A stretch of DNA of 36,388 nt from the NCBI GenBank assembly GCA_021776915.1, contig JAIQZU010000045.1, positions 1-36,388 of the forward strand, written 5' to 3'. The stretch comes from Candidatus Scalindua sp. Its GTDB lineage: Bacteria > Planctomycetota > Brocadiia > Brocadiales > Scalinduaceae. A program made the translations under genes and the position numbers. How positions within the stretch are numbered: position 1 is the stretch's first letter; each line of letters begins with the position of its first letter. The notes under the pieces were generated by a model. That model was not told the DNA's origin. It ran no database searches and saw only the letters and a program-made list of their open reading frames with translations. This document shows, one piece after another, positions 1-36,388 of this stretch.

Positions 1-25
1 GTCTTCATTCTTTCTGATAACAAGT

Positions 26-122
26 GTCGGGTAAGAAACCCGACCTACGCGTAATAATTTAATATTTTTGTAGGGCGGGTTTCCCCGCCTGAATAGCGAA
101 GTCGGGCAGGTTACCCGCCGAC
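26..122. repeat. Cluster of GC-rich palindromes (REP-like)
   Basis: Three small inverted repeats lie in a row. The first pairs GTCGGG at 26-31 with CCCGAC at 39-44. The second pairs GGCGGG at 74-79 with CCCGCC at 84-89 across a TTTC loop. The third, 101-122, pairs GTCG with CGAC and continues with one bulge around a TTA loop. Similar GC-rich palindromes containing GGGCAGG or GGGCGG occur in other gaps of this window (about 7031, 21139 and 28431). They are probably dispersed REP-like units. Confidence 0.55.
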
Positions 123-123
123 T

Positions 124-243
124 TTGAAATTCCTATACACCAAGTTAGGTCGCTATCGCGACAAAAGACTATCCTTCGACTCCGCTCAGGATGACGTCAC
201 ACTCTGAGCGGAGTCGAAGTGTTATCAACATTGAAATTCCTAT
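124..243. repeat. 13-bp direct repeat flanking a palindrome
   Basis: TTGAAATTCCTAT occurs at 124-136 and again at 231-243, on either side of the 174-219 palindrome. The bases that follow are also alike (ACAC versus GCAT). A third copy of its last 12 bases is at 14911-14922. The arrangement looks like a small palindromic insertion bounded by a direct repeat, or two copies of a dispersed motif. Confidence 0.4.
174..219. repeat. 16-bp perfect inverted repeat
   Basis: CTTCGACTCCGCTCAG at 174-189 is perfectly repeated in inverse at 204-219, with a 14-base spacer. The RNA would form a strong hairpin, but no T-run follows, so it does not look like an intrinsic terminator. It resembles a family of intergenic palindromes that is widespread in bacterial genomes. 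Confidence 0.6.
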
Positions 244-384
244 GCATTAAATTAATAAACATACATTCAAAGATATCAATAAGCAAGACCTGATTATACC
301 TTTATCTTTTTACTGGAAAGGCCGGGGAGATAATTGTAGATTGATGATTAAGGCAGGAAACTAGATGCCGGTAGAGTATTATTA

Positions 385-413
385 TTGACACTACTCTTAG
401 ATTAATGTAGCAT
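385..413 (+). promoter_or_regulatory. Possible sigma70 promoter for the SulP gene
   Basis: TTGACA at 385-390 is followed after 17 bases by TAGCAT at 408-413. The -35 box is perfect and the -10 box weak. It would give a 5' leader of about 220 bases in front of the SulP gene, containing the hairpin at 505-545. Confidence 0.35.
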
Positions 414-504
414 TTACCCTTCTGTATATTTATTTTGTGTGCATAAATCAGTAGTAGTCTTACTCTCTCGCATCCATTAAGTACGTACGGCAGACTGACT
501 CACG

Positions 505-545
505 CTTTCCGGAACTATATTGGAGCAGGTAGTTTATCCGGAAAG
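505..545 (+). promoter_or_regulatory. Hairpin in the SulP leader
   Basis: CTTTCCGGA at 505-513 pairs perfectly with TCCGGAAAG at 537-545 across a 23-base loop. It lies between the likely promoter and the SulP start. It may be a leader RNA structure; it matches no riboswitch class that I recognise. Confidence 0.3.
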
Positions 546-640
546 GGCATTCCACCCATTCTTCTCTCTGTGTGCATACCACATTAGTACAACTTATTCC
601 ATAAACATCAGGAATATTTTGTCACAGGCTACACAATATC

Positions 641-2212
641 ATGTTTAATTTTTTTATCCAAAGACGTGCAAATATAAAGGATGACATACTGTCCGGCTTC
701 ACTGTCGCACTGGCATTGATACCCGAGGCCGTTGCATTTTCCTTTGTCGCAGGCGTAGAACCCATGGTTGGTTTGTACGCTGCCTTTATTGTTGGGCTTA
801 TTACTGCGGTGGCCGGGGGGCGACCAGGGATGATTTCGGGCGCCACAGGAGCTCTGGCGGTAGTGATGATCGAACTCGTTGCGAAGCACGGTGTGGAGTA
901 CCTGTTTGCCGCGGTTGTGCTGATGGGCATTATCCAGATAGCGGCAGGGCTTCTTCGTCTGGGTAAATATATCAGTCTGGTACCTCATCCTGTAATGCTG
1001 GGATTTGTCAACGGCCTTGCAATCGTAATCTTCCTCTCCCAGTTGCAGCATTTTAAACTGCCGGGAGTAATGGGAGCATTGACCTGGATGAATGGAACTG
1101 CTTTATGGATTATGATAGCACTGGTTGCCTCAACAATGCTGATCATTTTCTTTATGCCGCGTTTAACGCGAGCAGTCCCTGCTCCACTGATTGCAATAGT
1201 GGCGATCTCGGCAGTAGTAATCGGATTCAACATAAACACTCTTCAGGTAAAGGACATGGCATCTATTGCCGGAGGACTGCCACAGTTCCACCTGCCGATG
1301 GTCCAGATAAACTGGCATACACTCAGCATAATCTGGCCGTACTCCCTTATACTTGCCGCCGTCGGCCTCCTGGAGTCTTTGATGACTTTGTCCCTGATAG
1401 ATGAGATCACTGAAACCCGCGGCCAGAGCAACAGGGAGTGTCTTGGACAGGGAATCGCAAACGTAGTCTCAGGTTTCTTCGGAACAATGGGAGGATGTGC
1501 CATGATAGGCCAGAGTATGATAAATATTGATTCCGGAGGACGCAGCCGTTTATCCGGTATTTCAGCCGCTATCTTCCTGCTTCTGTGTATTCTATTTGGT
1601 TCCAGGTACATAGAGATGATCCCTCTTGCCGCACTGGTAGGAGTTATGTTTATGGTGGTAGTGAGCACTTTTGAGTGGTCAAGCATCCGTATCATACACA
1701 AGATGCCACGGTCTGATGCATTCGTGCTGTTCCTCGTATCCGGAGTAACGGTGTTTACTGACCTTGCCATTGCAGTTCTGGTCGGAGTAATCGTATCTGC
1801 CCTGGTCTTTGCGTGGAAGAGCGGTAAGAATATACAGCTGAACTCACTCGTAAGCACTCCAAGATTATGCGTCTACGGGCTGACCGGCCCATTGTTCTTC
1901 GGGTCTGCAAAAAAGTTCCTGAATTCTTTTGAACCGCATAAAGACCCGGACCATGTAGTTATAGACTTTAAACACTCCAGGGTGTGTGATCAGTCAGGCC
2001 TTGAGGCCATCAAATCCCTTTCCGAACGCTATTTCAATATCGGTAAACGCCTGCACCTGAAACACCTCAGCACGGACTGCAGACGCTTCTTGAAGAGCAT
2101 GGAGGTCTTTGTAGACGTAAATGTTATCAAGAAACCGAAGCTCCGTATGATACCCAGCCACGAACGCCTGGGACTGGTACTCTCACCGGTCACTTTAAAC
2201 ACGGATGGTTGA
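641..2212 (+). CDS. SulP-family anion transporter with STAS domain
   Basis: Inner-membrane SulP (SLC26) permease, a family that carries sulfate, bicarbonate or other anions. The 523 residues hold about 400 residues of hydrophobic segments, starting with the family-typical DILSGFTVALALIPEAVAFS region, followed by a cytoplasmic STAS domain from about residue 405. The STAS region keeps the loop CDQSGLEAI, where family members usually have D-x-SG. The length is normal for a bacterial SulP. The substrate cannot be read from sequence; bicarbonate and sulfate are both possible. No Shine-Dalgarno motif precedes the ATG, but the hydrophobic N-terminus fits the family. It stands alone on the plus strand after a 640-base gap with a possible promoter at 385-413. 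Confidence 0.9.
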   Translation: MFNFFIQRRANIKDDILSGFTVALALIPEAVAFSFVAGVEPMVGLYAAFIVGLITAVAGGRPGMISGATGALAVVMIELVAKHGVEYLFAAVVLMGIIQIAAGLLRLGKYISLVPHPVMLGFVNGLAIVIFLSQLQHFKLPGVMGALTWMNGTALWIMIALVASTMLIIFFMPRLTRAVPAPLIAIVAISAVVIGFNINTLQVKDMASIAGGLPQFHLPMVQINWHTLSIIWPYSLILAAVGLLESLMTLSLIDEITETRGQSNRECLGQGIANVVSGFFGTMGGCAMIGQSMINIDSGGRSRLSGISAAIFLLLCILFGSRYIEMIPLAALVGVMFMVVVSTFEWSSIRIIHKMPRSDAFVLFLVSGVTVFTDLAIAVLVGVIVSALVFAWKSGKNIQLNSLVSTPRLCVYGLTGPLFFGSAKKFLNSFEPHKDPDHVVIDFKHSRVCDQSGLEAIKSLSERYFNIGKRLHLKHLSTDCRRFLKSMEVFVDVNVIKKPKLRMIPSHERLGLVLSPVTLNTDG

Positions 2213-2429
2213 GGGATTGAAGAATTAATGAATTGAGAAGCGAGAAACAAGGCACAAGAAGCAGGAAATCCCACTTCTCAATACAATGTTTTTTCTGCAG
2301 AGAAATCAACCCTTGATATAAGAATCATTATTGATATCATAATCTCTCAGGCATATATCAGAATATGGCAAAAGCGAATTGTAACCCTTCTTGTTTAGCG
2401 CATAGGAACCATCACTCTGGAGTTGTTAG

Positions 2430-2792
2430 ATGGAAAAACACTCAATTGATCTGAAGAATTTGAAAAAGGAAGTCCGGATAGATTATTTTAAAAGCTCCGG
2501 ACCAGGCGGACAGCACAAGAATAAGACTATGTCTTGTGTAAGATTATACCACAACCCCACTGGTATAAGGGTGATTGCGACAGAATCACGTTCACAGATA
2601 AGAAACAGAGAACTTGCGTTTAAAAGGCTCCAGGTAAAGTTAATAGAGCTAAACATCAAAGATAAAGAACGCATTCCGACGAAAAAGCCGGGTTATGTGA
2701 AGGAGCGGATACTGCAAAATAAAAAGAAAAGATCTCAAAAAAAACAGTCAAGAAAAGGAGTTTCAGGAAATCAGATTGAAAAATATAGCTGA
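2430..2792 (+). CDS. Small class-I release-factor-like (GGQ) protein
   Basis: This 120-residue protein consists of an RF-1-type peptidyl-tRNA hydrolysis domain. GPGGQHKNK puts the catalytic GGQ at residues 26-28, followed by the conserved segment VRLYHNPTGIRVIATESRSQ. There is no codon-recognition domain. The C-terminal third is very rich in Lys and Arg, as in ArfB/ICT1, whose basic tail enters the empty mRNA channel of stalled ribosomes. A role in ribosome rescue is therefore likely but inferred; the exact subfamily (ArfB or another short RF-like group) is uncertain. GGAG with a spacing of 7 bases supports this start. It is a single-gene unit between the SulP gene and the lipoprotein gene. 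Confidence 0.85.
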   Translation: MEKHSIDLKNLKKEVRIDYFKSSGPGGQHKNKTMSCVRLYHNPTGIRVIATESRSQIRNRELAFKRLQVKLIELNIKDKERIPTKKPGYVKERILQNKKKRSQKKQSRKGVSGNQIEKYS

Positions 2793-2822
2793 AATATTTT
2801 CCATAACCAATTTTAAAAGCCA

Positions 2823-2850
2823 TTGACAGTTGTATTTAATCAAATAGAAT
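2823..2850 (+). promoter_or_regulatory. Sigma70-type promoter before the lipoprotein gene
   Basis: TTGACA at 2823-2828, a 16-base spacer, then TAGAAT at 2845-2850. Only one base of the two hexamers departs from consensus. It leaves a leader of about 105 bases before the lipoprotein start at 2963. Confidence 0.5.
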
Positions 2851-2962
2851 GTTACAATACTACTGAAAGTCCAGGGGGAAACGTCCTGACTATAGTTCTC
2901 AAAGAGACTGGTTTTTCACAATTTACCAACAAGAATTTAATTGTAAACAGATGGAATATTCT

Positions 2963-4102
2963 ATGAATTTCTGGAAAATGGCGAAATGCTTCGCAATCCT
3001 GTTTCTGGTTTCAGTATTTGTAACCGGATGCGGTTCTTCGGTTAAAAGAAGAACTACCGGGGAAGAGCCTTTCTTTCAAAACGAAGAAGGACTTGCAGAA
3101 CACGGAAAGAAAAAGACATTGGACAGGATTTACCAGATTGATCCTGGAGATAAAGTGTTTGAAATCTCGGATAAGTTTTATACCGATCCGCCCAGGAAAA
3201 TCGCGATACTACCATTTGATAATCTGGTGGGTGGTAACTATATCCTGAATTCCGTTCCTATCCCCAGATTCAGTAATAAAGAGACTGATGGTTGGAACTG
3301 GACTTATGCAAATAGATTGAGAAGGTTTTTCTTCGGCCATTTTGCCGCCAGAGAATTCGTAGATATAGAGTTAATGTATGTTGATAAGATGCTGCAGGCG
3401 CTCGGTATTTTAACTCCTAACGATTTATATAAGGTGCCGGCTCAAGAACTTGGCAGGATACTCGGCGCTGATGCACTGATTTATGGCCAGGTCACAGACT
3501 ATAAAAATTCCTATTACACGCTTTTCAAACAGATACGGATCGGCCTGCATATCAAGTGTGTTTCAACGGAAGACGCCACCGTTTTCTTTGAAGGCGAGCA
3601 TAAAAGATACGATAATGACATACGTGTCGCAACTAATCCTCTTGATTTTGTAATTGCGTCATTTCAAAACTATATGAGCCTGAGAGACGTTTACGCAGCA
3701 AGGGCAAGCGAGGAAGTAACCCGCGAATTAGTTATAAGAATCCCCATTGTTACGTCATTTATTGAAGAGGAAGACCAGCGTATTAAAGATAGAATCAACA
3801 CTAAACTATCATATCTGTCAACATCCGACACTGGAACGCCTGACGAAGACAAAGGCGGCAATACGGCCTCTCTTTCTGTTCAGGACAAAACAGAAACAGC
3901 TTCTCCTGAGGAGCCTTCGACAAAAGAGGATGACCAGGGTATTGGATATGGAACTAAAACCGAACTAACATATCTACCCGCTTCTAATCCCAACGCAGTT
4001 AATGAGGATGAAACCAATTCTACCACAACCCCATCCGCTCAAAACGAGAATAAAATAACTTCTCCTGAAAAGCCTTCACCTTTAACAAAAGAGGATCATT
4101 AG
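2963..4102 (+). CDS. GNA1162/DUF799-like outer-membrane lipoprotein with C-terminal repeat
   Basis: Probable lipoprotein of 379 residues. A hydrophobic signal segment ends in the lipobox VTGC, with Cys23 as the lipidation site. The core has the pattern of the GNA1162 (DUF799) lipoprotein family: KIAILPFDNLVGGNY near residue 75 and LGADALIYGQVTDYKNSYYT near residue 170. That fold is related to LpoB/CsgG-type periplasmic lipoproteins. The C-terminus is a low-complexity Thr/Ser/Glu/Pro tail built from two imperfect copies of about 53 residues (272-324 and 325-379). The ATG at 2963 is preferred over the one at 2951 because GGA lies 7 bases before it; both are in frame. It is convergent with the aquaporin gene. 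The biological role is unknown. Confidence 0.75.
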   Translation: MNFWKMAKCFAILFLVSVFVTGCGSSVKRRTTGEEPFFQNEEGLAEHGKKKTLDRIYQIDPGDKVFEISDKFYTDPPRKIAILPFDNLVGGNYILNSVPIPRFSNKETDGWNWTYANRLRRFFFGHFAAREFVDIELMYVDKMLQALGILTPNDLYKVPAQELGRILGADALIYGQVTDYKNSYYTLFKQIRIGLHIKCVSTEDATVFFEGEHKRYDNDIRVATNPLDFVIASFQNYMSLRDVYAARASEEVTRELVIRIPIVTSFIEEEDQRIKDRINTKLSYLSTSDTGTPDEDKGGNTASLSVQDKTETASPEEPSTKEDDQGIGYGTKTELTYLPASNPNAVNEDETNSTTTPSAQNENKITSPEKPSPLTKEDH

Positions 4103-4180
4103 GGATATCTAAATAATCACCTGAGTTCTCTGGTCTACCATTGCTTATCCAAACGGTTTGTTTGTCGATCCCGACACTGA

Positions 4181-4888
4181 TTACTTTGCCGGTGACAACT
4201 TCTCTTTTGCAGACACCCCAAATATTTTACCATAAAGAAATGCTGCCCCAATCCCACCGGACACAGGCCCAAGCCACCAGACAAAATGATATTCGAAATG
4301 ACCTGATGCCACTGCGGGGCCAAAGACACGTGCAGGATTCATAGCGCCACCGCTTATTGAAGAAGCAACCAGTACCCCAAATAAGTACACCAGGCCAATA
4401 GCAACACCGGCAAGTACCCTCGGCGTCTTTCTGCCAACGGCAGTCGCAAATATTGTAAATACAAAGAGGAATGTCATAACCGCTTCTATAAATAAAGCCT
4501 TCCAGAATTCAACTCCCTTTCCTAAAGCACATGTACCTAAATGAACGGTACTGACTGCATCAGGAAATAGTATCCTCAAGAAAAATCCTGCAGTTACAGC
4601 ACCCAGCAATTGAGATATTATGTAAAAAGCTGCTGTGCCGGCATTCATCCTCCCGGTGACCAGAAAAGATATCGTTACTGCCGGATTTATATGAGAGCCT
4701 GAAATATAACTTGTAGCGTATACAATGGCGACAACCACAATACCAAATACTACTATAGCCCATGCATAGCCTGATCCCTGTCCCCCCGCCATCTTCAGAG
4801 AATAATTGGCGCATACTGCACCGGCTCCAATAAAAACCAGAAGAAGTGTTCCCAAAGATTCAGCTATGTATTTTTTGTAATTATTCAT
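4181..4888 (-). CDS. Aquaporin / MIP-family channel
   Basis: Six-helix major intrinsic protein of 235 residues in the inner membrane, passing water or small neutral solutes. Both pore-lining NPA boxes are intact: SGSHINPAVT (Asn68) and SGGAMNPAR (Asn184), the second with the Arg187 expected in the selectivity filter. Length is typical of the AqpZ/AqpM type; the extended loops of glycerol facilitators are absent, so water is the more likely cargo, though gases or ammonia cannot be excluded. The gene is alone on the minus strand. Its 3' end faces the lipoprotein gene 78 bases away. The ribosome binding site is weak. Confidence 0.9.
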   Translation of the reverse strand: MNNYKKYIAESLGTLLLVFIGAGAVCANYSLKMAGGQGSGYAWAIVVFGIVVVAIVYATSYISGSHINPAVTISFLVTGRMNAGTAAFYIISQLLGAVTAGFFLRILFPDAVSTVHLGTCALGKGVEFWKALFIEAVMTFLFVFTIFATAVGRKTPRVLAGVAIGLVYLFGVLVASSISGGAMNPARVFGPAVASGHFEYHFVWWLGPVSGGIGAAFLYGKIFGVSAKEKLSPAK

Positions 4889-5032
4889 ATATAGATTAGT
4901 TCCGAAAGTGATTGTGGTTACGGAAGAAGGTATGGTGGTTTACGAAGTATAATTTCAAACTTACAGATTTACGATTTGAATTTTTAGAGTTACATTTAAC
5001 GTAACAACTCAATATTAAGTGGAATTATTTAC

Positions 5033-5048
5033 CCTTCCTTTCGGAAGG
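5033..5048 (-). terminator. Hairpin downstream of ribBA, possible terminator
   Basis: CCTTCC and GGAAGG pair perfectly across a TTTC loop, about 60 bases past the ribBA stop codon. The U-run expected of an intrinsic terminator is poor on the minus strand, so this is a tentative call. Confidence 0.3.
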
Positions 5049-5109
5049 ATTCCAGTGATAATCACATGAAGTCTATAACCAGGCAGTCGCCATTTTATTA
5101 TAAAAGGAA

Positions 5110-6336
5110 TTAAACGCCTTCAAGGATATGTCCCAGCTTCTCTTTTTTTGTGCGTAAATATCGCTCATTTTCTTCTTGTGGTGTGATAACGATGGGAATG
5201 CGTTCTGTAATTTCCAGACCGTAACCTGCCAGAGCGGCAAACTTCTTTGGATTATTTGAGAGGAGTTTCATCTTCGATATTCCTAAATCCCTGAGTATTT
5301 GAGCGCCTATTCCGTAATCACGTTTATCCGCACCGAGACCCAGTTTCTTATTTGCCTCAACCGTATCAAGGCCATCCTCCTGCAGTGCATAAGCATGCAG
5401 TTTGTTTTCAAGTCCGATCCCTCTGCCTTCCTGCCGCATATATAGCAAAACACCCTTTCCCTCTTTCTGAATTATCTTTAACGCACTATGAAGCTGTTCT
5501 CCACAATCACATCTCAAAGAGCCAAAGATATCACCCGTTAAACATTCGTCATGCACGCGTATTAAAATCGGTTCTGTCTGTATCGGGGCGGATGTGTTAT
5601 CCATGCTTCCAATATTTCCGAGGCATAAAGCCAGGTGCAGGTATTCATCAATAAACGAACGATAAAGATGTAATACAAATTTTCCGTATACAGTCGGCAG
5701 ATTAACAGAGACACGTTTTTCTATCAAACGTTCCTGGTCATGACGATATTTAATGATATCCGCAATGGTACACATTTTCAGATCATGCTTTTCTGCAAAT
5801 TTCGTAAGCTCAGGAAGCTTTGACATGCTTCCGTCCTCATTCATGATCTCGCATATTACTGCAGCAGGCTTCATTCCTGCCAGACGGGCAAGGTCAACAG
5901 CGCCTTCCGTATGACCTGCACGCACCAACACCCCTCCCTTTTGAGCCATGAGCGGAAAAACATGCCCCGGCCTGTCCAGGTCATGAGGCTTACAGTTATC
6001 ATCTATAGCCGTTAATATGGTCTTAACTCTATCCTTTGTCGAAACACCTGTTGTTATACCCTCTTTTGCATCTATAGTAACCGTAAACGGGGTTTGATAG
6101 TTGGAAGTATTGTCTGTCACCATCGGCGTCAGGCCGATTTGTTTTGCACGTTCACCCGTTATGGTTAGACAAATTATCCCCCGTGCATGTGATAACATGA
6201 AATTTATGATATCGGGTGTAATTTTTTCCGCCACTATTGTCAGGTCGCCCTCGTTTTCGCGACTTGCATCATCAACAACAATAACCATCTTGCCCTGTTT
6301 TAAATCTTCAATAACCTCTGTTATTGTATTAAACAT
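5110..6336 (-). CDS. ribBA: Bifunctional DHBP synthase / GTP cyclohydrolase II
   Basis: Riboflavin biosynthesis enzyme of 408 residues carrying out both entry reactions: ribulose 5-phosphate to 3,4-dihydroxy-2-butanone 4-phosphate, and GTP to the diaminopyrimidine intermediate. The N-terminal half has the RibB signatures DDASRENEGDL and RAGHTEGAVDLARLAG. The C-terminal half has the RibA zinc site, CLTGDIFGSLRCDC, with the three cysteines spaced 11 and 2 as in E. coli RibA, then RQEGRGIGLENKLHAY. Both halves look catalytically complete and the total length is standard. AAGGAAGG lies 8 bases before the ATG. It follows pgsA on the same strand after 95 bases, so the two may be cotranscribed. No FMN riboswitch is apparent in that gap. 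Confidence 0.96.
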   Translation of the reverse strand: MFNTITEVIEDLKQGKMVIVVDDASRENEGDLTIVAEKITPDIINFMLSHARGIICLTITGERAKQIGLTPMVTDNTSNYQTPFTVTIDAKEGITTGVSTKDRVKTILTAIDDNCKPHDLDRPGHVFPLMAQKGGVLVRAGHTEGAVDLARLAGMKPAAVICEIMNEDGSMSKLPELTKFAEKHDLKMCTIADIIKYRHDQERLIEKRVSVNLPTVYGKFVLHLYRSFIDEYLHLALCLGNIGSMDNTSAPIQTEPILIRVHDECLTGDIFGSLRCDCGEQLHSALKIIQKEGKGVLLYMRQEGRGIGLENKLHAYALQEDGLDTVEANKKLGLGADKRDYGIGAQILRDLGISKMKLLSNNPKKFAALAGYGLEITERIPIVITPQEENERYLRTKKEKLGHILEGV

Positions 6337-6431
6337 AATATGAACCTTCCTTTTTTACCTCTGTATATAAAGCTCAGAGAAATGATAATCCGCCCTGAGT
6401 GGCCATAAGCGTCAACATAATCAACAACCAC

Positions 6432-7001
6432 TTAAAGTTGTTTAACACCTATGTAAGTATAGTTTACTGCTGATATCAAAGTAACAGTTGCAACCAGACA
6501 CCACAGAATTAAAAGTGTATCCAGAGAGATGTGGTTTCCTAAAAGCACAGCAATTATTGCCGTAATCTGCAAAAAAGTTGTAAGCTTACCCAGCTTATTG
6601 GGCTGCCATGTAATTCTTCGTTTTACTATAGTAAAAGTGGCTATTACACCCAGCGAAAAAAACAGTTCTCTGCTGACGATTATAGCCAGCACCCACACAG
6701 GAAACCTGGGCTCAGGCCATAGTTTGTCTGAAGAAAGCAGGATACATGCAATTATTAATAACAGCTTGTCCGCAATGGGGTCAAGGTATTTACCAAAATT
6801 TGTTGTTTCTCCCATTTTGCGAGCAAGATAACCGTCCAGGATATCGCTGACGCCTATTACAAGCAATACTCCTAATGCTATATATCTGTAAAAGTCATGA
6901 TGTTGAACCTGCATTATGCAGATCACAAAAGGAGGTATAAAACATATCCTTGCAAAGCTGATTAAGTTTGGCAGCGTAAAGTGTCTGTTTTCATTGTGCA
7001 T
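6432..7001 (-). CDS. pgsA: CDP-diacylglycerol-glycerol-3-phosphate phosphatidyltransferase
   Basis: Integral membrane enzyme of 189 residues, the committed step to phosphatidylglycerol: it transfers the phosphatidyl group of CDP-diacylglycerol to glycerol 3-phosphate. The CDP-alcohol phosphotransferase motif D-x2-DG-x2-AR-x8-G-x3-D-x3-D is complete, running from DILDGYLAR to GKYLDPIAD. Several hydrophobic segments follow. The N-terminus NLISFARICFIPPFV and the length fit PgsA better than PssA. AAGGAATC about 9 bases upstream supports the start. It heads a probable pgsA-ribBA transcription unit, divergent from carA. Confidence 0.9.
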   Translation of the reverse strand: MHNENRHFTLPNLISFARICFIPPFVICIMQVQHHDFYRYIALGVLLVIGVSDILDGYLARKMGETTNFGKYLDPIADKLLLIIACILLSSDKLWPEPRFPVWVLAIIVSRELFFSLGVIATFTIVKRRITWQPNKLGKLTTFLQITAIIAVLLGNHISLDTLLILWCLVATVTLISAVNYTYIGVKQL

Positions 7002-7030
7002 AGAGTGATTCCTTTGTAATTCGTGAACTA

Positions 7031-7062
7031 CCGCCCGCCCGTACCTTTAGGTACGGGCAGGT
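7031..7062. repeat. REP-like palindrome between pgsA and carA
   Basis: CCCGTACCT at 7038-7046 pairs perfectly with AGGTACGGG at 7049-7057 around a two-base TT spacer, inside the GC-rich 7031-7062 block. It is followed by GGGCAGGTT, also found at about 104-112. It sits in an otherwise AT-rich 289-base divergent promoter region and looks inserted. Confidence 0.5.
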
Positions 7063-7290
7063 TGGCAAGCTTAATATTTTATTCAAACTAAAGTTACGTT
7101 CTTCCAGCTTATACTTATAACAAAACAACTAATTCTTTTCCTAAGTACCATTCTACATATTAAGTTATGATAGCAAACGCATAATTACTGTCAAGCTAAA
7201 AAATACTCCAACTTGACAGTTAAGTAACTAACAAGTACTATCTAAAAATAAATATTTCTAGCCATTATATTTTAAGTTAATTGCAATACT

Positions 7291-8451
7291 ATGAAAACCA
7301 AAAAAGCCATTCTTGCCCTCTCTGATGGAAAGATATTTGAAGGCATTTCCTTTGGCGCAGAAGGAGAAACATCAGGTGAAACTGTATTTAACACCAGTAT
7401 CACCGGGTATCAGGAAATACTCACAGATCCTTCTTACAAGGGACAGATCGTAAATATGACCTACCCTCTGATAGGGAACTATGGTATTTGCGAGAAAGAT
7501 CATGAGTCTATTCAACCCTATATAGAAGGCTTTATTATTAAAGAACTCAGTCCTTATCCAGGCAACTGGCGTTCAGAAATGAGTCTGGACGATTTCTTAA
7601 AGAGCAAAGGGATAATGGGTATTCAGGGGATTGATACAAGGGCTCTGACAAAACATATAAGGGACCATGGCGAGCAGCAGGGTATTATCTCTACGGTTGA
7701 TACAGACCATCAAAGCCTCGTATCAAAGGCAAAGAGTGCAACCGGTCTTGAAGGCAAAGATCTGGTTAAAGAGGTCACGTGTAAGGAAGCTTATACATGG
7801 GAAGAGGCCGAAATTAACCCTTGGGCTGGAAACGGTAATACCAATGAACAACCGGAAAATAATAAACAACTTAAAGTAATAGTCTACGATTGCGGCGTTA
7901 AATATAACATTCTGAGAATGCTGAAAAGCCATAATTGTGATGTAACGGTAATTCCTGCCAGTACCGGTGCAGAGGAAGTGCTATCAATGAATCCGGATGG
8001 TATTGTTATCTCAAACGGTCCCGGCGACCCGGCTGCGGTATCGTATATGACGGAAAATGCTATTAACATAATAGGGAAAAAACCTGTTATGGGTATATGC
8101 CTGGGACATCAAATCATCTCTTTAGCGCTCGGATACAAAACATATAAGTTAAAATTTGGACATCATGGAGGGAATCAGCCGGTAATGGATTTAAACACAA
8201 GAAAGGTAGAGATCACAGCCCAGAATCATTGCTTTGCCGTTGATGGAGAATCAATAAATAATGGGCAAAGCAGCAGGTTTGGTAAAGTAGAAATAACTCA
8301 TATAAACCTTAATGATAAATCCGTAGAGGGGTTGAGGTGTCTTGACGTGCCAGCATTTGCCGTTCAATATCATCCTGAAGCGTCACCAGGGCCACATGAT
8401 TCAAGCTATATCTTTAATGAATTCATCGAAATGATGAAAATGTCAAAATGA
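7291..8451 (+). CDS. carA: Carbamoyl-phosphate synthase small (glutaminase) subunit
   Basis: Class-I glutamine amidotransferase subunit of 386 residues, supplying ammonia to CarB for carbamoyl phosphate (pyrimidines and arginine). The N-terminal CPSase domain carries [17 protein letters not shown]. The GATase domain has the nucleophile Cys270 in MGICLGHQ and the His361/Glu363 pair in QYHPEASPG, so the catalytic triad is complete. Length is normal. No Shine-Dalgarno motif is visible, but the N-terminus aligns with the family. carB follows on the same strand after 166 bases, a gap filled by a palindromic element. Confidence 0.96.
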
Positions 8452-8457
8452 GAAGCA

Positions 8458-8567
8458 CGAAACTCGAAATCCTAAACAATATCGAATAACCAGAATTCAA
8501 AATAAAAATCACGGTAAACCCTTTTGGTCATTCTATCATTTGAATTTTTGATTTGTTTCGAGTTTCG
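8458..8567. repeat. Palindromic intergenic element between carA and carB
   Basis: CGAAACTCGAAA at 8458-8469 is perfectly inverted at 8556-8567. The inner sequence is also loosely palindromic (TTCAAAATAAAAATC against TTTGAATTTTTGATTT). The element begins right at the carA stop and is roughly 110 bases long. It has the form of a small MITE-like or intergenic repeat unit with no coding capacity. It could form a long hairpin in a carA-carB transcript. Confidence 0.55.
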
Positions 8568-8617
8568 ATATTCTTTTTTCGTATTTTCCAAATATTACGT
8601 TTTAAATAATTAATATT

Positions 8618-11600
8618 ATGCCGAAAAGAACTGATATTAAAAAAATACTTATAATCGGGTCTGGCCCAATAGTAATAGGACAGGCATGTGAATTCGATTA
8701 CTCCGGTACTCAGGCATGCAGGGCGTTGAGAGAAGAGGGTTACAAAATCATCCTCGTAAACAGCAATCCCGCTACAATAATGACTGACCCGGAAGTTGCA
8801 GATAGAACATACATCGAACCGATGACCATTGAGGTATTGACAAAAATCATACAAAAAGAGAGACCCGATGCCCTGCTTCCAACATTAGGGGGGCAAACAG
8901 GCCTGAACTTATCCGTTATCCTGGCAGAAAAAGGCATTCTGGACAAATTCAATGTAGAATTAATTGGCGCCAAACTGGAGGCTATAACAAAGGCTGAAAA
9001 TAGAATGAGATTTAAAGAAGCTATGGAACGTATAGGAGTCCAGGTGCCGGCAAGCGGTTATGCAAAATCATTTGAAGATGCAAAAGAGATTGTGAAAGAG
9101 ATAAAATTCCCCGTAATCATACGGCCATCATTTACACTGGGAGGCATAGGAGGTAATGTTGCTTACAACATTGAAGAACTGGAAGAATATGTAAATTTTG
9201 CCCTGGATGCAAGTCCGGTTCATGAAATATTAATTGAAAAATCTGTCCTGGGCTGGAAAGAATACGAACTGGAGGTAATGAGAGACCTCAAGGACAACGT
9301 TGTCATAATATGTTCTATAGAAAACTTTGACCCTATGGGCGTACACACTGGCGACAGTATAACTGTGGCTCCGGCTCAAACATTAACTGATAAAGAGTAT
9401 CAAATAATGAGAGATGCGGCAATCAGGATTATTCGAGAAATCGGGGTTGAAACAGGCGGATCTAATATCCAGTTCGCAGTAAATCCAGCCGATGGAGAAT
9501 TGATTGTAATAGAGATGAATCCAAGGGTATCGAGAAGTTCTGCCCTGGCGTCGAAAGCTACAGGCTTCCCGATTGCAAAGATCGCCGCAAAACTGGCAGT
9601 GGGTTATACCCTTGATGAGATACCCAATGATATCACGCGCTATACACCAGCTTCATTTGAACCTTCTATAGATTATTGTGTAGTTAAAATCCCAAAATTC
9701 AACTTTGAAAAATTCCCTGATGCCAGCCAGGCCCTTACCACTCACATGAAATCAGTTGGTGAAGTAATGGCCATAGGGCGTACGTTTAAAGAATCTCTGG
9801 GCAAGGCAATCAGGTCTCTGGAAACCGGCAGCTACGGGCTAACCGAACATCATAGTAAAGCCGACCTGAACGATTCAGAGAAAAAAGAATACATAAAGGA
9901 ACATCTGTTAACTCCTTCATGGGACAGGCTCTGGTCTGTTGCAGACGGCATGCGTATGGGAATGGATATTAACGAGATACATGAAATTACAAAGATTGAC
10001 AAATGGTTTCTATATAATTTGAAACAGATTATTGAACTGGAAGAAGAGATTAAAGGCCAACCTGAACCCCTGATAGATCCGTCTCTTTTAAAAAAGGCAA
10101 AACAATATGGACTCTCCGACATTCGGCTGGCAAGCCTGTTAAATACAACAGAAGCAGATATTCGTAATTACCGTATAAAGAATAATATCCGCCCTGTGTT
10201 TAAGATGGTGGATACCTGTGCGGCAGAATTCCAGGCATACACACCCTACCTGTATTCCACCTACGAGGACGAATGCGAAGCTAACCCTACATCAAAGAGG
10301 AAAATAATTATCCTGGGAAGCGGTCCTAACCGTATTGGCCAGGGTATCGAATTTGACTATTGCTGTGTGCATGGAGTACTGGCCTTAAAAGAAATGGGAT
10401 TTGAAACAATCATGATTAATTGCAATCCGGAAACGGTGAGCACAGATTACGATATATCTGACAGGCTATATTTTGAACCCCTTACTTTTGAGGATGTAAT
10501 GGAGATCGTCGAGAAGGAAAAACCGGAAGGTGTTATTGTACAGTTTGGAGGCCAGACCCCTCTCAAACTAGCCGTACCATTGGCTAATGCGGGGGTTAAG
10601 ATACTTGGCACCTCGCCTGACAGCATCGACATGGCGGAAGACCGCAAAAGATTTGCGACGCTTCTGTCCAGACTCAACCTTTTACAGCCGGACAATGGAA
10701 ACGCACGGTCTTTTACAGAAGCCAGAGAAGTTGCAGCGTCAATAGGTTATCCTGTCTTAATAAGGCCTTCTTATGTTCTGGGCGGCAGGGCTATGAGAGT
10801 AGTCTTTGATGATGGTGAGCTTGAAGAGTATATGACACATGCTGTTGACGTCTCTCCTGAACATCCGGTTCTAATAGATAAATTTCTGGAAGACGCAATT
10901 GAGATAGACGTCGACGCTGTATGTGACGGAGATGAGGTCTTCATTGGCGGTGTCATGGAGCACATAGAAGAGGCCGGTGTACATTCTGGGGATAGCGCAT
11001 GCTCATTACCCCCTTACTCTATAAAAGAGGATGTTATAGAAAAGATAAAGTCCCAAACGCAGGCATTGGCCTTAGAGTTAAATGTCCTGGGCATCATCAA
11101 TATTCAATTTGCTGTGAAAGATGACGTGGTTTATGTTCTGGAAGTAAATCCACGCGGCTCGCGAACAATACCTTTTGTCAGTAAGGCAATCGGCATTCCA
11201 CTTGCAAAAATAGCATCTAAAGTTATTGCGGGATGTAAACTGAAGGAGTTGAATATAGACGGTAAAAGACAAATTAAACACGTAGCCGTCAAGGAGGCGG
11301 TTTTCCCGTTTGTAAGATTTCATGGCACAGACACTATCCTGGGCCCGGAAATGAAATCTACAGGCGAAGTAATGGGAGTGGACGTTGACTTTGGGAAGGC
11401 ATTTGCCAAGGCACAGATGGCCATTGAAGGAGGGCTGCCTTTGTCAGGTACGGTTTTTATAAGTGTCAGGGACAAAGATAAATCTACAATAGTAGATATA
11501 GCGCATAATCTTCACGATTTGGGATTTAAGATTTTTGCCACCGGAGGAACGGCAAAGGCCATAGCCGAAATCGGTACTCCTGTTACTACCGTCCTTAAAG

Positions 11601-11839
11601 AATATGAGGGACGCCCTAACATAATAGACCATTTAAAGAATAATGAAATCCAGATTGTAATCAACACAGCCGAAGGGAAGATTTCCCAGGAGGAATCTTA
11701 TAACATACGACGATACGCAATAGTATCCGGCATTCCCTATTTCACAACCGTACAGGGCGCTATAGCCGCAGAAAGCGCCATCAAGTCCATGTCAAATGGT
11801 GAACTGGACGTTAAACCAATTCAGGAATACTACAAATAA
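8618..11839 (+). CDS. carB: Carbamoyl-phosphate synthase large subunit
   Basis: Synthetase subunit of 1073 residues that makes carbamoyl phosphate from bicarbonate, ammonia and two ATP. The two homologous ATP-grasp halves are both present. The first opens with [20 protein letters not shown] and the second, from about residue 560, with the matching [19 protein letters not shown]. Glycine-rich ATP loops are seen in each ([11 protein letters not shown] and [11 protein letters not shown]). A C-terminal MGS-like allosteric domain of about 130 residues ends the protein ([15 protein letters not shown]). Length equals that of E. coli CarB. No frameshift is seen over 3.2 kb, which argues for good sequence quality here. 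No Shine-Dalgarno motif is visible. Confidence 0.97.
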
Positions 11840-12068
11840 ATTAATTCCCTTTGGCCGCCAATTTATTTGTGTTACTGCCTGACGGCATGCATTAAAGGAA
11901 ATGAAAAAAGCCTTGAAAGAGGATAAAGTTTCTAGGAAAATTCTAACTCTTTTTGCCTTGACTCATAGATTATCTCCGAGAATCTTTATTTAAATATATA
12001 TCCATAAACGCAAAATAGAAGGATTATTAACAGTCTATATTTATTACATTTACAAAAAAGAATTTAAT

Positions 12069-12257
12069 ATGAAAAACATAACACTTAAAACTATTTACAA
12101 AAAAGTTATTCGCTTGCAGCAAGATGTTAACCAAATGAAGAAAATACTCACCGAAGAACCTGAATTACGTGATGAGTTTATTTTAAGAATGAAACATATT
12201 GAGAACGAAAAGGCTGTCATTGTCAAAGATTTTGGGAAGAGATATGGATTAAAGTAA
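12069..12257 (+). CDS. Probable antitoxin of a RelE-type toxin-antitoxin pair
   Basis: Small charged protein of 62 residues, predicted mostly helical, with MKNITLKTIYKKVIRLQQDV at the start. It has no motif that I can name firmly. The call rests on context: its TAA stop overlaps by one base (TAATG) the ATG of a downstream RelE/ParE-fold toxin gene, the usual antitoxin-toxin arrangement. The ATG is preceded by AAAAAAGAATTTAAT, a weak ribosome site. In an intact pair the antitoxin would bind its own promoter and neutralise the toxin; here the toxin reading frame is broken. Confidence 0.55.
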   Translation: MKNITLKTIYKKVIRLQQDVNQMKKILTEEPELRDEFILRMKHIENEKAVIVKDFGKRYGLK

Positions 12258-12519
12258 TGTATAACTTGCCGTAAAAGAAGGCTTAGACAAAAAGTTCAAT
12301 AAACTACAAAAAAGAGACAAAGAATTGCTTCATTTGATTGATAATAAAGTACAAGATATACTTGCAGCCCCCCACCGATTCAAGCCATTAAGAAAGCCTT
12401 TGCAAAACAAACGCAGGGTTCACGTAGGAGGTTCTTATGTACTGGTATATGAAATTAATGAAAAAAGAAAACTAGTTACATTAATGGACTTTGACCATCA
12501 TGACAATATTTACAAATAA
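12257..12519 (+). pseudogene. RelE/ParE-family toxin, frameshifted near the 5' end
   Basis: From the ATG overlapping the antitoxin stop, the frame reads MYNLP and then a stop at 12272. Skipping one missing base after the TTG at 12266-12268 restores a continuous 87-residue protein: MYNL, then AVKEGLDKKFNKLQKRDKE, then KPLRKPLQNKRRVHVGGSYV and LMDFDHHDNIYK. The C-terminal half is a typical RelE-superfamily mRNA interferase, with the RRVHVG strand and the HHDxIY ending. The lesion fits loss of one G from a GG pair. A TTG at 12325 could start only a 64-residue C-terminal piece. Either the gene is inactivated or the base call is wrong; the overlap and otherwise perfect frame suggest a recent event. 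Confidence 0.75.
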
Positions 12520-12659
12520 CAGATTTGTCCTTTGTAGGTAATTGTGATATTCTGTTCCCCCCTTTAAATAAGACATAATAATGAAAGCCCTCGCCTTAAT
12601 GAAATTTGATTAAGGCCGCTAACAGAGAAAGCGAAAAGAAGTCTTAAAGGAAATGAAAG

Positions 12660-13451
12660 ATGACAGTACCTGCTAAAATCCTCGAATTGGTTGAGCGGTT
12701 TGACCGTAATCTGGATGCCTATAAACAGGGCAGATATAACTAAACCCAGATCAGGCGTGAGTTTATCGACCCATTCTTTGAAGAGTTGGGCTGGGATATC
12801 GCCAACAAACAGGGTTACGCTGAAGCATACAAAGACGTAGTCCATGAAGAGACTGTCAAGGTAGGACAGGCCACCAGAGCCCCTGATTACGGTTTTCGCA
12901 TTGGAGGTATACGCAAGTTCTTTCTGGAAGCCAAAAAGCCTTCCATAAACATAAAGGAAGATACTCACCCCGCCTATCAACTTCGCCGCTATGCATGGAG
13001 CGCAAAACTTCCCCTCAGTATCCTCACTGACTTTGAGGAACTTGCAATCTATGACTGCCGTGCCAAACCAGTCAAGACTGACAAGCCTTCCCATTCCCGC
13101 ATCCTCTACATGACATACACAGAATATGCGGAACGATGGGAAGAGATATTGGATATCTTCTCTCGTGAAGCAATCCTGAAGGGTTCATTCGATAAGTATG
13201 TTGAATCTAAAAAGGGTAAGCGAGGTACTGCCGAAGTTGACACTGCCTTTCTGCAAGAGATTGAACGCTGGCGTGACCTCCTCGCCAGGAACATTGCATT
13301 AAGAAATCCTGGTCTGAATCAACGGGAACTCAACTTCTCCGTCCAATGCACAATTGACCGGATCATTTTCCTTCGCATCTGTGAAGACCGCGGGATAGAG
13401 CCTTACGGCAGACTGATGGAATTGAAGGTATCGCGCAAGAAGTTGAACTAA
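12660..13451 (+). pseudogene. Type IIG restriction enzyme remnant: N-terminal nuclease domain
   Basis: AAGGAAAT lies just before ATG 12660, and the reading frame begins MTVPAKILELVERFDRNLDA. After codon 27 comes an in-frame TAA (12741-12743) in a place where relatives of the form YNETQ have Glu, so one G-to-T change explains it. The frame continues IRREFIDPFFEELGWD and then a PD-(D/E)xK-type site, with PDYGFRIGG followed by FFLEAKKP. Next comes RTIDRIIFLRICEDRG-like sequence that in full proteins leads into an Eco57I-type methylase of about 1000 residues. Here similarity stops at GRLM (about 13418), followed by a foreign tail in another frame. A 221-residue product from ATG 12786 would contain the nuclease motif but no methylase or target-recognition part. 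Confidence 0.75.
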
Positions 13452-13636
13452 ACCTTGGGTCTGTTTTTCTTCATAAGGAAGAAATTCAAGAAAAAATAAA
13501 AACTAATGAAAATAAGACACTATGGCAAAAGTATTTCAACTTTCTTGATGGTTTGAATAAAATATTGGCAACAGCAAAAAATATTAAGCAATTAGTTGGC
13601 CCAGTAATAAAGTTAATTGGGATTGATAATGGTTAA
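13418..13636 (+). pseudogene. 3' fragment of an unrelated gene fused to the restriction remnant
   Basis: In the +1 frame relative to the restriction gene there is an open stretch of 72 codons without a start, from GIEGIAQEVELNLGS to QLVGPVIKLIGIDNG. It reads as the C-terminus of a real protein, with helical character and a hydrophobic end. It begins exactly where the restriction enzyme similarity stops, so a deletion probably joined two genes here. I do not recognise the parent family. Confidence 0.45.
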
Positions 13637-13872
13637 ATAAATATCGGGGGACACCATGCCAATTGTTTTGTGATACATGTCTGTGATAAACATCTTACCA
13701 CTTTTCTCAAAACTCGTTTAAGTGTTGATAACTCTGCGTTTTTTGTGCATTTTAACGGCAAAAGCGTTGGGCCGCAAAAAGGCACAAAAACCGCAAAAAA
13801 TTAAAAGATAAGACTTCTTGTCCTTTGTGTTCCTGGCGGCTTGGTGAGAGGAAAAAGAAAATAGTGCCGTTC
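13637..13872. other. Intergenic stretch without recognisable genes
   Basis: No start-bearing reading frame of credible composition was found. It includes a G/C-alternating stretch around 13740-13800 with repeated GCAAAA and CGCAAAA words, and a phrase near 13820 (CCTTTGTGTTCCTGGCGGCT) of a kind often seen as degenerate intergenic repeats. Confidence 0.4.
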
Positions 13873-13914
13873 GGTTTTAAATTATTTTCCTTGTAAACAT
13901 CTGGTAAATTTTAA
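13873..13914 (+). repeat. Left copy of a 42-bp direct repeat
   Basis: The 42 bases starting GGTTTTAAATTATTTTCC and ending GGTAAATTTTAA recur at 15541-15582 with three mismatches. A few upstream bases (TGxCG) also match. The two copies bracket about 1.6 kb of small accessory ORFs. Confidence 0.6.
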
Positions 13915-13961
13915 AGGGATCGGCTGATTCCTAAGGTATGCGCCTGAGTCTTACTTGTTAC

Positions 13962-14207
13962 TTATGCCCGTTGTTGTACTGCTTCCGGTTCCATTTCAAC
14001 ACGAGCTACGTCAAATCCAGCCGATCTTACATCAGTCACTGCAGAACGGATGGCCTCTTCCAATGATGAAGCCAAGCGGTGGAAATGAATTTGAGGTACA
14101 CCGGAGATAGTGGAAATTGTGCCATCATTAAAGATACCATAGAGCTTATCAGATTCCTCTTCTTTTGGATCATCTTTCAAAATGAGTGTAAATTCATGCT
14201 CTTTCAT
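13962..14207 (-). CDS. Small acidic protein, antitoxin-like, function unknown
   Basis: An 81-residue protein, acidic overall, of clear alpha/beta pattern: MKEHEFTLILKDDP, then KLYGIFNDGTISTISGVPQ, then a helix with EEAIRSAVTDVRSAGFDVAR. Its layout is like the single-domain HicB/partial RNase-H-like antitoxins and small type II antitoxin partners, but I cannot assign it with certainty. AAGGAACTAATT just before the ATG serves as ribosome site. Two very short ORFs lie upstream on the same strand (14271-14345 and 14351-14452) and could form one transcript with it. No toxin partner is visible downstream on the minus strand; the next 325 bases are empty. Confidence 0.6.
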   Translation of the reverse strand: MKEHEFTLILKDDPKEEESDKLYGIFNDGTISTISGVPQIHFHRLASSLEEAIRSAVTDVRSAGFDVARVEMEPEAVQQRA

Positions 14208-14270
14208 AATTAGTTCCTTTCTTGTTAGTTGCCAACCTTCCTATTTTATTCTAATGAGGGGGAGAAATAG

Positions 14271-14345
14271 TTAAGAATGTGGGCATCGATCAGCATCACG
14301 GTGGATATCACGGGCATGGTATTCCGGATTCCGTGGAGTTGACAT
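14271..14345 (-). CDS. Possible 24-aa small ORF
   Basis: MSTPRNPEYHARDIHRDADR followed by CPHS and a stop. AAGGATC lies directly before the ATG, at the stop codon of the ORF upstream. It may be a genuine peptide or the remnant of a longer gene. Composition (Arg, Asp, His rich) is unlike random translation of this AT-rich neighbourhood. Confidence 0.25.
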   Translation of the reverse strand: MSTPRNPEYHARDIHRDADRCPHS

Positions 14346-14350
14346 GATCC

Positions 14351-14452
14351 TTATGCGACATCCCTCTCGACCGCGGTGAGGACAATATAATATTCCCCAA
14401 ATGTGCGCACGAGGTCCAGCTTTCGTAACTGCTCAACCTTTACTTTTGACAT
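14351..14452 (-). CDS. Possible 33-aa small ORF
   Basis: The frame reads MSKVKVEQLRKLDLVRTFGE and ends TAVERDVA. It could be the N-terminal remnant of a longer helical protein. Its stop codon abuts the ribosome site of the 24-aa ORF downstream. There is no strong ribosome site of its own. Confidence 0.25.
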   Translation of the reverse strand: MSKVKVEQLRKLDLVRTFGEYYIVLTAVERDVA

Positions 14453-14677
14453 AACTACTTGCTTCGCGAATATGTTTGTTAGGATGATCTGACACAATCT
14501 TTATTTCTTAAAAATCTTTTTAAAATACATTAACTCATATAATATCTAAATACGATTAAATAGTGGAAAACATCATTTAGCATTGTAGCGTAAAAAGGTA
14601 CTTCAGAAACGGAGTATAATATTGCAATATTTTACGTTAATAAGGTAATATAATCAAGAATTTAGAGTATACGGTGA

Positions 14678-14899
14678 GAAATAATTGAAGAAAGAGGGTT
14701 TACTCAAGACCGTGCAGGAAAAATTCTCGGGATAAACCAACCGAAAGTATCTGCTCTAAAAAACGGGATACTAAAAGGTTTTTCTATTGAACGGTTATTT
14801 TCCTTTCTGGAAAAATTGGATCAGCATATAGAAATAACAATTACCGATAAATCTAAAGTTAAAACAAATCGTAGTATTGAAGTCTCTTTTATACAATAG
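14678..14899 (+). pseudogene. XRE-family (HigA-like) regulator fragment without start
   Basis: An open stretch of 73 codons encodes a helix-turn-helix domain: EIIEERGFTQDRAGKILGIN, then QPKVSALKNGILKGFSIERL, then LEKLDQHIEI. This is the pattern of XRE antitoxins of about 90-100 residues, where the text QPKVSxLxxG marks the recognition helix. An in-frame TGA (14675-14677) stands immediately upstream and no ATG, GTG or TTG precedes the domain, so the first 15-25 residues are missing or in another frame. No toxin gene is recognisable beside it. It is most likely a decayed antitoxin. Confidence 0.6.
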
Positions 14900-14910
14900 T
14901 TTTATAAATA

Positions 14911-14922
14911 TGAAATTCCTAT
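14911..14922 (+). repeat. Third copy of the TGAAATTCCTAT motif
   Basis: The 12-mer TGAAATTCCTAT, present twice at the start of the window (125-136 and 232-243), recurs here about 14.7 kb away. It lies between the XRE fragment and the following gene. Confidence 0.35.
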
Positions 14923-14957
14923 ATTAATAGTTATGCATATAATAAAAAGGAGAAATC

Positions 14958-15446
14958 ATGCAGATAGAATTATCTAAAGAGGAATACAGAAATCTAATTG
15001 ATATGATTCAAATAGCAGATTGGGTCATGAATGCTCACAAAACAGAAAAAGATCCTTCTACAGAAAAATATAGCAAACTTGAACAAAAGATCTATTCATT
15101 TGCAGACAAGATGGGATGTGAAAATCTTATAGAATATGACAAAGAAATGAATGAGTATTTTCCTACAAAAGAATTTGACGAAGGGCAAGGCATGCAATAT
15201 ATCGATGAATATGATAACGATTCTTTCTGGGATGAATTAATAGACCGTCTTGTCGTTAGAGATGTTATTAAAGAAATTGGTGAAAAAAAAGCTCATAAGA
15301 TAACCTTTGAAGAACGCCTGGAAGCCGAAGAACCTTTAATAGAGAAATACAGCACGGAATTCGAACAAAATGGATTAGACAATATTGAAATAAAAGCATA
15401 TCCAGACGCTTCATCTGACTGTACCGGCTTGCTCCCTATAAACTGA
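14958..15446 (+). CDS. Hypothetical acidic protein
   Basis: A 162-residue soluble protein rich in Glu, Asp and Lys, starting MQIELSKEEYRNLIDMIQIA and predicted to be almost all helix in its first half. AAAGGAG lies 6 bases before the ATG, one of the best ribosome sites in this window, so the gene is probably expressed. It contains no cysteine pair, membrane segment or catalytic motif that I recognise. Neighbours are small antitoxin-like fragments inside the interval bounded by the 42-bp direct repeat, which suggests an accessory gene. Confidence 0.6.
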   Translation: MQIELSKEEYRNLIDMIQIADWVMNAHKTEKDPSTEKYSKLEQKIYSFADKMGCENLIEYDKEMNEYFPTKEFDEGQGMQYIDEYDNDSFWDELIDRLVVRDVIKEIGEKKAHKITFEERLEAEEPLIEKYSTEFEQNGLDNIEIKAYPDASSDCTGLLPIN

Positions 15447-15540
15447 TTCACAAATAATTCAAACTCAAGCTGGTTCAATCTTGCACAGCGGGAGGTTAAT
15501 TTTTTTACAAAGCCAATACAGGTGACGGCTATTGTCGCCA

Positions 15541-15582
15541 GGTTTTAAATTATTTTCCCTGTAAATATATGGTAAATTTTAA
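15541..15582 (+). repeat. Right copy of the 42-bp direct repeat
   Basis: It matches 13873-13914 at 39 of 42 positions in the same orientation. It lies about 95 bases past the stop of the 162-aa protein and 320 bases before secA. The rest of the 459-base gap holds only a short start-less open stretch near 15620-15708 (ending INKKKIDNDNYEVIEV) and the secA promoter. Confidence 0.6.
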
Positions 15583-15828
15583 CATAAATCTTTAACAAAA
15601 CAGTATTAGTATATTTACACAAGACTCATTTAGCAAAGATTTAAATAAAATTCGTTCAATCAATAAAAAGAAAATTGATAACGATAATTATGAAGTGATA
15701 GAAGTGTAGAGCATATGTGTAATTTTTGATGATATTCCGTTTTCCGCACAGACCTCTTATTTAAGTGACATTTTCCCCGACAGTTTCAATTTGCCTTGAC
15801 AGGCTCCAACACAGGATTCTAATTTGAG

Positions 15829-15857
15829 TTGACTCTTTTTCTCAAATCTGGTTTAAT
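15829..15857 (+). promoter_or_regulatory. Likely sigma70 promoter of secA
   Basis: TTGACT at 15829-15834, a 17-base spacer, and TTTAAT at 15852-15857. It would start transcription about 40 bases before the secA ATG. A second, weaker candidate has TTGACA at 15796-15801 and CTAATT at 15819-15824. Confidence 0.5.
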
Positions 15858-15905
15858 TGAAAATTGCAGTTTTTTCCGGTAAATTTAGAGTTTTAAAACA
15901 TAAAA

Positions 15906-18518
15906 ATGGGTATTTTTACAAAAATTTTTGGCACTGCCAGTGATCGGGTTTTGAAAAGTCTGAAGCCGATGCTGGATCATATAAATTCACTTGAAAGTAA
16001 TTTGCAGACTTTAACCGATGCTGAACTCAGGCAAAAGACAGATAAGTTCAAGGAAAGACTTGCCGCTGGAGAGACGCTGGATGACCTTTTACCGGAGGCT
16101 TTTGCCGTCGCTAGAGAGGCCAGCAGAAGAATATTATTAGTACCCAATGCAGACAGCCCGGACAAAACCATGAGGCATTTTGATGTCCAGATGATAGGGG
16201 GTATAGTATTGCACCGGGGAAACATTACAGAAATGACAACTGGAGAAGGTAAAACACTTGTTGCAACGTTACCGGCATATCTCAATGCACTGGAAGGCAA
16301 AGGAGTTCACATCGTTACCGTAAACGATTATCTTGCCAATAGAGATATGAATTGGATGTTGCCGATGTATGAGTTTCTGGGTCTTACAGCAGGCGCAATA
16401 CAAAGCAACCAGAGCTATGATGAAAAGATGGCTGCTTATAGAGCCGATATCACATACGGCACAAATAATGAATTTGGTTTTGATTACCTGCGGGATAACA
16501 TGAGGGTACACCGCGAAGAACAGGTACAGGGAAAGCTGAACTATGCTATCGTTGACGAAGTTGACAGTATCTTGATAGATGAAGCCCGAACACCACTCAT
16601 AATCTCAGGACCATCTGAAGAATCAACAGAAAAATACTATGTAGCTGACAAAATTGCCAGGAAGTTGAAACTTGGAAAACATTATGAAATGAAAGAAAAG
16701 GAAAAGAGTGCGCACTTGACTGATGAAGGAACCGTTGTTGTCGAAAGGGAACTTGGCGTTGACAGTATATATTCAGACATTAACATGGACTGGCCTCACT
16801 ACATTGAACAGAGCCTGCGCGCCCACTCACTGTTTAATAGAGACACAGATTACGTTGTCCAGGGAAAAGACGTTATCATAGTCGACGAATTTACCGGAAG
16901 ATTGATGGAAGGCAGGATGTGGAGCGACGGACTCCATCAGGCAATCCAGGCAAAGGAACGTTTAAAGATAAAAGAAGAGAGTCAGACACTTGCCACAATT
17001 ACGCTTCAGAACTTTTTTCGTCTTTATGATAAACTTGCAGGAATGACTGGTACGGCTTCTACCGAAGCGGCTGAATTCTCCAAGATATACGGACTGGAAG
17101 TAGACGTTATACCAACAAACAAACCCTTGCATCGTCAAAACCATCCGGACAGGATTTATGGTACGGCAAAAGAAAAAGAAACTGCAATAATCGAAGAAAT
17201 AGCTGAAATGCACGAAAAGGGCCGGCCTGTCCTTGTAGGGACTATATCAATAGAAAAATCTGAAATGTTCAGTAAAGCGCTCAGCAGGCGTGGAATAGAC
17301 CACGAGGTACTCAATGCAAAACATCATGAACGGGAAGCCTCAATAATCTCAAAAGCAGGCCAAAAAGAAAATGTTACTATCGCAACAAATATGGCAGGGA
17401 GGGGAACTGATATTGTCCTGGGAGAAGGAGTAAGAGAGCTGGGAGGCCTTCACGTAATAGGAACAGAAAGACATGAAGCACGACGTATTGACAATCAATT
17501 GCGAGGCCGTACAGGACGCCAGGGAGACCCTGGTTCATCACGGTTTTACGTCTCACTCGAAGATGACCTGATGCGCATATTTGCGCCGGAAAGAGTAGGT
17601 AATATACTGAAGAAATTTGGTATGACAGATGGTATGGCAATAGAACATTCCATGGTATCCAAATCAATCGAAAGGGCACAAAAAAAGGTAGAACAGCATA
17701 ATTTTGAAATACGCAAAAACCTGCTCGAGTATGACGAGGTGATGGACGAACAGAGGAAGACTATTTATACGTGGCGGCAAAGGGTTCTTGAACAGGAAGC
17801 TATCAAGGAAAATTTATTTAAAATGATTGAAGAGAGCATTCTTGAAGCAGTAGATTACAAGCTAGACCCGAAATTACACAGCTCCGAATGGGATCTGGAC
17901 GGTCTGGCAAAATGGTATAAGCAGAAATTCGGTATAACCCTCGAATCAAAAATATCCGATGCAGAAGCAAAAGAAGATATTGAGGATTTATTAATTGATA
18001 CTGCCTGTAACGCTTATGAAGAAAAAGAGAAGGAAATTGGTAAAGAAGAACTCAGGAAAATTGAACAAATTCTCCTGCTTGAGAAAGTCGATACCAAATG
18101 GAAAGATCATCTATACGCAATGGACCACTTGAAATCGGGAATAGGCTTGAGAGGTTATGCCCAGGTTGATCCAAAAATAGAATATAAGCGTGAGGCGCTG
18201 ATAATGTTCGAGAGCATGATGTCATCAATCAGGGAAGAAGTCACTGACCTTATATTTAAGTTACGGGTCAGGCCCGAAACAATAGAAGATAGTTATAAAA
18301 ATGTATGGAATGCTGACAACTTTGTCTATCAAGACTCTTTAAATACCTTACCGGAATATCCAACCCCTAAAAGAGAACGAGTTGATGCAACAACAACCAA
18401 TAGTGGTCAGAGCGAACAGAGGCCTGGACCAATACGCGTCGCTGTTAAGGTCGGCAGAAACCAGCCTTGCCCCTGCGGAAGCGGGAAAAAACACAAACAA
18501 TGCTGTGGTAAAAACTGA
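15906..18518 (+). CDS. secA: Preprotein translocase ATPase SecA
   Basis: Motor ATPase of the Sec pathway, 870 residues, cycling between cytosol and the SecYEG channel. Walker A is TGEGKT at residues 112-117. The DEAD-type box appears in VDEVDSILIDEARTPLIISG. The second helicase domain has ATNMAGRGTDI and the arginine-finger region QLRGRTGRQGDPG. The C-terminal zinc SEC-C tail is complete, with Cys855, Cys857, Cys866 and Cys867 in PCPCGSGKKHKQCC, which implies SecB or ribosome interaction. Length is normal. The start has no Shine-Dalgarno motif, but MGIFTKIFGTASDR is family-like. It is first in a secA-waaA-metK run. Confidence 0.98.
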   Translation: MGIFTKIFGTASDRVLKSLKPMLDHINSLESNLQTLTDAELRQKTDKFKERLAAGETLDDLLPEAFAVAREASRRILLVPNADSPDKTMRHFDVQMIGGIVLHRGNITEMTTGEGKTLVATLPAYLNALEGKGVHIVTVNDYLANRDMNWMLPMYEFLGLTAGAIQSNQSYDEKMAAYRADITYGTNNEFGFDYLRDNMRVHREEQVQGKLNYAIVDEVDSILIDEARTPLIISGPSEESTEKYYVADKIARKLKLGKHYEMKEKEKSAHLTDEGTVVVERELGVDSIYSDINMDWPHYIEQSLRAHSLFNRDTDYVVQGKDVIIVDEFTGRLMEGRMWSDGLHQAIQAKERLKIKEESQTLATITLQNFFRLYDKLAGMTGTASTEAAEFSKIYGLEVDVIPTNKPLHRQNHPDRIYGTAKEKETAIIEEIAEMHEKGRPVLVGTISIEKSEMFSKALSRRGIDHEVLNAKHHEREASIISKAGQKENVTIATNMAGRGTDIVLGEGVRELGGLHVIGTERHEARRIDNQLRGRTGRQGDPGSSRFYVSLEDDLMRIFAPERVGNILKKFGMTDGMAIEHSMVSKSIERAQKKVEQHNFEIRKNLLEYDEVMDEQRKTIYTWRQRVLEQEAIKENLFKMIEESILEAVDYKLDPKLHSSEWDLDGLAKWYKQKFGITLESKISDAEAKEDIEDLLIDTACNAYEEKEKEIGKEELRKIEQILLLEKVDTKWKDHLYAMDHLKSGIGLRGYAQVDPKIEYKREALIMFESMMSSIREEVTDLIFKLRVRPETIEDSYKNVWNADNFVYQDSLNTLPEYPTPKRERVDATTTNSGQSEQRPGPIRVAVKVGRNQPCPCGSGKKHKQCCGKN

Positions 18519-18591
18519 TGAGCCGGTAACTACTACAGCTTTAATATCAAAATCTTTACATTATAATTCAAAATATCAATGAACTTACAAG

Positions 18592-19905
18592 ATGCCATTA
18601 ATCTTTGATTCAATTTATTTAACCGCATCTTTATTAGGCTCACCGTATTTACTATTCAAAATATTAACAAGCAAACGCTATCGTTCAGGTTTGAATCAGA
18701 GATTCGGGATAACAACAAAAAGGACAGGCAGCAAACCGGGTATCTGGGTACATGGAGCATCTGTAGGTGAAATTATTACTGCGAAAAGTATTATAGAGAG
18801 GATTGATAAGGAATTCCCGGAATGGGAGACCTTTATATCAGCTACAACAAATACCGGTTTCTCGGTGGCTGAAAGATATTTTTCTGATAAAGCTGTTTTC
18901 TATTTCCCTGCCGACCTGAGCTGGATAACAAAAAAGGTCCTTCTAAAAAAAAGGCCAGGCTTTATTCTCCTGGTCGAACTTGAAATATGGCCGAATTTTT
19001 TAATATCAGCTTATAAGAAAAACATTCCCGTAATCATAGTTAACGGAAGGATATCCAATAGATCTCTTATGGCATACCGAGCTATCAGTCACATTTCTAA
19101 GGATTTTCGTAATAGCCTGACCAGTGAAATGAACACTTATTGCGCCAGAACTGAGATTGATGCACAGCGTTTTCGTGATCTCGGAATTCCCGGTAAACAA
19201 GTCTTTGTTACCGGCACCATGAAATATGACAACATTCCAACCCATATTGACGAAAATATCAGCAGGGAATTTGCAAATTTATTCCACATTAAGGACAATG
19301 ATTTAGTGCTTATAGGTGGAAGTACACATGCGGGTGAGGAAGAAATCTTAATCAGGGTCTTTGAAAGGCTGAATGAAACCTTTCCGGATTTAAAATTAAT
19401 CATAGTTCCAAGACATATCGAAAGAACCGGAGACGTTTCCAGGTTGATAGAAAAGATGGGTTTTATACCCGTATTGAAAACACAGTTAGAAGACTCTAAA
19501 TATAACTGGCAAAACACAAAGAAAGAAATTATATTAATTGATACTGTTGGTGAGTTAGGAAAGATATATTCGTTGGCAAATTATGTTTTTGTTGGAAAAA
19601 GTCTTGTGCCATCCGGAGGCCAGAATATGATGGAGCCGGCAGGGTTGGGGAAGCCGGTGGTTTTTGGTCCGCATACATTCAACTTTAAAGAAGAAGCAGG
19701 CCTCCTGCTTAAAAACGATGCCGCCAGAATGGTTGAGACTGAGGATGAACTTTTTAAAACAATTGAATTCTTTATCAGGAATCCTGATGCGGCTAAAGAG
19801 ATGGGGCTTAAAGCACAAAAGGTAGTTAATGAAAAAAGAGGCAGTACCGAGAAAAATATAGAAATAATAGGAAAAATTTTAGGAAAGGAAAAGAGGATCA
19901 AATGA
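18592..19905 (+). CDS. waaA: 3-deoxy-D-manno-octulosonic acid (Kdo) transferase
   Basis: GT30 glycosyltransferase of 437 residues that adds Kdo from CMP-Kdo to lipid A precursor at the inner membrane. It implies a lipopolysaccharide outer membrane. The N-terminus is a hydrophobic anchor, followed by [10 protein letters not shown] (residues 51-60), which contains the catalytic Glu60. The C-terminal GT-B half has [10 protein letters not shown] and [20 protein letters not shown]. It starts 73 bases after secA with no clear ribosome site. Its TGA overlaps the metK ATG by four bases (ATGA), so waaA and metK are translationally coupled. Confidence 0.95.
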
Positions 19906-21071
19906 AAAAAGGAAAACATTTATTTACTTCTGAATCAGTATCCATGGGACACCCGGACAAGATTGCCGATCAGATATCCGATGCTGTATTGGATGCAATT
20001 TTAGCACAGGACCCAATGTCGCGTGTTGCATGCGAAACACTGGTAACAACCGGCATGGTAATGGTCGCCGGCGAAATAACTACTACGGCTATTATAGATG
20101 TGCCGGCTATAGTCAGGCAGACTATTAAAGATATAGGCTATTGCGATTCATCTATGGGATTTGATTACCAGACATGTGCTGTTTTGACGTCACTTGACAA
20201 GCAATCTCCGGATATTTCACAGGGAGTCTCTGAAGGTGCGGGTCTGCATAGTGAACACGGCGCCGGAGACCAGGGAATGATGTTTGGTTTCGCCTGTAAC
20301 GAAACAGAAGAGTTTATGCCTTTTCCAATCTGCATGTCTCACCGTTTAGTAAAGAGACTTGCGGAGCAGAGACAAATCGGAGACCTCACATATCTTCGGC
20401 CTGATGGCAAATCACAGGTAACGGTTGAGTACAATGACAGCCAGCCGGTAAGGGTGGATGCGGTTGTTATCTCCAGCCAGCACGCACCTGACATTTCGCA
20501 TGATCAGATTAAAGAAGACATACTTGAAAAGGTTATAAAAGAAGTTATTCCAGAAAAATTTCTGGATGACAAAACCAAATATTATATAAACCCTACCGGT
20601 CGTTTCGTAGTAGGAGGTCCGCAGGGAGACTGTGGCCTGACCGGAAGGAAGATAATTGTTGATACTTATGGCGGCAGGGCGAGGCATGGTGGTGGAGCCT
20701 TTTCCGGAAAAGATCCGTCGAAAGTTGACCGCAGCGCCGCCTATGCTGCACGTTATGTCGCTAAAAATATTGTGGCTGCAGGACTCGCAGATACCTGCGA
20801 GGTTCAGTTATCTTATGCTATTGGTGTTGCCAAGCCTATGTCAATCCTGGTTTCAACGGAGCACACGGCCAAGATTCCTGAATCAAAGATAGAAGAGCTG
20901 GTTGACAAACATTTCGATCTCACACCAAAGGGCATTATAGATCATCTACAGTTGAGAAGGCCTATTTACCAGATTACGGCCAGTCACGGCCATTTCGGCC
21001 GATCCGAAGATTCATTCTCATGGGAGAAAACGGACAAAGCAGAGATTTTGAAAAAAGAGGCAGGTCTTTAA
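19902..21071 (+). CDS. metK: S-adenosylmethionine synthetase
   Basis: Methionine adenosyltransferase of 389 residues, making S-adenosylmethionine from ATP and methionine. Signatures are complete: [34 protein letters not shown], and the phosphate-binding loop [16 protein letters not shown]. Length is typical. AGGAAAAGAGGATCAA before the ATG provides a ribosome site within the end of waaA. No SAM riboswitch is seen, as expected for a gene inside an operon. ahcY, the next enzyme of the methyl cycle, lies 2.7 kb away on the other strand beyond an accessory cassette. Confidence 0.97.
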
Positions 21072-21138
21072 TAGAAGCTTTATAAGGTGACTCCATTCAT
21101 CCCGTGGGAAAGGCCATGCAAGAACAATAAATAGTGCT

Positions 21139-21172
21139 TGCCCCCGTCCGTATTGGCACGGACGGGCGGCGA
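21139..21172. repeat. REP-like palindrome after metK
   Basis: CCCGTCCGT at 21143-21151 pairs perfectly with ACGGACGGG at 21158-21166 across ATTGGC. It sits between the convergent ends of metK and the 324-aa gene. It might act as a bidirectional transcription stop, but no T-run adjoins it. Similar palindromes are at 7031 and 28431. Confidence 0.5.
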
Positions 21173-21192
21173 ACCTTTAAGCGAGTATATCC

Positions 21193-22167
21193 CTAATTAT
21201 TACTAACCAAGAAACCTTTTATTATGTTTCTCGCTTTCTTTTTCCAACCTGCTCTATGAATCACTCTTTCAAAATTATTACCGAATCTACCAGATAATAG
21301 CTCTAGCCGACTTCTCACACTTAACTCTTCCCAATTCTCATGCATAATATAAATTGCATTACCATATCTAATATTTTCGAAAACAACTAAGTCTTCTCTT
21401 ATTAATGCTCCAAAATATCTTTGAAAGCCACTGTTTCCATATATCAATTTTGTTGGCTTCAATTTTAATAGAAAATCATATCTATCACCGACGATATTTT
21501 CTTGTTCCTTAGTTGGTTTTGTATCCCTGAATAACCTTTGAATGGCCTCTTCTTTAGTACCAGGTGGCAATATTTCCCATGAAAGCTGTATACTTTCTAC
21601 GTAATCAGTTATGGTAGAATCAGCAGCTTCAATACCACACTGATATAAATTTTCTTGTAATAGATTTAAGCATTCTAACAATCTATCATCAAAATTATCA
21701 GATTCTTTATCTAAGACTTCACTCACTTCAAATTTAATTGTATAATTTTCTAAATTGGGTGACGTGTCAAGAAATTCGATTTTTATTTCAGATAATCTTG
21801 GTGAATGAGACTCAACCTGATACCTTTCTCGAATCCATGTGACTTCATGAGTACCATTATAGCTATCACCCCAATTGGGGGCTTCAAATGTTACGGGATA
21901 GGTTTCTTTTGGTAAATCCTTTCTTTTTTCTTCGTAACCAAAAATGTTTATATTACTATATTTGCCTCTGTCAGAATGTGGAATTATCTCATTAGGTTTT
22001 TTAATTTCATCATTTTCAAATTTTACACCTAAATGCTTTAATTCCTCATTTAATAAAGCTTCTCTTGAATAAGTAATCAGACATCCTGCAACAATGTATC
22101 TACTATTTATCTTCGATAGTTTTGTTCTGACATTAGTAGGTATTTTCCTCAGATTTTTCTTTAACAT
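21193..22167 (-). CDS. 324-aa protein of unknown function in the XRE/ImmA cassette
   Basis: Soluble protein with no signal peptide. The N-terminus is basic (MLKKNLRKIPTNVRTKLSKI). The middle is acidic and rich in beta-strand-like patterns. The C-terminal 70 residues form a compact module including LVVFENIRYGNAIYIMHENW, then ELSVRSRLELL, then FERVIHRAGWK. I believe similar C-terminal modules occur in other uncharacterised accessory proteins, but I cannot name a family. ATG 22167 is chosen over an upstream ATG at 22209 because AAGGAAAC lies 5 bases before it. It is preceded by the 35-aa ORF and lies downstream of the operator-promoter at 22485-22513. An effector role is inference from context alone. 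Confidence 0.7.
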   Translation of the reverse strand: MLKKNLRKIPTNVRTKLSKINSRYIVAGCLITYSREALLNEELKHLGVKFENDEIKKPNEIIPHSDRGKYSNINIFGYEEKRKDLPKETYPVTFEAPNWGDSYNGTHEVTWIRERYQVESHSPRLSEIKIEFLDTSPNLENYTIKFEVSEVLDKESDNFDDRLLECLNLLQENLYQCGIEAADSTITDYVESIQLSWEILPPGTKEEAIQRLFRDTKPTKEQENIVGDRYDFLLKLKPTKLIYGNSGFQRYFGALIREDLVVFENIRYGNAIYIMHENWEELSVRSRLELLSGRFGNNFERVIHRAGWKKKARNIIKGFLVSNN

Positions 22168-22282
22168 AATTGTTTCCTTCGTAAAAAAATAAAAATATAA
22201 AATGTTCATCGTAACTATTAACTTAGTGAATCATAAGCAAGTTTGTCCTGGTTGTGACACCCACAACCAGGACAATAGTTTA

Positions 22283-22390
22283 CTAACGACACTTGCTAGG
22301 CTTTGAACGAGGATGAGATTTTACTCTCACTGTTTTTGGCCCAGGCTTTTTGTCGTCTCGTACTTGACGAGGTTTTTTACTACAGCCCAT
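22283..22390 (-). CDS. 35-aa very basic small protein
   Basis: The sequence starts MGCSKKPRQVRDDKKPGPK and ends KPSKCR, with about ten Lys/Arg and two cysteines. AGGGAGGG six bases before the ATG is an excellent ribosome site. The frame is open further upstream to 22513, but that extension would cross the promoter, so the short form is the real one. It is the first gene after the minus-strand promoter, 115 bases ahead of the 324-aa gene. The unusual composition, strong ribosome site and placement argue for a real gene; its role is unknown. It could bind nucleic acid or metal, or act as a partner of the 324-aa protein. Confidence 0.6.
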   Translation of the reverse strand: MGCSKKPRQVRDDKKPGPKTVRVKSHPRSKPSKCR

Positions 22391-22484
22391 TTTAGCCCTC
22401 CCTATAAATGTAATGGGTGAAAGCCCATTGCTCTTGAAGCTTTTTTGCTCCACTATTATGAAATATAGCACAAATATTTGGTAC

Positions 22485-22513
22485 ATTATATATTGACCCA
22501 AGGTCAATGTCAA
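22485..22513 (-). promoter_or_regulatory. Consensus promoter with palindromic operator
   Basis: On the minus strand TTGACA (22508-22513), exactly 17 bases, then TATAAT (22485-22490): a perfect sigma70 promoter. The spacer contains the perfect palindrome TTGACC-N3-GGTCAA (22493-22507). A half site, TTGACC, recurs at 22522-22527 next to the divergent promoter. This is the expected layout for repression by the XRE protein encoded at 22598. Confidence 0.8.
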
Positions 22514-22543
22514 ATAAATAATTGACCACAGGGGGATTTATAT

Positions 22544-22571
22544 TTGACTTGCCAGATTATGTTTATATACT
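22544..22571 (+). promoter_or_regulatory. Promoter of the XRE/ImmA operon
   Basis: TTGACT at 22544-22549, a 16-base spacer, and TATACT at 22566-22571. A transcript would start about 20 bases before the XRE ATG, just upstream of its AAAGGAG ribosome site. It lies 31 bases from the divergent promoter, so one regulator could control both. Confidence 0.65.
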
Positions 22572-22597
22572 TAACAGAAAGAAAGGAGAGCAAATAG

Positions 22598-22927
22598 ATG
22601 GAAAACTTTGCTACAGAAATTGGAGCTAGAATAAAAAACAAAAGAGCGAACCTCAAAATAACCCAAAGGGGATTAGCAGAAAAAGTAGGGATTAGTGCCT
22701 CAGCAATCAATAAATTTGAAAAAGGTGAAAAAAAACCATCAACTACTGTCCTACTAAAGATTGCTGAAGTTTTGGATACCACTACAGACTATATGCTACT
22801 TGGCACCAAGGAAGATGAAGTTAGTGTCGCTTTCAGGGGGTTTAGTAAATTAAGCGATAAAGATAAAGACATAGTGAGAAACCTTTTAGGTTCACTTCAA
22901 GAGAAAAATAAAGAAGAAAATAAATGA
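22598..22927 (+). CDS. XRE-family repressor (ImmR-like)
   Basis: DNA-binding protein of 109 residues. A Cro/CI-type helix-turn-helix covers residues 5-65: RIKNKRANLKITQRGLAEKV, then the recognition helix region GISASAINKFEKGEKKPS. The C-terminal 40 residues are charged and may mediate dimerisation or serve as the protease target. AAAGGAG lies 8 bases before the ATG. The stop overlaps the metallopeptidase start (ATGA). Its likely operator is the TTGACC palindrome in the divergent control region. The arrangement matches repressor-protease pairs of mobile elements such as ImmR/ImmA of ICEBs1; that it controls the divergent genes is inference. Confidence 0.88.
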   Translation: MENFATEIGARIKNKRANLKITQRGLAEKVGISASAINKFEKGEKKPSTTVLLKIAEVLDTTTDYMLLGTKEDEVSVAFRGFSKLSDKDKDIVRNLLGSLQEKNKEENK

Positions 22928-23703
22928 ATTCAAAATATTACGCAAAAGACCTCATAAAAGAATTAAAAATTACAAATATACCTGTAAACCTTACTCAGAT
23001 TGCCAATGTTAAAGATATAAAAATTGAGGAGGTTGATGCAGAAGGATTTGAAGGGATTTTGATTGTTAAAAATAATTCTGCAGTAATTGGTATAAACAGG
23101 AAAATTAGAGAATCAGGTCGCAAAAGATTTACCATTGCCCATGAAATCGGCCACTATCACATTCCAGGGCATATTTCAAATAGCAAACAAAACTTTTCTT
23201 GCACAAGCATTAACATGACTACATACGACGAAAAGGACAGAAAAGAATATGAAGCAAATGAATTTGCCAGTGAATTGCTAATGCCGGAGGAGATTTTTAA
23301 GGAAAAGATTAAACATGAAGACCTTAGCTATAAAATGCTTCAAGACTTAACCAAAGAATTTGACACAACTCTCACAGCCACAGGTAGAAGGTATGTAGAA
23401 TTTAGCGGATATTATGCTATGGTTTTCTCGACAAATTCAAAAATTATGTGGTTTTCCAAAGGAGATGACTTTCCCTATTATATTAGCCCTGGCAAACTTA
23501 GTGAAGACTCGGTAGCTATAGATTTTTTTAAAAAGGAAGAAGTACCCAACACTTTTCAATCAGTACTGGCATCCGCATGGTTAGATGATTACCGACAAAA
23601 AGGCGACATGGAAATTGAGGAATTATCTATACCATTGCCTTACTATAATAGTGTTTTGAGTTTCCTTTATGCGGTATATGAGGAAGAGGAATATTTAGAA
23701 TAA
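22924..23703 (+). CDS. ImmA/IrrE-family metallopeptidase
   Basis: Zinc peptidase of 259 residues. The HExxH motif is HEIGH at residues 73-77 and the following EYEANEFASELLMP carries the third ligand typical of this family. The remaining 130 residues include FSGYYAMVFSTNSKIMWFSK and an acidic C-terminus, possibly a sensing domain. In ICEBs1 the homologue ImmA cleaves the repressor ImmR; in Deinococcus, IrrE cleaves DdrO. Its four-base overlap with the XRE gene makes that protein the obvious substrate. The signal that would trigger cleavage is unknown. Confidence 0.9.
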   Translation: MNSKYYAKDLIKELKITNIPVNLTQIANVKDIKIEEVDAEGFEGILIVKNNSAVIGINRKIRESGRKRFTIAHEIGHYHIPGHISNSKQNFSCTSINMTTYDEKDRKEYEANEFASELLMPEEIFKEKIKHEDLSYKMLQDLTKEFDTTLTATGRRYVEFSGYYAMVFSTNSKIMWFSKGDDFPYYISPGKLSEDSVAIDFFKKEEVPNTFQSVLASAWLDDYRQKGDMEIEELSIPLPYYNSVLSFLYAVYEEEEYLE

Positions 23704-23750
23704 AACTGAGAAGCAAACCTGTTTTCCGACAAAGTTCTTCAGAATACTTT

Positions 23751-25127
23751 CTAGTACCTGTAAGTTTCCGGTTTAAAAGGACCTTCTACGGGTGTACTGA
23801 TGTATTCAGACTGCTGTTGCGTCATTTTAGTAATCACTCCTCCAAAACCCTTAACCATTTCAGCAGCAACCTCCTCGTCCAGTTTCTTGGGAAGGACCTT
23901 CACGTAAACAGGCTCACGTTCAGACTCGGATTTGTCTGCCCACGCTTCCTTGTAGAGTAACATCTGTGCAAGTACCTGATTTGTGAATGAACCATCCATG
24001 ACACGGGATGGATGGCCGGTTGCGTTACCAAGGTTTACAAGGCGTCCTTCAGAGAGAAGAATAATGTAGTCTTCAGCATCGTCAGATCGGTAGATCTTAT
24101 GTACCTGCGGTTTTACCTCTTCCCACCTCCAGTTGTCACGCATGAACTTGGTATCGATCTCGAGGTCAAAGTGGCCAATGTTACAAACAATAGCCCCTCG
24201 CTTAACTGAGGCCAACATGTGACGGTCACATACGTCTACGTTACCTGTAGTTGTTACGATCAAGTCGGTCTTTTCCAGCAACTGTTTATCGATGCATTCG
24301 GCAGAGCCGTTATTGTTTCCCTCTTTGTATGGAGAGACGACTTCATATCCATCCATGCATGCCTGCATACCACAAATGGGGTCAATCTCGGAGATCTTTA
24401 CGATCATCCCTTCCTGACACAAACTCTGAGCAGAACCCTTGCCTACATCGCCGTAACCAACAACGAGAGCTTTTTTACCGGAAAGCAGAGCATCTGTACC
24501 TCGCTTAATGGCGTCATTTAAGCTATGGCGGCAGCCATACTTGTTATCATTTTTAGATTTAGTTACGGAATCGTTGACGTTGATTGCAGGAACCTTAAGC
24601 TCACCTTTTGCCATCATGTCAAACAGCCGGTGAACTCCGGTAGTAGTCTCTTCCGTTATACCGTGAACCTTATCAAGCATCTGAGGATACTTCTCGTGAG
24701 CCATAGCTGTGAGGTCACCACCGTCATCAAGCAATATATTGGCATCCCATGGTTGGCCATCTTTAAGAATGGTCTGTTCGATACACCATTCACCCTCTTC
24801 TTCTGTCTGCCCCTTCCAGGCGTAGACGGCAATGCCGGCAGCAGCCATGGCTGCGGCGGCATGATCTTGAGTGGAAAAGATATTACATGAAGACCATCGA
24901 ACTTCTGCGCCGAGGGCACGGAGGGTTTCGATCAATACGGCTGTCTGGATCGTCATGTGAATACAACCAATAATTTTAGCGCCCTTAAGAGGCCGCTCTT
25001 TTTCATATCTTTTTCTGAGGTTCATCAAACCGGGCATTTCAGCCTCGGCGAGGGTGATCTCACGGCGTCCCCAGTCAGCCAGACTGATGTCGGCTACTTT
25101 GTAATCCTGCGTAAGTGTAGTAGTCAT
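23751..25127 (-). CDS. ahcY: Adenosylhomocysteinase
   Basis: S-adenosylhomocysteine hydrolase of 458 residues: SAH to adenosine plus homocysteine, using bound NAD. The NAD fold has [15 protein letters not shown]. Substrate and catalytic regions are typical: [37 protein letters not shown] and [11 protein letters not shown]-like sequence. It ends in PFKPETYRY, the conserved C-terminal tail that completes the neighbouring subunit's NAD site. GGAATATGAT precedes the ATG. It is convergent with the ImmA gene 47 bases away. No SAH riboswitch is recognisable in the 387-base upstream region. Confidence 0.97.
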
Positions 25128-25526
25128 ATCATATTCCTTTATTTAAAGTTGTAAATAAGAGTTCAAAGAAAATCGGTATCAAGTCCGTTTGACGAACGAA
25201 AAATTACTGTTTTTAGCGTGAACGTAATATCATATAGGAAAAGAGAGCAAATTTAAACCATTTTTTTTCAGATTAAGCCACATTGTTACTAAAAATGACC
25301 ACTTTGTGCAAAATCTACTCACTAAATTTTCTCAAAAGCAAAGGGTGCAAATATCATGATACCATAACCAACTAATTTATAATGAGTTGAAGAAATGCAA
25401 ATTAATGTATTTTTGGTATAATTGTTGCGCCTTTAAATATTGTAAATTTGTTATAAATCGAGTATTGAAGCATTTGTTAAATTCGTTTTCCTAAATTAAA
25501 TTTCTCAAATCTTTATGGAGAAAACC
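25128..25526. other. Divergent intergenic region between ahcY and the 266-aa gene
   Basis: This AT-rich stretch has no credible reading frame. It should hold the ahcY promoter on the minus strand and the promoter of the coupled unknown pair on the plus strand. I see only the extended -10 element listed separately. Confidence 0.4.
25414..25422 (+). promoter_or_regulatory. Extended -10 promoter element
   Basis: TGGTATAAT is a perfect extended -10 (TGnTATAAT). No good -35 hexamer stands 16-18 bases upstream. It would leave a leader of about 95 bases before the coupled unknown genes. Confidence 0.4.
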
Positions 25527-26327
25527 ATGGAAAAAGAAGTAACTATTCAGGAACTTCAAAAAGACAGCTTGCAAAGCCTGTCCGACAAAGACCTCCTTTT
25601 CCTTATCGAAAGCTATGTGACCAGACGGAACGATTACGAAAATATTGCAAGTTTGATAAAAGGAGATGAAGACGTAATAGCTAAAATGATAGATAGTGAC
25701 AGGGTATTCAACAAAGTGATGAACTGTACGGAACGTATTCTGGCGATATCTCCCTATTTTCTGTTTTCATTGCTTTTGAGAAGGGCATTTAAAGAAAAGA
25801 GAAGAGACACAAGATTTATTGAAAAGACTATAGAAGCATTAAACAAATCCGAACCTGTTATTCCATGGGATAAGCACCGGCTTATGGGCCTGCTTGAAGA
25901 CACGCAGGTTTCGAACTACATTGCAAACATGCTTGCCCAATTTACAGAGAGTTCAAGATTGTATAACGAAAAAGAGGATGAAGGAAAGTCACATCAATAT
26001 ATAGTAGATATGATTACAGATTCCCTGCATTCAGATAACATTGAAAAGTTTCATATTTACTGTCATATAGGAAATTATACACTCTTCCTGACAGGGATGG
26101 TCCCGGAATATATTAAGTACAGATATGAATACAAACGAAGACCTGTTGATAAACATTATTACGTAGGTTTCGGGAAAACATATTACGGCCTTGCATCGGG
26201 ACATACCAATGCAAGGAGAAACAGGCTCACAGGCACACTATCACAGTTATCAGAAGGTTTCGAGGTTGTTGCACAGGTTTTAGGGTTTATGAACAGGGAA
26301 TATTTTCACCCCGTTAGAAAGATTTAA
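25527..26327 (+). CDS. Conserved-looking protein of unknown function (first of a coupled pair)
   Basis: Soluble, mainly helical protein of 266 residues. The second ATG (25527) is preferred over the one at 25515 because GGAG ends 6 bases before it. Sequence patterns that look conserved: LSDKDLLFLIESYVTRR near the N-terminus, and a later block GNYTLFLTGMVPEYIKYRYE followed by HYYVGFGKTYYGLAS. The C-terminus is LSEGFEVVAQVLGFMNREYF. No signal peptide, membrane helix or catalytic motif is recognised. Its stop directly abuts the ATG of the next gene (TAAATG), so the pair is almost certainly coexpressed and probably works together. Confidence 0.7.
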   Translation: MEKEVTIQELQKDSLQSLSDKDLLFLIESYVTRRNDYENIASLIKGDEDVIAKMIDSDRVFNKVMNCTERILAISPYFLFSLLLRRAFKEKRRDTRFIEKTIEALNKSEPVIPWDKHRLMGLLEDTQVSNYIANMLAQFTESSRLYNEKEDEGKSHQYIVDMITDSLHSDNIEKFHIYCHIGNYTLFLTGMVPEYIKYRYEYKRRPVDKHYYVGFGKTYYGLASGHTNARRNRLTGTLSQLSEGFEVVAQVLGFMNREYFHPVRKI

Positions 26328-27011
26328 ATGAAAATCAGACATCCTTTGATTAAGGAACTACAAAGAAAGATAGAGAAGACCTATGCGCTGGATACAGGAA
26401 TTACCAATATCGAACAGTATATCATTGGCGATAAAGGTTATAAAGAATTCTATGCAAAAGAAGAAATCAGCACGGTAGTTAAAAGTTATTCAGGAGCAAA
26501 GGTCTTAATAAGGGATACGGAAGATGCGCTCAAAGTAAGTATTTATTATCCGGATGAATTAATAAGAAAATTAGAAAGTAACGATCCAAGGCTTGGCCTT
26601 CATGATGACAATATTGATTTATGTGCAAGCTTTGTTGAAGAACTGGATCATTTCCTGTTTATAGCTCAGAATTATAAACAGAATCGCCCTTTCAGCCTTC
26701 TCGAACTGGAGCTGCAGGCAAACGTAACCAAATACCTGGTACTAAAATATTTTATTGCACTACAGAACAGATCAATAAAGCTGAGTAAATTTGACAAAGA
26801 ATACATAAGGTATCATCTCTTTTACAAACGCAAATATGACATTGAGGATACTGCAGAGAGAAAAAGATATGAGGATGCCGGGAAATTTGGCATGATGTAT
26901 ATAAAACACATCGACCTTCTCCCACAGGAAGACCGTTTGCGCGATTTAAGACAATTCAGCAGGATGACCTGCCCATCGAAGATTAGACACATCCAGTCGA
27001 CAAGGAATTAA
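26328..27011 (+). CDS. Conserved-looking protein of unknown function (second of a coupled pair)
   Basis: Soluble helical protein of 227 residues, translated directly after its partner with no spacing. A possible core is DLCASFVEELDHFLFIAQ followed by RPFSLLELELQANVTKYLVL. The ExxH within EELDH recalls one half of ferritin-like di-iron sites, but a second such motif is missing, so no metal site is called. The C-terminal region is rich in Arg, Lys and Tyr. No ribosome site other than coupling is seen. Function unknown. Confidence 0.7.
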   Translation: MKIRHPLIKELQRKIEKTYALDTGITNIEQYIIGDKGYKEFYAKEEISTVVKSYSGAKVLIRDTEDALKVSIYYPDELIRKLESNDPRLGLHDDNIDLCASFVEELDHFLFIAQNYKQNRPFSLLELELQANVTKYLVLKYFIALQNRSIKLSKFDKEYIRYHLFYKRKYDIEDTAERKRYEDAGKFGMMYIKHIDLLPQEDRLRDLRQFSRMTCPSKIRHIQSTRN

Positions 27012-27126
27012 TTCCGTTTCTTTTAACCCTTTGAAGATTTTGTCCAATTCTCAAGCTTTAATCCTTCAATGTTTTTGATTGACAGTTAATATCACATAAT
27101 GTATTAATGCAGCAAGGAGAATGGAA

Positions 27127-27432
27127 ATGCCAATAACAAGAGAACTCGATAATTTAAAGAAACTTGAATCAGTCGGTTTCAGCCACGAACAGGCAGAGAC
27201 CCTGGCAGACGTTATTGAGAAGTCGCACATCGACAGCCAGGAGAATCTAAAAGAGTTTTTTCGCAACGAACTCAGCAAGCAAATCGGTGGCCTTGACAGT
27301 AAATTAAGCAAAGAAATAAGCAATCTCCGCGTCGAAATAAACAAGGAGCTCAAGGATTTACTTATTAAGATATTCGGCATAATTGTAGGAACCGTAGGCA
27401 TTGCCGTTACTATTCTAAAACTATTTCCATAA
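27127..27432 (+). CDS. Coiled-coil protein with C-terminal membrane helix (DUF1640/CCDC90-like)
   Basis: A 101-residue protein. The N-terminus (LKKLESVGFSHEQAETLADV) matches the pattern of DUF1640/CCDC90-type proteins, where a short helical head is followed by a heptad coiled coil (here about residues 35-80) and one hydrophobic C-terminal helix (IFGIIVGTVGIAVTILKLF). It is probably membrane-anchored with the coil in the cytoplasm. Start: AAGGAG stands 7 bases before ATG 27127 but only one base before ATG 27121, so the former is used. Distant eukaryotic relatives (MCUR1) regulate mitochondrial calcium uptake; the bacterial role is unknown. Confidence 0.75.
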   Translation: MPITRELDNLKKLESVGFSHEQAETLADVIEKSHIDSQENLKEFFRNELSKQIGGLDSKLSKEISNLRVEINKELKDLLIKIFGIIVGTVGIAVTILKLFP

Positions 27433-27480
27433 AATACGTAGAGTGGGATAGTCCATCCAATCCTTATTCATTTGAATTGA

Positions 27481-28409
27481 TTAAAACAATAACCATCTGA
27501 AGCCGATATTAAACGAGTAATCTGTATCAAGTTGATCTCCTCTTGTATCTTCATAAATCGGTTTTTGAAAAGATGCCTCGATTAAGAAATTTCTTGCCGG
27601 TATAAACTGTATACCTGGTGCTAAAAAGATCGTATTTCGTCCGGAATCGTCAACCCGTTTATCGTTCTGTTTATTCTTTTGGTTTAATTGACCGTTAAAT
27701 TCCAGAAACATATTTAAATGTTTTGCCGGATATGTCTCATACACTTCAGGCAATACCCTGTATCCAAAGGCAATATCATAATTCAATGTATCTCCAAACT
27801 CAAAACCATTTGCCTCTGTTTTGAGTGTGTAGATTAAATCAGCATTTATCCCGAAACGCTTTTTGATGTGTGTAAATATAAACCACACCACCGAGGGTAT
27901 AGTCATCTGAACCGGTACCTAACTGCACAGATGCTGGCAGTCTTACACCAGCACTTGTTTTTTCATCGTCTTCTCCGGTAGGAAGCTTGACCTTTCCTAA
28001 TGCAGATATCCTTGTTGTTTGCAAGTGGGCATCTCTCTGCAAGAACTGATACTTTCCAAAAAGCGTCGCCAAATCCAGAGTCTGAGAAACTTTTTCTTTC
28101 ACCATTTATTGTAGTTTTCTTCTCTTTATCCAAGTAAGGCATGGAAGCACCCACCACAAGCTTGTTTGGCAATAGCTCATATGGAACGATAAGTGGAATA
28201 GAGATAATATTTAGTTCGCCCCGTCCTCCCGGGAGAGAACCAATCTGCCTGGTTGCCTTACCAAAGCTCCTTACAGCACCACTCTCAAGTCCTGTTACAA
28301 ATGCAGTCTCGGTATTAATTGGCGGCCCCTGAGCTTCTGCTTGATTGGCAATGTTACTTCCTAAAAGAATAATGACGAAGAAACATAAAGGTATAATATA
28401 TTTTTTCAT
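27481..28409 (-). pseudogene. Outer-membrane beta-barrel (transporter-like), two frameshifts
   Basis: Three overlapping frames form one protein of roughly 305 residues. The first frame gives a signal peptide (MKKYIIPLCFFVIILLG, then AEAQG) and strands up to SFSDSGFGD. The second runs from TLFGKYQFLQRDAHLQTT to GGVVYIYTHQK. The third runs from RFGINADLIYTLKTEANG to the final strand DYSFNIGFRWLLF, with the terminal Phe typical of outer-membrane proteins. It resembles the MetA-pathway/phenol-degradation-type barrel family, often labelled 'transporter'. The shift near 27860-27864 is one extra base in a run of A. The shift near 28060-28068 fits loss of one copy of a 5-base repeat. It ends the metal-responsive minus-strand run. 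Confidence 0.7.
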
Positions 28410-28430
28410 CTTAAAGCTACGTTTGTTGGA

Positions 28431-28477
28431 AGTCTACCCGCCTGACCAGGCAGTTCGGGCAGGAAGACCTCCGCTAC
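28431..28477. repeat. REP-like imperfect palindrome
   Basis: GTCTACCCGCC at about 28433-28443 is imperfectly inverted in GGGCAGGAAGAC at 28457-28468, with an inner CCTGACCAGG palindrome. It lies between the HMA-domain gene and the barrel gene on the minus strand and belongs with the other GC-rich intergenic palindromes of this window. Confidence 0.45.
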
Positions 28478-28504
28478 ATAAAATAAAAATTCTACACTAT
28501 TAAA

Positions 28505-29029
28505 TCATTCGAACTTAAAATCCATTATCTCTAAAGCATAAGGATGTACGCCATGACTTTCTATTTTATCTTCCTGTGCCAGACCAATTATCGTAATAAT
28601 CTTATCCTGAGCCTGTTCAGCAGCTATTATTTCATCAAGCATTTTATTGTTTTTCAAGGTAAAGACATCAGAAACATTATCAACTCTTAAGGTCATCCGG
28701 TCATCAATCTTTTCAATTCTTCCTTTTAAAGTAATGAGAATTTCCCTGAGGGTAAACCCACTATCCTTAACGGCCTTCTTTAATCCATCAATGTCTATTA
28801 ATTTACCTTCTTTAATAGTAATTTCTGCCAATCCGGCATTAACCAATATCTTCAGGTCTTCGACTGCCTCCACTCTTTTTAGTTTTTTCTCCAGATTGTA
28901 CGCACAGAATGTGCATACAAGACCATCCAGCTTGACTTGAACCCTGGCAGGTTCTGCTGATGCTAATCTAATGAATATCATCAGGATAAGAATAATTGAT
29001 AAAAAGATTAAGAAGTTCTTTTTCTTCAT
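28505..29029 (-). CDS. Exported HMA-domain metal-binding protein
   Basis: A 174-residue protein with a cleavable signal or anchor (LIFLSIILILMIFIRLASA), probably periplasmic. Residues 28-98 form a heavy-metal-associated ferredoxin-like fold: VQVKLDGLVCTFCAYNLEKK supplies the Cys39-x2-Cys42 pair in the metal loop (consensus GMxCxxC, here GLVCTFC), and DGLKKAVKDSGFTLREI closes the fold. The second half is a small beta-rich domain of unknown role. AGGAGGT lies 8 bases before the ATG, the strongest ribosome site here. Like MerP it could bind Hg or Cu in the periplasm. It is downstream of merR and the GDCCVxC gene on the same strand. Confidence 0.8.
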   Translation of the reverse strand: MKKKNFLIFLSIILILMIFIRLASAEPARVQVKLDGLVCTFCAYNLEKKLKRVEAVEDLKILVNAGLAEITIKEGKLIDIDGLKKAVKDSGFTLREILITLKGRIEKIDDRMTLRVDNVSDVFTLKNNKMLDEIIAAEQAQDKIITIIGLAQEDKIESHGVHPYALEIMDFKFE

Positions 29030-29089
29030 TTTGGATTACCTCCTTCCCTTTGCTTGCCTCTCTGTATTATTGCGGCTCCAAATCTTAGT

Positions 29090-29299
29090 TTAACAACATT
29101 TCTTGTCAGTCTGTATAGGTGGGCATGGCACAGAACCGTACGAACAAAAAACGCAACAATCTCCTTCTTTGGGGTTCAACATTTCTTTGCAGTTTTCACA
29201 AACATAGAAATGTTGACAGGCATCCGTTGGCATTTTCTCTTCTTTTTGATGCCCACATTTAGGGCATGTAATAATTGATTCTAAGATTAGGTTTAACAT
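29090..29299 (-). CDS. GDCCVxC-type cysteine-rich protein
   Basis: Small protein of 69 residues with eleven cysteines. CPKCG near the start and CENCKEM in the middle form a rubredoxin-like zinc site, and GDCCVFCSYG (Cys48, 49, 52) is the signature of the family known as GDCCVxC domain-containing (seleno)protein. Some members carry selenocysteine in this motif; here all positions are ordinary Cys codons. Such proteins are often found next to mercury genes. AAGGAAG lies 6 bases before the ATG. The C-terminal Cys-Cys pair could take part in metal transfer. It stands between the thioredoxin-like and HMA-domain genes under the likely control of MerR. Confidence 0.82.
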   Translation of the reverse strand: MLNLILESIITCPKCGHQKEEKMPTDACQHFYVCENCKEMLNPKEGDCCVFCSYGSVPCPPIQTDKKCC

Positions 29300-29326
29300 T
29301 GTTTTCTTCCTTTTAAAACAGTTGAA

Positions 29327-29368
29327 TCACCATCTGAAACTGATATTAAACGAGTAATCTAATCTGTA
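29327..29368 (-). pseudogene. Scar of a second outer-membrane barrel gene (3' end)
   Basis: The minus strand reads LDYSFNISFRW and a stop, nearly identical to the final strand of the barrel gene at 27481-28409 (DYSFNIGFRW). At DNA level 32 bases match 27492-27523 with two mismatches. Only the last dozen codons remain, in the 100-base gap between the GDCCVxC and thioredoxin-like genes. A duplicated barrel gene was probably here and was lost by recombination. Confidence 0.6.
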
Positions 29369-29399
29369 ACCAAAAACAATATAATAGTTTTATACCCTA

Positions 29400-29666
29400 T
29401 CAGGAAATAGGTTGCCCTAATCCAGCAGCCATTAGTTCAGACTTAGATACCTTACCCTGACGGCAACAATCAGCAATCTTGCCATCTACTACAACCGTAG
29501 GTACGGATGCAATCCCATATGCGTTTGCCTTGTCCTTCCCTTCGTTATTAAGATTATAAATGATTACCTCACAAAATTCACAAGTGATATCCTTAACCAA
29601 CTTAACAACTTCATCACACAAATAACAACCTGCAATAAATATTTCGATTTTTCTTTTCCTTGACAT
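29400..29666 (-). CDS. Thioredoxin-like small redox protein
   Basis: An 88-residue thioredoxin-fold protein: active-site CxxC in IAGCYLCDEVVKLVK (Cys14, Cys17) and the cis-proline loop ASVPTVVVDG (Pro56). Two further pairs, Cys29/Cys32 and Cys67/Cys68, give it six cysteines in total, unusual for so small a thioredoxin and suggestive of metal or thiol relay. There is no signal peptide, so it acts in the cytosol. GGGAGGTG precedes the ATG by a few bases. It is the first gene after merR on the minus strand; a role in handling Hg(II) or other thiophilic metals is inferred from context. Confidence 0.82.
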   Translation of the reverse strand: MSRKRKIEIFIAGCYLCDEVVKLVKDITCEFCEVIIYNLNNEGKDKANAYGIASVPTVVVDGKIADCCRQGKVSKSELMAAGLGQPIS

Positions 29667-29714
29667 TTTCGCACCTCCCTTTAATTATTAAATTTTTTCA
29701 TAGCACCTATCGAG

Positions 29715-30131
29715 TCATTTATATTTCCTAGTTTTTTTCTGGCTCAAACTTTCAATGATTGGACACTCGGAGATTTTCCTTTTACCAAGACATTTTTCAA
29801 TCAAATCCTTCAAGACCGATTTTATTTTTTGAAGATCATGTATACGGGCTTCAATATCCTTAACCTTATCTTCCGCAAATTTACGGATATCCTTACAAGC
29901 AGGATTTCCATCTGCCACAGCAAGAAGTTCAGAGATTTCCTTTAGTGTAAAACCCAGGGCTTGAGCCCTTTTTATAAAACGTATTCGTTCAATGTATTCA
30001 GGTGGAAATTCTCTATATCCTGAAACCCTTCTGGGTGGTTCTGGAATTAGTCCACGCCGTTCATAATAACGTATGGTTTCAATATTAACCCCAGTTTCTT
30101 TAGCTAATTGTCCTGTTGTTAAATTCTTCAT
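29715..30131 (-). CDS. merR: MerR-family regulator with mercury-type cysteines
   Basis: A 138-residue regulator. The winged-helix part (TTGQLAKETGVNIETIRYYE, then RRVSGYREF) is followed by the dimerisation helix. Three cysteines, Cys79, Cys114 and Cys123, have spacings of 35 and 9, exactly those of the Hg(II)-binding Cys82/117/126 of Tn501 MerR. The open frame extends 37 codons further upstream, but that part crosses the promoter at 30148-30178, so the ATG at 30131 is the start. The leader is only about 10 bases, with no Shine-Dalgarno site. Repression and metal-dependent activation of its own operon are expected. Other soft metals cannot be excluded. Confidence 0.9.
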   Translation of the reverse strand: MKNLTTGQLAKETGVNIETIRYYERRGLIPEPPRRVSGYREFPPEYIERIRFIKRAQALGFTLKEISELLAVADGNPACKDIRKFAEDKVKDIEARIHDLQKIKSVLKDLIEKCLGKRKISECPIIESLSQKKTRKYK

Positions 30132-30147
30132 TTTATTTCTATATATA

Positions 30148-30178
30148 ATTATAACCCAGTACCTCAGTACAGAGTCAA
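30148..30178 (-). promoter_or_regulatory. MerR-type promoter and operator
   Basis: On the minus strand TTGACT (30173-30178) and TATAAT (30148-30153) are separated by 19 bases, the long spacer typical of MerR-activated promoters. The spacer holds the dyad ACTCTGTAC-TGAG-GTACTGGGT, in which seven of nine positions pair, closely matching the known mer operator pattern. It drives merR itself and probably the genes down to 27481. Confidence 0.85.
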
Positions 30179-30352
30179 GTCTTTTATAACATACACTAAA
30201 AAAGAGAGTCAAATATAAGACACTTGCCTCTATATTAAGCAATGTCTTTTAATACATTTCTTACTATTTTAGTATAGCTGTACCAATAGACTCAATATAT
30301 AATTACAATTAATTTTTTTTGAACATCATATATATCAGTTGTTTCAAAACTT

Positions 30353-30685
30353 ATGTTAATTACTAAATCGATCATACTATTCATACTTGCCGGATTATGC
30401 GAGATAGGGGGCGGATACCTTGTATGGCTCTGGCTTCGAGAAGGCAAGAGTATATGGATCGGTATATTTGGTGGTGTAATCTTGGTGCTTTATGGAATAA
30501 TCCCGACTCTTCAGCACGCAAACTTTGGCAGAGTATACGCTGCATATGGCGGTGTATTTGTAATCCTGTCTATATTGTGGGGATGGAAGATAGACAAAAT
30601 AAATCCTGATAAATATGACATCATTGGCGGCATAATATGCCTTGTTGGTGTATTTGTCATAATGTACTGGCCGAGGAATGCTTAA
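30353..30685 (+). CDS. YnfA/UPF0060-family membrane protein
   Basis: Small inner-membrane protein of 110 residues with four hydrophobic helices. Family features are clear: [20 protein letters not shown], then [20 protein letters not shown], then a final helix [20 protein letters not shown]0060 is related to the small multidrug-resistance (SMR) fold; its substrate is not established. It is the only plus-strand gene in the metal island, divergent from merR, and is placed between the MerR run and the efflux genes. No Shine-Dalgarno motif is visible before the ATG. Confidence 0.93.
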
Positions 30686-30743
30686 CGAAATATCTAATAA
30701 ATATCTAAAGAATTCTTTTGTATGATTTGGTAAAGGCGAAAAA

Positions 30744-31355
30744 TCAACAATTACACAATTTTTCTTCCTTCAAGGTGGAATAGCCTTCTTTTATCAGAAT
30801 AATTACAATTATTAATCCTACAAATGGGTCTGCTTCCCAAAATCCATATAAATAATTTAGCCCTAATCCAATTAACAAAGCAATAGACAAAAAAACACAT
30901 ACAAGTGTTTGCTTAGAGTCTGCTACTAAGCTTCTGCTGTTTATAGATTTTCCGGTTTGATATTTCATATAAAACAAAACTGGCATTACTAATATGGAGA
31001 GGATAGCGATGATTATCCCGAAAAGACTTGGATCAGGGATTTCATGAAAGTGCAATTTCTTGACAGATTCATATAGAACAAAAGCTCCAAGTATAAAGAA
31101 GGTATAAGCAACTAATCTTATCGCTTTTTTCTCAACTTTTTCTTCCTCCTCTTTAGAAATTTTTCCATGTTTTCTAAATCTCCAAATCATTACACTACCC
31201 GATAAAGACTCTACGAAACCATCTAGCCCAAATCCAACTAAGGCTATACTACCAGCTAATAATCCGGCAAATATTGATACTATTCCCTCTAAGATATTGT
31301 ATCCTACTGTAAAATATGATAATAAAAGTGCTTTTTTATGAAGTTTTGAATCCAT
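30744..31355 (-). CDS. Short CDF-like cation efflux protein
   Basis: Inner-membrane protein of 203 residues with about six hydrophobic helices, in the cation diffusion facilitator superfamily. TM2 shows ALVGFGLDGFVESLSGSVMI with Asp45 and Glu49 at the positions of the usual (H/D)xxxD metal site. TM5 shows SLVADSKQTLVCVFLS with Asp146. The cytoplasmic C-terminal domain of standard CDF proteins is absent, and the chain ends in CNC, so this belongs to a shortened subgroup. A charged Glu/Lys loop (KISKEEEEKVEKK) follows TM2. Metal specificity is open: Zn, Cd, Co or Hg. It is 67 bases downstream of the RND pump on the same strand and likely in its operon. Confidence 0.75.
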   Translation of the reverse strand: MDSKLHKKALLLSYFTVGYNILEGIVSIFAGLLAGSIALVGFGLDGFVESLSGSVMIWRFRKHGKISKEEEEKVEKKAIRLVAYTFFILGAFVLYESVKKLHFHEIPDPSLFGIIIAILSILVMPVLFYMKYQTGKSINSRSLVADSKQTLVCVFLSIALLIGLGLNYLYGFWEADPFVGLIIVIILIKEGYSTLKEEKLCNC

Positions 31356-31422
31356 AATATCAACTCTGACTTATAAACTCTTTATCAACACAATTTGTTT
31401 AGAAGCATTTTGTTTGTGAATT

Positions 31423-34400
31423 TTATGCAGAGCTATGTATCTTAATTCTATTCCTTAAATACTTCCCCATGGTGAGATACAATGCTGGAAGTACAAATAA
31501 GGTTAGCAAAGTAGAAGTAGTTACACCACCAATTACCACTGTAGCAAGTGGTCGCTGAACTTCGGCTCCAACACCGGTTGAAATAGCCATTGGCATAAAA
31601 CCTGCCGCATCAGTGATAGCAGTTGCCATTACAGGAAGTAAACGTTGTTTGGCTGCGACCTTAACAGCTTCACCTAAAATAAGCCCTTCTTTCCTACACA
31701 TTCTGATAGAGGATACCAGAATCTGACCATTAAGGACGGCAATACCACTGAGGGCTATAAAACCAATTGCTGCGCTTACACTGAAAGGCATACCTCGACC
31801 CCATAGAGCAAAAACACCTCCTATAAATGCAAATGGAACACCTGTATAAATAATGAGAACATCAACAAGGTTTTTCAGGCAGAAGTACAACATAAGAAAT
31901 ATTAGCGAAAGTGCTATGGGTACAACAATCATAAATCGTATTCTGGAACGTTGCAGATGTTCAAACTGACCTCCCCACTCGGTTACATATCCATCAGGTA
32001 AACTCATTTCGTTCTCAATGCGAGTTCGTGCTTCTTGCACAAAAGAGGCTATATCCCTGTCTCTGACATTGCATTGTATCTTTATTAAACGACGTCCCCA
32101 TTCCCGATTTATAGTTGAATAACCTTCCGATTCTCTGACTTCAGCTAAATTACGAAGCGGCAAAATTTGCCCTGATTCAGTGGGGATGAGTGTGTTAGCC
32201 AGGGCATCGACATCTGTGCGTTGTTTTTCGGGCAACCTGACTACAAGCGGAAATCTCCTCTGTCCTTCAAAGATGTCACCTACCTGATGAATTCCAACCG
32301 TTTTAACGAGATTAAGCACGTTGCTTGCCGGAATACCGTATCTTGCAATCTGATCCTGGCTTACAACTACTTGAAGGGTAGGTTGTCCTGTAATCTGCTC
32401 TCCAGCAATATCTGAAACGCCTTTGACGCTCTTGAGAATTTCCTGCACCCTATTGCTGAGACGAACCAGTTCTTCAAAGTTGTCCCCATAAATCTTAATA
32501 CCCACGTCTGATCTGATGCCGGTAACCATCTCATTCAAGCGCATTTCAATGGGTTGGGTAAAGATCATATTTACACCAGGCAAGTCTTCAAGTTCTTCTT
32601 CCATTTGCTTGATTAGTTCAGCCTGAGTTCTCGCACGTTTCCATTGGTCTCCGGGATTAAGCGTGATAAAAATGTCTGTCAGTTCTATACCCATTGGGTC
32701 TGTTGCAACTTCGGCTGTTCCAATCCGACTCCAGATATTTTTAATTTCATCTGGAAAGAGTCCAAGCAGGAGTTTTTCAATGCGTGAATTGTAGGCAACG
32801 GCCTCCTCTATAGATACTCCGGCAAGGCGTATAATGTTAATGACGATAGAGCCTTCTTTAAGTATTGGTATAAATTCCCCTCCCAACCTGGTTCCGATAA
32901 CGGTAGTCCCTATTAGTAAAATAAACACAGTACCGAATAGTACATATTTCCATCGGAGTATCATTGTAAGCGAAGTTGTGTATCCTCTTTTTAAGATGCG
33001 TTCAATAAAACCTTCTTTTTCTCTTATTTTTCTAGGTAAAAAATAATAAGACAATATGGGTGAGAGTAATATGGCAATGGCCAGCGCACCAATCATTGCA
33101 AAGATAAATGTCCATGCCATTGGCCTGAACATCTTTCCTTCAATATCTTCCAGTGTCAGGATAGGGAGAAAGACAATTATGATAATACCCATGCCGAAAA
33201 TAATGGGACGGATAACCTCTTTACCGGATTCAGATATGCTTTGCAGACGTTCCATATTTGTCAATGGCCTTCCCAAATGCCGTTGCCTCTCGTTTAATTT
33301 TCGCATATTTATTTCTGTCATTACCACAGAACCGTCAACAATAATACCAAAGTCAATAGCCCCCATGCTCAATAGACTGGCTGCTATAGAAAATTCATAC
33401 ATACCGAAAATAGCAAAAAGCATTGAAATTGGAATTGCGATTGCTACAAGTAGACCAGCTCGAAAGTTGCCCAATATCAGGAATAATACTAAAACTACAA
33501 GTGTTGCCCCGTAAACCAAATTATGCTTTACTGTATTTATTACTTTATATATAAGATTAGTGCGGTCGTAAACAATCCCCACCTTTACATCTTCTGGCAG
33601 GGACTTGCGAACAATATCAAGACTCTTTTTTAATCTTTCAGTTACCTTTTTGCTATTTTCACCCATTAAGGCGAAACCAAGTCCCAGGACCACCTCTCCT
33701 TGCCCCCCGGCAGTTACTGCTCCCCGGCGGATTTCGTGTCCTATTGCCACTTCTGCAACATTCTTGATATAAACCGGAGCGCCTTTGTGGGCCTTCAGCA
33801 CTATGTTTTCTATCTGTTCAATTGAGCTAACCCGGCCCAGTCCATGTACAAGCAGAGATTGCCCTGCTGATACGACTCGTCCTCCACCCACGTTATGATT
33901 ATTTTGAGTAAGCGTTTCAAATACCTTGTTTAGAGTTAGTTTGTATTTTACCAGAGACTCAGGCGAGACTATAACCTGGTATTGCCGTTCAAAACCGCCC
34001 CACGAATTAACTTCAGCCACCCCAGGCACCTTTCTTAGTTCGGGTTTTATAACCCAATCGTGAAGAGTCCGAAGTTCATCCAGTGTGCGTTCGGGATTTG
34101 AAGATCGTATAATATAATGGAAAACCTCTCCAAGACCGGTGGAGATAGGGCCCAATTGCGGACGATCTATACCTTCAGGCAGATCAACGCTTATAAGCCG
34201 TTCCAGAATGAATTGACGAGCATCGTAAATGTTAGTGTTGTCATCAAATGTTGCAACAACTTGAGATAAGCCAAACTTTGATATAGAGCGCACGTTAATA
34301 AGACCTGAAAAACCGGATATGGATAGTTCAATTGGCAGTGTTATTTGTTGTTCAATTTCCGAGGGATTAAGATTAGACGCAACGGTATTGATCTGAACCT

Positions 34401-34533
34401 GTACAGGGGTAGTATCTGGAAATGCGTCTATGGGCGTATGCATTATAGAACGAACACCAATACCAATGAACACTGCAAAGAGTAACAGGATAACCATCCT
34501 GTTTTTTAGAGAGAATTCTATAATTTTATTCAT
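31423..34533 (-). CDS. czcA: CzcA-type heavy-metal RND efflux pump
   Basis: Inner-membrane proton-driven exporter of 1036 residues, the core of a tripartite system. The start NKIIEFSLKNRMVILLLFAV is typical of the heavy-metal (HME) branch. TM4 has IDFGIIVDGSVVMTE, giving Asp, Asp and Glu with spacings 6 and 7, as for CzcA Asp402/Asp408/Glu415; this favours divalent cations over Cu(I)/Ag(I). Two large periplasmic loops and twelve membrane segments are complete. ATG 34533 is used rather than GTG 34539 because the GGAGGG ribosome site is better spaced. Its start overlaps the adaptor's stop by 8 bases, so the two are translationally coupled. Confidence 0.95.
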   Translation of the reverse strand: MNKIIEFSLKNRMVILLLFAVFIGIGVRSIMHTPIDAFPDTTPVQVQINTVASNLNPSEIEQQITLPIELSISGFSGLINVRSISKFGLSQVVATFDDNTNIYDARQFILERLISVDLPEGIDRPQLGPISTGLGEVFHYIIRSSNPERTLDELRTLHDWVIKPELRKVPGVAEVNSWGGFERQYQVIVSPESLVKYKLTLNKVFETLTQNNHNVGGGRVVSAGQSLLVHGLGRVSSIEQIENIVLKAHKGAPVYIKNVAEVAIGHEIRRGAVTAGGQGEVVLGLGFALMGENSKKVTERLKKSLDIVRKSLPEDVKVGIVYDRTNLIYKVINTVKHNLVYGATLVVLVLFLILGNFRAGLLVAIAIPISMLFAIFGMYEFSIAASLLSMGAIDFGIIVDGSVVMTEINMRKLNERQRHLGRPLTNMERLQSISESGKEVIRPIIFGMGIIIIVFLPILTLEDIEGKMFRPMAWTFIFAMIGALAIAILLSPILSYYFLPRKIREKEGFIERILKRGYTTSLTMILRWKYVLFGTVFILLIGTTVIGTRLGGEFIPILKEGSIVINIIRLAGVSIEEAVAYNSRIEKLLLGLFPDEIKNIWSRIGTAEVATDPMGIELTDIFITLNPGDQWKRARTQAELIKQMEEELEDLPGVNMIFTQPIEMRLNEMVTGIRSDVGIKIYGDNFEELVRLSNRVQEILKSVKGVSDIAGEQITGQPTLQVVVSQDQIARYGIPASNVLNLVKTVGIHQVGDIFEGQRRFPLVVRLPEKQRTDVDALANTLIPTESGQILPLRNLAEVRESEGYSTINREWGRRLIKIQCNVRDRDIASFVQEARTRIENEMSLPDGYVTEWGGQFEHLQRSRIRFMIVVPIALSLIFLMLYFCLKNLVDVLIIYTGVPFAFIGGVFALWGRGMPFSVSAAIGFIALSGIAVLNGQILVSSIRMCRKEGLILGEAVKVAAKQRLLPVMATAITDAAGFMPMAISTGVGAEVQRPLATVVIGGVTTSTLLTLFVLPALYLTMGKYLRNRIKIHSSA

Positions 34534-36025
34534 CCACACAACCCTCCCCCAGACGAGATTTGAGGAATTCTGATTTTAATGTAAAGCTCCCTGCGACAAC
34601 TATCTTTTCACGAAGCGATATTCCTTCAAGAATCTCAATCTTATCATCGTTTCTACTACCCGGTACAACCCTGCGAATTTCGTAAAGATCGTCCGATAGC
34701 TTAACAAACAGGAAAGACTTTTTATTGAATCGCTGTATGGACTCAACAGGAACGTACAACCCTTTGTTAGATTGCTCAGACAAGAGTGAGCTTTTCCCAA
34801 ACATTCCGTGTTTTAACAGAAAATCCGGGTTTTTTACAATTGCACGACCCTTTAACATCCGGCTTTCTTCTTCTAAGCTAGAGGCCAGCCAGATTAAATC
34901 CCCATGCAGATTTTTCCCGGGAAGGCTATCAAAACTTGCTTCGACTGTATTACCGACCTTGAAAAAAGACAACATGTATTCCGGGATAGAAAGCTCAAGC
35001 CACATTGTAGATAAATCTGCCAGAGAAAAAAGGGTATCGCCACGTTTTACGGCCTCTCCTACAACAGCATTCCTCTCAATAATCGTTCCTGCAAATGGGG
35101 CGCGAATAGGAAAAACAGAAGTGCTTGATCGAGTTTCAACAATTCCTTTAACTTCGGCTTCTGTAAATCCGTAATTTAGAAGTTGCTGGCGTCTTGTATT
35201 AGTGGTGTTTGTAGCCACCTGGTATTCTGCCAGCGCTTGCTGATACTCACGTTGTGAAGATATCTTTTTTTCAAAAAGCCCTTTTTCCCGTTTATAAACC
35301 AGCTCCTTTAGTGTTTGATTTGCGATAGCAGTTAAATAATCTGCCTTTGCACTTGCGATCTCGGGTGAGACTATCTCGACCAAAACATCATCTTTAGACA
35401 CATATGCACCCACATCTACAAGGACACTTCGAATGACTCCTGAAGTTAAAGGTGTTATACGGGCAAGATAATTCATGTTGTAGGTGATCTGACATAGAAC
35501 ACTATGGGTGGCAGAAGGTTTATCTTCATTTGGGACGGTTGTAACCACACCTGCCTTTACGGCAGATTCAGGAGATTCCAAGCGGACCTTTAATCCCTGT
35601 CCAATATTAAGCGAGTTGCTCAACTCTGGGTGGCATATCCCACATTCTCGCTCAGGCACCCTGTGTTCTTCACAATAAAGTTCTACTGATGGTACTTCTC
35701 TGTTATTTGGTTTTAACTCAGGATGGCAAATAAAACATTCGTCTTCATAAACGCCATGTTCCTTACACCACAAACGATTTAAATTTTGACTAAGCACTTC
35801 TGATTTCATGACCGACTCAGGGTTGCAAATAGAACATTCATCCTCATAAACATTATGTTCATTGCACCATAATCGATTTGAGCTTCGGACAACATTTTCC
35901 ATTTGCTTATTATGAACTTCATTTGCGTAACAGTTCATATATTTAATCTGGATTAAAAGCAATGCCACAAAAATAATCCCTGACAAACAAAATACCCGGT
36001 TTTTCATACGTTGTTTATTTTTCAT
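34526..36025 (-). CDS. RND periplasmic adaptor with three Cys/His metal-binding repeats
   Basis: Membrane-fusion protein of 499 residues, linking the RND pump to the outer-membrane channel. After an N-terminal membrane segment (residues 10-30) come three copies of C-x2-H-x6-C-x2-C: Cys54-Cys67 (LWCNEHNVYEDECSICNPE), Cys87-Cys100 and Cys118-Cys131. From about 170 on it is a standard HlyD/CzcB adaptor: barrel-sandwich domain (VLVDVGAYVSKDDVLVEI), long helical hairpin and beta-barrel (IRAPFAGTIIERNAVVGEAV). Single copies of the Cys/His motif are common in related adaptors, so three are noteworthy. They could capture metal in the periplasm. It is coupled to czcA. No clear ribosome site; an alternative start is the ATG at 36007. 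Confidence 0.9.
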   Translation of the reverse strand: MKNKQRMKNRVFCLSGIIFVALLLIQIKYMNCYANEVHNKQMENVVRSSNRLWCNEHNVYEDECSICNPESVMKSEVLSQNLNRLWCKEHGVYEDECFICHPELKPNNREVPSVELYCEEHRVPERECGICHPELSNSLNIGQGLKVRLESPESAVKAGVVTTVPNEDKPSATHSVLCQITYNMNYLARITPLTSGVIRSVLVDVGAYVSKDDVLVEIVSPEIASAKADYLTAIANQTLKELVYKREKGLFEKKISSQREYQQALAEYQVATNTTNTRRQQLLNYGFTEAEVKGIVETRSSTSVFPIRAPFAGTIIERNAVVGEAVKRGDTLFSLADLSTMWLELSIPEYMLSFFKVGNTVEASFDSLPGKNLHGDLIWLASSLEEESRMLKGRAIVKNPDFLLKHGMFGKSSLLSEQSNKGLYVPVESIQRFNKKSFLFVKLSDDLYEIRRVVPGSRNDDKIEILEGISLREKIVVAGSFTLKSEFLKSRLGEGCVDE

Positions 36026-36167
36026 TTTATTAATACCAGTATGAATAAATTTTAAATATGCAGATTGATTAGACTTTGAAGGTGTACAGAGTAAATGAAT
36101 GTAGAGCTATCTTTATAGAAAATTATGACAACGCCTTAGGCGATGCACTTTGAAGAGGAATTTTTCT
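36026..36167. other. Intergenic stretch upstream of the adaptor gene
   Basis: No credible gene was found. It should contain the promoter of the adaptor-czcA operon on the minus strand, but no convincing hexamer pair is visible. Confidence 0.3.
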
Positions 36168-36293
36168 CTATAAGTTGTGCGCCACTTTAAGATTATCAGC
36201 CTTTACACGTTCTATAATTTCCTGGAGAGTAACATCATAACGCAGCAAGCTTTCAGGTTGGACAACGACATGGTATTGCCTTTCATATCCAAC
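36168..36293 (-). pseudogene. Internal fragment of an RND pump (porter domain)
   Basis: The minus strand has 41 codons reading VGYERQYHVVVQPESLLRYD and VTLQEIIERVKADNLKVA before a stop. This is equivalent to the porter-domain segment GFERQYQVIVSPESLVKY of the intact czcA in this window, about residue 180-220, but clearly diverged from it. No start is present. It is a remnant of another RND transporter. Confidence 0.7.
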
Positions 36294-36325
36294 TCTTTCG
36301 GAAAAGTGTTTTCAGGTTTTCTCTT

Positions 36326-36388
36326 TTAACATATTTCTTTCTTTCTTTCAAACCATCCGTAAAGCGTCGGTAGCACGATCAGGGTGAG
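36326..36388 (-). CDS. C-terminal end of a second RND pump (partial, runs off the window)
   Basis: Twenty codons to the window edge read LTLIVLPTLYGWFERKKEIC and a stop. The phrase TLxVLPxLY is the hallmark of the last transmembrane helix of CzcA/CusA-type pumps; the intact pump here has LTLFVLPALYLTMGKY. The rest of the gene, if intact, lies outside. The porter-domain fragment directly downstream shows that this locus has been rearranged. Confidence 0.7.
   Translation of the reverse strand, partial: LTLIVLPTLYGWFERKKEIC

What the first reader, a model, noticed from the sequence alone, without database searches (positions are those of the whole stretch)
27481..30178. MerR-controlled thiol-protein operon without mercuric reductase
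The regulator has the exact mercury-binding cysteine spacing (35 and 9) and the promoter has the 19-base spacer and mer-like dyad. Yet downstream are a six-cysteine thioredoxin-like protein, an eleven-cysteine GDCCVxC protein, an exported HMA protein and an outer-membrane barrel, with no merA, merT or merP. This points to a different way of handling Hg(II) or another soft metal: thiol relay and export in place of reduction.
Basis: partly seen in the sequence, partly recalled or inferred. Interest (0 to 1): 0.65.

Follow-up and report, generated by a model that had tools for sequence, protein, structure and literature searches.

The report
Reduced mercury operon of anammox bacteria
A mercury-sensing switch in an anammox (Scalindua-type) bacterium controls a shrunken mercury-resistance operon: it has lost its mercury importer, its outer-membrane gene is broken, and close relatives carry the same operon with the importer and more distant ones even with the mercury-reducing enzyme.

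Summary
The genes are a Hg-type MerR (Cys79/114/123), a mer-like promoter (TTGACT-19-TATAAT with a GTAC-N4-GTAC dyad), a six-Cys thioredoxin-like protein, an 11-Cys GDCCVxC protein and an exported HMA protein. There is no merA, merT or merP in the window or elsewhere in the assembly. Two things were missed. First, the outer-membrane barrel is a pseudogene: a 5-bp deletion and a 7-bp insertion split it over three frames, while the relatives have one intact ORF. Second, relatives with the same operon carry a MerT-family MerTP fusion, between trx and GDCCVxC where both flank it. The window has a scar there instead, holding 36 bp copied from the barrel's 3' end. The absence of merT/merP is therefore a lineage-specific loss, not a design. 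Two other Brocadiales genomes carry the same accessory genes beside genuine MerA; in one the MerR is 82% identical. MerA-less merR-merT-merP-GDCCVxC operons are already known (Tn5563), and none of 80 GDCCVxC loci has MerA within 4 kb. Best reading: a reduced, partly decayed mer operon. Still open: a widespread, apparently undescribed MerT-associated envelope module (trx, barrel, HMA), sometimes kept without MerT or MerA.

The parts
30148..30178 (-). mer-type promoter/operator TTGACT-CTGTACTGAGGTACTGGGT-TATAAT (19-bp spacer, GTAC-N4-GTAC dyad), upstream of merR and reading into the whole operon
29715..30131 (-). MerR, Hg(II)-type regulator (138 aa, Cys79/Cys114/Cys123, CPII motif)
29400..29666 (-). 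six-cysteine thioredoxin-like protein (CxxC, CxxC, CC), 88 aa
29325..29360 (-). scar: 36-bp copy (92%) of the 3' end of the barrel gene (27488-27523), at the place where relatives carry merTP
   Evidence: merTP in relatives:
29090..29299 (-). GDCCVxC protein, 69 aa, 11 Cys
28505..29029 (-). exported two-domain protein: signal-like N-terminus, HMA domain with CTFCAYNLE, C-terminal domain; 174 aa
27481..28409 (-). Phenol_MetA_deg-like outer-membrane barrel gene, broken: 5-bp deletion near 28066 and 7-bp insertion at 27885-27891 (intact 308-314 aa in relatives)
30353..30685 (+). YnfA family small membrane protein, divergent from merR; adjacency kept in L036, L038 and an Acidovorax plasmid
30744..31355 (-). 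cation diffusion facilitator family protein (neighbour, not under the mer promoter)
31423..34539 (-). CusA/CzcA family heavy-metal RND pump (neighbour)
   Evidence: conserved beside the operon in L038
34526..36025 (-). CzcB/CusB-like periplasmic adaptor (neighbour)

Best explanation
This is a reduced, partly decayed member of a Brocadiales mer-type operon family (full set: MerR, Trx-like, MerT or MerTP, GDCCVxC, exported HMA, outer-membrane barrel, and in some lineages MerA). Likely working of the intact form: Hg(II) binds the three MerR cysteines and MerR remodels the 19-bp-spacer promoter to switch the operon on. The barrel and the exported HMA protein handle Hg(II)-thiolates in the envelope, MerT(P) carries Hg(II) inward, and the cytosolic Cys-rich Trx-like and GDCCVxC proteins take it over (and pass it to MerA where MerA is present). 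In this genome MerTP was deleted and the barrel frameshifted. What is left is an Hg-inducible set of a periplasmic HMA binder and two cytosolic thiol proteins, which can at most bind or buffer the metal. Shown: gene content, regulator and operator signatures, scar, frameshifts, and the composition of related operons. Inferred: inducer, metal, direction of flow, and whether the remnant still works.
For: MerR equivalog score and Cys ligands; conserved mer operator. MerTP present in L036, L038 and L054, between trx and GDCCVxC where trx is present; PF02411 found in G001, G002, G006, G013 and G014 but not in G000. Scar with a 36-bp barrel copy, E 2e-9. Barrel indels against four intact relatives. 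Two MerA-bearing relatives: G060 with MerR (82% identical to the window's)-MerT-MerA on one contig and MerA end-CopZ_Nterm-HMA-barrel on another, sharing an exact 99-bp overlap; and G023 with MerR-trx-barrel-HMA-DF protein-MerTP-MerP-MerA at 559 bits.
Against: merR, the Trx-like, GDCCVxC and HMA genes are intact. Pairwise dN/dS is 0.03-0.4, with no acceleration on the window branch for merR or HMA (derived), so the remnant may still be useful rather than dying. No reads were available, so an assembly error at the scar cannot be fully excluded; but the shared repeat is only 36 bp at 92% and no merTP is left anywhere in the assembly.
Confidence: 0.8

Rival explanations
1. A working non-reductive system: MerR induces a thiol/HMA set that binds Hg(II) in periplasm and cytosol, and export goes through the neighbouring RND and CDF pumps. 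MerT and MerA are not needed.
For: Remaining genes are intact and constrained. MerR-barrel-HMA without MerT, MerA or GDCCVxC also occurs in G033 (intact) and, with trx and a broken HMA, in G025. MerA over cut-off is absent from 33 of 34 genomes searched, most of them GDCCVxC-bearing. RND genes are kept beside the operon in L038.
Against: The barrel is broken here. The pumps are not behind the mer promoter. The G033 and G025 regulators lack the middle Hg cysteine and have a different operator. Tn5563a without MerA lowered Hg MIC in six strains and raised it in two (PMC4447125).
Confidence: 0.17
2. The locus handles another soft metal, such as Cu(I) or Au(I), rather than Hg(II).
For: Related cassettes sit in copper islands (Runella plasmid) or behind a RicR/CsoR-like repressor (L054) or MerRs with an operator that resembles copA (the copA operator is recalled, not tested here).
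Against: The window MerR passes the Hg equivalog cut-off and fails CueR and CadR; it has all three Hg ligands and the mer operator. The two closest solved relatives are MerR-type regulators, one of them a mercuric resistance operon regulator.
Confidence: 0.1
3. The scar and frameshifts are assembly errors and the real operon is intact, as in S. arabica.
For: The genome is a draft in 89 contigs; no reads were available.
Against: The indels are 5 and 7 bp rather than homopolymer slips; the repeat in the scar is short and diverged; no merTP lies on any other contig.
Confidence: 0.07

Closest known systems
Scalinduaceae merR-trx-merTP-GDCCVxC-HMA-barrel operon (Ca. Scalindua arabica L038; Hainich MAG L036 without trx)
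   Same: Same regulator (90-91%), operator, gene order and flanking ynfA; L038 also has the RND genes
   Different: They have MerTP and an intact barrel; the window has a scar and a broken barrel
Tn5563 / pRA2 merR-merT-merP-GDCCVxC (a merA-less mer module, called defective in PMC4785139)
   Same: Hg-type MerR, mer operator, GDCCVxC gene, no merA
   Different: Has merT and merP and lies in a Tn3-family transposon; no trx, two-domain HMA or barrel; merR is divergent
Classical merRTPA operon (Tn501/Tn21)
   Same: MerR with three Hg cysteines and a 19-bp-spacer promoter with dyad
   Different: No merT, merP or merA here; merR is the first gene of the operon rather than divergent
Brocadiales mer operons with MerA (G060, G023)
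   Same: Barrel and two-domain HMA; G060 MerR 82% identical to the window's; G023 also has trx and MerTP
   Different: They carry MerT or MerTP, MerA and other metallochaperones; G023 MerR has other ligands and another operator

Membership tests
Hg(II)-type MerR | Equivalog score and Cys82/117/126-equivalent ligands | tested here: met
   161.5 bits against 150.85; Cys79/114/123 align
Hg(II)-type MerR | mer promoter with 19-bp spacer and dyad | tested here: met
Hg(II)-type MerR | Response to Hg(II) | not testable with these tools
   needs a transcript or reporter test
merTPA mercury-resistance operon | Mercuric reductase MerA | tested here: not met
   no hit over cut-off in the genome; the best two (320 and 313 bits) have lipoamide-dehydrogenase-type active sites and ends, no C-terminal CC
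merTPA mercury-resistance operon | MerT transporter | tested here: not met
   PF02411 absent from G000, found in five relatives in the same search; MerTP query finds only HMA proteins
merTPA mercury-resistance operon | MerP | tested here: not met
   HMA protein scores 24.7 bits against a MerP cut-off of 92.55
GDCCVxC (seleno)protein family | NF041374 domain score | tested here: met
   109.2 bits against 40; invariant Cys columns
Tn5563-type merA-less mer module | merT and merP beside GDCCVxC | tested here: not met
   lost in the window; MerTP present in relatives
SAO selenoprotein system (SaoT) | NF040730 thioredoxin-like score | tested here: not met
   22.5 bits against 65

The most novel reading that the evidence does not exclude
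A recurrent envelope module (six-Cys thioredoxin-like protein, exported two-domain HMA protein and outer-membrane barrel), normally coupled to MerT/MerTP and found in Brocadiales and Bacteroidota, can work without MerA, and in some anammox lineages without MerT: an inducible, non-reductive route for Hg(II) or another soft metal.
Probability: 0.2. Interest if true: 0.65.

Novelty: new variant of a known kind. Interest (0 to 1): 0.38.

Why it matters
It shows that an apparently new 'mer without merT, merP or merA' operon is the reduced end of a graded series. It also links an outer-membrane barrel, a two-domain exported HMA protein and a six-Cys thioredoxin to mer operons that do contain MerT and MerA. 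No paper in the held library uses the name GDCCVxC, and none holds both 'Scalindua' and 'mercury resistance'. How MerA-less GDCCVxC operons deal with Hg(II) is therefore an open and testable question.

Tried and rejected
GDCCVxC fold: the AlphaFold model was poor (mean pLDDT 53.7) and Foldseek gave nothing below E 1.5; profile hits in the PDB are only weak zinc-ribbon/rubredoxin-like matches; no fold is claimed. MerA elsewhere in the genome: the two best hits are lipoamide-dehydrogenase-like. A second mer operator in the genome: none. Membership in the SAO selenoprotein system: rejected on score. Literature searches for merA-less mer operons by phrase gave almost nothing; the useful papers came through Tn5563.

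Full report
WHAT IS THERE. The window is a contig (C40) of a 3.79-Mb, 89-contig genome, 95% complete. Its closest GDCCVxC relatives include a Ca. Brocadiaceae groundwater MAG (96%) and Scalindua MAGs, so the organism is Scalindua-like (inference). On the minus strand lie merR 29715-30131, a six-Cys thioredoxin-like gene 29400-29666, a GDCCVxC gene 29090-29299, an exported HMA gene 28505-29029 and the remains of an outer-membrane barrel gene 27481-28409. Divergent from merR is ynfA; beyond it lie a CDF transporter and a CzcA/CzcB-type RND pump.

REGULATOR AND OPERATOR. MerR passes NCBI's Hg-type equivalog cut-off and fails those of CueR, CadR-PbrR and ZntR. Its cysteines 79, 114 and 123 align with those of Tn5563 and other plasmid MerRs; in Tn501 MerR the three conserved ligands are Cys82, 117 and 126 (PMC5027573). 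The promoter has a 19-bp spacer and a GTAC-N4-GTAC dyad, closely matching the mer promoters of the Acidovorax, Xanthomonas and Rhodanobacter plasmids. It is unique in the genome at up to three mismatches.

WHAT IS MISSING IS A LOSS. Ca. Scalindua arabica (L038) has merR-trx-merTP-GDCCVxC-HMA-barrel. L036 has the same without trx, and S. sediminis (L054) has trx-merTP-GDCCVxC-HMA-barrel behind a CsoR-like gene. The MerTP protein has a MerT domain over the Pfam cut-off and a C-terminal HMA domain, although it stays below NCBI's MerTP equivalog cut-off (134 against 180 bits). In the window, trx ends at 29400 and GDCCVxC starts at 29299. The gap holds a 36-bp copy (92%, E 2e-9) of the barrel gene's 3' end, followed by the usual GDCCVxC leader. 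One search with the MerT profile found MerT in G001, G002, G006, G013 and G014 but not in G000. The barrel gene carries a 5-bp deletion and a 7-bp insertion against four intact relatives.

THE SAME GENES BESIDE MERA. G060 (Brocadiales, family f5) has merR (82% identical to the window's), merT and most of merA on one contig; another contig carries the end of merA (with the C-terminal CC), a CopZ_Nterm protein, the two-domain HMA, the barrel and a P-type ATPase. The two contigs share an exact 99-bp overlap inside merA, so joining them is an inference. G023 (another Brocadiales family) has a MerR-family gene, trx, barrel, HMA, a DF-family protein, MerTP, MerP-like and MerA, the last at 559 bits against a cut-off of 454. 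Some Bacteroidota loci carry trx, barrel, HMA and MerT genes in one cluster, e.g. L092 and L104. The accessory genes therefore belong to mer-type operons as a kind.

HOW COMMON IS IT WITHOUT MERA. Of 80 GDCCVxC loci, 68 have MerTP or a MerTP-like gene within 4 kb; none has a genuine MerA there (15 have a 27-31% identical FAD oxidoreductase without the C-terminal CC). Of 34 genomes searched, most of them GDCCVxC-bearing, one has MerA above cut-off. Plasmid merR-merT-merP-GDCCVxC modules without merA occur in Tn5563, Acidovorax, Rhodanobacter and Xanthomonas. In the published test Tn5563a raised the Hg MIC in two strains and lowered it in six (PMC4447125).

IS THE REMNANT STILL USED? Pairwise dN/dS for merR, trx, GDCCVxC and HMA is 0.03-0.4. 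Three-way differences give the window branch about 0.15 for merR and 0.26 for HMA, within the range of the relatives with the full operon. Most of that signal may predate the loss, so it does not show present use. G033 keeps an intact MerR-barrel-HMA set and G025 a MerR-trx-barrel-broken-HMA set, both without MerT or MerA nearby, so reduction of this operon has happened more than once, or the small set has a use of its own.

VERDICT. It is a reduced, partly decayed mer operon. The open question with real interest is what the MerT-associated trx/barrel/HMA module and GDCCVxC do in the many MerA-less operons.

Noticed in passing
L054 4690-5049 (Ca. Scalindua sediminis): The same trx-merTP-GDCCVxC-HMA-barrel cassette sits behind a CsoR/RicR-like repressor instead of MerR; the usual His ligand position seems to read Asn.
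   Followed up: partly
L145 3995-4435, L146 4440-4877, L147 4300-4752: MerRs of another Brocadiales family lack the middle Hg cysteine and have a CTTCCA-type dyad that resembles the E. coli copA operator (from memory), yet one of them heads an operon with genuine MerA.
   Followed up: partly
L092 4645-5991 and 14 further Bacteroidota loci: A glutathione-reductase/lipoamide-dehydrogenase-like FAD protein (GGTCALRGCDPKK, no C-terminal CC) lies between merTP and GDCCVxC.
   Followed up: partly
L015-L018, L021, L022, L024 (other Brocadiales): Stand-alone GDCCVxC relatives with GHCCVFC (SHCCVFC in L022) in place of GDCCVFC, beside TlpA-like, cytochrome or methyltransferase genes.
   Followed up: no
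L148 5328-9005 (G014): A composite operon: merR-trx-barrel-HMA-MerT followed by a truncated MerTP, GDCCVxC and a second HMA, as if two versions had been joined.
   Followed up: partly
window 29090-29299 against L036 and L038: GDCCVxC is 96% identical to L036 but only 72% to L038, while merR is 90-91% to both: the operon looks mosaic.
   Followed up: no
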